A stretch of 64,000 bases of DNA, from assembly GCA_009787405.1 (NCBI GenBank), contig WRGA01000124.1, positions 34,607-98,606 on the forward strand, in the 5' to 3' direction. Source of the stretch: Candidatus Azobacteroides sp. (GTDB lineage Bacteria; Bacteroidota; Bacteroidia; Bacteroidales; WRGA01). Below the pieces are notes generated by a model. It made no database searches. It was given only the letters and a program-made list of their open reading frames with translations, and was not told the origin of the DNA. Shown here piece after piece: positions 1 to 64,000 of this stretch. The stretch's first letter is position 1. Each line of letters opens with the position of its first letter. Both the position numbers and the translations under genes were made by a program.

Positions 1-2
1 GT

Positions 3-1211
3 ATCTCCATCATTGTCATTTATTTGGCGTTGGGGTTGATCATCACGGCGATATTCGGCGCAAGCGCTTTAAATGATTTATCGACTAATGCCGTTTTCAA
101 TTTGTTGTTTTTTGCCCTGCTGATTGTATTTGCCGTTTCGTTTTTCGGAGCGTTTGAGATCACGTTACCGTCGTCATGGACCAATAAAATGAATGATAAG
201 GCCGATAGTTCAATGGGTTTGTTGAGCATTTTTTTCATGGCATTTACGCTTGTCTTGGTGTCGTTTTCGTGTACAGGCCCCATCATCGGCACATTACTGG
301 TGCAGGCGGCATCCATGGGAGCAACCCTCGGGCCGGCAATCGGGATGTTTGGCTTTGCATTGGCTTTGGCCATTCCGTTCACGCTGTTTGCAATCTTCCC
401 GTCGTGGCTGAAAGAATTGCCCAAATCGGGAGGTTGGTTGAATTCGGTGAAAGTCGTTCTCGGATTTTTGGAACTGGCTCTTGCCCTGAAATTTCTCTCG
501 GTCGCCGATTTGGCTTATCATTGGAATATCCTCGACCGGGAAGTGTTTTTGTCTTTATGGATTGCTGTTTTTGCTTTGCTCGGATTTTATCTGCTGGGGA
601 AAATCAAATTCCCGCACGACGGTGAAGTCAAACACGTTTCCATTCCGCGTGTTTTTTTGGCATGGATCACTTTTGCATTTACGATCTATCTTATTCCCGG
701 GTTATGGGGAGCGCCGCTGAAATCGATCAGCGCTTTTTCGCCTCCGTTGTTTACGCAAGATTTTAATTTATACACCGGTCAGGTGCATGCGAAATTCAAT
801 GATTATGAAACGGGAATGGAATATGCGCGAAAAAACGGAAAGCCGGTGATCATCGATTTTTCGGGATATGGGTGTGTCAATTGCCGGAAAATGGAAGCCG
901 CTGTTTGGACTGATTCGAAAGTGAAGGATTTGCTGGAAAAAGATTATGTGTTGATCACTCTTTTTGTCGACGACAAAGCGTTGTTACCGGCTCCGATATC
1001 GGTTGACGACGACGGAAAGAACCGCACGCTCAAAACCGTCGGAGACAAATGGGGGTACCTGCAACGCCATAAATTCGGAGCCAATGCGCAACCTTTTTAT
1101 GTTTTGCTGAATAACGAAGGCAACCCGATCGCCAAATCGTACAGCTACGATGAAAATATCGAGAAATTTGTCACATATTTACAACACGGCTTGAAAGAAT
1201 ACAAAAACTGA
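3..1211 (+). CDS. DsbD-like thiol:disulfide interchange protein, 5'-truncated by the window edge
   Basis: Frame is open to the left edge. Multiple TM segments, then a C-terminal thioredoxin-like domain with IDFSGYGCVNCRKMEAAVW. Confidence 0.85.
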   Translation: MSIIVIYLALGLIITAIFGASALNDLSTNAVFNLLFFALLIVFAVSFFGAFEITLPSSWTNKMNDKADSSMGLLSIFFMAFTLVLVSFSCTGPIIGTLLVQAASMGATLGPAIGMFGFALALAIPFTLFAIFPSWLKELPKSGGWLNSVKVVLGFLELALALKFLSVADLAYHWNILDREVFLSLWIAVFALLGFYLLGKIKFPHDGEVKHVSIPRVFLAWITFAFTIYLIPGLWGAPLKSISAFSPPLFTQDFNLYTGQVHAKFNDYETGMEYARKNGKPVIIDFSGYGCVNCRKMEAAVWTDSKVKDLLEKDYVLITLFVDDKALLPAPISVDDDGKNRTLKTVGDKWGYLQRHKFGANAQPFYVLLNNEGNPIAKSYSYDENIEKFVTYLQHGLKEYKN

Positions 1212-1650
1212 TAAATACGTTGTTTCGGGATGATTAACAGACATTATATTGATTAAATGATAACTATACTGATTATCAATTTGTTTAATATCTAAAAATT
1301 GCTTATTCTATATAAACTCTAATATCTGCAATAAGCCCGCATTTAATGCCGAAACCACTGTATTTTATTGATTTTCAATACTCTTCCGATGACTCTGACA
1401 CCGCCTGCTGTCAAGCGTCAGCTCTATTATTTTCTCTTTAATTACTTGAGTATATGCATTATAGCGATATTCCCGTTGCAATGAGAGCATAATATTTCGG
1501 GGATATGTATCATTTGGTTTTTTTGAAAAAATAACACCTTTCAGTCAATTTAAGCACTACCTCGGAATCGATGCAAACTACAACCGGTTTTTAAAATAAT
1601 ATTTTTTACGCCGATTCTTCTCCTTTTTAACAATTCTTAAACAAATTTAT

Positions 1651-1682
1651 TTTGATAAACCAAGGAGTTCTCACTACTTTTG
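1651..1682 (+). promoter_or_regulatory. Bacteroidetes-type promoter (TTTG-N20-TACTTTTG)
   Basis: TTTG at 1651-1654 and TACTTTTG at 1675-1682 fit TTTG-N19-21-TAnnTTTG. Lies upstream of small-RNA-like copy 1. Confidence 0.65.
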
Positions 1683-1688
1683 CCTCGT

Positions 1689-1758
1689 AATTTTTTCATA
1701 GTATTAGATTTAAGGTTAATAACTAAAGATTGGTTGTCGGGATGACAACCTTTTTTTT
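1689..1758 (+). ncRNA. Small-RNA-like unit, copy 1
   Basis: CATAGTATTAGATTTAAGGTTAATAACTAAAGATTGGTTGTCGGGATGACAACCTTTTTTTT. Body shared with copies 2 and 3; ends in hairpin GGTTGTC-GGGAT-GACAACC plus T8. Confidence 0.6.
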
Positions 1759-1866
1759 GCCCGTTTTTCATACAATCTGACTCCTATCCTTATTCTCTTC
1801 TTTTTCAGACTGTACCTTATTGATAAAACCTTTGTACAAAATAAGAGAATATGGATGTCGTAAAAC

Positions 1867-1931
1867 CGTTTTATATTTTAAACGCCAAGGCACAAAGACG
1901 GAAAGACGCGAAGTTTAAATTCTTTGTGGCT
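1867..1931 (-). repeat. Dispersed 'CGCAAAGACG' repeat, truncated copy
   Basis: TTATATTTTAAACGCCAAGGCACAAAGACGGAAAGACGCGAAGTTTAAATTCTTTGTGG, closely related to 22903-23020. Confidence 0.7.
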
Positions 1932-2215
1932 TTCTATCGGACAACATGTCCTTTCGAATGAATAGTGACGGACAACATGTCCGCCACGGCGGGGAAAATA
2001 GGAGTTGTCTATATCCGTTTAACGATGCATTTTCATCAAATACAGCATGAAAGTGCCGGCAAAAGAATAAACTATCTGCCAATATTTTTACATAAAAAAA
2101 GGAAAAATACGTCATAATCGCCCTATTTGAGGCAAAATCAATAAACTTCCCATTAATAGTCAAACAGTATTTAACTTAAAGTACTATATTCATTAACAAT
2201 TTTTAAGGCAATTTT

Positions 2216-2248
2216 TTTGGAAATACATTCAAATCATGCATACATTTG
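2216..2248 (+). promoter_or_regulatory. Bacteroidetes-type promoter (TTTG-N21-TACATTTG)
   Basis: TTTG at 2216-2219 and TACATTTG at 2241-2248, upstream of small-RNA-like copy 2. Confidence 0.65.
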
Positions 2249-2254
2249 CACTGT

Positions 2255-2321
2255 GTTTTTCATGGTATTAGATTTAAGGTTAACAAAAGAAGATTGGTTG
2301 TCGGGATGACAACCTTTTTTT
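2255..2321 (+). ncRNA. Small-RNA-like unit, copy 2
   Basis: CATGGTATTAGATTTAAGGTTAACAAAAGAAGATTGGTTGTCGGGATGACAACCTTTTTTT, with the same terminator as copy 1. Confidence 0.62.
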
Positions 2322-2412
2322 ATTTATACCGGTTCCGTCATGCTTACTTATTAACAATTATTAGAGTAAAAAATTTTGAAATTCAGACCATCCGGACTTA
2401 CCTTTACAGCGT

Positions 2413-2585
2413 GATTTTTCATGGTATTAGATTTAAGGAATTATCACAAAATAAATAGAACACCTAAAACAGCTAATTACCTGTAAATGTGTAATTTAAT
2501 TTATATAAGTGTTACATTTATTTATTGACAATTCTTAAGGTTAACAAAAAGAAAGATTGGTTGTCGGGATGACAACCTTTTTTTT
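2413..2585 (+). ncRNA. Small-RNA-like unit, copy 3, interrupted by an insertion
   Basis: 5' half (TTTTTCATGGTATTAGATTTAAGG, to 2438) and 3' half (TTAAGGTTAACAAAAAGAAAGATTGGTTGTCGGGATGACAACCTTTTTTTT, from 2535) are separated by ~97 bp. Confidence 0.6.
2438..2534. mobile_element. MITE-like ~97-bp insertion with imperfect TIRs and a 5-bp direct duplication (TTAAG)
   Basis: Left end GAATTATCACAAAATAAATAGAACACC. Reverse complement of right end GAATTGTCAATAAATAAATGTAACACT. TTAAG at 2433-2437 and 2535-2539. Confidence 0.65.
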
Positions 2586-2745
2586 GCCCCTACCCTACTC
2601 GATCCGGTTAATTCAACCGTTAATATTTATAGAGAAATCACAAATTATCCTATCTTTGTATTTTAATTTCAGGCGGATAAATTACCAAACCACATTCACA
2701 AAATCATTAACCCGGGATCAACAAACACGAACATCATATTGTATT

Positions 2746-4818
2746 ATGGCTAAAATAATGATAAATGATCAATTGATCAACCCCCAAAGCATAGTGGTGG
2801 TCGGAGCTTCAAATGATATTCACAAACCGGGCGGAAAAATCGTGAAAAATCTGCTCGACGGAAAATACGAAGGCCGGTTATATGCCGTCAATTATAAAGA
2901 AACCGAAATCCAAGGCATCCGATCCTACCCGAACATCCATGATATTCCCGACACAGATCTGGCAATTTTAGCTATTCCGGCAGCATCCTGCCCGGAAGTG
3001 ACCGCCGTTTTGGTCAACCGGAAAAACGTCAAAGCCCTTATCATCATATCTGCCGGATTCGGGGAAGAAACTCCCGAAGGCGCCAAACTGGAAGAACAAA
3101 TCCTGAATACCGTCAACCATGCCGGCGCGGCGTTAATCGGCCCCAATTGCATCGGATTGATTACGCCATACCATCACAGTGTATTTTCCCGTCCGATTCC
3201 CGATTTGCACCCTCAAGGCGTGGATTTGATTTCCAGTTCGGGGGGGACGGCTCTTTTCATCATGGAATCGGCCATGAACAAAGGACTTCGCTTCGCATCG
3301 GTATGGTCGGTCGGTAACGCGAAACAAATCGGTGTGGAAGAAGTGCTGGAATATATGGATATTCATTTCGACATCGAAAAGGATTCCAAACTGAAAATGC
3401 TTTACATCGAAAGCATCAAAAATCCCGACAAACTTTTAAAACACGCCTCTTCTCTCATCAAAAAAGGATGTAAAATAGCCGGAATCAAAGCCGGATCAAC
3501 CACATCGGGACAACGAGCGGCGACATCGCATACAGGAGCAATCGCCAATTCCGACTCGGCAGTGGAAGCTTTATTCAGAAAAGCCGGAATCGTTCGTTGT
3601 TACAGTCGCGAAGAATTAACCACGATCGCTTGTGTTTTCACATTGAAAAAATTGACGGGAAAAAACATCGGAATCGTCACCCATGCCGGAGGACCTGCGG
3701 TATTGCTCGCCGACGCCTTGTCGAAAGGAGGATTGAATGTTCCCTTTCTCTCCGGCCTGGTCGCCGACGAACTGAAAAGCAAACTTTTTCCCGGAGCAGC
3801 CGTCGGCAATCCCATCGATATTATCGGAACAGGCACCCCGGAGCATTTGGGAATTGCCATCGATTATTGCGAAAAACGATTCGATAACATTGATGAAATC
3901 ATCGTTATTTTCGGAACACCGGGATTGGTAAAAGTATATGAGGCTTACCGTGTGTTAGACGAAAAAATGAATACTTCGACCAAGCCGATCTTTCCGGTTC
4001 TGCCCTCTGTCACCACAGCAGAAGGAGAAGTAAAAGATTTCATTAAAAAGGGGCATGTCAATTTTTCCGATGAAGTACTTTTGGGAACGGCCATAACGAG
4101 AATTATGCAAACCGCCGGGCCTACGGTCGGAGAAATCGAACTGGACGGTGTGAATATTCCCGAAATCAGACGCATCATCGACTCCATCAATCAACCGGGT
4201 TATATTCCTCCGGCACTCACTCAACAATTGTTAAAATCGGCGGGCATCCCGCTTGTCAAAGAATTTGTCTCTTCCGACAAAAAAGAAATCATTGATTTCT
4301 CCAAAGAAATCGGATTTCCGGTAGTGATCAAAGCCGTAGGCCCCGTTCACAAATCGGATGTCGGGGGCGTTGTTTTGGACATCAAATCGAGCCGCCATTT
4401 AGAATTTGAGTTCGAACGAATAATGAATATTCCCGAAGCGACGGCCGTACTGATCCAACCGATGTTATCGGGAAGAGAACTTTTCATCGGGGCAAAATAT
4501 GAAAATAAATTCGGTCATATCGTACTTTGCGGATTAGGCGGAATTTTCGTCGAAGTGCTGAAAGACATTGCCTACGGATTGGCGCCGTTGAGCTATTCTG
4601 AAGCTTTTTCGATGATCCGGTCGTTGAAATCATACAAAATCATCAAAGGAACCCGCGGACAAAAAGGAATCGACGAAAACGAGTTTGCCGAAATCATTGT
4701 CCGACTATCGACATTGCTGCGTTTCGCAACCGAAATCAAAGAAATCGACATCAATCCGCTTTTGGCAACTCCGACCGGGATTATTGCCGTAGACGCACGA
4801 ATAAGAATAGAAGAATAA
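2746..4818 (+). CDS. ADP-forming acetate/acyl-CoA synthetase, fused alpha-beta (CoA-binding, ligase-CoA, ATP-grasp)
   Basis: MAKIMINDQLINPQSIVVVGASNDIHKPGGKIVKNL..., SSSGGTALFIMESA, TSHTGAIANSD, C-terminal ATP-grasp GFPVVIKAVGPVHKSDVGGV. ATG at 2746 preferred over the ORF-track start at 2557, which lies in the upstream terminator. Confidence 0.88.
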   Translation: MAKIMINDQLINPQSIVVVGASNDIHKPGGKIVKNLLDGKYEGRLYAVNYKETEIQGIRSYPNIHDIPDTDLAILAIPAASCPEVTAVLVNRKNVKALIIISAGFGEETPEGAKLEEQILNTVNHAGAALIGPNCIGLITPYHHSVFSRPIPDLHPQGVDLISSSGGTALFIMESAMNKGLRFASVWSVGNAKQIGVEEVLEYMDIHFDIEKDSKLKMLYIESIKNPDKLLKHASSLIKKGCKIAGIKAGSTTSGQRAATSHTGAIANSDSAVEALFRKAGIVRCYSREELTTIACVFTLKKLTGKNIGIVTHAGGPAVLLADALSKGGLNVPFLSGLVADELKSKLFPGAAVGNPIDIIGTGTPEHLGIAIDYCEKRFDNIDEIIVIFGTPGLVKVYEAYRVLDEKMNTSTKPIFPVLPSVTTAEGEVKDFIKKGHVNFSDEVLLGTAITRIMQTAGPTVGEIELDGVNIPEIRRIIDSINQPGYIPPALTQQLLKSAGIPLVKEFVSSDKKEIIDFSKEIGFPVVIKAVGPVHKSDVGGVVLDIKSSRHLEFEFERIMNIPEATAVLIQPMLSGRELFIGAKYENKFGHIVLCGLGGIFVEVLKDIAYGLAPLSYSEAFSMIRSLKSYKIIKGTRGQKGIDENEFAEIIVRLSTLLRFATEIKEIDINPLLATPTGIIAVDARIRIEE

Positions 4819-4824
4819 AAACGA

Positions 4825-6117
4825 ATGAAAAGAACTTTTGCACTGCTTTTATCGATCACCGGTTTTACCGGTTTACATGCTCAACAAAAATTGTCGCAGC
4901 CGGTTAATCCCGACAGCCTGTTCTTCGACAAAAAAGAATACTATCTCCGGTTTTATTATGATACATTAAAATACAACCCGTTGTTCATGCCGTTGGTTTT
5001 TGACGGAAAATGGCTTCCGGATACGCTTTCTTTGGCCCAAAAACCGAAAGCCGCAGCAATACTGCCTGTTCCGGAAACTTCTTTCCGTTCGCTATATACC
5101 GACAGCTCCGACCGAAAATCACAAGACTTCCGGAATTTTATACATCAATCCGCCAAAAATTATATGTATGCCAAATATCCGCAATCTGTCAAATACAACC
5201 GGTCGATGTTGCCGGAAAAAGTTCCGGAACAAAAGAAAATAAAACCGAATACGCTGAAAGATCTTTTCACGCCCGAACCGGATGTCAGACTCAGTGTCGA
5301 TAATATACAAAGAGCCGTTCCCAAAGAAGTATTTTGGTGGAAAACCATCAACAGTACCCTCAATTTCACTCAAAATTATATTTCACCGAATTGGTACAAA
5401 GGAGGAGAAAGCAACAACTCGCTGCTGAATATTCAAAACATAAAATTCGGGTATAATGACAAGAAAAAGATTCAATTTGAAACCGAAATCGAATGCAAAT
5501 TCAGTTTTTACAGTTCTCCGAACGACACCATCCGGTCACTCCGGGTAAGCGATGATGCGACTTTCCTGAAAAGCAAGCTCGGATATAAAGCCGTCGAAAA
5601 CTTCTATTATACTTTCTCGACGGAGTTCAGAACCCAATTATTCAACAACTACAAAGCAAACAGTAGAGAAAGAATCTCGTCCATATTATCGCCCGCAAAC
5701 TTGTATGTCAGCCTCGGAATGGATTATAAGGTAAAAAGCAAAAAAGTAACCCTGTCAGTCATTTTGTCTCCCATATCCTATCGCCTGATACATGTAAAAG
5801 ACCCGGAGGTAAATCCCGTTAATTTCGGAGTAGATGCGGGAAAAACCACAAAAAGCACATTCGGTTCGATGTTGACTTCCGACATGACATGGAGTTTCAA
5901 CAAACAGATTAATTGGGTATCCCGATTGTATTATTATACGACCTATAACAAGGTGGAGGCTGAATGGGAAAACACATTCAATTTTATTTTGAACCGGTAT
6001 CTGGCCACCAAATTCATTGTTCACAGCCGATTCGACGACAGTGTTTCCCGGAATAACGATTTAGGCTATTATCAATTAAGAGAATTGTTAAGCTTCGGAC
6101 TTTCATACAAATGGTAA
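4825..6117 (+). CDS. DUF3078-type outer-membrane-associated protein
   Basis: Signal peptide MKRTFALLLSITGFTGLHAQ. Body contains NFTQNYISPNWYKGGESNNSLLNIQN, typical of DUF3078. Confidence 0.75.
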   Translation: MKRTFALLLSITGFTGLHAQQKLSQPVNPDSLFFDKKEYYLRFYYDTLKYNPLFMPLVFDGKWLPDTLSLAQKPKAAAILPVPETSFRSLYTDSSDRKSQDFRNFIHQSAKNYMYAKYPQSVKYNRSMLPEKVPEQKKIKPNTLKDLFTPEPDVRLSVDNIQRAVPKEVFWWKTINSTLNFTQNYISPNWYKGGESNNSLLNIQNIKFGYNDKKKIQFETEIECKFSFYSSPNDTIRSLRVSDDATFLKSKLGYKAVENFYYTFSTEFRTQLFNNYKANSRERISSILSPANLYVSLGMDYKVKSKKVTLSVILSPISYRLIHVKDPEVNPVNFGVDAGKTTKSTFGSMLTSDMTWSFNKQINWVSRLYYYTTYNKVEAEWENTFNFILNRYLATKFIVHSRFDDSVSRNNDLGYYQLRELLSFGLSYKW

Positions 6118-6157
6118 TTATGCATCACTTGATTTCACACTAAAAATCTTACATAAA

Positions 6158-7345
6158 ATGAATGCTGAAAATAAAATCAAACAAGAAGTCGAAACGATTT
6201 ATCCTGAAATAATAGAAATCTACCGGCATCTTCATCAATATCCGGAACTATCTTATCACGAAAAAAAAACATCCGGGTTCATCCGTGACTTTTTAGACAA
6301 TGAAAACATTCCTTATCGTTCTGATATAGGAGGTTACGGTATTCTGGCACGAATCGAAGGGAAAAACCCTTCTTCCGGAACAATCGCATTGCGGGCGGAT
6401 ATGGATGCTTTACCCATTGGGGAAGAAAACGACATCCCGTACAAATCACAAAATGAGGGCATCATGCATGCCTGCGGACACGACACGCATATAGCATCTT
6501 TACTGGGAACGGCAAAGATTCTCAAGAATATGCGGGATGAATTTTCGGGAACGATCCTGTTGATTTTCCAACCGGGAGAAGAACAACATCCGGGTGGAGC
6601 CCTCCTGATGCTTGAAGACCATATTTTTGAAGGATGCGAACCGGAATTGATCATTGCACAACATTCGTTTATGGACTTGCCTTGCGGAACGGTCGGATTT
6701 AGATCGGGAACGGTTATGGCTTCGGCAGACGAAGTTCATCTGGTCATGAAAGGAAAAGGAGGACATGCCGCCATGCCTCATCTACTGAACGACACCGTGT
6801 TGGCAGCGTCGCAATTGATCGTATCCATGCAACAAGTTGTCAGCCGGAGATCCAATCCGTTTAAACCCATGGTGCTTTCTTTCGGAAAATTCATTGCTGC
6901 CGGAGCCACCAACATCATCCCGAACGAGGTATATATTTCCGGCACGCTCCGATGCATGGATGAAGAAGAAAGGGCGAAAGCCAAAGAAAGCATTTTAGAA
7001 ACGGCAGCCGGTACGGCAAAAGCATACGGTTGTGTTTGCGATATCGAAATAAAACACGGCTATCCTACAGTTGTCAACCATCCGGAAATAACGGAAAAAG
7101 CCGCCCGATTTGCAGAAGAATTTTTGGGAAAAGAAAAAGTTGTCGAATATCCGGTAAGGATGACCAGTGAAGATTTCGGATTTTTCTCGCAAAAATATCC
7201 GTCTGTTTTTTATCGTTTCGGAGTAAGGGGAAAAAACAATCTTTCCAACGGAAGCTTACACACCCCGACCTTTTTAATTGACGAAGAAGCTTTAAAAACA
7301 AGCGTAGGAACATTAGCTTACATCGCCGTACAATTTTCGGCTTAA
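6158..7345 (+). CDS. M20 family amidohydrolase/peptidase
   Basis: RADMDALPIGEENDIPYKSQNEGIMHACGHDTHIASLLGTA, FQPGEEQHPGG, MTSEDFGFF. Confidence 0.9.
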   Translation: MNAENKIKQEVETIYPEIIEIYRHLHQYPELSYHEKKTSGFIRDFLDNENIPYRSDIGGYGILARIEGKNPSSGTIALRADMDALPIGEENDIPYKSQNEGIMHACGHDTHIASLLGTAKILKNMRDEFSGTILLIFQPGEEQHPGGALLMLEDHIFEGCEPELIIAQHSFMDLPCGTVGFRSGTVMASADEVHLVMKGKGGHAAMPHLLNDTVLAASQLIVSMQQVVSRRSNPFKPMVLSFGKFIAAGATNIIPNEVYISGTLRCMDEEERAKAKESILETAAGTAKAYGCVCDIEIKHGYPTVVNHPEITEKAARFAEEFLGKEKVVEYPVRMTSEDFGFFSQKYPSVFYRFGVRGKNNLSNGSLHTPTFLIDEEALKTSVGTLAYIAVQFSA

Positions 7346-7381
7346 ACCGCTCAAAATAAACCGGCGTTCAACAAATGTGAA

Positions 7382-7442
7382 AGTTAAAAATTAAAAGTCG
7401 GGAATCGGTATGAGCATATTCCTTGACTTTTAATTTTTAACT
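7382..7442. terminator. Inverted repeat / probable bidirectional terminator between convergent genes
   Basis: AGTTAAAAATTAAAAGTC (7382-7399) and GACTTTTAATTTTTAACT (7425-7442) are perfect 18-bp complements. Confidence 0.55.
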
Positions 7443-7456
7443 CTTCCTCCTATCGA

Positions 7457-7678
7457 TTAATATTCTTCCTCGTTGAAAAAGAAATCTTCTTTACTGGGAT
7501 AATCCGGCCAAATATCTTCCATGCATTCATAAACCTCTCCCTCATCTTCCATTTCCTGCAAATTTTCTATCACTTCAAGTGGAGCTCCCGAACGAATAGC
7601 ATAATCAATTAACTCATCTTTTGTTGCAGGCCAAGGAGCATCTTCCAATTTAGACGCCAATTCCAATGTCCAATACAT
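7457..7678 (-). CDS. DUF2795 domain protein
   Basis: MYWTLELASKLEDAPWPATKDELIDYAIRSGAPLEVIENLQEMEDEGEVYECMEDIWPDYPSKEDFFFNEEEY. Confidence 0.8.
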   Translation of the reverse strand: MYWTLELASKLEDAPWPATKDELIDYAIRSGAPLEVIENLQEMEDEGEVYECMEDIWPDYPSKEDFFFNEEEY

Positions 7679-7755
7679 AATAAGTTCCTCAAATTTTAAA
7701 TGGTTGTTTTACAGTATGTTTTTCAAAAAGGAGTGCAAAAATAAAATAAAAATAT

Positions 7756-8313
7756 TTACTTACAAACCTTCTGCCAAAATATTTCATCTACCGAATGATC
7801 TTGGTTCTCTTTTCTTGCCAAAATATAAAAATAATCCGACAGTCGGTTAATAAAAACAAAAGGATTTTCATCCTGCAATGAAAAATGCTCCGACAATGAG
7901 GTCATGCAACGTTCGGCCCTGCGACAAACCGACCGGCAAACATGAGACAATGCGGCTGACTTAGTTCCGCCCGGAAGAATAAAATCATTCACCGGGGGTA
8001 ATTCTTCATCCATCCGATCAATTTGCTGCTCGATTAAAGCAATGTCATTTCCCCAAATACGACTTTCGGGAAGCACATCCGTCCTTTCGGTATCTGTAGC
8101 CAAATAAGAACCGATTACAAACAGTTTTTGCTGGATAAAATCCAAAAAACCGGAGGTTTCTTTTTCTTCAATTTCGGTTTTCAACAATCCGATGAATCCG
8201 CTCAATTCATCAATTGTGCCGTAAGCATCCAATCGGATATGATTTTTTGCGACCCGGGTACCTCCGATCAAACCGGTTGTTCCTTTATCCCCTGTTTTGG
8301 TGTAGATTTTCAT
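7756..8313 (-). CDS. Cob(I)yrinic acid a,c-diamide adenosyltransferase (PduO type)
   Basis: MKIYTKTGDKGTTGLIGGTRVAKNHIRLDAYGTIDELSGFIGLLKTE; FILPGGTKSAALSHVCRSVCRRAERCM. Confidence 0.9.
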   Translation of the reverse strand: MKIYTKTGDKGTTGLIGGTRVAKNHIRLDAYGTIDELSGFIGLLKTEIEEKETSGFLDFIQQKLFVIGSYLATDTERTDVLPESRIWGNDIALIEQQIDRMDEELPPVNDFILPGGTKSAALSHVCRSVCRRAERCMTSLSEHFSLQDENPFVFINRLSDYFYILARKENQDHSVDEIFWQKVCK

Positions 8314-8330
8314 AGAATAATATTTTAAAA

Positions 8331-9053
8331 TTAAAAATAAAGCCGATAATTTTCCTTATTCAATTTTGAAGAAAAAAAAGCAATACCGAATTGTTTCAAA
8401 TCCAACGTTACTGAAACTCCGGGATAATCACATATTTTCTTCCAGTATAAATTCAATGCCCGGGACGAAGAAATATCTTCGACAATAAGCAATGAGTCAT
8501 TGTGTAATTTTGGCGAGACCATAGAAAAAAAATCATCAACGGACATATCCCCATTCCCTGAAAGATATAAAATATCAACAGATGCAATACCGGATAAGAA
8601 TTGTTCTGCGTCAACAACAGAATCAACAGTTTTTAATCCGGATAATTTAACGGAAAGAATTTCCGCTGTACTTTCAACCGCAGGAATAAGATCGAAAGAT
8701 AAATTTATAATATAAACCGATGCGTTAGCATTTGGAGTGGTCAAATAAATGGACGGCAAAGCGGAAGAATTTCCGATTTCAAGAATAACAGATGATTTGA
8801 CATAATTTGCAATTCTAAACAGTAGCCGGTAATATTTCCGAGACTTTATTCGAAGTGGATAATGCTGTCTTTTTAAAGTCCGTCTTATGTTGTCTAATTT
8901 TTGAAAAGAATAATATGCAGAATTACAATTCAAAACTTTTGTGATAAAATTAAACACAAAAGGAGAATGAACCCCAAATCCTTTTTTTGTTTTCAATCGA
9001 AAAAGGGGGTCTAAAAAAATGAAGGGCTTTTTTTTCTGCATAACAGAAATCAT
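8331..9053 (-). CDS. Class I SAM-dependent methyltransferase-like protein (Bacteroidetes type)
   Basis: RLKTKKGFGVHSPFVFNFITKV; VILEIGNSSALPSIYLTTPNANASVYIINL. Confidence 0.6.
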   Translation of the reverse strand: MISVMQKKKPFIFLDPLFRLKTKKGFGVHSPFVFNFITKVLNCNSAYYSFQKLDNIRRTLKRQHYPLRIKSRKYYRLLFRIANYVKSSVILEIGNSSALPSIYLTTPNANASVYIINLSFDLIPAVESTAEILSVKLSGLKTVDSVVDAEQFLSGIASVDILYLSGNGDMSVDDFFSMVSPKLHNDSLLIVEDISSSRALNLYWKKICDYPGVSVTLDLKQFGIAFFSSKLNKENYRLYF

Positions 9054-9060
9054 AAAAGCA

Positions 9061-9366
9061 TTAATTCTGTATTTCTTTTGTTTTGAGGGTTCCTATCTTT
9101 TGAATCAAATTTTTCTTTTTGTCAAAGATTCCGATTTCTTTTCCTCTCAAATATTGGATACAACTAAAAAGAAGATACGCAACCAAGCCTTCGTCAATAT
9201 TTCCGATAAAGGGAATATTGTCCGGAATAATTTCAAAAAGACCGGCAGCAGGATTCAACAAATACAAGAAACAAATTATCCCCAATAAAATCACCATTAA
9301 TTTTTTTATATTTTTCACGCCTCTAAAATTAAACATTAGAATTCTCTTTTGAACTTTACAGAGCAT
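9061..9366 (-). CDS. DUF1232-like small membrane protein
   Basis: LLNPAAGLFEIIPDNIPFIGNIDEGLVAYLL resembles the YLxxPxDlIPDfIPviGylDD motif. Confidence 0.6.
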   Translation of the reverse strand: MLCKVQKRILMFNFRGVKNIKKLMVILLGIICFLYLLNPAAGLFEIIPDNIPFIGNIDEGLVAYLLFSCIQYLRGKEIGIFDKKKNLIQKIGTLKTKEIQN

Positions 9367-9505
9367 TAGAGCCCATAAAGTTATATAAAAATATCGGATA
9401 AATCAATTAAAAATCAACCTCAAAACAAAGTTTTATTTTTCTCAAATCCTCATCTAACCCTGTCATAAAGGGGCTTGAAACAACAAAGACTCTCAATCCA
9501 CGAGC

Positions 9506-9519
9506 GTTCCACGTGGAAC
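9506..9519. promoter_or_regulatory. parS-like palindrome GTTCCACGTGGAAC
   Basis: Exact 14-bp palindrome, one of four in the window. Confidence 0.6.
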
Positions 9520-9755
9520 TCATTCGGAAACAACAGCTCATGAATGCAAGATAATATTTCGATTTATAAAGTGTTTGAATTCATAGAATGCAAGCCATAC
9601 AATAAATATCCGCTTTTAATTCCTTACTGACAACATCAGCATAGCGTGATCTCATCCGATGTTTCCTTCCGAAGAACTTAAACAAGAAGTATTATTGTCA
9701 TTTGAAAACTATATTGATTCTTTTGCCTGTAAATCTACATACATATAATTGAAAT

Positions 9756-9870
9756 AAGCACATGACAGCATTTAATGTCTATTATTTCGAACGCAAAGAA
9801 GCAAAACACAAAGTCAAAGAATCTAAACATCGTGTTTTTCTGTTTTTGTCACATGAAATTTAAAATACAA
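9756..9870 (+). repeat. Dispersed 'CGCAAAGACG' repeat copy
   Basis: ACATGACAGCATTTAATGTCTATTATTTCGAACGCAAAGAAGC...TTTAAAATAC. Confidence 0.7.
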
Positions 9871-10438
9871 ACCGTTTTTTGCGACATACTTATAAATATC
9901 AAACAAAAACAATGCATTTATACCAACAAATTTATTAAAAAAAGTACAGAATAGATATAAAATGAACTTGAAAATATCATAAATCTTCTAAAGAATATTG
10001 TCCTTCCCTTCCCCGAGAATTTCACATCTCTATCGGATTATTTTACTTAGATTTACGAAATTCGTACAATTTTATCACACGATTATACCCGATTATCATT
10101 TATGCAAACCAAGAGTCGGAAACAAGTCAGTTTGAAAAACAGAATTTCAACTGTTGCTGATTTTCAATTCATAATCATAGGTCAGCGCTCTATAAACAAA
10201 CAAAGATATCGAAAATCGCCTGAATCAACAGTCTTCAACTAAGGGAAAAAGGCCAAAACAAAAGCCGGAAACGACAACAAGATAGAACAACCTCACGCCT
10301 TTCGGACAGAAGAAAGACCAAGATTTGCATGCCACAGGTCAATATAACCTGCGGTTATAAAAATTCAGTTCTTTCGGGCTGAAACCGGTAATATTCTAAC
10401 TCTTGATTTGTATAAATAAGTATTTTTAAAAATATAAT

Positions 10439-10472
10439 ATTCGCTTATAAAAAATTTGATTTATAAGCGAAT
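10439..10472. repeat. Inverted repeat (hairpin)
   Basis: ATTCGCTTATAAA / TTTATAAGCGAAT, perfect 13-bp arms, 8-nt loop. Confidence 0.75.
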
Positions 10473-10584
10473 TTAAGTGTCATAGATTTAGGCAATTTTA
10501 CAAAAATCAGATTTTACTTTTTGCATAGTGATAATATAATATGGATTGAGGTATAAAAACAAACAACTTTATAATTATTTTTAA

Positions 10585-10710
10585 ATAAGTAGATGACAGA
10601 ATTTATTGTACTTTATTTTGAACGAAAAGATGCAAAGGCATAACATAGAGTCGTAAAGAATTTACACTTCACATCTTTCCGTCTCTGCGACATAGTGTTT
10701 AAAATATAGG
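10585..10710 (+). repeat. Dispersed 'CGCAAAGACG' repeat copy
   Basis: AAGTAGATGACAGAATTTATTGTACTTTATTTTGAACGAAAAGATGCAAAGGC...GTTTAAAATATA. Confidence 0.7.
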
Positions 10711-10815
10711 TCGAGCATTCATTAAATAAGGGACTAAAATAGATAAAATACAGCATTAAAAATACACGTAATAAATTGATTTACAGATATTTAATCCCAT
10801 AAGACAGCTTAAAAC

Positions 10816-10829
10816 GTTCCACGTGGAAC
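10816..10829. promoter_or_regulatory. parS-like palindrome GTTCCACGTGGAAC
   Basis: Exact 14-bp palindrome. Confidence 0.6.
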
Positions 10830-10925
10830 TTAAGTAAACGATTAACAATTATTTTTTAACCATATAAATCGACTGTTATATATAGAAGAATATCAGGGCC
10901 TTAAATATCTGGAATTAAACAATTG

Positions 10926-11043
10926 TAAGTAATTGAAAATAACAGATTTTAATCTATCCTATTTCAATCGCAAAGAGGCAAAGGCACAAAGTCTCAAAGA
11001 ATCTAAATTCCGCATTTTCCGACTTTGCGTTTAAAATATAAAG
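10926..11043 (+). repeat. Dispersed 'CGCAAAGACG' repeat copy
   Basis: AATCGCAAAGAGGCAAAGGCACAAAGTCTCAAAGAATCTAAATTCCGCATTTTCCGACTTTGCGTTTAAAATATAAAG. Confidence 0.7.
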
Positions 11044-12280
11044 TGCTTTTATGAGACATAATATTAGTAGAAAAAGTATGAAAATATTATGAGATGATTT
11101 ATAAATATTTTAAAATCGGTAACATAGCATAAACGAAATATATGGATAAATCAATATGAGGTTTATCTCAATTTATCAGAGCAAAACTTGAATAATAACA
11201 ATACATTATTTCAATTTAAACCATTACATAATTCAAATCATCATAACAGTGAAGTTAATAAAGCAAAATCATTAGTTATTAACCTATCTCTTTCTTATTC
11301 GATTAAGGTCGAGAATAACATTGTTCCGTTAGAAACAAGGTCAAAGCCCCTCTTACAAACAATAACACAAGGTAACATCTTGTCATGTTCAAAAATTTAT
11401 AAAAAGTTGATAGTAAGATAAAAACTCTACTCTAAAAAAGCAAGCTTAGCAGCTAAACAATCATATATCTAACCAGCCAGCCTTTACTTTTTATTAAATT
11501 ATTGTCAATAAGGGAATAAGAAAGAGTTAGAAGGTAATACCGGAACTACTGAGGGCGCTTCCAGAAAATAAAGTTTTACGAAGTAATTAAAATCTTCCGA
11601 ACATGGCCGGGTGATACTCTATGCTATTAATTTAGAAAACTTTCAGACTTAACGACAACTATGATTCAACTCATTATGAAAGCGAGAGATGCAACTTTTT
11701 CCCACTCTTGAGTTATGATTCATTGACTTAAGGTATAATACATTATTCCGAGATAATTAACATTTGCAATAAACACGCAGACAATACAGATGAAACAAGC
11801 AGGTGATAACAAAAGAAATAAATACAAAAATCTACATCCATCCGAATTATCGGTGTTATCTGTATGCTAAAAGGTTTTTTGAACAGTTTCGATTGTAAAT
11901 ATTATCATTACAAAAGAAGAAGTAACTATCTATAAATGAGGATAATAAAAATCATGGACTAAAAGTATAACTTTTTAAGAATATACGATAAAAAAGTCTC
12001 ATCCTCTCAACATGAATATTAAAATCTCAGAAAGATAAAAGTAGTATAAAATAAAAAACTCAATTCATAATAATATATCACCAACAATTCAAGAAAAAAT
12101 AAAATAATCTGAAATAATCTGAATCAAAATACCCCTTTTCATTATTCAATCAAAAGATAATACTTTGGTAGTGGACGTAAAAAGTATGCCTATTACAAAA
12201 GACATATAATCAATCAGTTAGTATTGAATTAACTACTACTTACAATTATCTTAATAGTCCGGATTAGTCACATCTACAAG

Positions 12281-12323
12281 CCCTTATTCCCTTATTATCA
12301 ATCATTTAATAAGGGAATAAGGG
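12281..12323. repeat. Perfect 16-bp inverted repeat (hairpin)
   Basis: CCCTTATTCCCTTATT - 11 nt - AATAAGGGAATAAGGG. Confidence 0.85.
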
Positions 12324-12532
12324 AAAAAATAGAACGCTGTTTCTTTGCTGCTAAGGGTGATAAGGCAAGTTAAATCATTGTTCGCCGACAAATCAAGCAC
12401 ACTTTTTACATCACCACCAATACTTTTAAAATTCAGCCTTTAAATTTAATATGCAAAACTAAGAATAAAAACATTGTAATAACTTAAAATTCAACTATTT
12501 ACACTAAATTTGCCATAAAAAATGATCTTACT

Positions 12533-12635
12533 TCAAACGCCGGTTGTAAAGATGAAAAGACGCAAAGTTTAAATTCTTTGTGATTTCGTGTCTCCACATC
12601 CTATCTTCATAGTTAAAATAACAGATATTAAATTT
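12533..12635 (-). repeat. Dispersed 'CGCAAAGACG' repeat, degraded copy
   Basis: CAAACGCCGGTTGTAAAGATGAAAAGACGCAAAGTTTAAATTCTTTGTGATTTCGTGTC... Confidence 0.6.
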
Positions 12636-13789
12636 AGAACATCATCTTAGTCTTGATAACATACACTGCAGGCTTGATACTATATCTTCCACATATAATA
12701 TCTTTATCTAAACGCAGTATATTTTAATAGATACGAAATATTGAGGGAATAATTCCGGGAGAACTGTTTTCAGAAAGTGGTGCACAAAACATATTCTTTG
12801 GTACAAATTTATCTGTTATGAGATACTTGTCGATTAAGGAAGAATTTGATTGGTTTGAAAATCTCAAACTTAAAATAGAGAATATCATATACAGCATAAG
12901 AGAAATATTTTACAATCCAAATGTAGCCATATCATTAATAGCAAATTGGGCAGCACTGTCAAACATATAATCTAAAACTGCCGGTCTTCGTTTAATTATT
13001 TTCGATACCGGTTTGTTTACCGATGCAGATAAAAAATATTTTTCGAACTCTCTTGAAGCATGATACAAACAAGTAGGATATTTTCCTGAAGAAATACACA
13101 CGCAATTAGAGTGCAGGAGAAAGTCATTGCATCCATAAATGGCACGAAGCACCTATCTGAATTTGAAGTGTAATACGCTTTATCTGTAAGGATGACATGA
13201 TCAAGATCATCAGGTCAAACACAAGCAACTATTGGAAGGTCTATTTATCAACCTGAAAACGAACATAAGAAATCAACCCGGATTTTTTCAAGAACGAAGA
13301 AAAAATTCACCGGCAAGTTGTCTTAAAGCGTGAGCAAGAAGATAGTCGAAAGTATTCACTTTTGAGAATTGAATAGTTGAAATCAAATCCGGATAAGCAT
13401 CCAAATAAAAGAGTATTGAAAAATACTTTTGACGCACTTCTCTATGTTCAGTTTTGTATATTAAGTTCTTTCATCCGATCAATTTAGAACGAAAAAGAAG
13501 AAAAATTTGAAAAAATCAATGATTTTGCCGTTAGCGAATGGAATGAAATGAAAAATCAGTGATATGCATTCGCAAACAGCAAAAATCCACAAAAAGTAAA
13601 AAATCTACCGAAAATCATAAAAAAGATAAGGATAAAAAATCGTCCGGTTATTATAGCCATCAAATCAACGCCCATAAAAATATATACCTACATTCTTTCA
13701 AATTCATCGAAACGGCTCCAATAAACTAATTCTGCGTCCAAATTCATATCTTTGCAAAATAAAAAGAAATTATTTTAAAGAAAATAAGC

Positions 13790-15664
13790 ATGAAATTCAA
13801 GTATGATGTAATTGTTGTCGGAGCAGGACACGCCGGATGCGAAGCGGCTCATGCCTCGGCAAAGTTGGGGTCTCAAACATTATTGATAACAATGGACATG
13901 CACAAGATCGCTCAAATGAGTTGCAACCCGGCCATGGGAGGTATCGCCAAAGGACAAATAGTACGTGAAATTGATGCACTGGGTGGTCAATCCGGAATTA
14001 TTACGGATAAAACAGCCATTCAATTCCGGATGTTGAATCGTTCAAAAGGCCCTGCCATGTGGAGTCCGAGGTCTCAAAGCGACCGGCAGAAATTCAGCGA
14101 GTTGTGGAGAAATACATTGGAAAACACCGACAATTTATTTATATGGCAAGATGTTGTCAACGAGCTGATCATAAAGGAGAATAAAATAGAAGGAGTAAAA
14201 ACCGGCATGGGCGTAACATTCGAAGCGCGGTCTGTAATATTAACTACCGGAACTTTTATGAACGGACTCATTCATATCGGAAAAACACAAATCAAAGGAG
14301 GACGAATCTCAGAACCTATGTCTACCGGTATTACCGAACAATTGGTCAATTTAGGGTTTACTGCCGGAAGAATGAAAACCGGCACACCGGTCAGAATCGA
14401 CGGAAGAACTATAGACTTCAGTCTTACCGACGAACAAAAGGGAGAAAATGATTTTCACAAGTTTTCCTATCTGGATTATCCTCATCGAGCATTAAAACAA
14501 CTCAGTTGTCGGATTCTTTATACAAATGAAGAGGTGCACGAATGCCTTCGCTCAGGATTAAAAGAATCCCCCTTATACAACGGTCAAATTCAAAGTGTCG
14601 GGCCAAGATATTGCCCGAGTATCGAAACAAAAATTGTAACTTTTGCCGACAAAACACAACATCAACTGTTTTTGGAACCTGAAGGAGAAACAACACAAGA
14701 ATATTATCTGAACGGTTTTTCGTCATCTCTCCCACTCGATATTCAATTAAAAGCATTACAAAAAATTCCGGCATTCAAGAATATTCAAATCTATCGCCCG
14801 GGATACGCCATAGAATACGACTACTTTGATCCGACACAACTTTATCACAATCTCGAAACCAAACAAATAAAAAATTTATTTTTCGCGGGACAAATCAACG
14901 GCACGACCGGATATGAAGAAGCAGCAGGGCAAGGAATCATTGCCGGAATAAACGCACACCTCAAAAGTCACGGAGAAGGAGAGTTCACATTAAAAAGAAA
15001 CGAAGCGTATATCGGAGTGCTTATTGACGATTTGGTAACAAAAGGAGTCGACGAACCTTATCGAATGTTTACATCAAGAGCCGAGTTCAGAATGTTATTA
15101 CGACAGGATGATGCTGACATGAGATTAACAGAAAAATCATATAAAATAGGGTTAGTCGAAAAAAATAGATATGAGTTGTTGCTCGAAAAAAAAGAAGAAA
15201 TAAACAAAATTATAAACACAACAAAAAACATTATCCTAAAACCGGAAAAAATAAACGCCGCATTAGAAGTATTAAAAACAACTCCGATTAAACAACCCAC
15301 AAAATTAATTTCCTTATTAACGAGACCACAAATCACAATCGAAAACATAAAAAATCACATCCCTGATTTAGCCCAACAAATTGAAAAAATTCCAAATCGA
15401 AAGGAAGAAATTACAGAAGCAAGTGAAATTATCATCAAATATTCAGGGTACATTGAACGCGAAAAATTGATTGCGGAAAAAGCCTCAAGATTAGAAAATA
15501 TCAAAATAAAAGGAAAATTTGAATACAATAATATCCAATCTTTATCCACCGAAGCTCGTCAAAAATTAAATAAAATTCAACCGGAAACCATTGCTCAAGC
15601 AAGCAGAATACCGGGAGTATCTCCGAATGACATCAACGTTTTGTTAGTTTTATTAGGAAGATAA
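13790..15664 (+). CDS. mnmG: tRNA uridine-5-carboxymethylaminomethyl synthesis enzyme MnmG (GidA)
   Basis: KYDVIVVGAGHAGCEAAHASAKLG; MSCNPAMGGIAKGQIVREIDALGG; FAGQINGTTGYEEAAGQGIIAGINA. Confidence 0.97.
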   Translation: MKFKYDVIVVGAGHAGCEAAHASAKLGSQTLLITMDMHKIAQMSCNPAMGGIAKGQIVREIDALGGQSGIITDKTAIQFRMLNRSKGPAMWSPRSQSDRQKFSELWRNTLENTDNLFIWQDVVNELIIKENKIEGVKTGMGVTFEARSVILTTGTFMNGLIHIGKTQIKGGRISEPMSTGITEQLVNLGFTAGRMKTGTPVRIDGRTIDFSLTDEQKGENDFHKFSYLDYPHRALKQLSCRILYTNEEVHECLRSGLKESPLYNGQIQSVGPRYCPSIETKIVTFADKTQHQLFLEPEGETTQEYYLNGFSSSLPLDIQLKALQKIPAFKNIQIYRPGYAIEYDYFDPTQLYHNLETKQIKNLFFAGQINGTTGYEEAAGQGIIAGINAHLKSHGEGEFTLKRNEAYIGVLIDDLVTKGVDEPYRMFTSRAEFRMLLRQDDADMRLTEKSYKIGLVEKNRYELLLEKKEEINKIINTTKNIILKPEKINAALEVLKTTPIKQPTKLISLLTRPQITIENIKNHIPDLAQQIEKIPNRKEEITEASEIIIKYSGYIEREKLIAEKASRLENIKIKGKFEYNNIQSLSTEARQKLNKIQPETIAQASRIPGVSPNDINVLLVLLGR

Positions 15665-15671
15665 ATCGTTC

Positions 15672-15685
15672 GTTCCACGTGGAAC
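15672..15685. promoter_or_regulatory. parS-like palindrome GTTCCACGTGGAAC
   Basis: Exact 14-bp palindrome just after mnmG. Confidence 0.6.
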
Positions 15686-15801
15686 GAGTAAAATTATCTC
15701 TCAAAAAAGACTGAAAAATCAATAAAAAAGAATACTTTTGTCAAAATTTCAAAAAAAAATTCGCGAAATCTGACGAAACATCATTAGTAAAAACATCATC
15801 A

Positions 15802-15815
15802 GTTCCACGTGGAAC
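15802..15815. promoter_or_regulatory. parS-like palindrome GTTCCACGTGGAAC
   Basis: Exact 14-bp palindrome just upstream of apt. Confidence 0.6.
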
Positions 15816-15825
15816 TTCAAAAAAA

Positions 15826-16356
15826 ATGAACACAGACACAATCAAAAAGACAGTCCGAAACGTTCCGGATTACCCTCAAAAAGGCATTATGTTCAGGGAT
15901 TTAACAACTGTATTTAAGGATGCGGAATGCTTACATTTCTTATCAGAATGGATGTATAAAGAATACAAAGACAAAGGAATCACGAAAATTATCGGAATAG
16001 AATCAAGAGGGTTTATTATGGGCCCTATTTTAGCTACGAAGCTAAATGCGGGATTTGTTCCCATTCGAAAAAACGGAAAACTCCCGGCTGAGACCATCAA
16101 AGAGTTTTACAACAAAGAATACGGAACCGATACAATGGAAATTCATAAAGATGCCCTAAACGAAAATGACATCGTGCTAATACATGACGATTTGTTGGCA
16201 ACAGGAGGAACAATGCAAGCGGCATACAATCTCGTAAAAAAATTTAACATAAAAGAGATTTACATGAACTTCATCCTTGAACTGACAGCCCTAAAAGGAC
16301 GTGAAACTTTAAACAGTGAAATCAACGATAAAATAACAAGTTTGATTCAATACTAA
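15826..16356 (+). CDS. apt: Adenine phosphoribosyltransferase
   Basis: VRNVPDYPQKGIMFRDLTTVFKD; IIGIESRGFIMGPILA; VLIHDDLLATGGTMQAA. Confidence 0.95.
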   Translation: MNTDTIKKTVRNVPDYPQKGIMFRDLTTVFKDAECLHFLSEWMYKEYKDKGITKIIGIESRGFIMGPILATKLNAGFVPIRKNGKLPAETIKEFYNKEYGTDTMEIHKDALNENDIVLIHDDLLATGGTMQAAYNLVKKFNIKEIYMNFILELTALKGRETLNSEINDKITSLIQY

Positions 16357-16369
16357 ACCGAATTATCCC

Positions 16370-18166
16370 GTGGATACAAATTCCCACATAAAAACCATTT
16401 TGTCAGGACTTCCCGAAAAGCCGGGAATATATCAATTTCTTGACACTAATAATACGATCATTTATGTGGGAAAAGCAAAAAGTCTGAAAAAACGAGTTTC
16501 ATCTTATTTCAACAAGCAACACGAATACAGAAAGACACGTGTTCTTGTCAAGAAAATAGCAGATATCGACTACATCATCGTAGAAAATGAAAACGATGCA
16601 TTACTGTTGGAAAACAGCTTGATAAAAAAACACAAGCCGAGATACAACGTCATGCTGAAAGATGATAAAACCTATCCGTCGATTTGCATCACCAACGAAC
16701 ATTTTCCACGTATTTTCAAAACCCGAAAGATCATCCGAAACGGATCACAATATTTCGGGCCATACAGTTCCGTGATAACCATCCACATATTATTGGATTT
16801 AATCAAACAACTTTATCCGATCCGGACATGCAAGTTAGATCTTTCTCCGGAAAAAATACAACAAAGAAAATACAAAGTATGCCTGCAATATCATATAAAA
16901 AAATGCCTCGGGCCTTGTGAATCATTCCAAAAAGAAGAAGATTACAATCGGGATATTTCGAATATTAAAGAGATCCTGAAAGGAAATTCCCAAAAAATTT
17001 CTCAATATCTTTTTAAAGAAATGGAAGAGGCAGCCTCAAAATTAAAATTCGAAGAGGCACAATTCATCAAAGAAAAATACGAAATCATCGAACAATACAG
17101 AAGCAAATCCGTCATTGTAAGCCCGACGATCATTAACGCCGATATTTTTTCCTGTGAAGTCACGGAACAATCCGGATACGTCAACTACCTGCATGTCGTA
17201 AACGGAACCATTGTACAAGCTCATACTTTTGAATACAAAAAGAAGCTGGATGAAAATAAAGAAGAAATTTTAGGATTCGGAATAGCGGAAATTCAAGAAA
17301 AGTTCGAAAGAAAATTCGGAGAAATAATCGTGCCTTTTTTACCGGAAGACCCGGAACTATACCATGCAACGTTCGTCATCCCTCAAAAAGGAGATAAAAA
17401 AAAATTGCTTGATCTTTCCATCCAAAATGTAAAACAATATAAATTTGATATTCTCAAACAGCAGGAAAAATTAAATCCGGAGCAACGTACAATCAGAATA
17501 TTAACCACGCTGCAAAAAGATTTGCATTTAAAAGAACTGCCATGGCACATCGAATGCTTCGACAATTCAAATACACAAGGAACAAACCCTGTCGCCGCCT
17601 GCGTCGTCTTTAAAAAAGCCAAACCGGCAAAAAAAGATTACCGTCATTTCAATATAAAAACCGTTGAAGGCCCCAATGATTTCGCATCCATGAAAGAAGT
17701 TGTTTTCAGGCGTTATAAGCGACTTTCGGACGAAAAACAAGACCTTCCTCAACTCATCATCGTAGACGGCGGAAAAGGGCAATTGAGCAGTGCAAAAGAA
17801 GCGATAAGTGACTTGGGACTTTACGGAAAAATCGGCTTGATAGGAATCGCCAAGCGATTAGAAGAAATCTATTTTCCTGAAGATTCGATTCCCCTCTATT
17901 TAGATAAAAATTCGGAAAGCTTGAAACTCATCCAAAACATGAGGGATGAAGCACATCGATTCGGAATTACTCACCACAGAAACCAACGCACCAAAAAGCA
18001 AGTCGAATCCGAATTAGATCATATCACAGGAGTCGGGCAAAAAACCAAAGAAGCATTACTGAAATATTTTAAAAGTGTAAAAAGAATCAAAGAAGCATCA
18101 AAAGAAGAACTGATCGATTTATTGGGAAAATCGAAAGCAGAGAAAATAATTGACGGGTTACAATAG
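16370..18166 (+). CDS. uvrC: Excinuclease ABC subunit C
   Basis: LPEKPGIYQFLDTNNTIIYVGKAKSLKKRVSSYF; HIECFDNSNTQGTNPVAACVVF; LIIVDGGKGQLSSA; GTG start. Confidence 0.97.
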   Translation: MDTNSHIKTILSGLPEKPGIYQFLDTNNTIIYVGKAKSLKKRVSSYFNKQHEYRKTRVLVKKIADIDYIIVENENDALLLENSLIKKHKPRYNVMLKDDKTYPSICITNEHFPRIFKTRKIIRNGSQYFGPYSSVITIHILLDLIKQLYPIRTCKLDLSPEKIQQRKYKVCLQYHIKKCLGPCESFQKEEDYNRDISNIKEILKGNSQKISQYLFKEMEEAASKLKFEEAQFIKEKYEIIEQYRSKSVIVSPTIINADIFSCEVTEQSGYVNYLHVVNGTIVQAHTFEYKKKLDENKEEILGFGIAEIQEKFERKFGEIIVPFLPEDPELYHATFVIPQKGDKKKLLDLSIQNVKQYKFDILKQQEKLNPEQRTIRILTTLQKDLHLKELPWHIECFDNSNTQGTNPVAACVVFKKAKPAKKDYRHFNIKTVEGPNDFASMKEVVFRRYKRLSDEKQDLPQLIIVDGGKGQLSSAKEAISDLGLYGKIGLIGIAKRLEEIYFPEDSIPLYLDKNSESLKLIQNMRDEAHRFGITHHRNQRTKKQVESELDHITGVGQKTKEALLKYFKSVKRIKEASKEELIDLLGKSKAEKIIDGLQ

Positions 18167-18229
18167 CAGAAAAAATGTTATGAGTCAAAAATTCAAACAC
18201 AAATCCAGCTTCTAATTCATCATTAAAAA

Positions 18230-18682
18230 ATGAGAGTATTGATTCAACGGGTATCAGAAGCATCGGTAGCAATACACGAAACCATAAAATCCTCCATTCG
18301 TTCAGGACTGCTGGTTTTTGTCGGAATAGAAGACAGTGACAACCCGGAAGATATAACATGGTTATGCAAAAAAATCGTCAATCTGAGAATTTTCGACGAT
18401 GAAAACAGAATCATGAACAAATCCGTCATTGATATAAACGGCGAAATATTAGTTGTCAGTCAATTTACGTTACATGCCTCCACACAAAAAGGGAATCGTC
18501 CTTCCTATATCAGAGCATCCAAACCTGAAAAAGCAATTCCCATGTATGAAATGTTCTGCGTGGAACTTTCCGAAGTGCTCGGCAAAGCAATTCAAACAGG
18601 TGTCTTCGGAGCAGAGATGAAAGTATCATTAATCAATGACGGCCCGGTAAGTATTTGGATTGATTCGAAGCAAAAAGAATAA
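18230..18682 (+). CDS. dtd: D-aminoacyl-tRNA deacylase
   Basis: MRVLIQRVSEASV; ILVVSQFTLHASTQKGNRPSYIRASKPEKA; LINDGPVSIWIDS. Confidence 0.95.
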   Translation: MRVLIQRVSEASVAIHETIKSSIRSGLLVFVGIEDSDNPEDITWLCKKIVNLRIFDDENRIMNKSVIDINGEILVVSQFTLHASTQKGNRPSYIRASKPEKAIPMYEMFCVELSEVLGKAIQTGVFGAEMKVSLINDGPVSIWIDSKQKE

Positions 18683-18724
18683 AAGAGATTTGCATAGTAT
18701 TCAATCATTCAAAATCCCTCAATA

Positions 18725-18740
18725 TGTTCCACACGAAACA
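18725..18740. promoter_or_regulatory. Degenerate parS-like site TGTTCCACACGAAACA
   Basis: 14/16 match to the B. subtilis-type site TGTTCCACGTGAAACA. Confidence 0.35.
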
Positions 18741-18898
18741 TAGGAAAAAAATATCACCCTCATTTTCAATATTTTTATAGATTTTTATTCCGGGAAATAA
18801 TTTTTTTGAAAAAAATCTGCAAAAAAATATCCATATATAAAAAATTATATATATTTGATGCCAAAATAACAACATGTTTAACTTATTTTTAAACAATC

Positions 18899-20923
18899 AT
18901 GAAAAAGCATTTTTTCATAAAAAGTCTGTATACATTTTTAACATTATTTTTCTTAATAAATCAAAATATACAAGCGCAAAATCCGGTTTCAAAATTCGGA
19001 GAAGTCAATGATTATGAAATCAATATGACAAGTTATCCCGAAGACACGACAGCCACAGCCGTAGTCTTATCGGAAAAAGGAGAAACCCGATTTATTTATG
19101 ATGAGCAATCCGGATTTCGTTACAAATACGACTATCAGGTAAAAATAAAAATCTTAAAACCTGAAGGAATAGAAGAAGCGAATGAAACGATCGAATATAC
19201 AAACATAAATTCCAAGTCACGGGAAGAAATTTCGGGACTTTCCGGCACTACTTACAATCTTGAAGATGGAAAAATTGTTAAAGCCAAACTGTCCAAAGAA
19301 TTTATAAACGACGAGAAATATGACGAAAAGTTTTTCCGCAAAAAATTCACCCTGCCGGCCGTAAAAGTCGGTTCAGTCATTGAATATAAATACACCATCT
19401 ACTCCGATTTTTTTTATGATTTAAGGGATTTCCGGTTTCAACACCATATTCCCGTCGTGAAAACTACTTATGATATAATCATTCCGGAATATTACCATTA
19501 TAATATTGAAATGCGCGGTTATGAATCTATCATCTCCAAGCAGGAAGCCGTATCAGAAAAGTTCACCATCCGATACAGCCATATCGAAGAAAACGGACGT
19601 ACCTACCATGAAAGTTACGATATAAACAGCAACAGCAAAAGATACTATTTTGAAGGAAAAAATATTCCGGCACTCAAAGACGAACCGTTTGTCTGGTGTT
19701 TGGATGATTATATTTCAAAAGTAAGCTTCGAACTGCAAAGCATACACTACCCGCAAAGTACCGTCAAAAATTTCAGCAGCGATTGGGCAACTGTAGACAA
19801 AGAATTGCTGGATGCAAGTTCGTTCGGAGGGAATTTGAAAAAAAACGACATGGTTAAAGATCTGGTCAAAGAATTTGACACGATAAGCAATCCGGTATCC
19901 AAAGTCATTCAAATTCAAAACATGATTAAAAGTACGGTCAAATGGAATGAAAAAAACCGGCTTACATCCGATGACATAAAAAATGCACTCAAAACCGGAC
20001 TGGGAAGTAGTGCAGACATGAACTTTTTATTGATTAACGCACTGAATGCCGCCGGAATAGAAGCTTTTCCTGTGGTCATGAGCACCCGCAGCAACGGTAC
20101 ACTTCCTTTCTCTCACCCGTCCATTTCAGCACTCAATTATTTCATCACGGGAATAAAAATCGACACGGTGACTTATTTCACCGACGTATCCGCAAAATCA
20201 GGATCTTTGAACATTTTACCCCAAACGTGTTTAGTAAACAGAGCAAGAAGCATTAAAGAAAACGGACGTTCCCAATGGGTGAATCTAACCAAAGTATCGT
20301 CGGGAAACATTACCAAAAATATCTCATGCAAATTTGAAGACGGTGTTTATACCGCAACAATCAACACTTGGTACAAAGATGAATCTGCGTATGATTTTCG
20401 GTTAAATCAAAACAATTACAAAGACGAAGACGAGTATAGGGAAATTTTAGAGTCAAAATTCGCAGGAGCGATCGACAATTATTCCACAACCGGAATTGAA
20501 AATACATCTGCTCCCATCAATGAAAAATTCAAAGTAAAAACCAATATCGGCACAGGCGGCGAATACATCTACCTGACGGCACTGTTTGAACCGCAATTTA
20601 CAGAAAACAGATTCAAATCGGAAGAACGGAAATTACCGATCGAATTCAATTATCCCATCACCTTCAGAGAAAATATATCGATTGAAATTCCGGAAGGTTA
20701 CACCGTGGAAGACTTACCCAAATCCGAAAAGTACACATTTGACGATGGAAGCAAAATAAGCTGTTTGTATCAAATCATACATCAAGACAACACTATTTTT
20801 TTAAAATACAATTTTACGCAAAAAGAAATCATGTTCATAAATACAGATTACGAACATTTGAAAAATTTCTTTGCCAAAATAGTAAGTAAAAGCGGGGAAA
20901 AAATCATTTTAAAAAAGATGTGA
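18899..20923 (+). CDS. DUF3857 / transglutaminase-like domain protein, secreted
   Basis: Signal peptide; KVGSVIEYKYTIYSDFFYDLRDFRFQHHIPVVKTTYDIIIPEYY; transglutaminase-like region GLGSSADMNFLLINALNAAGIEAFPV. Confidence 0.8.
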   Translation: MKKHFFIKSLYTFLTLFFLINQNIQAQNPVSKFGEVNDYEINMTSYPEDTTATAVVLSEKGETRFIYDEQSGFRYKYDYQVKIKILKPEGIEEANETIEYTNINSKSREEISGLSGTTYNLEDGKIVKAKLSKEFINDEKYDEKFFRKKFTLPAVKVGSVIEYKYTIYSDFFYDLRDFRFQHHIPVVKTTYDIIIPEYYHYNIEMRGYESIISKQEAVSEKFTIRYSHIEENGRTYHESYDINSNSKRYYFEGKNIPALKDEPFVWCLDDYISKVSFELQSIHYPQSTVKNFSSDWATVDKELLDASSFGGNLKKNDMVKDLVKEFDTISNPVSKVIQIQNMIKSTVKWNEKNRLTSDDIKNALKTGLGSSADMNFLLINALNAAGIEAFPVVMSTRSNGTLPFSHPSISALNYFITGIKIDTVTYFTDVSAKSGSLNILPQTCLVNRARSIKENGRSQWVNLTKVSSGNITKNISCKFEDGVYTATINTWYKDESAYDFRLNQNNYKDEDEYREILESKFAGAIDNYSTTGIENTSAPINEKFKVKTNIGTGGEYIYLTALFEPQFTENRFKSEERKLPIEFNYPITFRENISIEIPEGYTVEDLPKSEKYTFDDGSKISCLYQIIHQDNTIFLKYNFTQKEIMFINTDYEHLKNFFAKIVSKSGEKIILKKM

Positions 20924-20951
20924 TCTACTAAAATCCGAGAAAAACAACCAC

Positions 20952-22853
20952 ATGAAAAAATATCTTTTTATTGCCTTATTGGGAATATTTACCGGCCGGC
21001 TTGTAGTTGCCCAAGATTATCCTGTTTTACTCATTCCCGACAGTCTTACAAAAAATGCAAACACTGTTATCAGAAATTATAACATTAATTTTATACAAAA
21101 CGACGTAAACGACGGGATTTCAAAAATATCCAAAACCATAACCATCCTGAACAGTAAAGGCAAAAATGATGCGATGATATACATTCTGCAAGATAAATTT
21201 CATGAATTAACTGATTTTTCCTGTACCATACGAAATTCGGAAGGAATGATATTAAAAAAAGTAAAAAAAGGAGATTTGACCACATCATCATTTTCCGAAT
21301 CATTTGCATCAGATGACAAATATTCTTTCTATGAATGCCAAGCTCCCTCCTACCCGTTCACGATAGAATACAATTATCAAATAAAATATAAAAACGGAAT
21401 CATCGGTTACCCGGTTTTCGATCCGATAAATAACTATGCCCGGTCAGTTGAAACGGCAAATTATCAAATCGAAATTCCGTCAAATATGACCATTCGTTAT
21501 AAAGTTTCAAATTATGACAATCCGATTGACAGCCTCGTCACAAACAACAAAAAAATATATACATGCAATATAGCCGGTCTTAAAGCCCAAAACGAAGAAC
21601 CGCTGTCTCCCCCCATAACCGAATACGTTCCTTATGTAATATTCGGGCCGACAAATTTTTGTTATGACGGATTTTGCGGAAACATGTCCGACTGGAACTC
21701 TTACGGAAAATGGATTTTTCAATTATTAGCGGAAAGAGATCAATTATCCCCCGATTTCAAAGAAAAAATCCGATCATTAACCGAAAATGCAAAATCAGAT
21801 AAAGAAAAGGCGAAAATCTTGTATGAATATTTACAAGCAAACATGCGCTATGTAAGCATACAATTAGGTATCGGCGGATTTCGTCCCGCCTCGGCATCCG
21901 ATGTCCAAAGAACGGGGTTCGGAGACTGTAAGGGTCTCTCAAATATGATGAAAGCCATGTTGAACGCTGTTAATATTCCGTCAATTTATACTGTAATAAG
22001 AATGGATGAAAAAGAAAAACGGATATACACCGATTTCCCGAACTTTATACAATTTAACCATGTCATCCTTTGTGTCCCGTTCAAAAATGATTCCCTTTGG
22101 TTGGAATGCACATCAAAAACAACGCCTTTCGGATATATACACAATGGCATATCAGGACATGATGCACTTCTCATTACCGAAAACGGAGGAAAATTATGCC
22201 GGTTACCCTCTTATCCTGACAGCCTGAACAAGTCCGTCTCCAATCTGAATATCATTTTAACCGAAGATGGTACGGCAACCGGAAAAGTAAGTTATAACTA
22301 TTATTTGGATCAATATGAATCGTCTGTACATACATTCGAAACAAACGATCCCCAAAAACAAAATGATTATCTGACAAAAAGTATGAAATCGGGAAAGGTA
22401 AAAATCCTGAACATCCATTCAAATATCAATAAATCAGCTGATCCTGAAATAAAAATCGATTACGATTTCATTGCCGAAGATTTCGCAAACAGATCTTCAA
22501 ACAGACTATTTTTTCCAATATGCCCGATAAAAAAAATCGATTACAACATATTTTCAAGTTCAAAAAGAGAACATGATATCAAAATAAACAACGGATACAA
22601 TGATTCGGATTCCATCAACATTCAGATACCGGAAGGTTATTCTCCCGAATCATTACCGAACGACATAACAGTAACAACTCCATACGGCATATATATCTCA
22701 AAAATTAAATACGAAGACGGAAAGTTAAAACATTTTCAGAACATTCAAATTTTCCGGAAAAGACATTCTAAAGATGACTATAAAAACATCAAAACCTTTT
22801 TTGAAAAGATAAACGAATCAATAAACCGGAGTGTCGTAATTAAAAAAATATGA
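20952..22853 (+). CDS. DUF3857 / transglutaminase-like domain protein, secreted (paralog of the preceding gene)
   Basis: Signal peptide; MRYVSIQLGIGGFRPASASDVQRTGFGDCKGLSNMMKAML. Confidence 0.85.
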   Translation: MKKYLFIALLGIFTGRLVVAQDYPVLLIPDSLTKNANTVIRNYNINFIQNDVNDGISKISKTITILNSKGKNDAMIYILQDKFHELTDFSCTIRNSEGMILKKVKKGDLTTSSFSESFASDDKYSFYECQAPSYPFTIEYNYQIKYKNGIIGYPVFDPINNYARSVETANYQIEIPSNMTIRYKVSNYDNPIDSLVTNNKKIYTCNIAGLKAQNEEPLSPPITEYVPYVIFGPTNFCYDGFCGNMSDWNSYGKWIFQLLAERDQLSPDFKEKIRSLTENAKSDKEKAKILYEYLQANMRYVSIQLGIGGFRPASASDVQRTGFGDCKGLSNMMKAMLNAVNIPSIYTVIRMDEKEKRIYTDFPNFIQFNHVILCVPFKNDSLWLECTSKTTPFGYIHNGISGHDALLITENGGKLCRLPSYPDSLNKSVSNLNIILTEDGTATGKVSYNYYLDQYESSVHTFETNDPQKQNDYLTKSMKSGKVKILNIHSNINKSADPEIKIDYDFIAEDFANRSSNRLFFPICPIKKIDYNIFSSSKREHDIKINNGYNDSDSINIQIPEGYSPESLPNDITVTTPYGIYISKIKYEDGKLKHFQNIQIFRKRHSKDDYKNIKTFFEKINESINRSVVIKKI

Positions 22854-22902
22854 TTATCTATATACAGATAACATCAACTAAGCATGTCATAAAAAATAAT
22901 TT

Positions 22903-23020
22903 ATATTTTAAACACCAAGTCACAAAGACGGAAAGGCGCGAAGTTTAGAATCTTTGTGACGTGGCGTCTTTGCATCTTCGCGTTTAAAATATTAGACATT
23001 AAATTCTGCCATGTACTTAA
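22903..23020 (-). repeat. Dispersed 'CGCAAAGACG' repeat, near full-length
   Basis: TTTATATTTTAAACACCAAGTCACAAAGACGGAAAGGCGCGAAGTTTAGAATCTTTGTGACGTGGCGTCTTTGCATCTTCGCGTTTAAAATATTAGACATTAAATTCTGCCATGTAC. Confidence 0.75.
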
Positions 23021-23129
23021 ACCGGAATTATTATAAATTAAGTATTTTTAAAAGAAAAATCCGATACCGAAATTGAAAAAAAGCCCTATATTTGCAGGGA
23101 ATGTTCACTTTTACATTGGCATAAAAACC

Positions 23130-23222
23130 ATGAAACATACAATTTGTACATTTACATTTTTGCATTGTTTGTGTATACTCACTTTTTCCGTGTACGCAAA
23201 CGGAATAAAGAATAAAACATAA
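23130..23222 (+). CDS. Possible small signal-peptide-like protein (30 aa) upstream of hdrC
   Basis: MKHTICTFTFLHCLCILTFSVYANGIKNKT*. Stop is 11 bp before the hdrC ATG; a TATATTTG -7-like box lies at 23087-23094. Confidence 0.3.
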   Translation: MKHTICTFTFLHCLCILTFSVYANGIKNKT

Positions 23223-23233
23223 ATCAATCTAAT

Positions 23234-23794
23234 ATGTCATATCGTCCTAACAACTCCCTCTCCGAAGAAGTTCTCGAACACACCAAGGTTAACAGCGCCG
23301 GATGCTACCAGTGCGGCAAATGTTCAGCGGGGTGTCCTTTGGCCGAAGAAATGGACTATACTTCAAGCATGGTCATGCGAATGCTGCAAACGGAAGATAA
23401 AGCAATTGAAAAAGAACTGTTGAAATCGCAAAGCATTTGGTTGTGCTCTTCTTGCGAAATGTGCATTTCCCGTTGCCCGATGTCAATCGATATTCCGAAA
23501 GTCATGGATTACCTGCGGCAAAAATCCGTGAAAGAAGGGCTACAAAACAAAACGGCGGACAAAAACATTGTCGCTTTTCACCGTTCATTTCTGGATATGA
23601 TTCAATTAACAGGCCGTTCGTATGAACCGGGAATGATCATGGACTACAAATTGAGAAGTAAAGATTTCTTCCAAGATTTAACCATGGCACCGAAAATGTT
23701 CAGTCGAGGCAAGTTACCGATTTTTCCCGAATCGGTGAAAAACCGCAAGAATATTCAAGATATTTTCAAAAAAAGTAAAAAAGAAAGTATTTAA
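23234..23794 (+). CDS. hdrC: Heterodisulfide reductase subunit C-like 4Fe-4S protein
   Basis: CYQCGKCSAGCPLAEEMD and CSSCEMCISRCPMSIDIPKVMDYLR. Confidence 0.9.
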   Translation: MSYRPNNSLSEEVLEHTKVNSAGCYQCGKCSAGCPLAEEMDYTSSMVMRMLQTEDKAIEKELLKSQSIWLCSSCEMCISRCPMSIDIPKVMDYLRQKSVKEGLQNKTADKNIVAFHRSFLDMIQLTGRSYEPGMIMDYKLRSKDFFQDLTMAPKMFSRGKLPIFPESVKNRKNIQDIFKKSKKESI

Positions 23795-23795
23795 C

Positions 23796-24647
23796 ATGAA
23801 AAAGAAATTAGGATTTTACCCCGGTTGTTCCTTGGAAGGAACCTCAAGAGAATACAGTGAATCCGTGATTTCTCTTGCCAAACGATTTGACATCGAATTG
23901 GAGGCTGTCCCCGATTGGAACTGCTGCGGAGCATCCTCCGCTCATAATTTAAACAAAATACTTTCGTTGGCGCTTCCCGCAAGAATATTGGCACAAGCCG
24001 AAAAAGCGGGAATAAAAGAAATTCTGGTTCCCTGCGCGGCTTGTTCGAATCGGTTGATCACCACGCAACACGAATTATTCGAAGAACCCGAATTGAAAAA
24101 AGAAGTGGAAGAAACAACGGGAATGTCCCTCTCTGCTCCGATTCGGATCTTAAATGTGATTCAATTCATTCAGGAATATATCGTTCCCGAATTGCCGAAT
24201 AAAAAAGTCAATGCTTTCGACAAAAAAGTGGCTTGTTATTACGGCTGTCTGCTGGTTCGTCCGCACGATATTTTGCAATTCGACCGTTTGGAAGACCCGC
24301 AAAGCATGGACGAAATCATGAAAACATCGGGAGCCGAACCGATTGACTGGCCGTTCAAAACCGAATGCTGCGGAGCAGGTTTATCGTTAAGCCGAAGCGA
24401 CTTAATCGGAAAATTATCGGGAAAAATCGTTAACGAAGCCACCGAAAGAGGCGCCGAAGCTATTATCGTTGCCTGTCCGATGTGTCATGCCAATCTGGAT
24501 ATGAGACGTCCCGTCATTAATAAATATATGGGTAAAAAACTGAATATCCCTGTTCTTTATATCACACAAGTCATCGGAATGGTTTGCGGATTAAGCCCGA
24601 AAGACACGGGAATCAAACGTCATTTGGTAAAAGTAAATATAAATTAA
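23796..24647 (+). CDS. hdrB: Heterodisulfide reductase subunit B-like (two CCG domains)
   Basis: FYPGCSLEGTSREYSES; PDWNCCGASSAHNLN; TECCGAGLSLSR; CPMCHANLD. Confidence 0.92.
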   Translation: MKKKLGFYPGCSLEGTSREYSESVISLAKRFDIELEAVPDWNCCGASSAHNLNKILSLALPARILAQAEKAGIKEILVPCAACSNRLITTQHELFEEPELKKEVEETTGMSLSAPIRILNVIQFIQEYIVPELPNKKVNAFDKKVACYYGCLLVRPHDILQFDRLEDPQSMDEIMKTSGAEPIDWPFKTECCGAGLSLSRSDLIGKLSGKIVNEATERGAEAIIVACPMCHANLDMRRPVINKYMGKKLNIPVLYITQVIGMVCGLSPKDTGIKRHLVKVNIN

Positions 24648-24707
24648 ATAAGTAAACGAAATTCAAGTCCGAAAACTTGTTCATCCGTTTACTCGTCAAC
24701 TGAAATT
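24648..24707. repeat. Short inverted-repeat element (AGTAAACGA... / ...CGTTTACTCGTCAACT)
   Basis: Ends TTTACTCGTCAACTGAAATTATG at the hdrA start. The same end occurs at 27082-27104 before flxD. Confidence 0.5.
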
Positions 24708-26708
24708 ATGGCACGAATAGGAGTTTTTGTATGTCATTGCGGCGAAAACATTTCGGCGACGGTAGATTGTGAAAATGTATCGGAACGCGCCGCAAAACTG
24801 CCCGGAGTGGTTTACAGCACCGATTACAAATACATGTGTTCCGATCCCGGACAATCGAAAATCAAAGAAGCGATTATCGAACATAAGCTTACAGGAGTCG
24901 TTGTTTCGGCCTGTTCTCCGCGAATGCACGAACCGACTTTCAGAAAAGCCTGCGCCGAAGCCGGTTTAAATCCGTATCTCTGCGAAATGGCCAACATTCG
25001 CGAACAATGTTCATGGGTTCACGAAAAAAGCGAAACAACCACGAATAAAGCCTTTGATTTGGTGCGTATGTTGGTTGAAAAAGTAAAAAATAATCATCCG
25101 CTCGAATCCATTAAAGTACCCGTAAACAAAACGGCAGTCGTTGTCGGCGGAGGCGTTGCGGGAATCCAAACGTCGCTGGACATCGCCAATGCAGGACATA
25201 AAGTCATTTTGGTGGAAAGAGAACCTTCCATCGGCGGACACATGTCGCAGCTTTCGGAAACATTTCCCACGCTGGACTGTTCCCAATGCATTCTTACCCC
25301 GCGAATGGTGGAAGTGGCACAGCATCCGAACATTACACTTTATACATATTCCGAATTAGAACATACGGACGGATTTATCGGAAATTTCAACGTCCGCATC
25401 CGTCGGAAAGCAAGAAGCATAAACGAAAAATTATGTACGGGTTGCGGATTATGCTGTACCAAATGTCCGGCCAAAAAAATAGAAAGCGAATTTGAACAAG
25501 GATTAGCGTACAGAACGGCCATTTATGTTCCGTTTCCTCAAGCCGTTCCGAACAAACCCGTCATCGACAGAGTAAATTGCCGGTATTTCCAAACAGGAAA
25601 ATGTAAAGTCTGCCAAAAACTTTGTCCCACAGGAGCCGTCGATTTCGAACAAAAAGACGAAATCATCGAAGTCAAAGCGGGAGCCATCGTACTTGCAACC
25701 GGGTTTGAAGTCAAAAACACCGATTTCTTCCCTGAATACGGTTTCGGAAAATATAAAGATGTCATCAACGGACTGCAATTCGAACGATTGGCATCGGCAT
25801 CAGGACCGACACAAGGAGAAATCCGACGTCCGTCCGACGGAAAAATCCCCGAAAAAATTGTTTTCGTAGCCTGTGCCGGTTCGCGCGATGTCGCCAAAGG
25901 CATTCCTTACTGTTCGAAAATTTGTTGCATGTACACGGCTAAACACGCCATGTTGTACAAACATAAAGTTCACGAAGGAACACCGTATGTTTTTTACATG
26001 GACATTCGCGCAGCAGGTAAAAACTACGACGAGTTCACACGACGGGCCATTGAAGAAGACGGGGCAAAATACATTCGCGGACGTGTGGCGAACATCTACG
26101 AAAAAAACGGAAAACTGATTGTCAAAGGAGCAGATACTCTAATGAACGGAAGACCCGTCGAAATAGACGCGGATATGGTGGTATTGGCAACCGCCGCTGT
26201 ATCGTGCGAAGGTTCCGAATCATTGGCACAAAAACTACACGTTTCGTACGATTCATATAAATTCTTTGCCGAAGCACATCCCAAATTGAAACCTGTAGAA
26301 ACCAACACAGCAGGAATCTATCTGGCGGGAGCATGTCAAGCGCCGAAAGACATCCCCGAATCCGTTGCCGCAGCATCGGGAGCAGCCGCAAAAGTTATTT
26401 GTCTGTTTGCCGGCAGCGAATTAACGCGCGAACCCATCGTGGCCAAAGTGAACCGCATGCCGCCTCCTATTTTCTCGACTTGCATGGGATGCGGAATGTG
26501 TAAAGAGGTTTGTCCGTATCAAGCCATCGATAAAGAAGAAATCAAAAACAGAAACGGAGAAACCATTAAAACGATTGCCAAAATCAATCCCGGATTATGT
26601 CAAGGTTGCGGAATTTGTGTTTCTTTCTGCAAATCCAAATCCATCGACTTGGAAGGATATTCAAATAAACAGGTGTATGAAGAAGTGTTGGCATTATTAA
26701 ATAGTTAG
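24708..26708 (+). CDS. hdrA: Heterodisulfide reductase subunit A-like flavoprotein/polyferredoxin
   Basis: RIGVFVCHCGENI; VVVGGGVAGIQTSLDIANAG; several CxxCxxCxxxCP clusters including GCGMCKEVCPYQAI. Confidence 0.93.
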   Translation: MARIGVFVCHCGENISATVDCENVSERAAKLPGVVYSTDYKYMCSDPGQSKIKEAIIEHKLTGVVVSACSPRMHEPTFRKACAEAGLNPYLCEMANIREQCSWVHEKSETTTNKAFDLVRMLVEKVKNNHPLESIKVPVNKTAVVVGGGVAGIQTSLDIANAGHKVILVEREPSIGGHMSQLSETFPTLDCSQCILTPRMVEVAQHPNITLYTYSELEHTDGFIGNFNVRIRRKARSINEKLCTGCGLCCTKCPAKKIESEFEQGLAYRTAIYVPFPQAVPNKPVIDRVNCRYFQTGKCKVCQKLCPTGAVDFEQKDEIIEVKAGAIVLATGFEVKNTDFFPEYGFGKYKDVINGLQFERLASASGPTQGEIRRPSDGKIPEKIVFVACAGSRDVAKGIPYCSKICCMYTAKHAMLYKHKVHEGTPYVFYMDIRAAGKNYDEFTRRAIEEDGAKYIRGRVANIYEKNGKLIVKGADTLMNGRPVEIDADMVVLATAAVSCEGSESLAQKLHVSYDSYKFFAEAHPKLKPVETNTAGIYLAGACQAPKDIPESVAAASGAAAKVICLFAGSELTREPIVAKVNRMPPPIFSTCMGCGMCKEVCPYQAIDKEEIKNRNGETIKTIAKINPGLCQGCGICVSFCKSKSIDLEGYSNKQVYEEVLALLNS

Positions 26709-27101
26709 TAGACAAGTAAACAAGTTGACGAGTTGGGGTAAGTCAGGGAAAATAGAAAAATAAGTAAAAATAGCATTAGGTTCAGCTTCCGAATTAGAAA
26801 CTCAACTTATCATTTCTGTAGAGCTTCAATTTATGAATAAAGAAAATTTTGAATTATTAAACAATATGAATAACCAAATAATCAAGATGTTATCATCATT
26901 AATAAAAGCAGTAAGCAAATAGACGAGTAAACGAGTTGACAAGTTAGTGGTAAGTCACATTAACCAATTAAAAATACTGAATTCAGTACTTGTCAATTCG
27001 TTTACGCGCCAACTCGTTTACTAAAAAATATTAATTAACCCGTAAACTTTAAATGAGTCCGAGTTGTCAACTCATTTACTTGTTTACTCGTCAACTAAAA
27101 T
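26704..27101. mobile_element. Inverted-repeat-bounded insertion carrying a four-helix-bundle gene remnant
   Basis: ACAAGTAAACAAGTTGACGAGTT (26710-), ACGAGTAAACGAGTTGACAAGTT (26922-), and inverted versions at ~26991-27022 and ~27062-27095 flank or follow the remnant. Confidence 0.45.
26764..26922 (+). pseudogene. C-terminal remnant of a four-helix-bundle protein (S23/IVS family)
   Basis: In-frame VKIALGSASELETQLIISVELQFMNKENFELLNNMNNQIIKMLSSLIKAVSK*. GSxSELETQL is the family hallmark. No N-terminal half. Confidence 0.7.
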
Positions 27102-27533
27102 ATGTTTGAACCGAAAATAGTCGCATTTGTGTGCAACTGGTGCACATACGCAGGGGCTGACCTGACGGGAACCAACCGGATCAAGTATTCACCCGACGTA
27201 AAAATTATTCGTTTTCCGTGTACGGGACGCATTGATTTTATGTTGCTGATAAAAGCATTTTCCAACGGAGCCGACGGAATCATCGTATCGGGATGCCATC
27301 CGAACGATTGTCATTATACGTCGGGAAATTTCCATGCACGCCGCCGCTGGACGATTTTCCGCAGTTTGTTGGATTTTATGGGAATCGATGTCAACCGCAT
27401 TACATTCACGTGGGTATCCGCAGCCGAAGGAGCCAAATGGGCCGAAGTGGTTGATTCAACCGTCGAAAAAATAAAAAAATTAGGCCCGTATAAAGAATAC
27501 CGGCCCATTGCTAACGAAATAGTGGAGGAGTAA
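27102..27533 (+). CDS. flxD: MvhD/FlxD-like iron-sulfur electron transfer subunit
   Basis: FEPKIVAFVCNWCTYAGADLTGTNRIKYSPDVKIIRFPCTGRID; GADGIIVSGCHPNDCHYTSGN. Confidence 0.88.
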   Translation: MFEPKIVAFVCNWCTYAGADLTGTNRIKYSPDVKIIRFPCTGRIDFMLLIKAFSNGADGIIVSGCHPNDCHYTSGNFHARRRWTIFRSLLDFMGIDVNRITFTWVSAAEGAKWAEVVDSTVEKIKKLGPYKEYRPIANEIVEE

Positions 27534-27534
27534 T

Positions 27535-28338
27535 ATGTCGACAATGATCGAAACGGCAAAAAAATTATTGAAAAACGGAGATGTAAACATCGTCATCGGA
27601 TACAGCGAAGGAAGCCAAGGGCGCGTTCGACCGTTTTTCGCGCGCAACGAAGAAGAAGCGGAAAACCTTGTTTACGATAATCGCTGCACGCAAAACCTCG
27701 CCATGTATGTATCCAAGAAAGAAATCTCAAAATACGGGAAACCTGCTATTGTCGCTAATATTCACACGCTTCGCGGAATCATTCGTCTGGCGGTGGAAAA
27801 CCAAATAAAAGACGGTGATTTAATTGCTTTGCATATAAATGACAAAGATGAAATGACAGTTTGCTCCACGTTGGAGGAAATCGAAACACATTTGGCGACT
27901 GTCACGCCTCAAATCAGCGACGAAGATAAAGTCATGATTGAAAAACTCGATGCAATGTCCCTCACGGAACGCCGGAATTTCTGGGAAAAAGAAATGGAAA
28001 ATTGCATCAAGTGCTATGCCTGCCGTCAAGCATGTCCGTTGTGTTATTGCACTCAATGTACGGTGGAAGTGAATCAACCGCAATGGATCCCCGTCGAAGC
28101 AAGCATCGACGGAAATCTGGAATGGCATATTATGCGCGCCATGCACTTGTCGGGACGTTGCATTTCGTGCGGACAATGCGGCGATGCCTGCCCCGTCGGC
28201 ATTCCCATTCATCTGCTGCCCATGAAACTGTCCCAAGAAGTGAAAAACATTTACGGAAGCATTTCAGGAATGAATCGCAGTGAAGGCTGTGCAATGGCAA
28301 CTTATCAACCCGGCGACAAAGAGAATTTTATCGGATAA
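27535..28338 (+). CDS. flxC: FlxC-like 4Fe-4S subunit
   Basis: CIKCYACRQACPLCYCTQC and CISCGQCGDACPVGIP; position in the hdr-flx cluster. Confidence 0.78.
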   Translation: MSTMIETAKKLLKNGDVNIVIGYSEGSQGRVRPFFARNEEEAENLVYDNRCTQNLAMYVSKKEISKYGKPAIVANIHTLRGIIRLAVENQIKDGDLIALHINDKDEMTVCSTLEEIETHLATVTPQISDEDKVMIEKLDAMSLTERRNFWEKEMENCIKCYACRQACPLCYCTQCTVEVNQPQWIPVEASIDGNLEWHIMRAMHLSGRCISCGQCGDACPVGIPIHLLPMKLSQEVKNIYGSISGMNRSEGCAMATYQPGDKENFIG

Positions 28339-28358
28339 CCCGACTCAAACGAAATAAA

Positions 28359-29384
28359 ATGAATACTCAGATAAAAATCCTTAAATCAGCAAACTACATT
28401 AAGCTGCTGCAAAAACTGTTTGATCATAAAAAAAACATATACGGTCCCGTCCGGCAAGGCAAACGGATCGGTTACCAAAAAATCAATTCGGCAAATGAGT
28501 TGGCGACCGATTTCATCATTCCCGATATGTCGGCCAAGTCGTTTGTTTTTCCGTGTATCGAAAAGCTTTTTTCTTTTACGAAAGATAAAGAAAACGTTGA
28601 AATTCAAAATTTAAACTTAGACAATATTCCCGAAAAAATAATTGTCGGCATTCGTCCATGCGATGCATTAGGAATGAAAAGCCTGAAAGCAATTTTCGGC
28701 CGGGACCCTGCCGATTCGATATTCCAAACCCGGCTGGAGCGCACCACTTTCATCGGATACGCTTGCAACCAAGCGGATGATTACTGCTTTTGCACCTCCA
28801 TCAACGGCGGGCCGGGCAACACCGAAGGAAGCGACATTTTATTGACCAAAACAGATTCAGGCGATTACATTGCCGAAATCATCACGCCGAAAGGAGAATC
28901 AATCGTTGCATCAGCACCTGAATTATTCGAAGACGGAAGCGGTTTGGACAAACAAAAATATTTGGCGGATGTTCCCAAACGTTTCGACGATTCAAATCTG
29001 GAAAATAAAATGAAGGCGGCTTTTGATACCAATGTATTCGACGAATACGCCATTCGCTGTATCGGATGCGCCGCATGTGCTTATGTATGCCCGACCTGTG
29101 CCTGTTTCGATATTCAAGACAGAACCAAAGGCAGTAAAGGAGAACGCATCCGCACATGGGACAGTTGTGGTTTAAAGCTTTTCACCTTACACACTTCGGG
29201 ACACAATCCGCGCGAAACACAAGGAGTACGCTGGAGACAACGTTTAATGCACAAATTCTCTTATATGCCCGAACGCTTGGAAGTGAGAGGTTGCGTAGGA
29301 TGCGGACGCTGCTCCCGCCGTTGTCCCGTCGACATGAACATTGCCGAAAGTATCAATATAATAACCGATGAAAATATTATCTGA
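28359..29384 (+). CDS. flxB: FlxB-like 4Fe-4S dicluster subunit
   Basis: IVGIRPCDALGMKSL; CIGCAACAYVCPTCACFDIQD; CVGCGRCSRRCPVDMNI. Confidence 0.82.
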   Translation: MNTQIKILKSANYIKLLQKLFDHKKNIYGPVRQGKRIGYQKINSANELATDFIIPDMSAKSFVFPCIEKLFSFTKDKENVEIQNLNLDNIPEKIIVGIRPCDALGMKSLKAIFGRDPADSIFQTRLERTTFIGYACNQADDYCFCTSINGGPGNTEGSDILLTKTDSGDYIAEIITPKGESIVASAPELFEDGSGLDKQKYLADVPKRFDDSNLENKMKAAFDTNVFDEYAIRCIGCAACAYVCPTCACFDIQDRTKGSKGERIRTWDSCGLKLFTLHTSGHNPRETQGVRWRQRLMHKFSYMPERLEVRGCVGCGRCSRRCPVDMNIAESINIITDENII

Positions 29385-29428
29385 TCAGCAACATTGACAG
29401 ATCAGTAAATGAACACATTAACGAGAAT

Positions 29429-30265
29429 ATGGAACAAAATATATATTTACCGTATCGCATGAAGATTGTGAAAATCACGGAAGAAGCGCCTTTCGTTCGA
29501 ACTTTCCGGTTGGAATTTATAAATCCCGAAGAAGGTGAAAAATTTACGTTTAAAACAGGACAATTTGCCGAATATTCCGTTTTCGGCGAAGGAGAATCCA
29601 CGTTTTGCATTGCTTCGCCGCATACGAGAAAAGGTTACGTTGAATGCACGTTTCGTCAGGCAGGACGAGTAACCACTGCTTTATCTAATTTGGAAGAAGG
29701 AGACCTCATTGGTTTTCGCGGACCCTACGGAAATATTTTTCCCATTGATCAATGGAAGGATAAAAATCTGGTATTCATTGCGGGAGGAATTGCGCTTCCG
29801 CCGATGCGCAGCGTAATCTGGTCGTGTTTGGATAACCGCGGAAATTACAAAGAGATCACCGTATTTTACGGGGCTAAAACCGCAAACGATTTAGTGTATA
29901 AACACGAATTAAAAGAATGGGAAGAACGTCCCGACATAAAACTTTACACCACCGTTGACCCGGGTGGTGAAACTCCCGACTGGAAAGGAGAAGTAGGATT
30001 TGTTCCGGCTATTGTCGATAAATTCGCACCTACTGCGGAAAATACCATTGCCATTGTTTGCGGCCCTCCGGTGATGATTAAAAATACATTTCCCGTATTG
30101 AAAAAATTAGGCTTCGCCGACGAAAACATTTATACCACGCTCGAAAACAGAATGAAGTGCGGTTTCGGAAAATGCGGCCGTTGCAATGTGGGGAAAACCT
30201 ACGTCTGTAAAGACGGACCTGTATTTACGGCAGCTCAATTGGCCGAATTACCGAACGAGTATTAA
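29429..30265 (+). CDS. flxA: FlxA-like FAD/NAD(P)-binding oxidoreductase subunit
   Basis: FNR-like fold: FKTGQFAEYSVFGEGESTFCIAS, LVFIAGGIALPPMRSVI, CGPPVMIKNT; C-terminal CGFGKCGRCNVGKTYVCKDGPVF. Confidence 0.88.
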   Translation: MEQNIYLPYRMKIVKITEEAPFVRTFRLEFINPEEGEKFTFKTGQFAEYSVFGEGESTFCIASPHTRKGYVECTFRQAGRVTTALSNLEEGDLIGFRGPYGNIFPIDQWKDKNLVFIAGGIALPPMRSVIWSCLDNRGNYKEITVFYGAKTANDLVYKHELKEWEERPDIKLYTTVDPGGETPDWKGEVGFVPAIVDKFAPTAENTIAIVCGPPVMIKNTFPVLKKLGFADENIYTTLENRMKCGFGKCGRCNVGKTYVCKDGPVFTAAQLAELPNEY

Positions 30266-30391
30266 GGCATCTAAAACTTTTTAACGTTAAAATCGTTATA
30301 AATAATAGCAGTCTCAATAAATTTTAATCTTATTAATCAAACTCCGATGCTTCTCTTTGGAAGGAGGAGGGAGCTTTAAAACTAATCGCTC

Positions 30392-30727
30392 ATGGGAAAA
30401 TTTGTTGTAAGTACCCGTAAAAACGGAGAATTTCAATTTGTTTTAAAAGCAGGAAACGGACAAATTATTTTGGTAAGCGAAGGTTATACCACAAAAACCG
30501 CTTGCTTAAAAGGAGTGGAAGCGGTAAAGAAAAATGCTCCGATTGATGAACGATATGAACGTAAAACATCCAAAAACGACAAACATTTTTTCAATTTAAA
30601 AGCAAGCAACGGACAAATCATCGGAACAAGTGAAATGTATGAAAGTAAAGCCGCCTGCGAAAACGGTATCGAATCGGTAAAAAAGAATGCACCCGATGCA
30701 GATGTTGAAGATGAAACCGTAAAATAA
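30392..30727 (+). CDS. YegP-family DUF1508 protein (two repeats)
   Basis: GEFQFVLKAGNGQIILVSEGYTTKTACLKGVEAVKKNAP duplicated as HFFNLKASNGQIIGTSEMYESKAACENGIESVKKNAP. Confidence 0.88.
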   Translation: MGKFVVSTRKNGEFQFVLKAGNGQIILVSEGYTTKTACLKGVEAVKKNAPIDERYERKTSKNDKHFFNLKASNGQIIGTSEMYESKAACENGIESVKKNAPDADVEDETVK

Positions 30728-30752
30728 CGGAAAACAAATAATCATTACCGTT

Positions 30753-31082
30753 ATGACCCTCGAAGAACTCCAACGACAAATCGACGACTGGATAAAAGTA
30801 TATGGCGTCCGTTATTTCAGCGAACTGACAAACATGGCTGTTTTAACCGAAGAAGTCGGGGAATTGGCACGAATCATGGCACGTACTTACGGAGATCAAT
30901 CATTTAAAAAAAGCGACGAAAAACACTCGCTGAGCGATGAAATCGCCGATGTGCTTTGGGTATTGGTTTGCATCGCCAATCAAACGGGAGTGAATTTGAC
31001 CGAAGCCATGACAAAAAACATGGAAAAGAAAACGGACAGAGATAAAGACAGACATTTAAATAATAACAAATTACAATCATAA
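30753..31082 (+). CDS. MazG-like nucleotide pyrophosphohydrolase
   Basis: FSELTNMAVLTEEVGELARIMARTYG; LSDEIADVLWVLVCIANQTGVNL. Confidence 0.88.
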   Translation: MTLEELQRQIDDWIKVYGVRYFSELTNMAVLTEEVGELARIMARTYGDQSFKKSDEKHSLSDEIADVLWVLVCIANQTGVNLTEAMTKNMEKKTDRDKDRHLNNNKLQS

Positions 31083-31084
31083 AA

Positions 31085-31948
31085 ATGGGAAAATACACCG
31101 ACATCTTAAAAGAATATAAATTCAATCTTTCTGACGAAGAAATCAAGAATGAAATTCAAAAATTACAACCGAAAGTCAATAAAGAAACACTCAAACTATT
31201 GTTCGGGTGTATGGATTTTACCTTCCTGAATACCACCGACAATGCAAGCCATGTCAAAAAAATCACCGAAAAATTAAATGCTTTCGAAAACGAATTTAAT
31301 GAAATGCCCAATGTAGCGGCAGTATGCGCTTATCCTTCATTAATTCAACCTTTGCGGAAATATCTTACGGTAAACGATATTGCAATTGCTTCGGTTGCGG
31401 GTGGTTTTCCGAGCGCTCAAACATTTATCGAAGTAAAAATAGCCGAAACCGCTTTGGCTGTTGCCGAAGGTGCTCAAGAAATAGATGTGGTGATGTCGAT
31501 CGGTAAATTTTTGGAAGGAAAATACGATGAAGTCGGCGAAGAACTGGAAGAAATTAAACATTCCTGCAGAGAAGCCAAATTGAAAGTCATTTTGGAAACA
31601 GAAGTTTTAACATCAGCCGATATTTATAAAGCCTCACTGATCGCCATGTATGCCGGTGCAAACTTCATCAAAACATCTACAGGAAAACTCTCCGTCGGCG
31701 CCACACCCGAAGCGGCATACATTATGTGCAGAAGCATTGCCGATTTTTACAAAAAAACAAATCTGGAAGTAGGATTTAAAGCGTCGGGAGGAGTTGCAAC
31801 AACATCCGATGCGGTTATTTATTATGCCATTGCGGAAAATATTTTAGGAAAAGAACGGGTGAACCGTAACTTGTTCAGAATCGGTGCAAGCCGATTAGCC
31901 AATAATTTATTAAGCAACATTTATGAAAAAACGATCGTTTTCTTTTAA
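31085..31948 (+). CDS. deoC: Deoxyribose-phosphate aldolase
   Basis: ASVAGGFPSAQTFIEVKIAETALAVAEGAQEIDVVMSIGKFLEG; ANFIKTSTGKLSVGATPEAAYIM; GFKASGGVATT. Confidence 0.93.
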   Translation: MGKYTDILKEYKFNLSDEEIKNEIQKLQPKVNKETLKLLFGCMDFTFLNTTDNASHVKKITEKLNAFENEFNEMPNVAAVCAYPSLIQPLRKYLTVNDIAIASVAGGFPSAQTFIEVKIAETALAVAEGAQEIDVVMSIGKFLEGKYDEVGEELEEIKHSCREAKLKVILETEVLTSADIYKASLIAMYAGANFIKTSTGKLSVGATPEAAYIMCRSIADFYKKTNLEVGFKASGGVATTSDAVIYYAIAENILGKERVNRNLFRIGASRLANNLLSNIYEKTIVFF

Positions 31949-31960
31949 AAGAAACACGAA

Positions 31961-32962
31961 CTATTTATCTCTTTTAACCAAATATTCCAATAAGTAAACA
32001 AATGAATTTTTAATTTCCCCTTCGGGCATATCCGAAAGTAAATCAAATGTTTTGCGGCGGTAGTCTTCCATGACCTTTTCGGCATAATCGACACCGCCGT
32101 TTTCTTTTGCAAAATTCACGATTTTCCGAATATTTTCTTCCGAAAAATCTTTATGACTAATGATAGTTATAATTTCCTTATTATCAGACTCTTTACTATT
32201 GCGAACAGCATATATGAGAGGTAATGTAACCTTCCCTTCTCTAATATCATTTCCGGTAGGTTTCCCGATATTTTTGTCATCAAAATAATCAAAAATATCA
32301 TCTTTTATCTGGAATATGATCCCTATATTTTCACCCGTTTTCCGCATCAACTCCATCTTTTCATCCGAAGCATTTACAGAAGCCGCACCGGCAGTAGCAC
32401 AAGCCGCAAACAAAGCAGCGGTCTTTTGTCTGATTACATCAAAATAAATATTTTCATCTATAATATTCTGTTTAGATACATTTAATTGATTAATTTCGCC
32501 ATTTGATAAGTCTCTGCCCAAATAAGAAATAATGCGAAGAATCTGCAAATTATCGGTTTCGGTTGCCAAAGTCAACGAAGAAGCCAAAAAGAAATCACCG
32601 GCAAGCACAGCCACTTTATTATCGAAAACCGCATTGATCGAAGATTGTCCGCGACGTTTCATACTGTCGTCCACAACATCATCATGCAAAAGACTCGCCG
32701 TGTGAAGCAATTCCAAAGAAACAGCCACCTCTGTGGTTTTTTTATTCGGTTCGCCACAAAATTTAGCTGAAAGATAAGTCAACATCGGACGAATTCTTTT
32801 TCCGTTTTTATTAAAAACAAAATCAATAACATCGTTCAACAACACATTATTGCTTTTCAACGTTTCGGAAATAATTTCGTCAAAATTTTTCAGTTCGTTT
32901 TCTATCGGCTTTTTAATTAATAAAAGAAATTCGTCCATCGGGCATGCAAAATTGAAGCGCAA
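31961..32962 (-). CDS. Polyprenyl (octaprenyl-type) diphosphate synthase
   Basis: GKRIRPMLTYLSAKFCG; LLHTASLLHDDVVDDSMKRRGQSSINAVFDNKVAVLAGDFFLA; QIKDDIFDYFDD. Confidence 0.92.
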   Translation of the reverse strand: MRFNFACPMDEFLLLIKKPIENELKNFDEIISETLKSNNVLLNDVIDFVFNKNGKRIRPMLTYLSAKFCGEPNKKTTEVAVSLELLHTASLLHDDVVDDSMKRRGQSSINAVFDNKVAVLAGDFFLASSLTLATETDNLQILRIISYLGRDLSNGEINQLNVSKQNIIDENIYFDVIRQKTAALFAACATAGAASVNASDEKMELMRKTGENIGIIFQIKDDIFDYFDDKNIGKPTGNDIREGKVTLPLIYAVRNSKESDNKEIITIISHKDFSEENIRKIVNFAKENGGVDYAEKVMEDYRRKTFDLLSDMPEGEIKNSFVYLLEYLVKRDK

Positions 32963-33204
32963 AATTAGTAATAAAAAGCAGATAAATGCCTTAAATCACT
33001 ATAAATTAAGTTATGAGTTACAAGTCGGTCAAAAAGTATCACACAAACCATTTATGAAAATATATTTGAAAAATTTAACTGAATTTGATGAACGGATTTT
33101 CCCGAACTGTTTCATCAAGAGAAAATAATTCGTAATTTTGTTTTTTACAAATGATGACCATTCGTACGCTTTGTACTTGTTAATCTGTAATGAATAATTG
33201 AAAA

Positions 33205-35994
33205 ATGAATCCTAAAAAACTATTCTTACTTGATGCTTATGCACTGATTTACAGAGCTTATTATGCATTCATTAAAAATCCGCGCGTCAATTCCAAAGGT
33301 GAAAACACTTCTGCCATATTCGGATTTGTAAATACGTTGGAAGATGTTCTGAAAAAAGAAAACCCTTCCCATATCGCGGTTGTGTTCGACCCTGCCGGAC
33401 CCACTTTCCGCCATGAAATATATGAACAATATAAAGCTCAACGCCAAGAAACACCGGAGGATATTCGGAAGGCCGTGCCGGTCATCAAAGAAATTTTACA
33501 CGCATATAATATTCCCGTCATCGAAGTACCGAAATACGAAGCAGACGATGTTATCGGAACATTATCCATATCAGCCGACAAAGCGGGATACACCGTTTAC
33601 ATGATGACTCCAGACAAAGATTACGGACAATTGGTATCTGAAAACAGATTGATTTACAAGCCGAAACATAACAGTTCCGAATTTCAAATCATGGGAGTGG
33701 AAGAAGTAAAAAAACGATTCGAAATCGAAAATACATCACAAGTAATTGATATATTGGGACTTATGGGAGATAAAAGCGATAATATTCCCGGATGTCCGAT
33801 GGTCGGAGAAAAAACTGCCGTCAAATTAATCGAAGAATTTGAAAATATTGATAATCTGCTTGCCAATACGAACAAACTGAAAGGTGCTCTTAAAAAGAAT
33901 ATTGAAGAAAACAAAGACATCATTCTTTTCAGTAAATTTTTGGCGACCATAAAAACAGATGTCCCGATCGAATTTCATGAAGAAGATTTTTCCCGAAAGG
34001 ATATAAACGAACAAAAATTGAATGACATTTTCGAAGAACTCGAATTTAGAACCTTCATCAACCGAATCATTAACAAAAATAAAATACCTGTTTCTTCTCC
34101 CACGGTAAAAAATATTCCCGTTCAAGGCTCCCTTTTTGATATATTTGAAGGTAACCCGACGGAAGAAAAAAAATATTCAAATCTCAGCGACTTAAGTTCC
34201 ATTCCTCACCAATATTATCTAATTGATAATGAAGAGAAAAGAAGCAATTTAATTACTGAATTATCATGTCAAAAATCGGTGGCATTTGACACAGAAACCA
34301 CCGGAATTTCTCCCATCGAATCGGAAATGGTGGGAATGTCGTTTTGTTTTAAAGAAAATGAAGCCTATTATGTTCCGGTTCCGAAAGAAAAATCGGGAGT
34401 ACAAAAAATTGTTAATGAATTTAAAGATTTTTTTGCCGATGAAACTATTGAAAAAATAGGACAGAACATTAAATATGACATTCTGATTTTAAAAAATTAT
34501 GAGATCGAAGTAAAAGGTAAATTTTTCGATACCATGATCGCTCATTATTTGATTCAGCCCGAATTAAATCACGGTATGGATTATTTGGCAGAAATATATT
34601 TGAAATATAAAACCATTCATATCGAAGAATTAATCGGCCCGAGAGGAAAAAATCAGTTAAATATGCGAAACATTCCCGTCGAAAAGGTGGCGGAATATGC
34701 TGCAGAAGATGCCGATGTGACTTTTAAATTGAAAAATATTTTCAAAAAAGAACTTCAAACAAATAATTTGGAATCGCTGTTTTATGACATAGAAATGCCT
34801 CTTTCAAAGGTTCTTGCGGATATTGAATGGACCGGAGTAAAAATCGACACAGATGCGTTGCACAAATCGTCGAAAACACTGACGAAACAAATGACGGAAA
34901 TCGAAAACGAAATTTATGAAATTGCCGAAACAAAATTCAATGTAAATTCGGCGCGTCAAATCGGTGAAATACTTTTCGACAAGCTCAAGATACAGGAAAA
35001 AGCAAAAAAGACGAAAACAGGGCAATATTCCACCTCTGAAGAAGTATTGGAAAACCTGAAAGGAAAACATCCTATCATCGATAAAATACTGGAATACAGG
35101 ATGCTCAAAAAATTACTGAGTACCTATATTGATGCGCTTCCGTTATTGATCAACAAAAAAACGGGAAAAATCCATACTTCATTTAACCAAACAGTGACCG
35201 CAACCGGAAGATTAAGTTCCACCAACCCGAACCTGCAAAACATTCCCGTCAGAGACGAAATCGGAAAAAAAATCAGAAGAGCTTTCATCGCCGAAGAAGA
35301 ATGCGTTTTTTTCTCTGCCGATTATTCACAAATAGAATTACGGATCATGGCCCATTTAAGCGGAGACGAAAATATGATTTCCGATTTTCTTTCCGATCTT
35401 GACATTCATGCAGCCACAGCCGCAAAAATCTACAAAGTACCGATGAATGAAGTAACACCGGAAATGCGCAGAAATGCCAAAACAGCCAATTTCGGCATTA
35501 TTTACGGTATTTCGGTATTCGGATTGGGAGAACGATTGTCCATCAGCCGGAAAGAAGCACAAGAATTGATCACGGGATATTTCACCGCCTATCCGAAAGT
35601 ACGGGAATATATGGACAAAAGCATCGAAATTGCCCGTGAAAAACATTATGTAGAAACGATTCTTCATCGAAAACGATTTCTATCCGATATTGATTCACGC
35701 AACGCAATCGTTCGCGGATATGCCGAACGAAATGCGATCAATGCGCCCATTCAGGGAAGTGCGGCCGATATTATCAAAATAGCAATGGTCAATATATTCA
35801 ATCGATTCGAAAAAGAAAAATTCCGGTCAAAAATGATCATGCAGGTACATGACGAATTAAATTTTAATATTATAAAATATGAACTTTCAGCAGCAAAAAA
35901 AATCATCATCGAAGAAATGGAAAACGCCTATCCGCTGAATGCTCCTTTAAAAGTTGAATGCGGAGAAGGAAACAATTGGCTGGAAGCACATTAG
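33205..35994 (+). CDS. polA: DNA polymerase I (5'-3' exo, 3'-5' exo, polymerase)
   Basis: FLLDAYALIYRAYYAF; MTPDKDYGQLV; VAFDTETTGISP; ATGRLSSTNPNLQNIPVRDEIGKKIRRAF; MQVHDELNF. Confidence 0.97.
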   Translation: MNPKKLFLLDAYALIYRAYYAFIKNPRVNSKGENTSAIFGFVNTLEDVLKKENPSHIAVVFDPAGPTFRHEIYEQYKAQRQETPEDIRKAVPVIKEILHAYNIPVIEVPKYEADDVIGTLSISADKAGYTVYMMTPDKDYGQLVSENRLIYKPKHNSSEFQIMGVEEVKKRFEIENTSQVIDILGLMGDKSDNIPGCPMVGEKTAVKLIEEFENIDNLLANTNKLKGALKKNIEENKDIILFSKFLATIKTDVPIEFHEEDFSRKDINEQKLNDIFEELEFRTFINRIINKNKIPVSSPTVKNIPVQGSLFDIFEGNPTEEKKYSNLSDLSSIPHQYYLIDNEEKRSNLITELSCQKSVAFDTETTGISPIESEMVGMSFCFKENEAYYVPVPKEKSGVQKIVNEFKDFFADETIEKIGQNIKYDILILKNYEIEVKGKFFDTMIAHYLIQPELNHGMDYLAEIYLKYKTIHIEELIGPRGKNQLNMRNIPVEKVAEYAAEDADVTFKLKNIFKKELQTNNLESLFYDIEMPLSKVLADIEWTGVKIDTDALHKSSKTLTKQMTEIENEIYEIAETKFNVNSARQIGEILFDKLKIQEKAKKTKTGQYSTSEEVLENLKGKHPIIDKILEYRMLKKLLSTYIDALPLLINKKTGKIHTSFNQTVTATGRLSSTNPNLQNIPVRDEIGKKIRRAFIAEEECVFFSADYSQIELRIMAHLSGDENMISDFLSDLDIHAATAAKIYKVPMNEVTPEMRRNAKTANFGIIYGISVFGLGERLSISRKEAQELITGYFTAYPKVREYMDKSIEIAREKHYVETILHRKRFLSDIDSRNAIVRGYAERNAINAPIQGSAADIIKIAMVNIFNRFEKEKFRSKMIMQVHDELNFNIIKYELSAAKKIIIEEMENAYPLNAPLKVECGEGNNWLEAH

Positions 35995-36035
35995 AATTAA
36001 AAATTAAGTATTTATTTGAAAGTAAGTATTTTTTA

Positions 36036-36635
36036 ATGAAGGCAAGGTTTTTGATGACAAGTATTTTTTTCTTTTTCTTTGTTTTTTACGAAAAAGCGCA
36101 AAACAAAGAAGGGGAAAATCCGTATATCCATTATTTGGATAGTATTTATATTCATGATACAATTCCGTTAATTTATTTACCGGATTTATATGTTTTCCCG
36201 AAAGTAACTTTCAGGGATAAAGAAGAAGAATTAAAATTTCTTAAGCTTGTAAGGGACGTTAAAAAAACACTTCCTTATGCCAAATTAATATACGGAACAT
36301 TGATGGAAACCTACGAATACATTGAGACATTACCCACACAAAAAGCACGCGAAGCACATTTGAAAAGAATGGAAGCCGATTTATTCGCAGATTATAAACC
36401 GGTACTTAAAAAAATGTCTTATTCTCAAGGAAGGTTATTAATAAAATTAATCAACAGAGAATGTAACCAAAATTCCTACGATTTGATAAAAGCCTTCATG
36501 GGAAACGGCAGAGCCGCTTTTTGGCAAAGCATGGGTCTTGTATTCAATATGAATCTAAAAAGCGAATACGACCCGAAAGAAAAGGACAGAGCGATAGAAG
36601 AAGTAGTGCAAATGGTGGAAGCGGGAGTGTTGTAA
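36036..36635 (+). CDS. DUF4294 domain secreted protein
   Basis: Signal-like N-terminus MKARFLMTSIFFFFFVFYEKAQ, then LPDLYVFPKVTFRDKEEELKFLKLVRDVKKTLPYAKL. Start at 36036 preferred over 35958, which overlaps polA. Confidence 0.75.
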   Translation: MKARFLMTSIFFFFFVFYEKAQNKEGENPYIHYLDSIYIHDTIPLIYLPDLYVFPKVTFRDKEEELKFLKLVRDVKKTLPYAKLIYGTLMETYEYIETLPTQKAREAHLKRMEADLFADYKPVLKKMSYSQGRLLIKLINRECNQNSYDLIKAFMGNGRAAFWQSMGLVFNMNLKSEYDPKEKDRAIEEVVQMVEAGVL

Positions 36636-36692
36636 ATGTTTCGCAAAAACCGTTTTTTTGACGTATATCCTGTTAAAATTACCAAGTTATTT

Positions 36693-37226
36693 TTACATAT
36701 TATTTAATTTATAAAAAAACTCCCAAATAACAATCCCTCCGGCGATGGAAACATTCAGCGAATGTTTTGTTCCGAATTGTGGAATTTCGACGCACCCATG
36801 GCAAATATCGATAACCGATTGTTGAACACCTTTCACCTCATTTCCCAAAACAACAGCATATTTTTTGCCGGCAGACAATTGTAAATCATTCAACATGATC
36901 GATTTTTCAGCCTGTTCCAAAGAAAAAACCGTGTAATCGTTTTCTTTCAAATTATTTACGGCATCTACAGTATCTTCAAAATATCTCCAATTTACGGAAT
37001 ACTCGGCTCCTAAAGCTGTTTTGTGAATTTCGGGATGAGGAGGTATCGAACTGATTCCGCATAAATAAACGGCATCAACCAAAAAAGCATCGGAAGTACG
37101 AAACACAGAACCTATATTATTCAAACTTCGTACATTATCTAAAACAACAACCAACGGTATTTTACCGGTCTGTTTGAATTCATCGATCGAAATCCTGTTT
37201 AATTCGGTAACGTTGAGTTTTCTCAT
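36693..37226 (-). CDS. TrmH/SpoU-family RNA 2'-O-methyltransferase
   Basis: LVVVLDNVRSLNNIGSVFRTSDAF; AVVLGNEVKGVQQSV; IPQFGTKHSLNVSIAGGIVIWEF. Confidence 0.92.
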   Translation of the reverse strand: MRKLNVTELNRISIDEFKQTGKIPLVVVLDNVRSLNNIGSVFRTSDAFLVDAVYLCGISSIPPHPEIHKTALGAEYSVNWRYFEDTVDAVNNLKENDYTVFSLEQAEKSIMLNDLQLSAGKKYAVVLGNEVKGVQQSVIDICHGCVEIPQFGTKHSLNVSIAGGIVIWEFFYKLNNM

Positions 37227-37730
37227 TTAAAGTGAATTTTCGACAAAAGTAAACAATTAACAATATCGTAAAAAAGGATGTTGATAATTCCTTGAAAAAC
37301 AACTGACATTATCCCGCATTTATTTTTGCGATTTGAAAACATACCTTATTTTGAAAAAAATCAATTCCATCCAAATTTCGACCTCAAATTTCGAGGTGAT
37401 TTTATAAACACCGGATTTCGCTTTTTTCAAAACAACAAGGCGAAAGAATTATCAATACCAAGAGTTATCACAAGGATGTTAATAAAATCTGTATAGTATA
37501 GAATATCAAAACTTAATCGTATTTTTGCATGTCAATAAAATACCGGTAAAACGGATTCAAATGCTGATAAGTAAAAAAGCAAGTATTCGGATGGCTTTTT
37601 ATTAACTGTTTCAACAATCTATTATCATATTCATACTTTATATTAAAACTCTTTACTTATAATATAAATATTATTCCGGGTTAAAATCCCGGTTGTTCGG
37701 ATTATAGATGTACCGTAAAATCACATTAAA

Positions 37731-38720
37731 ATGAAAACCATTGATTTATCCGAAGGTTATGTCAAAGAGCCGATAGATAAGGCGATAGATTTGGAAGAAG
37801 AAATCAACCGCATGCGGAAAGAAAAAAATGCGGTGATTATGGCTCATTATTATCAAACAGGGGACATACAAGATATTGCCGATTTCGTGGGAGACAGCTT
37901 GGCGTTAGCACAACAAGCGGCAAAAACGGATGCAGACATTATTGTGCTTTGCGGCGTTCATTTTATGGGAGAAACGGCCAAAATCCTTTGCCCCGATAAA
38001 AAAGTAATCATCCCCGATTTAAATGCGGGATGTTCGTTGGCCGACAGTTGTCCGGCCGATGAATTTGAAAAATTCGTGAAAGCCCGGCCCGATCATACGG
38101 TCATTTCATACGTCAATACTTCCGCTGCGGTGAAAGCATTGACAGACGTAGTGGTTACTTCTTCAAATGCACGTCAGATTGTGGATAGTTTTCCCGAAAA
38201 TGAAAAGATCATCTTCGGTCCCGACCGAAACCTCGGGAATTATATAAACAGCATTACAGGCCGCAAAATGTTGCTGTGGGATGGCGCGTGTCATGTACAT
38301 GAGCAGTTCTCTCCGGAAAAAATATTGGAGTTGAAAAAACAATACCCCGACGCATTGGTATTGGCACATCCCGAATGTAAAAAAGTTGTTCTTATCCTTG
38401 CCGATTACATTGGTTCCACTGCTGCTTTGTTGAAATTTGCGGGGAAATCTTCTTGCAACCGCTTCATTGTGGCAACCGAATCAGGTATTATTCATGAAAT
38501 GAAAAAGCAAAATCTGGAAAAAGAATTTATCCCCGCACCGCCGAATGACAGCACTTGCGCATGCAATGATTGCAGTTTCATGCGTTTGAATACCATGAAA
38601 AAACTCTACAATTGTTTAAAATACGAACAACCCGAAATTACGGTTGACGAAGAAATACGAAAAAAAGCCGTAAATTCTATAAAGAGAATGTTGGAAATAT
38701 CGCAAAAGTCAGGATTGTAG
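37731..38720 (+). CDS. nadA: Quinolinate synthase
   Basis: AVIMAHYYQTGDIQDIADFVGDSLALAQQA; CGVHFMGETAKILCPDKKVIIPDLNAGCSLADSC; HPECKK; GIIHEM. Confidence 0.96.
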   Translation: MKTIDLSEGYVKEPIDKAIDLEEEINRMRKEKNAVIMAHYYQTGDIQDIADFVGDSLALAQQAAKTDADIIVLCGVHFMGETAKILCPDKKVIIPDLNAGCSLADSCPADEFEKFVKARPDHTVISYVNTSAAVKALTDVVVTSSNARQIVDSFPENEKIIFGPDRNLGNYINSITGRKMLLWDGACHVHEQFSPEKILELKKQYPDALVLAHPECKKVVLILADYIGSTAALLKFAGKSSCNRFIVATESGIIHEMKKQNLEKEFIPAPPNDSTCACNDCSFMRLNTMKKLYNCLKYEQPEITVDEEIRKKAVNSIKRMLEISQKSGL

Positions 38721-38916
38721 GTTTATAATAGTAATTTATCGTAATTAAATTATACTATACAAGTTACGATAAATAAAAAATAACGTTTGAATGCAAATTT
38801 ATTTATAATAAACATTTTAATTTTAAGATAGTCATTAAAAGAGATACTTTGATATATGGACTGGGTAAATGGTATTTGACAACGGTTAAAATAAATGAAA
38901 CTGTTGATATAAACAA

Positions 38917-40425
38917 TTGAAAATGAAAATGAATATTTTAAAAAATAACTATTTATATTTATCCCTTGTCATTATTATTTACTTGGCGATAACCATAGTG
39001 AGTTTGAATCATTGTTATTTTTGGGATAATATACAACAGACTTCCAAAGAAGCACATTGGTATTATAATACTAATTTTTCCCATATTTTACTCCCCTCTT
39101 TTTCCGATTTCTCGGAACAGCCTCTATATCTCACTCCCGGTAAATATGATATTACCGGAACCGGCTATCATCCTCCTTTTACAGGTATAGTAACTGCGTT
39201 GTTATGGAAAATTTTCGGTAAAAGTTTATGGGTTTCCCATATATTTATTTTTTGTTGTTCTTTAATTCTAATTTTTAATGCCTTTAAATTATTTTCCATA
39301 CTTTTCCCTAATAAGCTATATGGCGCATTTATAATGCTTCCGTTGCTTGATCCGTCTTTTTTATCACAATTATCTATTGCAGCACCGGAAATCATATTAA
39401 TGGCTGCTTTTGTTGTTTGTCTCAGAGCAATTGTATGCGGAAAAAAAATATTATTATCCGTCGGATTTATTTTTTTATGTTTGGTGAATGCCAGAGGTAT
39501 TTTTGCTGGAGGTATTATTTTTATTTTTTATTGGTTTTATAAAATATATTGTCTTAAAAATAAATTTTATATAAAATATTTTTTTAAAGAATTAATTTCT
39601 TTTTTACCGGCTTTTGTTATACTGATAATTTTTTTCGCTTATTATTTTTCGCAAAGAGGCTGGTTTTTTTCAGATAAAGATTCTATTTGGGCAAGTGGAT
39701 ATGAAAGGCCTGATTCCTTTCAAGGGTTGATTAAAAACATTTGTGTGTATTTATTTTTATTATTTGAAAACGGAAGAATATTTATATGGTTATTTTTATT
39801 TTTTATGTTAAAAAAAATAATATATAATGGAAAAAATAAAAGAATTAATTTGAATAATATGGAAAAATCATTCCTTTTTTTATTTGTCTTGTTCATACTG
39901 ATGTATCTATATATAGCTTCATCTACTAAAGTTTCTATTATAGCACGGTATTATATGCCTATTTATTTTTTATTGGACATATTATTTTTTATTTTTGCAG
40001 AGAGACTAAAAATAAAGAAGATAAATACTTATGTTTTTGTTTTAATACTTTTTCTGTTGGCAGGAAATCTTTCTGTTTATATTTATCCGGACAAATTAGC
40101 TAAAAACTGGGATTCAACACTCGGACACTTACCATTTTATGAGTTAAGAGATGAATGTTTCGAATATATGGAAGCAAACGGAATTCCCTATGAAAAAACT
40201 TCTGCCGGGTTTACTTTCTGCTGGAATCAAGTTTATGTCGATTTAAAGCCGAAATACAGATTTATTTATAATATGCAACATGTTCAACAGTATGTAATTT
40301 ATTCTAACATATCTAATTTAGAGGACTATATGATTGATGAATTAGCAGATAAGAAAAAGTGGGCAATATTGAAAGATTTCAGAAAAGGGCCGGTTTTTAT
40401 ATCCATTTATAAAAGAGTGGAATAG
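38917..40425 (+). CDS. Polytopic membrane protein, possible GT-C (PMT/ArnT-like) glycosyltransferase
   Basis: About 10 hydrophobic segments; acidic N-terminal loop and YHPPFTGIVTALLWKIFGKSLWVSHIF, reminiscent of PMT_2 proteins. Confidence 0.5.
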   Translation: MKMKMNILKNNYLYLSLVIIIYLAITIVSLNHCYFWDNIQQTSKEAHWYYNTNFSHILLPSFSDFSEQPLYLTPGKYDITGTGYHPPFTGIVTALLWKIFGKSLWVSHIFIFCCSLILIFNAFKLFSILFPNKLYGAFIMLPLLDPSFLSQLSIAAPEIILMAAFVVCLRAIVCGKKILLSVGFIFLCLVNARGIFAGGIIFIFYWFYKIYCLKNKFYIKYFFKELISFLPAFVILIIFFAYYFSQRGWFFSDKDSIWASGYERPDSFQGLIKNICVYLFLLFENGRIFIWLFLFFMLKKIIYNGKNKRINLNNMEKSFLFLFVLFILMYLYIASSTKVSIIARYYMPIYFLLDILFFIFAERLKIKKINTYVFVLILFLLAGNLSVYIYPDKLAKNWDSTLGHLPFYELRDECFEYMEANGIPYEKTSAGFTFCWNQVYVDLKPKYRFIYNMQHVQQYVIYSNISNLEDYMIDELADKKKWAILKDFRKGPVFISIYKRVE

Positions 40426-40430
40426 TTCTT

Positions 40431-41015
40431 TTATTTCTGATACGTATAATGCCCCGTAATTTTAAACGAAAACAAGCGATCTTCCATAACTTGTCCTGCA
40501 CCGATATTATGGACAATCAAATATCGTTTTCCGTCGGATGATTTTTTATCGACGACAATGCCGATATGACCGATTCCACCTCCTAAATCCCATGTAACAA
40601 TATCTCCGGGAACATAATCGGAAGCATTGTTTGTAATCGGTTTAACCGTTCCTTTTCTTGAAAAGAAAGTCATTAAATTCGGAACCCTCCGATGATCGAT
40701 GTTGGTATCGGTTCCTTTCAATCCCCATTTTTTTGGATATTGACTGAAATTAGCTTTCATGTCTTCATGTACTTCTTTTTGAAGATCAATGCCGAGTTTC
40801 CTGTAAGCGCGAACAACCACATCGCTACAAACCCCACGGTCTGCGGGAACATCACCGTTAGGGTAGGGGATGGTATAATATTTCGGATCGTAAATAACTT
40901 TTACTTTGGTCAGTGAAATGGCGGCATCACCGAGTTTGGTTGAAAAATCGGCATTTTGGGCATACAATCCGGTTGTTGAAATCAACAATAAAAATATCAA
41001 CGCATTTTTTCTCAT
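40431..41015 (-). CDS. DUF1287 domain protein (YiiX/NlpC-like fold)
   Basis: YTIPYPNGDVPADRGVCSDVVVRAYRKLGIDLQKEVHEDM; VPGDIVTWDLGGGIGHIGIVVD. Start MRKNALIFLLLISTTGLYAQ. Confidence 0.85.
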   Translation of the reverse strand: MRKNALIFLLLISTTGLYAQNADFSTKLGDAAISLTKVKVIYDPKYYTIPYPNGDVPADRGVCSDVVVRAYRKLGIDLQKEVHEDMKANFSQYPKKWGLKGTDTNIDHRRVPNLMTFFSRKGTVKPITNNASDYVPGDIVTWDLGGGIGHIGIVVDKKSSDGKRYLIVHNIGAGQVMEDRLFSFKITGHYTYQK

Positions 41016-41032
41016 ATCATTTTGCTTTTTTC

Positions 41033-41683
41033 TTATTCTTTTTCTCCGAATGCCAGATCGCCCGCGTCGCCCAAGCCCGGCATAATATATGCTTCGGGAG
41101 AAAGATCGGGATCGACGGCGCAAAACCAAAAAGTAGTATTTTCCGGAAATTTTGTTTTTACGTATTCCACGGCTTGTTGACTTGCAATAATAGACGCTAC
41201 ATGAATGCAGGCGGGAGTTCCTTTGGTTAAGAGAGCTTTATATGCAAGTTCCATTGAAACGCCGGTTGCTAGCATGGGATCCGTGATGATCAATGTTTTT
41301 CCGTCCAATCTCGGCGAAGTGATGTATTCGATATTAACATCAAATTTAAGAGCGTCTTTGTATTTTCTGTAAGCAGATACAAATGCATTTTCGGCATGAT
41401 CGAAATAACTCAAAAATCCGTAATGAAAAGGTATTCCTGCACGCAATATGGTTGAAATCACGGGATTGCCTGCCGGTAAATTTATTTTTGAAACTCCGAA
41501 AGGCGTATGGACTTCTTCCTGCCGATATTCGAAAGTCCCGCTGATTTCGTAAGCCATTATTTCACCCAGCCGCTGCATATTTTTACGGAAACGTCCGGGA
41601 TCCTTCTGAATGTTCGCATCCCGCATTTCAGCTGTAAAAGAATTGATAAGAGAATTTTTTTCGGAAAAATCAATAATCTTCAT
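41033..41683 (-). CDS. upp: Uracil phosphoribosyltransferase
   Basis: VISTILRAGIPFHYGFLSYFDHAENAFVSAYRK; LIITDPMLATGVSMELAYKAL; PGLGDAGDLAFGEKE. Confidence 0.92.
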   Translation of the reverse strand: MKIIDFSEKNSLINSFTAEMRDANIQKDPGRFRKNMQRLGEIMAYEISGTFEYRQEEVHTPFGVSKINLPAGNPVISTILRAGIPFHYGFLSYFDHAENAFVSAYRKYKDALKFDVNIEYITSPRLDGKTLIITDPMLATGVSMELAYKALLTKGTPACIHVASIIASQQAVEYVKTKFPENTTFWFCAVDPDLSPEAYIMPGLGDAGDLAFGEKE

Positions 41684-41728
41684 ATCTATTTAATAAATTG
41701 ATAATAAACAAGTTTGTGAACAGATTGC

Positions 41729-42181
41729 TTATTCATTAGACATGATACGCCGGATCTCATCGGATGAAAAGCCTTTGCTTAAAGCGAATCGGAATAATTT
41801 GTTTTGTTCCTCGTAATGATCTTTACTTTTTACGGTTTTACGTTTATTTTTTATCAAATCCGATAAAATATCAAGATACTTGTTTTCATCTATTTCCTCT
41901 AAAGCAGATTGAATGACATCGGATTCTATTTTTTTTTGCTGCAATGCGTGCGCTATTTTTATTTTTCCCCATTTGTTGAAACGGATTTTATCCGATACGA
42001 AGCTTTTGCAATAACGAATTTCATCAATGAATTTTTCTTTTATCAGATATTGAATGATTTTATCAGTTGTTTTCTCATCTGTTTGCCATCCGTCGAGTTT
42101 CTCTTTCACTTCGGATATACATCTTTCAGCGGCGGAGCAATACGTTGCAGCTTTATGCAGTACTTCTTGTTCGTTGATCAT
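41729..42181 (-). CDS. recX: Regulatory protein RecX
   Basis: CSAAERCISEVKEKLDGW; IQYLIKEKFIDEIRYCKSFVSDKIRFNKWGKIKIAHALQQKKI. Confidence 0.85.
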   Translation of the reverse strand: MINEQEVLHKAATYCSAAERCISEVKEKLDGWQTDEKTTDKIIQYLIKEKFIDEIRYCKSFVSDKIRFNKWGKIKIAHALQQKKIESDVIQSALEEIDENKYLDILSDLIKNKRKTVKSKDHYEEQNKLFRFALSKGFSSDEIRRIMSNE

Positions 42182-42215
42182 GATGATAGAAATTAACCTT
42201 CATTAATCAGATAAA

Positions 42216-43070
42216 TTATGATAAACCTGCCTTTATCATCCTGTCTTTTCCTGAAATATCCGTCTTTAATTCGATATTTTTAAAACCGGTTTTAAGCAGC
42301 AAATCAGCCGTTTCTTTTCCGAAGATGCTGCTCGTCTCGAAAAACAAAAATCCGTTGTTTTGGAGCAAATATAAGGCTAAATTTCCTATTTTTTCATAAA
42401 AAAGCAACGAATTATCATCGGGAACAAATAAAGCGGTGAACGGTTCGTATTCCAAGACGTTTTTGTCCATTTGGTTTTTTTCCCGTTCGGTCACATACGG
42501 AGGATTACTGACGATCACATCAAATTTTTCCGTGATGTCTTTTGAATCGACATGCAAAACATCAATCAGGTCAAAATTAATATGGACATGGTTTTTTTCG
42601 GCATTTTTTCCGGCAATATGTAAGGCATTTTCCGAAATATCCCAGGCGAATACGTCTGCTTTCGGCAGATATTTTGCCAATGATACGGCAATGCAACCGC
42701 TTCCCGTTCCGATATCCAAAATACGCGAGGGCAGGGTAGGGGAGACGCTTTGTAAAATCCAATCCACCAATTCTTCTGTTTCGGGACGAGGAATAAGAAC
42801 CGAAGGATCGACATAAAAATCAAGTCCGTAAAAACCGGTTTCCCCTAAAATATATTGCACCGGTTCATATTTTTGCAAACGCGATACGATTTCACGGATT
42901 TCATCAATTTGTTTTTCGGATAACTGATCATTGTTATTTGAAAAAACATCCATCAAAGAAACTCCGGCAACATGACGGAAAATATGCAGGGCAAAACTTC
43001 GTATTTCGTTTTCGGGATATAAGTTTTCAAGTGCTTGACAGATGTAATGATAAGTTTTCAGCACGGTCAA
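42216..43070 (-). CDS. prmC: Peptide chain release factor N5-glutamine methyltransferase
   Basis: EPVQYILGETGFYGLDFYVDPSVLIPRPETEELVDWIL; ILDIGTGSGCIAVSLAKYLP; VSNPPYVTEREK. Confidence 0.95.
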   Translation of the reverse strand: MTVLKTYHYICQALENLYPENEIRSFALHIFRHVAGVSLMDVFSNNNDQLSEKQIDEIREIVSRLQKYEPVQYILGETGFYGLDFYVDPSVLIPRPETEELVDWILQSVSPTLPSRILDIGTGSGCIAVSLAKYLPKADVFAWDISENALHIAGKNAEKNHVHINFDLIDVLHVDSKDITEKFDVIVSNPPYVTEREKNQMDKNVLEYEPFTALFVPDDNSLLFYEKIGNLALYLLQNNGFLFFETSSIFGKETADLLLKTGFKNIELKTDISGKDRMIKAGLS

Positions 43071-44860
43071 AAATTCAACGTTTTATCTTTCGGGTATTTC
43101 ACGGTGTATTTTACCGTAAATTCTTTGCTTTCTCCCGCTTTCAAAGGAAATATCCATGTCAAAACACCGATTTCCGGATTGACGGAGGCGCTGCTTGATT
43201 CCACCAATTCCACCTCAATATCTTTTTGCATGGAAATCGGATATTGTTCTTTCAATATCATGTTGATGGTCGAACTTTTGGTATTTTTCACGGTCAGTTT
43301 GTAAGCAAATTCCTGTTTTTTGTCTTTGTCGAACATTCTTGTCTTGCTGAAGTCCTGCATTTTCCGGCGGGTGACAATTACCCGTTTATCTTCATTCAAA
43401 GTCAGATTCAAAATATTTTGTGTGGATGACGGGTCGATGGACGATTTTCCGATATACGTTCCGTCGTAAGTGATATTTGCTTCTCCGGGCAACAAATTCA
43501 GATTTTCCCAACCACTGATTTCCGCCATCAGAAAGGCCGATTTATCTAATTTCGGGGCGGAATAATATTTATAAGCTGCAGGCAACGATTGTTCTTTCAG
43601 CACGATAAGCTGTTCCGTTCCGTTACCCAAAATATCATAATTCAAATCAATATCGTAAGAGACATCAATGGAACTTTCGCTTTCCGAGACAAAGTCTTCC
43701 ACGCCGGTTTTCAAAGTAACCACGATTACGCCGTTTGCTCCTCTTGAACCGTACATCGATGTTGCCGAGGCATCCTTCAAGACATCAATACTTTTGATAA
43801 GAGCGGGATCGATGCTGTTGACTTCCCATTCTTCCATCGGCTCGCCATTTACGATATACAAAGGAGAAGAAGATTCTTCTTTTTGTGTTCCGTATCCTGA
43901 AGCAACAACTTTCTCGTCTGCAATTTCCATTAATTCAGGAGAAGCGATCGCTTGTATTGTATTTTGGGAAAATTGATCCCGGCTGTTGTAATCATACGCA
44001 TAGACATAATCCAAAAACCATGTTTTAAAAACAGGAGCGGTTTTGTTCAAATTCGGCATGGCGGTGGAAAGCGTGAGTTTCACTTTTTTCCAGTCCAATC
44101 CCGTAGTTTGTCTGATTTTAGCTTTATACGAAATACCGATGGTTGATTTTTCGGTATTTTCAATATTCAGGTCGTAATACGGATTCCAAGAAGCCAACCG
44201 GGTATAATAAGAAATCGTGAACGTATAAGTTCCGGCTGTCGGGCAAATGGTTTGCAGTGTGAGTTTTCCGAATATTTTGTCGTTTTTGCGGCTTTGCACT
44301 TCCATTTGCTTTTTTAATGCGGTGAGATTCAACGTGAGATCCTTTGATTTTTCGTTTAACGCATTTTTTTCATTTTCCAGTTCCAATGATTTGATTTTGT
44401 AATAATCCATCATTTTTGTCAATTCCGCCACGCTCAAACCGTTTTGAGTTCCCGCAATAGATTTGTTGGCACGCAGCAATTCTCCCAATTCCTTGTTGGT
44501 GTTGAGCTTGGCCTGAACTTGAGACAGTTCTTTTTCATAGTACGAAATACTGTCCTGCAATTTATTCGTATTTTTATCTTCCTGATTTTTAAGATAATCT
44601 TTTGAAAATTCGGATGACATCAATGTTGCATTTCCCGAACATTTCACTTGAATGCTGTTGATTTCCACATCGGAGCTGAGTCCTTCGATAATCACTTCAT
44701 TGTTTCCCTGTTGAAGCACGGCTTTTGCTGTATGCGTCATTTCCGCGCCGATTCTGAAAATATTGACGGAATTTAATTTTGACATCGTGTTTATTTCTTC
44801 CGCAAATGCCTGTACCGATAAAAGTAGCGAAGCAAACAAAATACATGGTATTTTTTTCAT
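43067..44860 (-). CDS. DUF4139 (MuiA-like) protein with an inserted TonB-receptor plug-like segment
   Basis: DUF4139-type N- and C-terminal regions; internal SSPLYIVNGEPMEEWEVNSIDPALIKSIDVLKDASATSMYGSRGANGVIVVTLKTG. Confidence 0.85.
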   Translation of the reverse strand: MKKIPCILFASLLLSVQAFAEEINTMSKLNSVNIFRIGAEMTHTAKAVLQQGNNEVIIEGLSSDVEINSIQVKCSGNATLMSSEFSKDYLKNQEDKNTNKLQDSISYYEKELSQVQAKLNTNKELGELLRANKSIAGTQNGLSVAELTKMMDYYKIKSLELENEKNALNEKSKDLTLNLTALKKQMEVQSRKNDKIFGKLTLQTICPTAGTYTFTISYYTRLASWNPYYDLNIENTEKSTIGISYKAKIRQTTGLDWKKVKLTLSTAMPNLNKTAPVFKTWFLDYVYAYDYNSRDQFSQNTIQAIASPELMEIADEKVVASGYGTQKEESSSPLYIVNGEPMEEWEVNSIDPALIKSIDVLKDASATSMYGSRGANGVIVVTLKTGVEDFVSESESSIDVSYDIDLNYDILGNGTEQLIVLKEQSLPAAYKYYSAPKLDKSAFLMAEISGWENLNLLPGEANITYDGTYIGKSSIDPSSTQNILNLTLNEDKRVIVTRRKMQDFSKTRMFDKDKKQEFAYKLTVKNTKSSTINMILKEQYPISMQKDIEVELVESSSASVNPEIGVLTWIFPLKAGESKEFTVKYTVKYPKDKTLNF

Positions 44861-44884
44861 ACGTTAAATATTTTATTTTTTTAT

Positions 44885-45907
44885 TTATTTGAAAATCATC
44901 GAAAAATACTTTTTACCTTTCAAATAATAATCGAGTAATATACTGTTAGAGTAAATTTCGGGAATTTTTCCACACGTTGTTTTGGAAATATTTTCGCTGC
45001 GGATGTTTTTATATTCGTTTTTCATTTGTTTAAAATCTTTTCTTGCCTTGAAAACCGCTTTGGCATCAGCCGTTTTTCCTTTTAATGCAAAAGAAAAGGC
45101 AGCTGAATAATCCAGGATCCGACGAATTTTGAACACGTGGGATAAATCCTTTTCGGGAAGGTTTTTATAGATCATCAACAAGTTGTTGCGGAAATTCAGA
45201 TAGGTTTTTTGCGGACTTTCGACATTTAACGTTGCAGCTCCGACATGATAAACCCTGCTTTCCGGAAAACAAACAATTCTTTTTCCTCTTGATTTCAACC
45301 GCCAGCATAAATCAATTTCTTCCATGTGTGCGAAAAATCGGGCGTCGAAACCGCCCGCAGCTTTAAAATCGGCCGAACGGATAAACATGCACGCGCCGCT
45401 TGCCCATAAAACATCAATGAGATCATCATATTGCCGGTGATCTTTTTCGACGGTATCCATAATCCGTCCGCGGCAAAACGGGTAGCCGTATTTGTCCAAA
45501 AAACCGCCGCATGCACCCGCATATTCAAAAAAACCGTTGTGCCGTTGAGAAAGTATTTTAGGTTGACAAACGATTATTCCGGGATTTTGATCCATATATT
45601 CGATAACGGGTATCAGCCAATTTTCGGTGACTTCCACGTCCGAATTAAGCAAAATTACATATTCGGTGTCGATTTCGGCCAAAGCCCTGTTATATCCTTC
45701 GGCATAACCATAATTTTTGTCTAAAAGTATAATTTCCGTTTGCGGGAATTTTTCCTGCAAAAAAGCGATCGAATCATCTGTGGAAGCATTATCCGCCACA
45801 ACTGTTTTTGCTGTTTCGGGATCGGTATATGCCAAAACCGAGGGCAAAAACTTTTCCAACAGCGATTTCCCGTTCCAATTAAGTATGACAACTGCCGCTT
45901 TTTGCAT
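44885..45907 (-). CDS. Family 2 glycosyltransferase
   Basis: MQKAAVVILNWNGKSLLEKFLPSVL; VVADNASTDDSIAFL; LLNSDVEV; AHMEEIDLCWRLKSRG. Start MQKAAVV preferred, avoiding overlap with the upstream gene. Confidence 0.9.
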   Translation of the reverse strand: MQKAAVVILNWNGKSLLEKFLPSVLAYTDPETAKTVVADNASTDDSIAFLQEKFPQTEIILLDKNYGYAEGYNRALAEIDTEYVILLNSDVEVTENWLIPVIEYMDQNPGIIVCQPKILSQRHNGFFEYAGACGGFLDKYGYPFCRGRIMDTVEKDHRQYDDLIDVLWASGACMFIRSADFKAAGGFDARFFAHMEEIDLCWRLKSRGKRIVCFPESRVYHVGAATLNVESPQKTYLNFRNNLLMIYKNLPEKDLSHVFKIRRILDYSAAFSFALKGKTADAKAVFKARKDFKQMKNEYKNIRSENISKTTCGKIPEIYSNSILLDYYLKGKKYFSMIFK

Positions 45908-45924
45908 ATTTTCGATTGTATTTT

Positions 45925-46815
45925 TTAAGTCCGGTTTTGAATACCGATACTCTTTTTGTGTTTCCATTTTCTATGCGTCCACAACCAATAAGCCGGATTG
46001 CGCAGAATGGTTTTTTCCATTTCCCGGGTATATTTTTCGGTAATTTCAAAATCGGCACATTCTTTCGGATGTTCGGTAATCACTTTATATTCAGCTTCAT
46101 AATGTCCGCGATTCAGTTTAATGACATCCAAATAAACGACAATAAAATCCATTTGCCCGGCAATCCGTTCGTAACCTGTGATCATGGGAGTATTCTCCTG
46201 ATTCAAAAAATGAGTCACATAATGAATGTCGTTGTACATCGGACTTTGGTCGGAAATAAATCCGATAATGAATTGTCGGCCGGCCCGTTTCATTTTAACG
46301 ATTTCCCGGAACGTATCGTTTGTCGTGATGTTTTTGGTTCCGAACCTGCCGCGAAGTTTCAACATCAGTTTATCGACGGCTTTGTTGCTCAACGGATGAT
46401 AGATTTGTCCCGTGAAGAAATTTTTTTTCAAATAAAGACAAACAGAAGGCACCCATTCCCAATTTCCGTAATGCCCCAAAAGCATGATGCAAGAACGGTT
46501 GTCGGCCATTATTTGATTGATCAGATCGACATTTTTGAAAATCATCCGTTTTTTCATTTCCTCATCCGAAATATGCGCTAATTTAATGGTTTCCACTATA
46601 TAATCGCAAAAATGACGGTAAAATTTTTTTTCTGTTTCTATGATTTTTTCCGTAGATTTTTCGGGAAAAGAGTCGGTCAAATTTTTTCTGACAATTTTTT
46701 TCCGGTATCCGACAACATAATAAACAACATAAAAAAGAAAATCCGAGAAGACATAAAGTATTCTCAGCGGAAGCAAGGCATGCAAATAAACGAAAGAATA
46801 TATAAGATAATACAT
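45925..46815 (-). CDS. LpxL/HtrB-family lysophospholipid (lipid A) acyltransferase
   Basis: SCIMLLGHYGNWEWVPSVCLYLKKNFFTGQIYHPLSNKAVDKLMLKLRGRFG; GFISDQSPMYNDIHYVTHFLNQ. Confidence 0.9.
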   Translation of the reverse strand: MYYLIYSFVYLHALLPLRILYVFSDFLFYVVYYVVGYRKKIVRKNLTDSFPEKSTEKIIETEKKFYRHFCDYIVETIKLAHISDEEMKKRMIFKNVDLINQIMADNRSCIMLLGHYGNWEWVPSVCLYLKKNFFTGQIYHPLSNKAVDKLMLKLRGRFGTKNITTNDTFREIVKMKRAGRQFIIGFISDQSPMYNDIHYVTHFLNQENTPMITGYERIAGQMDFIVVYLDVIKLNRGHYEAEYKVITEHPKECADFEITEKYTREMEKTILRNPAYWLWTHRKWKHKKSIGIQNRT

Positions 46816-46816
46816 T

Positions 46817-46999
46817 TTATTTCAAGATTTTCCCGCTCTCTTTTTCCATTAAAACTCTCATCTGTTGAGCAGCAATTTGATTTAACTTTATCAAACGTTC
46901 TTGTTGCGATGTAAGTCCGGCAGGGATAAGGTTATGTTTAACGGCGTCGGTGTGAATATAGTAATTGATTTTTGCCGATTCACGTTTTGCCGGCTCGTT
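46817..46999 (-). pseudogene. Gene remnant, possibly the C-terminal part of a KilA-N/BRO-like protein
   Basis: Open frame NEPAKRESAKINYYIHTDAVKHNLIPAGLTSQQERLIKLNQIAAQQMRVLMEKESGKILK*, with a stop just upstream and no proper start. Confidence 0.4.
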
Positions 47000-47027
47000 T
47001 TAACCCCCTCATAAATGTGGGGGTTAA
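47000..47027. terminator. Hairpin TTAACCCCC / GGGGGTTAA
   Basis: Perfect 9-bp arms with a 10-nt loop. Confidence 0.5.
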
Positions 47028-47105
47028 TCGTTGTTATTTTTGCCATACTGTCATGTCGCATTTTTAAAATTTGCTTGATTAATTTTTTAAAATTTTTTTT
47101 GAATA

Positions 47106-48413
47106 TTATCCCCGTAACGCGCTTTTTTCTTCATTGAAATCACCTAATATTACTTTCGATACGTTATTCACCGATTCGGGATTGTAAATTCTTTCCACTT
47201 GAATGTAATTCTCTGTAAATCCGTGCATTTTCTTTCCCGACTTCGGTTGTTCGAAAATGACTTTACGTTCCGTTCCGATTTGTGAAGCGTAAAAATTCAA
47301 ACGCTTTTGTTCCGACAAATCCGATAAGATTCTGCTTCTTTCCTTTTTCTCGCCGGCGCTTACCGAATGATCGATCTTCAATGCTTGTGTGCCGTTTCGT
47401 TCGGAATACGTAAATACATGCAATCGGGAGACATCCAGACTTTTGATCAAATCATACGATCGGTTGAAATATTCTTCCGTTTCACCGCGGGCGCCGACAA
47501 TTACATCCACTCCGATAAAAGCGTCGGGCATGGCTTGTTTTATTCGTTGCACTTTGGAAATGAATAAATTCGTGTCGTATTTTCGTTTCATCAGCTTCAA
47601 AACATCATCCGAACCCGATTGCAGCGGCAAATGAAAATGAGGAGCAAAACGGTTGGAAGAGGCGACAAAGTCGATGATTTCATCCGTTAATAAATCGGGT
47701 TCGATCGAAGAAATACGATAACGTTCAATACCGGCCACCTGATCCAACGCTTGAATGAGTTGAAAAAACGTTTCGCCGGTTGTTTTTCCGAAATCACCTA
47801 CATTCACGCCCGTCAATACAATTTCTTTTCCCCCTCTTTCGGCACAATTTTGCGCTTGTTCCGTCAAATCGACGATTTTTCCGTTACGACTTCGTCCGCG
47901 CGCCAGCGGAATGGTGCAGTATGTACAATAATAATCGCAGCCGTCTTGCACTTTCAAAAAATAACGGGTTCGATCACCCTGCGAACAGGAAGGGGAGAAA
48001 GCCGTGATATCTTTGACCGGGGAAACGACGATGTTCGGAACTTTTGAATTATTCAATGGATTCAAATAAGAAAAAATATCCGCTTTTTGACCGGTGCCGA
48101 TTACTAAATCCACTTGCTTCATGCCGGCAATTTCATTTGGTTTCAGTTGGGCATAACACCCGGTGACGACCAGAAAAGAATCGGGATTTTCCTTACGGAT
48201 TTTGCGGATGGCCTGCCGGCATTTTTTATCGGCCAAATCGGTGACCGAACAAGTATTCACAATGCAAATATCGGCTTTTTCTCCTTTTCCGGCTTTCCGT
48301 ATGCCGTTTTCTTCCAATAGTTTACCGATGGATGACGTTTCGGCAAAATTCAATTTACAACCCAATGTATAATAAGCGGCGGATTTATTTTCAAAAACAG
48401 AAATATCAATCAC
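47106..48413 (-). CDS. mtaB: tRNA (t6A37) methylthiotransferase MtaB
   Basis: AAYYTLGCKLNFAETSSIGKLL; VQDGCDYYCTYCTIPLARGRSRN (radical SAM CxxxCxxC); HLPLQSGSDDVLKLMKRKYD. Confidence 0.93.
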   Translation of the reverse strand: MIDISVFENKSAAYYTLGCKLNFAETSSIGKLLEENGIRKAGKGEKADICIVNTCSVTDLADKKCRQAIRKIRKENPDSFLVVTGCYAQLKPNEIAGMKQVDLVIGTGQKADIFSYLNPLNNSKVPNIVVSPVKDITAFSPSCSQGDRTRYFLKVQDGCDYYCTYCTIPLARGRSRNGKIVDLTEQAQNCAERGGKEIVLTGVNVGDFGKTTGETFFQLIQALDQVAGIERYRISSIEPDLLTDEIIDFVASSNRFAPHFHLPLQSGSDDVLKLMKRKYDTNLFISKVQRIKQAMPDAFIGVDVIVGARGETEEYFNRSYDLIKSLDVSRLHVFTYSERNGTQALKIDHSVSAGEKKERSRILSDLSEQKRLNFYASQIGTERKVIFEQPKSGKKMHGFTENYIQVERIYNPESVNNVSKVILGDFNEEKSALRG

Positions 48414-48543
48414 TTTGAATGTACGATTTTACAATTTACGATTTACAATTTGCCCGGTTGACGGCCGTTTTTCGGTGTAATATTATCGAAAACGGGCAAA
48501 AGATTTAATTTTCTGCAAAAGTATATATAAAATCCACGATATT

Positions 48544-48600
48544 AAGTACATGCCGGCATTTAATGTCTATCATTTCAACCCCGAAAACGCCTTTATGACG
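48544..48600 (+). repeat. Dispersed repeat, 5'-half fragment
   Basis: AAGTACATGCCGGCATTTAATGTCTATCATTTCAACCCCGAAAACGCC matches the 5' half of the 9756 and 22903 copies. Confidence 0.5.
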
Positions 48601-48809
48601 GTAATCTTAAGGCAATCCCGGCTGATATTTTAATAAATTTTTGCATAACGAAACATAAAATACATAATTTTTTTTGGAAGTAAGGGTTGAATAATCGTAT
48701 CTTTGCCGCCGATAAAACTGATTAAGAAGTATTTTTTTAAAGCCGAAAATCGGCAAACCTTTGATTATTAGCGAATAATAAGGTGTTTTTTTTAACTAAA
48801 ACGATTTTT

Positions 48810-49310
48810 ATGAGATTTTTAAAGTACGTTTTTGTTGGAGTTTTACTGCTTTTCTTTATTTCTTTTACAGGAGAACAAACTGCAAGATCCTCCGAAGGTT
48901 TGTTTGAAGGTAATAAGGCGCCCGAAATTTCGGTCGATGATTTATCGGGAAAATTGAATTTAAAGGATTTCGAAGGACGTTATGTATTGGTGAATTTTTG
49001 GGCGGCTTATGATGCCCGTTCCCGTGAAAACAATGTAAGCCTTTGGAATGAAGTAAAAAAAATCAACAAAAAAGAAGTGGCAATGGTATCTGTTTCATTC
49101 GACAAATTTGAATCCGTATTCGAAGAAACGGTTAAAATCGACGGAATAGACCAAACAACTCAATTTTATGAGGCAAAAGGAGAAAATTCCGAGCTGTTCA
49201 AAAAGTACCAATTGCAAAAAGGTTTCACAAGTTATCTTTTGGACAAATCAGGAAAGATCCTGGCCAAAGGAGTCCATGCCGAAAATCTGAGAACGTTACT
49301 GAGAAATTAA
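48810..49310 (+). CDS. TlpA/AhpC-like thioredoxin-fold protein lacking the CxxC motif
   Basis: APEISVDDLSGKLNLKDFEGRYVLVNFWAAYDARSRENNVSLWNEV; the usual FWAxWCxPC is replaced. Confidence 0.8.
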   Translation: MRFLKYVFVGVLLLFFISFTGEQTARSSEGLFEGNKAPEISVDDLSGKLNLKDFEGRYVLVNFWAAYDARSRENNVSLWNEVKKINKKEVAMVSVSFDKFESVFEETVKIDGIDQTTQFYEAKGENSELFKKYQLQKGFTSYLLDKSGKILAKGVHAENLRTLLRN

Positions 49311-49326
49311 TAAGTTCTGCTTTTAG

Positions 49327-49364
49327 TGAAAAAGCCGCTTCCGATTCTCGGAGCGGCTTTTTCA
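49327..49364. terminator. Bidirectional intrinsic terminator
   Basis: TGAAAAAGCCGCT-TCCGATTCTCGG-AGCGGCTTTTTCA, 13-bp perfect stem between convergent genes. Confidence 0.88.
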
Positions 49365-49430
49365 TTGAGAATAACTGAATGACCGGATGTGCGAATAGTA
49401 ATTATTTAGATGTTAATCTAATTCATTCGT

Positions 49431-51080
49431 TTATGACGGAACATTTAATGTTTTCTTATACAATTCCGGATCGTTCAAAATTTCGATTGCTTTTTTCAAA
49501 TCCTCGTCGTCTTTCAGATTTTCGATGATCTCTCCTTTTTGATAATAGTAACGTTTGACGATTTCAGCGCTCAACATTCTGACAATTTGAGATTTGAATT
49601 TATCCAAATCCCGATCCAAATCGGGAGCCAATTTATTTTCCAATGCGGCAAATTCACTTGACGCAGAATCAAGATAGCCTTCAAATTCGGCAATTTCTTT
49701 CAGATTTTTCAAATATTTTGCCGTTTGTCGGTCATAGGTAAAATCCTTTGATTTGACATATTGTTTAAAATCGTTGTAATCAGCGTCCGACAGCGAAAAA
49801 TTTTCGACGGGAGCAATGAACGGATGCTTGATCGCATATTGAGTGGCGTAATCAAAAATAATATTTTCGGCGACCAGATAATAAGCGATATTTCCCGATT
49901 TTTCGCCTTCCACGGTAAAATCGGGAGTAATGCCTCTGCCGTCCCGGACTTTTCTTCCGCCGGCTGTTGAAAATTCGGTGGTCAGACTGTCGGGAATATA
50001 ATCGGCCGAACCGTTTTCATCCCGGTGGGCATAATCAATGGCCTGAATACAACGTCCGCTCGGAATATAATATTTTGCGATCGTAACCTTTAACGTTCCG
50101 TTATATCCTATTTCGCGGGTGGTTTGTACCAATCCTTTTCCGAAGGTGCGATTACCGACGATAACGGCACGATCCAAATCTTGCAAAGCGCCCGAAACAA
50201 TTTCGGAAGCCGAAGCCGAACTGTTATTCACCAATACCACCAACGGAATATTCGGGGCAATAGGCTCGATCGTTGTCTTATAATTCCGGTTCCATTGTTT
50301 TATTTTCCCTTTTGTGGACATCACATCTTTTCCTTTCGGCACAAAAAAATTGACTGTTTGCACAGCCGACTCCAAAATCCCTCCCAAATTATTTCTCAGA
50401 TCCAGGATTAATTTTTCGGCTTTCCGGTTATTAATCAGATCAAGTATCGCATACCTCAACTCACCTCCGCTTTTATCGGTGAAACCCGAAAGATAAATAT
50501 ATCCTGTTTTATCGTTTACCATTCCGGAATAGGTTACGGAATTGATTTGAATATTTTCCCGTTTGATTTCTTTGATGAAAGGCTTTTTTTCTCCGGGACG
50601 TTCCAATTTAATTTTCACGATGGTACCGGCTTGTCCTTTGAGCTTTGCGCTCACTTCCGAACTCGATTTGCCGACCATGTTTTCTCCGTCGATTTCCAAA
50701 ATAATATCTCCGGCTTTCAACCCTCCTTTTTGGGCCGGCATTCCTTCGTAAGGATCGGAAATGACGACACGGCTGTCTTTTCCGAGCATGATCGTGGAAC
50801 CGATGCCTGCATATTCCCCTGTGGTTAAAAATTTGAAATCATCGGATTCTTTTTCCGAAATGTAATCGGTATATGGATCAAGGCCGCTTAACATGGCATC
50901 GATGCCCGAACGGATAACCTTTTCGGTATTCAACGTATCTACATAAAACATATCCAACTCTTTATACAAAGAATTGAATATATCCAGATTTTTACTTATT
51001 TCAAAATTCCGGTCATCTTGGGCCGAAACAATGAAATGACATATTAAGAAACAAATCCCTGCACTAAAATATCTTCTCAT
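49431..51080 (-). CDS. S41 family C-terminal processing peptidase with PDZ domain
   Basis: GIGSTIMLGKDSRVVISDPYEGMPAQKGGLKAGDIILEIDGENM; VLVNNSSASASEIVSGALQDLDRAVIVGNRTFGKGLVQ. Confidence 0.94.
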   Translation of the reverse strand: MRRYFSAGICFLICHFIVSAQDDRNFEISKNLDIFNSLYKELDMFYVDTLNTEKVIRSGIDAMLSGLDPYTDYISEKESDDFKFLTTGEYAGIGSTIMLGKDSRVVISDPYEGMPAQKGGLKAGDIILEIDGENMVGKSSSEVSAKLKGQAGTIVKIKLERPGEKKPFIKEIKRENIQINSVTYSGMVNDKTGYIYLSGFTDKSGGELRYAILDLINNRKAEKLILDLRNNLGGILESAVQTVNFFVPKGKDVMSTKGKIKQWNRNYKTTIEPIAPNIPLVVLVNNSSASASEIVSGALQDLDRAVIVGNRTFGKGLVQTTREIGYNGTLKVTIAKYYIPSGRCIQAIDYAHRDENGSADYIPDSLTTEFSTAGGRKVRDGRGITPDFTVEGEKSGNIAYYLVAENIIFDYATQYAIKHPFIAPVENFSLSDADYNDFKQYVKSKDFTYDRQTAKYLKNLKEIAEFEGYLDSASSEFAALENKLAPDLDRDLDKFKSQIVRMLSAEIVKRYYYQKGEIIENLKDDEDLKKAIEILNDPELYKKTLNVPS

Positions 51081-51114
51081 TGATCGTTTTTATTTTTCAT
51101 TCACACAATATCGG

Positions 51115-52095
51115 TTATAATTTCTTTATTTCATCGGAAATTTTCAGCCAACGGTCATCGCTCATTTTAGGTCCCACCACCTCAACAATGTTTCCGGCAA
51201 GAATCGAACCATATTCACCGCAAACAGGAAGCGGTTTTTCCAAAGATAATCCGTGCATAAATCCGGCAGCATACAAGTCGCCGGCGCCGGTGGTATCGAC
51301 GGGAATTGCGGGAATTGTGGCAACATGATGAAAAATATCCTTTTGTTTGATGAAAGCGCCGTCTGCACCAACTTTCACAACTGCGATCTCGCACATGCCG
51401 GCAATTTCGGACAAAGCCTTTTCAGGGTTTTTTCCCGTCAACGCTTTTGCCTCTTCTTCGTTGGCAAAAACAATGTAGGCATAATGCTGAATCAAATGAC
51501 GCAGAAAATCCAAATTGGATTCGACAACATTGTAACTGGCCAAGTCGATTGCGATCCGGATGTCCGCATCTTTCGCTAAAGTCACGGCCCGTTCGATCAA
51601 AGCATGATTTTGAACCAGATAACCCTCGATATAGAAAAAATCGTATCCCGAAAACATCTCGGGAAGCAAATCGTCCGGCTCCAATTCGGCCGCGGCGCCG
51701 AGAAACGTACCGAAAGTTCTTTCACTGTCGGGAGAAATAAAAGCGATGGCCCTTCCCGACGGAGTATTGTTTTTCAATAGCGAAGGAAGAATGCCGCATT
51801 GAACCATATCGTTGAAAAAAACATCGGACAAAGCGTCTTGTCCCGTTTTTCCGATGAATCCGCAAGGATTTCCCAAGCGGGCTAATCCGGCAATGGTGTT
51901 GGCAGCCGAACCTCCCGCCATCAAAGTCGTTTCTTTACCTTCTATTTTTTCATAGATCAAAGACAAACGAGTTTCGTCGATTAATTGCATGCTGCCTTTC
52001 GGAAAATTTAATTCTGCCAACAGATCATCCGATTGAAGACGGATTAAAATGTCGACCAGGGCATTGCCCATTCCTAATACTTTTTTCATTTTCAT
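51115..52095 (-). CDS. PfkB-family carbohydrate/adenosine kinase
   Basis: VLGMGNALVDILIRLQSD; GGSAANTIAGLARLGNPCGFIGKTGQD; VDTTGAGDLYAAGFMHGL. Confidence 0.9.
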   Translation of the reverse strand: MKMKKVLGMGNALVDILIRLQSDDLLAELNFPKGSMQLIDETRLSLIYEKIEGKETTLMAGGSAANTIAGLARLGNPCGFIGKTGQDALSDVFFNDMVQCGILPSLLKNNTPSGRAIAFISPDSERTFGTFLGAAAELEPDDLLPEMFSGYDFFYIEGYLVQNHALIERAVTLAKDADIRIAIDLASYNVVESNLDFLRHLIQHYAYIVFANEEEAKALTGKNPEKALSEIAGMCEIAVVKVGADGAFIKQKDIFHHVATIPAIPVDTTGAGDLYAAGFMHGLSLEKPLPVCGEYGSILAGNIVEVVGPKMSDDRWLKISDEIKKL

Positions 52096-52195
52096 TCCGT
52101 AAATATTTGTCGGCCTATTTTTATGCTCTTTGGTCTAAAAAAATCTGAACAAATTCATGAACCGGCCTCTTGGTTGCAAAAATTTATGCAAAGAT

Positions 52196-52227
52196 ATTGC
52201 ATAATTAGACATTATGCATTACTTTTG
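52196..52227 (+). promoter_or_regulatory. Bacteroidetes-type promoter for the tRNA-Asn pair
   Basis: ATTG-N20-TACTTTTG, ending 33 bp before the first tRNA. Confidence 0.6.
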
Positions 52228-52260
52228 CACTCGCATTTTAAAGAAATGGATATAAAATCT

Positions 52261-52334
52261 TCTTCCTTAGCTCAGTCGGTTAGAGCATCTGACTGTTAAT
52301 CAGAGGGTCCTTGGTTCAAGTCCAAGAGGAAGAG
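52261..52334 (+). tRNA. tRNA-Asn(GTT), copy 1
   Basis: Acceptor TCTTCCT/AGGAAGA, anticodon loop CTGTTAA, T-arm CTTGGTTCAAGTCCAAG. Confidence 0.93.
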
Positions 52335-52370
52335 CGATTAAAAATTTTTATTGTTTTTTTAATAAAATTT

Positions 52371-52444
52371 TCTTCCTTAGCTCAGTCGGTTAGAGCATCT
52401 GACTGTTAATCAGAGGGTCCTTGGTTCAAGTCCAAGAGGAAGAG
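52371..52444 (+). tRNA. tRNA-Asn(GTT), copy 2
   Basis: Identical 74 nt to copy 1. Confidence 0.93.
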
Positions 52445-52449
52445 CAAAA

Positions 52450-52482
52450 ACCTGCATTTCTTGAATACAGGTTTTTTTTTGA
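52450..52482 (+). terminator. Intrinsic terminator after tRNA-Asn
   Basis: CCTGCATTTCTTGAATACAGG followed by T9. Confidence 0.75.
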
Positions 52483-52941
52483 TCACCCGGATCTAACCCC
52501 TGCTTTATTCCCTTCTATGTTATAACCCAAATTTTCGAGTATTATTTAACAAAATTTAATTCTCCACCATGGCGAACATGTTTTCCGATAGAAAGAATAT
52601 ATTTCAATTACAATAAAAAAATATTCTTTGTATATTGTTTTTTTAAAAAGAATTTTTGAGGAAGTCGGACTGTAAGTCCTTTCAAGTAAAAAAGAGGACA
52701 AACAACATGTCCGCCTCGACAGGCTTTCATAAAACTGCTCGCTGGCAGAAATCATTCCCGATGACTTTTTGCAGTCAGGTGATAAAGACATTGCCGGGTA
52801 AAACATCAGATTAAATTTTATAAACCTCCGGTTTCTTAAGTATAAATCGTAATTCTCTGTTAACCACATTGTTGTATAAATTTTCTTTTTTCAAATCGGC
52901 TGTTTCGTCAATAATTAATATAAATTAATAAATAAGTTAAA

Positions 52942-52972
52942 TTGTAATTCTTTGACATTTTTATTATTTTTG
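52942..52972 (+). promoter_or_regulatory. Bacteroidetes-type promoter for tRNA-Val
   Basis: TTG-N20-TATTTTTG upstream of the tRNA. Confidence 0.5.
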
Positions 52973-52990
52973 TGCCGCAAAGCAGGTGGG

Positions 52991-53065
52991 AGCTGTTAGC
53001 TCAGTTGGTTTAGAGCATTACCTTGACAGGGTAGGGGTCATCGGTTCGAGTCCGATACAGCTCAC
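52991..53065 (+). tRNA. tRNA-Val(GAC)
   Basis: Acceptor GAGCTGT/ACAGCTC, anticodon loop TTGACAG, T-arm ATCGGTTCGAGTCCGAT. Confidence 0.92.
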
Positions 53066-53290
53066 TTGAAATAACAAGGATAAAGAAGATAAATAAATTC
53101 AGCCTCATTACCTCATTTGAAAACAAACCTCTGAAAATAAGCGGATAAAGGTAAGGTGTAGCTGATGAGTCCCCATACTATTAAGGGGATCTTAAAGCTA
53201 TTATAACTTATTTATTCCTCATACCTGAGAGTTGATTTGTGTCCGTTTAGACACTACTTTGTACATCTTTTTAAATGCTATTCAAACACG

Positions 53291-54082
53291 ATGAATAAAA
53301 TTGTAAGTAAAGAATTTTTCTCCGAAAATGTCGTAAGACTTGAGGTCGAAGCCCCCTTAATCGCCAAAGCACGGAAAGCCGGGCATTTTGTCATTGTCCG
53401 CGTCGGTGAAAAAGGCGAGCGGGTGCCATTGACCATCGCATCCTCCGATGTTCAAAAAGGTACAATCACTTTGGTGGTTCAAAATGTGGGAAAATCATCC
53501 AAAAAAATTTGCGCGTTAAATGAAGGAGATTATTTTACGGATGTAGTGGGGCCTTTGGGAAAAGCGACTCATATTGAAAATTTCGGCACGGTGGTTTGTG
53601 CATGCGGGGGTGTGGGAACGGCACCGATGCTTCCCATTGCCGAGGCCTTGAAAAAAGCCGGAAATAAAGTGATTGTCGTACTTGCGGCACGCACCAAAGA
53701 TTTGATCATTCTGGAAGAAGAAATGAAAAAAAATTCCGATGAAGTGATGGTCATGACCGATGACGGTTCTTACGGAAAAAAAGGGTTGGTGACCAACGGA
53801 GTGGAAGAAGTTATCAATCGTGAAAAAGTTGATCTGTGCGTAACGATCGGGCCGGCAATTATGATGAAATTTGTTTCTCTCCTTACGAAAAAATATAACA
53901 TTCCGACTGTGGCGTCATTAAATACGATCATGGTCGATGGAACGGGAATGTGCGGAGCATGCCGGGTGACGGTCGGCGGAAAAACAAAATTCGTATGCGT
54001 CGACGGTCCCGAATTTGATGCTCACCAAGTGGATTTCGACGAAATGTTGATCCGTCTGACTTCTTATAAAGATTTAGAATAA
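53291..54082 (+). CDS. nfnA: Ferredoxin-NADP+ reductase subunit alpha (NfnA-like)
   Basis: MNKIVSKEFFSENVVRLEVEAPLIAKARKAGHFVIVRVGEKGERVPLTIA; CACGGVGTAPMLPIAEALKKAGN; DGTGMCGACRVTVGGKTKFVCVDGPEFDAHQVDFD. Confidence 0.9.
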   Translation: MNKIVSKEFFSENVVRLEVEAPLIAKARKAGHFVIVRVGEKGERVPLTIASSDVQKGTITLVVQNVGKSSKKICALNEGDYFTDVVGPLGKATHIENFGTVVCACGGVGTAPMLPIAEALKKAGNKVIVVLAARTKDLIILEEEMKKNSDEVMVMTDDGSYGKKGLVTNGVEEVINREKVDLCVTIGPAIMMKFVSLLTKKYNIPTVASLNTIMVDGTGMCGACRVTVGGKTKFVCVDGPEFDAHQVDFDEMLIRLTSYKDLE

Positions 54083-54089
54083 TTTCGGG

Positions 54090-54186
54090 TAAGAACATGA
54101 CAGAATTCAATTTATACTATTTTATACACAAAGTCACAAAGAATTAAAACTTCACGTCTTTCTCCCTTTGCGTTTAAAATATAAAC
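54090..54186 (+). repeat. Dispersed 'CGCAAAGACG' repeat copy between nfnA and nfnB
   Basis: GAACATGACAGAATTCAATTTATACTATTTTATACACAAAGTCACAAAGAATTAAAACTTCACGTCTTTCTCCCTTTGCGTTTAAAATATAAAC. Confidence 0.7.
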
Positions 54187-54224
54187 TATTTTTTCAACAT
54201 TACCGACTTACAGAAAATAAAATA

Positions 54225-55694
54225 ATGACAACGGAAGAATATTTAGCCTCAGAGCGCAATCAGTTTTGGCGCGAAGAATTACGTAAAAATAAAAAAACAA
54301 AAGAACGGGTGGACATTCCCCGGGTGAAAATGCGGGAATTGGATCCCGGATATCGCAGTCACAACAATGAAGAAGTGAATTTGGGATTGACGGTTGATCA
54401 GGCTTTGTCGGAAGCTCAACGTTGCCTGGATTGTGTAAATCCCATGTGCATTACCGGATGTCCGGTGGCGATCAATATTCCGAAATTCATCAAAAACATC
54501 GAGCGCAACGAATTTCTCGAAGCGGCAAAAACGCTGAAAGAAACCAGTGCGTTGCCGGCAGTTTGCGGTCGGGTGTGTCCGCAGGAAAAGCAATGCGAAG
54601 CCAAATGCATGTACATTCAAAAAATGGGGAAAGAGCCGGTTGCCATCGGTTATTTGGAGCGGTTTGCCGCGGATTATGAAAGAGAATCCGGACAAATATC
54701 CGTTCCCGAAACGGCGCCGAAAAACGGGATCAAGATTGCGGTCGTGGGTTCCGGACCTTCCGGATTGTCCTTTGCATTGGATATGGCGAAATTCGGATAT
54801 GACGTGACGGTTTTTGAAGCATTGCACGAAATCGGCGGTGTATTAAAATACGGGATTCCCGAATTTCGATTGCCCAATAAGATTGTGGATATTGAAGTGG
54901 ATGTTTTACGTAAAATAGGCGTGAAATTCATTACCGACTGCATCATCGGAAAAACCTTGATGTATGAAGATTTGCACGAACAAGGATTTAAAGGGATTTT
55001 CATCGGCAGCGGGGCAGGACTTCCGCGTTTTATGAACATTCCCGGAGAAAATCTGAACGGAGTGATGTCGGCCAACGAATATTTGACCCGTGTAAATTTG
55101 ATGGATGCCGCGAATCCCGAATCGGACACGCCTGTTTTAACCGGGAAAAAAGTGGCGGTCATCGGCGGCGGGAATACGGCCATGGATGCGGTGCGCACGG
55201 CGCGTCGTCTGGGAGCCGAACGAGCCGTGATTGTTTATCGCCGTTCGGAAGAAGAAATGCCGGCCCGGATCGAAGAAGTGAAACATGCCAAAGAAGAAGG
55301 CGTGGAGTTTTTTACGCTGCATAATCCCATAGAATATTACGGAGATGAAAAAGGACGGATAAAACAAATGCTGCTTCAAAAAATGACGTTGGGAGAACCT
55401 GATGCGTCGGGGCGGAGAAGTCCGGTTGAACTTCCGGGACAAACCGACCTGATAGATGTCGACCAAGTAATTGTCAGTGTGGGAGTTTCGCCGAATCCGC
55501 TCATTCCCGCTTCGATTTCCGGGTTGGAAGTCACCAACCGTGGAACATTGGTGGTGAATCAAGATAGCATGCAATCCTCTGTGGTCGATATATTTGCCGG
55601 AGGCGATATTATTCACGGAGGCGCAACCGTCATTCTCGCCATGGGCGACGGACGAAAAGCCGCCAAAGCAATGGATGAGTATTTGAAGGGATAA
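54225..55694 (+). CDS. nfnB: NADPH-dependent glutamate synthase small chain-like / NfnB
   Basis: EAQRCLDCVNPMCITGCPVAINIPKFI; VVGSGPSGLSFALDMAKFGYDVTVFEALHEIGGVLKYGIPEFRLP; VAVIGGGNTAMDAVRTARRLGAE. Confidence 0.92.
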   Translation: MTTEEYLASERNQFWREELRKNKKTKERVDIPRVKMRELDPGYRSHNNEEVNLGLTVDQALSEAQRCLDCVNPMCITGCPVAINIPKFIKNIERNEFLEAAKTLKETSALPAVCGRVCPQEKQCEAKCMYIQKMGKEPVAIGYLERFAADYERESGQISVPETAPKNGIKIAVVGSGPSGLSFALDMAKFGYDVTVFEALHEIGGVLKYGIPEFRLPNKIVDIEVDVLRKIGVKFITDCIIGKTLMYEDLHEQGFKGIFIGSGAGLPRFMNIPGENLNGVMSANEYLTRVNLMDAANPESDTPVLTGKKVAVIGGGNTAMDAVRTARRLGAERAVIVYRRSEEEMPARIEEVKHAKEEGVEFFTLHNPIEYYGDEKGRIKQMLLQKMTLGEPDASGRRSPVELPGQTDLIDVDQVIVSVGVSPNPLIPASISGLEVTNRGTLVVNQDSMQSSVVDIFAGGDIIHGGATVILAMGDGRKAAKAMDEYLKG

Positions 55695-55914
55695 GGGGAG
55701 ATGTTTCTCTTTTCGTCGGTAAATGAAACAAGATGAGCATCTTTGCATTATAAAATCGGATTTTATGGAAACGCTTTTAACCGGAATCACCATTAATGTA
55801 AATATATGCAAGGGAAGACCCGCCATTCGAAACATGAAATTTACGGGTTTCACAGCTGTTGGAACTGATCACTTGGGGAATGATATTTGATGAAATTTCG
55901 GCTGATTATCCTTT

Positions 55915-57375
55915 ATGGACAAAAACACATTGCTTCAACGCTTAGCGGATATCGAATGGAACGATTTCGAGGTTAAAAAAGCATCATCGGAATTGCCAAA
56001 AGGTGTTTGGGAAACAGTCAGCGCATTTTCCAATACTTCGGGGGGATGGCTTGTGTTGGGTGTTTCGCAAAATGATAAAATGTTTGAAGTTACAGGTGTT
56101 TCCAATCCCGAAAAAATGGAGCAGGATTTGATAACTGCCTTGCGTTCCCGTAACAAATTCAACGTGTTAATTAATCCTGAATGTAAGAAATACACCATTG
56201 ACGACAAAACGATTTTGGCATTTTACATCCCTTCGGCAGAACAAAAGCCTGTCTATTTCAATTCTTTGCAGAATACGTTTATTCGCACGGCAAGCGGCGA
56301 CCAACGTGCCACCGATTATGAAATAAACGTACTTTTGCGGGAACAATCTTTCGGCATTATGTCGGAAAAACCGGTAGAAGGAACAACAGTTCAATCTTTC
56401 AATAAATCTTCTTACAAAAGTTTCCGGGATTATCTGAAACGAATAATACCTGAATTGCCATACAATACGCTTGAAGACGATGAATTCAATCAAAAGTTGC
56501 AATTGGTGAAAGACGGTAAACTAACTTATGGAGGGTTGCTGTTTTTGGGCGACAATGTAGAAATATTAAACCATATATCCGATTTCAGGGTGGATTATTT
56601 GGAAATTCCTGCCACTTCATACGCCGATGCCGAGCCGAGATACACATTTCGTATTCAAGAACAGGAAAATCTTTGGGAATATTATTTTGTACTGTTTCAA
56701 CGCTTGCGTATTTATGCCGATAATCCGTTGTATATCGGCGATATGGGTATCGGGCACGAAGACAGTAAGCAATTAGACGCGCTTCGCGAGGGCTTAATAA
56801 ATATGCTGATTCATTGCGATTATTTCAGTCCGATGAAACCGCGTATTCGTGTTTTTACCAACCGCATTGAGTTTGAAAACCCCGGTACATTGCCTCGCCC
56901 GATAGAAGAATTAATGAAAGAAGACGTTTCAATCCCGCGCAATCCGGTATTGGCAAAATTGTTTCGTATAGCCAGGCTTTGCGAAAATGCCGGTTACGGT
57001 TTTGACAAAATGCTGGTATGGAAAAAAGAAACGCACAAAGACGTTATTTTTGAAACATCTATCGACAAAACCAAAGTAACTTTTATGCTGAAAGACGGAA
57101 AATTGGATATGTCGGGTGGCGAAGAAACAACCGGAAAACCACGTGAAAACACACAGAAAACACACAGAAAACACACAGAAAACGCACAGAAAACGGAAAC
57201 CTTTATTTTGAATTTGTTAAAAACAAATGCAGAAATTTCTCGTACCCAAATAGCCACACAATTAAGTCTGACCGAAGCGCAAGTAATACATTATTTGAGA
57301 GCTATGAAAAGGAATAATATCATTCGCAGAGAAGGTTCGGATAAAGGTGGTAAATGGATTATCATACATCGTTAA
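55915..57375 (+). CDS. ATP-binding transcriptional regulator-like protein (AlbA_2 + HATPase_c_4 + C-terminal wHTH)
   Basis: EWNDFEVKKASSELPKGVWETVSAFSNTSGGWLVLGVSQ; IRTASGDQRATDYEI; NRIEFENPGTLPRPIEELMKEDVSIPRNPVLAKLFRIARLCENAGYGFDKM; C-terminal ISRTQIATQLSLTEAQVIHYLRAMKRNNIIRREGS. Confidence 0.88.
   Translation: MDKNTLLQRLADIEWNDFEVKKASSELPKGVWETVSAFSNTSGGWLVLGVSQNDKMFEVTGVSNPEKMEQDLITALRSRNKFNVLINPECKKYTIDDKTILAFYIPSAEQKPVYFNSLQNTFIRTASGDQRATDYEINVLLREQSFGIMSEKPVEGTTVQSFNKSSYKSFRDYLKRIIPELPYNTLEDDEFNQKLQLVKDGKLTYGGLLFLGDNVEILNHISDFRVDYLEIPATSYADAEPRYTFRIQEQENLWEYYFVLFQRLRIYADNPLYIGDMGIGHEDSKQLDALREGLINMLIHCDYFSPMKPRIRVFTNRIEFENPGTLPRPIEELMKEDVSIPRNPVLAKLFRIARLCENAGYGFDKMLVWKKETHKDVIFETSIDKTKVTFMLKDGKLDMSGGEETTGKPRENTQKTHRKHTENAQKTETFILNLLKTNAEISRTQIATQLSLTEAQVIHYLRAMKRNNIIRREGSDKGGKWIIIHR
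57151..57194 (+). repeat. 11-bp tandem repeat, 4 units, inside the AlbA_2 gene
   Basis: ACACAGAAAAC x3 then GCACAGAAAAC. Confidence 0.92.
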
Positions 57376-57379
57376 TTTT

Positions 57380-60300
57380 ATGAAAAGATTAATCCTTATC
57401 CTCAGCTTTGCCGGCAGTTTAAGCGGATTTATTTTTGCTCAAAAGACATACATTTCAGATTATCCGGATCGTCTTTTTGATGAAGGAAAGAAAATGTATT
57501 TTGATCAGAACTACATCGGATGCATAGAACGAATGCAAACATACAAAAACACGGCAACCGATAAAGAATCGATCAAAGACGCGGACTATTATATTATTTC
57601 ATCGGCGTTTGCCAAGAATGATCCCGATGTCGAAAAGTTGATTTTTGCTTTTCTGAAAAATTATCCGTCGTCGCAATATGAAAATCGGGTGAATTTCATG
57701 GCGGCATCGTTGAAATTTTTGCAAAACAACTATCAAGAAGCAATGGCATGGTTTACCAAATCGGATATGTTGTTGTTGTCGAAAGAAGAACAGGAAGATT
57801 ACAGCTATCGTTTTGCCTATTGTTTGTTGCAAACGGGAGATTCACAGCAGGCATTGGCATTTTTTACGGCATTGGCATCCGAAAGCAAAAAATACGGGGA
57901 GCCTGCCGCTTATTACAAAGGATATATTTATTATACCCGCGAAAATTACGATAAAGCGCTGGAGACTTTTATGCCGCTTCAAAAATCGAAAGATTTTAAA
58001 ACCGTTTCGGGATTTTACATCACACAGATTTATTTCATTCAAAAAAGATACGACGATGTCATCGTTTCGGGAAAAAAATTGCTTGCCGGAAATGAATTGA
58101 CGGGCGATAAACGGTTGGAAACCAGACGCATTGTCGGGGAGAGTTATTACAATACGGGAGATTTGACTCAAACGATTCAATATTTGAATGATTATGTCAA
58201 CCATTCGCCCGCACCTTTGCGCAGCAGTTACTACACGTTGGGAACGGCTTATTTCAAACAAAATGATTATTCGGATGCCGTCAAATATTTGCGCCTTGTT
58301 TCGACGGACAACGATGTGATTACACAAAACACGTATTTATTGTTGGGGCAAAGTTATTTGAATCTGAATGATAAAAATAATGCGCGGATGGCTTTTGAAT
58401 CGGCATCGAACATGACTTTCGACAAGCAGATTCAGGAGGTTGCCATGTATAACTGCGGATTGCTTGCGCATGAAACTTCTTATTCCGCTTTCGGGGAATC
58501 GGTTTCGATTTTCGAACGTTTCTTGAATACATTTCCAAATTCGACATATGCCGACAAGGTGAACGACTGTCTGGTCGAAACTTATCTGACGACGAGAAAT
58601 TATCGTGCCGCACTTGCTTCGATCAAAAAAATCAAAAAACCGACGGACAAAATCTTAGAAGCCGAACAAAACATTTTGTTTCAATTGGGAACTCAATATT
58701 TTGCCGACAATGATTTTCAGACGGCATCACAATATTTTACGCAGTCGATGCAGATCGGAAATTACAATGCCGAAACGAAAGCATTGAATTATTTTTGGCG
58801 GGGAGAATCGAACTATCGGTTGAATCGTTATAAAAATGCCGTGACGGATTATGAAACCTATCTGTCTCAAACAACGGGGAAAGACAAAAAGACGGATGTC
58901 GTCGCATGGTATAATTTAGGCTATGCCTACTTCAAACAAAAAGATTATTCTTCGGCATTAAGTAATTTTACGAAATATGTATCGGCGGAACCGAATGTGA
59001 AAAAAGCATCTTATGCCGATGCTTACAACCGGATCGGAGACTGTTATTTTTATTCGCGGAATTTATCGCAGGCCGAAGCGAGTTATGCCAAAGCAGCTTC
59101 GAGTCCAAGCGGAAACGGAGATTATGCCGCTTTTCAAAGGGCTTATGTATTGGGATTGCAAAAAGATTACGCCGGTAAGATCAATACGTTGAATAATATG
59201 ATAAACGCTTATCCGCAATCGGAATATCTGCCTGATGCCTATTTCGAAATGGGTCGCGCTTATGTGATGCTGAATCAAAATAATAAAGCAATTGCCGCCT
59301 TCGGCGAATTGGAAAATAAATATCCGAAAAGTTCGTGGAGCCGGAAAGCCGGATTGCAAAAAGGGATGTTGTATTTAGCCGGCAAAGAGTTGGATCAAGC
59401 CGCGGTTATTTACAAAAAAGTGATTTCGAATTATCCCGGAAGCGAAGAGGCCCAAATTGCCGTTCAGGATTTGAAAACAATTTATCTGGAAAAAAATGAT
59501 ATTCAAGGATATGCGGTTTATGTGAAATCGTTGGGCGGACAAGTGAAATTTGACGTGACGGAGCAGGATTCCCTGACGTATCTTTCCGCCGAAAGATTAT
59601 ACATGCACGGAGACAATGCAAAAGCGAAAGCGGCGTTGACCGGTTATTTGCAAAGTTTTCCGAACGGCGCTTTTTCGGTGAATGCACATTATTATTTGGG
59701 TTCGATGGCTTTTGTCGATAAAAAATATCCGGATGCAGCCGTCGAGTTCGGAAAAGTAGTGAATGCTCCCGATAACAAATTCACCGAAGATGCTTTGGCC
59801 CGCAGCGCCGAAATAGCATATATCCAAAAAGATTACAATAAATCGTTGGGTTATTTTAAATCGTTGGAGGCGAAAGCCGAACAAAAAGAAAATTTGCGGG
59901 CAGCCAAAATCGGAATATTGCGTTGCGCCGGATTGCTGAATAAACCGCAAGAAGTGATTAATGCGGCGGATGAATTGCTGCAAGATAAAAAGCTTTCGCC
60001 CGAATTGGCCGATGAAGCCCTTTTCGGTCGGGCGCAGGCCAATTTAAAACTGAATCCGGCCAAAGCTGTGGAAGATCTGCAAACACTTTCCAAAGATACC
60101 CGGAATGTTTACGGGGCGCAAGCCAAATATTTGTTGGCACAATATTATTTCGACAACAAACAGTCGGATAAAGCCGAAAAAGAAATATTGGATTTCATTC
60201 AAAAAGGGACGCCTCACAGTTATTGGCTGGCCCGCGGATTTATCCTGATGGCCGACATCAACATCGCCGGAAACGATAAATTTCAGGCCGGACAATACCT

Positions 60301-60385
60301 GCAAAGTTTACGCACCAATTATAAAGGAACGAACGACGATATTTCGTCATTGATAGATGACCGGATGAAAAAGATCGGGAAGTGA
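57380..60385 (+). CDS. Large TPR-repeat protein with signal peptide
   Basis: MKRLILILSFAGSLSGFIFAQ; many TPR units such as YYTLGTAYFKQNDYSDAVKYLRLV and AWYNLGYAYFKQKDYSSALSNFTKYV. Confidence 0.9.
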   Translation: MKRLILILSFAGSLSGFIFAQKTYISDYPDRLFDEGKKMYFDQNYIGCIERMQTYKNTATDKESIKDADYYIISSAFAKNDPDVEKLIFAFLKNYPSSQYENRVNFMAASLKFLQNNYQEAMAWFTKSDMLLLSKEEQEDYSYRFAYCLLQTGDSQQALAFFTALASESKKYGEPAAYYKGYIYYTRENYDKALETFMPLQKSKDFKTVSGFYITQIYFIQKRYDDVIVSGKKLLAGNELTGDKRLETRRIVGESYYNTGDLTQTIQYLNDYVNHSPAPLRSSYYTLGTAYFKQNDYSDAVKYLRLVSTDNDVITQNTYLLLGQSYLNLNDKNNARMAFESASNMTFDKQIQEVAMYNCGLLAHETSYSAFGESVSIFERFLNTFPNSTYADKVNDCLVETYLTTRNYRAALASIKKIKKPTDKILEAEQNILFQLGTQYFADNDFQTASQYFTQSMQIGNYNAETKALNYFWRGESNYRLNRYKNAVTDYETYLSQTTGKDKKTDVVAWYNLGYAYFKQKDYSSALSNFTKYVSAEPNVKKASYADAYNRIGDCYFYSRNLSQAEASYAKAASSPSGNGDYAAFQRAYVLGLQKDYAGKINTLNNMINAYPQSEYLPDAYFEMGRAYVMLNQNNKAIAAFGELENKYPKSSWSRKAGLQKGMLYLAGKELDQAAVIYKKVISNYPGSEEAQIAVQDLKTIYLEKNDIQGYAVYVKSLGGQVKFDVTEQDSLTYLSAERLYMHGDNAKAKAALTGYLQSFPNGAFSVNAHYYLGSMAFVDKKYPDAAVEFGKVVNAPDNKFTEDALARSAEIAYIQKDYNKSLGYFKSLEAKAEQKENLRAAKIGILRCAGLLNKPQEVINAADELLQDKKLSPELADEALFGRAQANLKLNPAKAVEDLQTLSKDTRNVYGAQAKYLLAQYYFDNKQSDKAEKEILDFIQKGTPHSYWLARGFILMADINIAGNDKFQAGQYLQSLRTNYKGTNDDISSLIDDRMKKIGK

Positions 60386-60426
60386 GAAGAACAAAAATCA
60401 AAACTTGGAAGTGTGTAAGATCGTAA

Positions 60427-62262
60427 TTGTCAAATTGTATCTTAAAAAAGCGTTTTGTGGAAAGAAATAATATACGGGAAATCAGGAAAACAATATTTAT
60501 CCGTTCAGCCGGCGTAGTTTGCATGGCCGTTGTGTTTTCGGGAACTCTTTTCGGAAAAGATTTGAATACGGCTCAAAAAGACAGTACATTGAGGCGGGAA
60601 ATGCTTCTGGAGGGAGAATATACTCCGACCATCCGGGATGCGGATAAAATAAATATTTTGCCCGAAGTCGAAGACCTCAAACCGACGAAAGCGACGATTC
60701 AATATTCATCGTGGTCGACAAGCACGACGCCTCCGACGGAATCGGCCCGGTTGCAGGCCGAACATTTCGGCACCGGACCGATGTTATACGGCAAACGTGG
60801 TTATGTGACATTGGGCGGCGGGAATTTACTCAATATCAGAGGTGCTGCCGGATACGAATTTCTGAATACCGAAAACGATTATTTGCGTGTTTCAGGCAAT
60901 CATTTTTCCACCAACGGGAATGTTACTTATTTGCAGGATGATTCGAAGAAAAAAGCAAAATTGAATGACAATCTTTTCAATGCTTTTTATAAGCACCGGT
61001 TTGATTATTTTAATCTGAATGTCTCGGCAAATTACGGATATACCGGCTTCAATTATTACGGATACGATTTTATGATAAATCCTGACGGTACGATTCCTGA
61101 CCGGACGCAGGTTTTTCAACGGATTAATCCGGGTATCGGCATTAAATCGACACATGACGACGGAATAAACTATGAGGTACAAATTGATTATTCCTATTTT
61201 ACGGAGAAATACGGAACAGGGGAAGGTCATAACGGCCTTTCCGAAAGTGACGTGTTTACCCGGTTTGATTTGAATAAAAGATTGGAACAGATTACGCCGG
61301 GAATTAAGGCAGAAATGCATAATCTTTTTTATACGGCAAAAAATTCGGCAGACCCGATCAGCAATTACACGAACGTGGCAGTGAGTCCGTATTTTGAAAT
61401 GGGAGGAAACGGCGAAAATTGGAAACTCCATGTCGGAGCTACATTGAATTGTGCTACTGAAGGCGACAAAAAATTTACGATTGCACCCGATTTTTCGGTT
61501 GAATACGATCTGTCGAAAGGAACTTGGCTTTACGCGGAAGCAGGCGGAAGAAAAGAAGTGTATACGAAATCGCGCATCGCCGAAGAAAATCGTTATCTCA
61601 GTCCCGGCATCAAAGTACCCGATGCCGAATGTCCGTTGGATGCACGGCTGGGAATTAAATCAAGCGAATTGAATTACTGGTTTTTCAATGCGTATGTGCG
61701 GTACAAGATAGTCAACGACATGCATTATTATTTCCGGAATGCGGATTATACGACGGGATACGACGAATATTATTTCCCCGGTGCATTTGAATACGGGCTG
61801 TATGATAAAGAAAATCTGTTTCAGGCTGGCGGACAAATTACCTGCAATTATCAAGACCGAGTCGGCATTTCGCTCAAATTGGCGAAAAACTTTTGGGACA
61901 CCGGATTGAAAGGTGGGAATAACGAAACGGCCACAAAGCCGGTGAATATTCCCGATTTCGAAGTGAATGCCTCGGTTGATGTGCTCCTATTGCCTCAATT
62001 AAAAATGAATATCGGATATGAATTGCAAACCGGAAGATACGGATTGTTGCAAACCATGTTTTCACAAATCCGCCCTCCGTTCAATTTGCAAGAAAAAATG
62101 AAAGACATTCAAAACGTGACAGGGGGAGTAAATTACATGTTCAACAAATCATTTTCCGTTTACCTGCAAATGAATAACCTGCTGAATCAAAAATACGAAT
62201 ACCGGTATACCTATCCCGAACAATCGATAAGCGCAATGGCAGGATTTACGTATCTGTTTTGA
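60427..62262 (+). CDS. Outer-membrane TonB-dependent receptor-like beta-barrel protein
   Basis: Alternating beta-strand pattern, C-terminal MNNLLNQKYEYRYTYPEQSISAMAGFTYLF. Start codon uncertain. Confidence 0.75.
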   Translation: MSNCILKKRFVERNNIREIRKTIFIRSAGVVCMAVVFSGTLFGKDLNTAQKDSTLRREMLLEGEYTPTIRDADKINILPEVEDLKPTKATIQYSSWSTSTTPPTESARLQAEHFGTGPMLYGKRGYVTLGGGNLLNIRGAAGYEFLNTENDYLRVSGNHFSTNGNVTYLQDDSKKKAKLNDNLFNAFYKHRFDYFNLNVSANYGYTGFNYYGYDFMINPDGTIPDRTQVFQRINPGIGIKSTHDDGINYEVQIDYSYFTEKYGTGEGHNGLSESDVFTRFDLNKRLEQITPGIKAEMHNLFYTAKNSADPISNYTNVAVSPYFEMGGNGENWKLHVGATLNCATEGDKKFTIAPDFSVEYDLSKGTWLYAEAGGRKEVYTKSRIAEENRYLSPGIKVPDAECPLDARLGIKSSELNYWFFNAYVRYKIVNDMHYYFRNADYTTGYDEYYFPGAFEYGLYDKENLFQAGGQITCNYQDRVGISLKLAKNFWDTGLKGGNNETATKPVNIPDFEVNASVDVLLLPQLKMNIGYELQTGRYGLLQTMFSQIRPPFNLQEKMKDIQNVTGGVNYMFNKSFSVYLQMNNLLNQKYEYRYTYPEQSISAMAGFTYLF

Positions 62263-62351
62263 AAATTATTGACTCAATAAGTCTTGATTTAAATCGGTTA
62301 ATCGCGACATTCCGGCAAGCGATAAAATATTGGAGTAAGCCGTTATCAGTA

Positions 62352-63326
62352 TCATGCCTGACGAGTTGAAAAACAGTTGCGGAGTGCTTTGACCGCTGCG
62401 CGTATCCAAGGACGATTTCCTTTTGAGATTGTAAAATAAGGTTTTTGAAGGGCACCGAATGAGCGAAAGACCCGTTCTACACCCGGTATCATGGACCCTT
62501 CGAAATCGAATGAAGCGGAAACATTCGATACTGCGCGGATCGCTTCTGACAGGACGAGAAGATGAGCTCCCGATTTTCGCCCTATCGGATCGCTTCCTCC
62601 GGCAATATAATACGCGCAGTTTTCCTGCCATACGACGAAGACGGCTGCATGCAACCGTCCGTCCGGATCAAAAGCGCCCCATGTGTTTCCTTGATTTCTT
62701 GCATAAGCTGTTTCAATCAATCGACGCAATATCTTGGATTGATACGCCTTTTTCCTTTGCCGTTCGTAGGTTTTAGCATTTATTTCCAAAAACGAATCCG
62801 CCGAAAGCCGGGATTTCATTTCCATTTGATACTTCGTCCGGGCTTTGTGTATATTCTGACGGATATTGTAGCTCCGATTTTTTTCTATTTCGGCGATATT
62901 CTGTATATCCGGCAAGATGTAAGTGTATCGGGTCGTTTGGCGGTAGCCTTTCCAATAAAAAGGCAGCCAATCCGTAAACAGGTAGTGAAAATTTTGAATG
63001 AAATAGGTGTGTTCCGGTAAATTCCGGATCAACTGTTCGCAAATGTTTTGTTTTCGCAATAAATTCTTGGAATAGTTTTCCTTCCCGAAATTCGGATTAA
63101 ACCAAATACCCATCGTCTGCGTAAAAGCCGGCATGGTAATTCCTTTCTTATAAGGAGTATAAAAAGGAAAAGCAGCTTCAATTGCTTCGGGACAGCCATC
63201 GGAAAAATACAACAGAACATCCCATTGATTTTCTCCGCAAACACAATCCAGCCACCAATCCCTTGAAAAAATGGGAATGGACGGTTCTTTGGTGCATAGC
63301 TCCCGGTATTGTTCTTTATCGGTCAT
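62352..63326 (-). CDS. FemAB/BioF2-like GNAT-fold acyltransferase
   Basis: SRDWWLDCVCGENQWDVLLY; YFIQNFHYLFTDWLPFYWKGYRQTTRYTYILPDI; NIRQNIHKA; DFEGSMIPGVERVFRSFGA. Confidence 0.75.
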   Translation of the reverse strand: MTDKEQYRELCTKEPSIPIFSRDWWLDCVCGENQWDVLLYFSDGCPEAIEAAFPFYTPYKKGITMPAFTQTMGIWFNPNFGKENYSKNLLRKQNICEQLIRNLPEHTYFIQNFHYLFTDWLPFYWKGYRQTTRYTYILPDIQNIAEIEKNRSYNIRQNIHKARTKYQMEMKSRLSADSFLEINAKTYERQRKKAYQSKILRRLIETAYARNQGNTWGAFDPDGRLHAAVFVVWQENCAYYIAGGSDPIGRKSGAHLLVLSEAIRAVSNVSASFDFEGSMIPGVERVFRSFGALQKPYFTISKGNRPWIRAAVKALRNCFSTRQA

Positions 63327-63546
63327 GAAGAAAATTTCGGTAAATATACGCTTTTTTTCTATGTTATTGTTTACTTTTGCGACTAAATCTTTTTTGTTGA
63401 CATCGTAATTAAATATATCTGCATGAAGAAATATGGATTACTAATCGTAATTTCATTTCTTATATCCATATTTTCAGAATATTCTGCGAATGATACAAAT
63501 TAAGTGGTGAATTAAAGTAGAATTAATATCCTGTAAAAAAATAAAT

Positions 63547-64000
63547 ATGAGAAAAATATTAATATTGTTGACACTTTTAACAGTCGTTTGGCCGGTTGAA
63601 GCTCAAAGGCGGATCAATTTCGATTTCGAGTGGAGATTTATTCAAGATGATAATCCAAAATTTGCCGAACCGGATTATGTGGACCGGCAATGGGAAGAGG
63701 TGCAGTTACCGCACGACTGGAATATCAAGATGAAATTCGACAAGTCGGCAGAAGGGTCGGCAGCCTACTTGCCGGGGACCGTCGGCTGGTATCGCAAAAG
63801 TTTTATGATTCCCAAGTCTTATGCAGGGAAGCAGGTAACCATATTATTCGCCGGAATTTTTCACCAAAGCGATGTGTATGTCAATGGCCGGCATTTGGGT
63901 TTCCGCCCCTATGGTTTTTGCAGCATTGAATACGATTTGACCCCATATTTAAATATAGGAGCAGAAAACATAATTTCAGTGCGGGTCAATTGCACCGGAG
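63547..64000 (+). CDS. Glycoside hydrolase family 2 (beta-galactosidase-like), N-terminal part, truncated by the window edge
   Basis: MRKILILLTLLTVVWPVEAQRRINFDFEWRFIQDDNPKFAEPDYVDRQWEEVQLPHDWNI...GWYRKSFMIP...LFAGIFHQSDVYVNGRHLGFRPYGFCSIEYDLTPYL. Absent from the ORF track because no stop is reached. Confidence 0.88.
   Translation, partial: MRKILILLTLLTVVWPVEAQRRINFDFEWRFIQDDNPKFAEPDYVDRQWEEVQLPHDWNIKMKFDKSAEGSAAYLPGTVGWYRKSFMIPKSYAGKQVTILFAGIFHQSDVYVNGRHLGFRPYGFCSIEYDLTPYLNIGAENIISVRVNCTG

Follow-up and report, generated by a model that had tools for sequence, protein, structure and literature searches.

A MITE-like insertion in the third gene of a tandem FopS small-RNA array of Candidatus Azobacteroides sp.

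The draft genome of Candidatus Azobacteroides sp. (GCA_009787405.1) carries an array of three tandem FopS small-RNA genes, the third of which is split by 97 bp of AT-rich DNA. This insert is very probably a small non-autonomous element with terminal inverted repeats that transposed into FopS copy 3. It occupies positions 2438-2534 of the window, i.e., the whole stretch of 64,000 nucleotides of contig WRGA01000124.1 that was analysed, and by direct reading of the letters its G+C content is 22%, compared with 38% for the window.

The FopS array and the ends of the insert

The three repeated small-RNA units were assigned to FopS (Rfam RF04319) by a covariance-model search. FopS are sRNAs bound by RbpB, and in Bacteroides they inhibit the translation of SusC; Bacteroides thetaiotaomicron has 14 FopS sRNAs, in which an intrinsic terminator comes after a single-stranded 5' seed, R1' (the R1 of GibS in extended form) (PMC11697453). 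Copies 1 and 2 are intact, while copy 3 yields two part matches, both below the gathering score of 56 bits, and no contiguous RF04319 match above threshold. The features of the locus are as follows:

1687-1760, plus strand: FopS copy 1, intact (RF04319, 69 bits; gathering score 56)
2253-2324, plus strand: FopS copy 2, intact, a paralogous empty site (RF04319, 82.5 bits; gathering score 56)
2378-2409, plus strand: likely promoter of copy 3, TTTG, about 20 nt, then TACCTTTA (sequence and alignment with other FopS promoters)
2411-2587, plus strand: FopS copy 3, split by the insert (two RF04319 part matches, 2411-2439 with 32 bits and 2509-2587 with 37 bits)
2433-2437, plus strand: left target-site duplication TTAAG (direct reading and FopS alignment)
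2438-2534, plus strand: MITE-like insert, 97 bp, 22% G+C, without a transposase gene (direct reading and composition)
2438-2464, plus strand: left terminal inverted repeat GAATTATCACAAAATAAATAGAACACC (21/27 match to the right repeat)
2508-2534, minus strand: right terminal inverted repeat GAATTGTCAATAAATAAATGTAACACT, 27 nt (the insert ends with the reverse complement of GAATTGTCAATAAATAAATGTAACACT)
2535-2539, plus strand: right target-site duplication TTAAG (direct reading and FopS alignment)
2557-2585, plus strand: intrinsic terminator of copy 3, intact (GGTTGTC/GACAACC hairpin and T run)

The likely -7 box of copy 3, TACCTTTA, deviates at one position from the Bacteroidetes -7 box TAnnTTTG, and its TTTA ending is shared by a copy in the sister species; the corresponding boxes of copies 1 and 2 are TACTTTTG and TACATTTG. 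Each of the three tandem units, located at 1620-2600 of the window, is equipped with a separate promoter and, upstream, a TTAACAAT block, which suggests that the array arose by local duplication of entire units. Between copies 1 and 2 (1938-1982) the 14-mer CGGACAACATGTCC occurs twice in direct orientation, with starts 31 nt apart. The sister species also carries two FopS copies about 2.1 kb apart on one contig (C114). Two further intact FopS genes are located on other contigs of the genome, giving four intact copies in total, and two short RRM-1 proteins, putative RNA-binding partners of FopS, are encoded (E = 3.6e-23 and 5.5e-22). The presence of these additional copies and of two short RRM proteins makes it plausible that this organism has the FopS regulatory circuit.

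At copy 3 the left flank, insert and right flank are arranged as GATTTAAG / GAATTATCACAAAATAAATAGAACACC...AGTGTTACATTTATTTATTGACAATTC / TTAAGGTTAAC. The terminal 27-mers agree as inverted repeats at 21 of 27 positions and differ at the other 6, and the TTAAG duplication adjoins their outer ends exactly. Direct reading thus reproduced what the first-pass annotation had described, namely the 2433-2539 span, the inverted-repeat ends and TTAAG on both junctions, as well as the separation of the promoter and 5' body from the terminator, both of which persist on either side of the 97 bp. Among 200,000 random 27-mer pairs, generated from a first-order model of local intergenic DNA composition, the best match was 18/27 and the 21/27 of the insert was never reached; identical 5-bp flanks arose in 0.23% of random pairs. 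Chance is excluded for the inverted repeats and unlikely for the 5-bp duplication. A degenerate terminal pattern allowing up to 3 mismatches matched only the two ends of the insert in the window (expected number 0.00), and these two ends were also its only matches in the whole draft genome.

Empty sites, further copies and a parent transposon

Comparison with other FopS genes strongly supports insertion of the 97 bp into copy 3, since intact FopS copies lack the insert and copy 3 becomes normal once the insert and one TTAAG are dropped. The insert is absent from all full-length FopS examined, including four in the same genome, five in the sister species (G001), one in another genome of the same genus (G002) and four in a more distant Bacteroidales genome (G023). 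After removal of the insert and one TTAAG, copy 3 forms an unbroken alignment with 12 other FopS copies; AAGGTTAA is uninterrupted and TTAAGGTTAA contiguous in all the copies aligned. BLAST alignments of the locus to plasmid records stop or split at the insert. The idea that the nearby intact copies provide a built-in empty site is sound; the available empty sites are paralogous, not orthologous. An orthologous site was sought via the downstream acyl-CoA synthetase gene, which had no match in G001 at E 1e-100 and is present in G002 with no FopS array upstream.

Further copies with 5-bp duplications, for which the first-pass annotation had proposed a BLASTN search, did not come to light: neither BLAST nor the terminal pattern revealed a second copy in the same genome (a 91% complete draft in 125 contigs), and no convincing copy was present in 60 relatives. 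Searches of 393 Bacteroidales genomes for the terminal 9-mers, suitably spaced, returned only unrelated, chance-like matches, and phage and plasmid collections contained nothing beyond short AT-rich matches to the insert. A search of the 393 genomes for FopS split by a gap of similar length returned only copy 3 and one unrelated match, and the split-FopS pattern gave no FopS-like case among the viral loci checked.

Several candidates were considered and rejected. The weak BLAST matches of the insert in its own and related genomes, read singly, look like AT-rich chance matches. Viral-contig matches to the junction between FopS and the left end of the insert proved to be unrelated sequence, the same one in 5 of 6 cases. 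A Dysgonamonadaceae MAG (L123) matches one end of the insert over 26 nt, but no partner repeat lies within 4 kb and there is no FopS in the vicinity; this match was judged to be due to chance. The intergenic segment around it (L123:3227-3413, JAIRLY010000373.1) is bounded by 38-nt inverted repeats, 76% complementary and 111 nt apart, and may be a small mobile or palindromic element itself.

The full-length transposon with GAATTRTCA ends anticipated in the first-pass annotation was likewise not found, no transposon-like pair of such ends being detected in the same genome. The pairs located 2.7-3.0 kb apart on contigs C124 and C125 have no matching 5-bp flanks and differ in their inner ends, and the pair on C124 encloses ordinary genes, including that of DNA polymerase I. 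Transposases of PF01609 (IS4-type DDE_Tnp_1), the one family tested, are absent from the genome.

The insert has the terminal inverted repeats, the target-site duplication with paralogous empty sites, the small size and the lack of a transposase gene expected of a MITE, but not the multiple copies, within the genome or among relatives (a single copy in a genome that is 91% complete). The original designation of MITE therefore stands with respect to insertion, inverted repeats and 5-bp duplication, and falls short with respect to copy number (one in the genome, no convincing copy in relatives); no parent IS was found in searches that covered pairs of GAATTRTCA ends and the transposase family PF01609. 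The insert is best called MITE-like and orphan, rather than a member of a named MITE family, because it appears as a single copy, no parent transposon was found and the ends of the known Porphyromonas gingivalis MITEs are different. Being a single copy, it also leaves a second mobility event unseen.

About 40 viral contigs (IMG/VR, L055-L117) were found in which a FopS 5' module, GTTTTTCATAGTATTAGATTTAAGGTTAA, precedes terminator hairpins that are diverse and often unrelated. The search pattern contained ATTAGATTTAAGGTTAA, so that conservation of this part reflects the way in which the contigs were picked, and the RF04319 cut-off was passed by 7 of the 10 viral contigs tested. Phage-borne FopS looks wider than the one Caudovirales phage in which it was mentioned as a possible vehicle (PMC11697453).

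Origin of the insert and predicted effect on the copy 3 RNA

The proposed course of events is that a 97-bp non-autonomous element with imperfect 27-nt inverted repeats was inserted by a transposase acting in trans, the target being TTAAG of the third tandem FopS gene, whose 5 bp would have been duplicated in the process. Among the other origins considered, an imperfect palindrome that template switching or end-joining repair created or captured at the site, 5 bp of microhomology mimicking the target duplication, would accommodate a single-copy element without a known family; it is very unlikely, as a source of the 97 bp was not found in the same genome, a random match of 5-bp flanks has a chance of 0.2%, and the duplication abuts the outer ends of the inverted repeats, a hallmark of staggered-cut transposition. 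An artefact of assembly or binning is highly improbable: three tandem FopS copies in a draft of 125 contigs and 91% completeness, judged from the assembled sequence alone, could confuse assembly, but the insert is unique sequence rather than a repeat, and exact junctions of target duplication and inverted repeat are not created by misassembly. No supporting point was found for an ancestral spacer from which the other FopS copies derive by deletion, and this disfavoured origin has a negligible probability given that intact FopS is insert-free in several genomes and many viral contigs, with TTAAGGTTAA contiguous in the aligned copies. A functional spacer, the meaning that the first-pass annotation would have attached to a single-copy sequence conserved in distant relatives, is unsupported because the 97 bp were found in no relative, although the sequence is indeed single-copy.

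Following the transposition favoured above, transcription starting at the old promoter would yield an RNA of about 172-175 nt, in whose minimum-energy fold (-36.7 kcal/mol, z -3.4) both inverted repeats, extended by both TTAAG, form one long hairpin. The end of the 5' seed, GATTTAAGG, is predicted to be open in the FopS copies of contigs C76 and C99, partly open in copy 2 and mostly paired in copy 3, its unpaired probability being about 0.9 in the C76 copy, 0.4-0.9 in copy 2 and about 0.1 at most positions of copy 3. The R1 bases further upstream, TATTA, remain largely unpaired in the copy 3 fold. For copy 1, pairing is likewise predicted, in the upstream part of the seed, so that this comparison of accessibility has indicative value only. 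With the 3' part of the seed buried in the hairpin, copy 3 would most likely lose its seed function. The mostly paired state of GATTTAAGG in the predicted fold suggests that the redundant copy 3 is probably inactive as a normal FopS. Loss of normal activity is the likeliest outcome; with no fewer than four intact FopS genes left in the genome, such loss would be buffered and tolerated.

The insert could instead have been recruited, making copy 3 a longer two-domain sRNA in the style of GibS, with R1 kept and the new hairpin and loop as a possible second seed. Copy 3 retains an intact promoter spacing, 5' module and terminator, which hardly differ from those of copy 2, the 142-nt GibS has the FopS 5' end in common, and it is the presence of R1 without R2 that sets FopS apart from GibS (PMC11697453). 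The fold of the insert exceeds shuffled sequence in stability (z -3.4), but this stability follows directly from the inverted repeats, and the 5' seed has its 3' part within the hairpin. The insert itself has no similarity to GibS, whose model gives 18 bits for copy 3 and 41 for the intact copy 2, and it is conserved nowhere in the genomes searched. Recruitment is considered very unlikely, and beyond the intact promoter and terminator little speaks for it. It is also very doubtful that the transposed mini-element has made the redundant copy 3 into a new sRNA that is longer, expressed and changed in the exposure of its seed. Such a case would capture sRNAs diversifying by insertion in Bacteroidales, a route by which GibS-like RNAs could arise from FopS.

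Significance and comparison with known systems

The locus offers a clear example of a mini-element that landed within the gene of a regulatory sRNA, with undamaged sibling copies a few hundred bases away as controls, and agrees with the idea that a multicopy sRNA can afford to lose individual copies. Should the RNA that carries the insert prove to be expressed and active, it would exemplify the origin of new sRNAs through insertion into paralogs. For the present, the insertion into copy 3 is a tidy but ordinary event, and the mobilising element was not found in the searches made.

The insert resembles MITE239, MITEPgRS/464 and BrickBuilt of Porphyromonas gingivalis (PMC4596501) in being short, AT-rich and non-coding, in having terminal inverted repeats and a target-site duplication, and in its occurrence within Bacteroidales. 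The P. gingivalis MITEs are multi-copy, and their inverted repeats match those of resident IS5-family elements (GAGACC..., ACGTCAG...) (PMC4596501), whereas the insert in copy 3 has the unrelated ends GAATTRTCA..., a single copy and no parent found. Links between MITEs and sRNAs have been discussed in general (PMC10969869). In Coxiella burnetii, QMITE1/QMITE2 likewise place a MITE downstream of an sRNA promoter and as part of the sRNA; there the sRNA is largely MITE-derived and its expression was measured (PMC5896051), while here a pre-existing sRNA is split, as known from sequence alone. GibS (RF04182) shares with copy 3 the FopS 5' seed region and a longer middle part, but the insert has no sequence similarity to it, and copy 3 scores 18.2 bits against a cut-off of 115. 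The closest relation is to FopS itself (RF04319; PMC11697453). The locus differs from the described FopS in its three tandem copies, the third interrupted by 97 bp, and in that the function in this organism is putative. It shares with them the 5' module GTTTTTCATRGTATTAGATTTAAGGTTAA, the terminator composed of a hairpin and T run, and the multicopy character; copies 1 and 2 are full members of the family, and copy 3 is a member apart from its insert.
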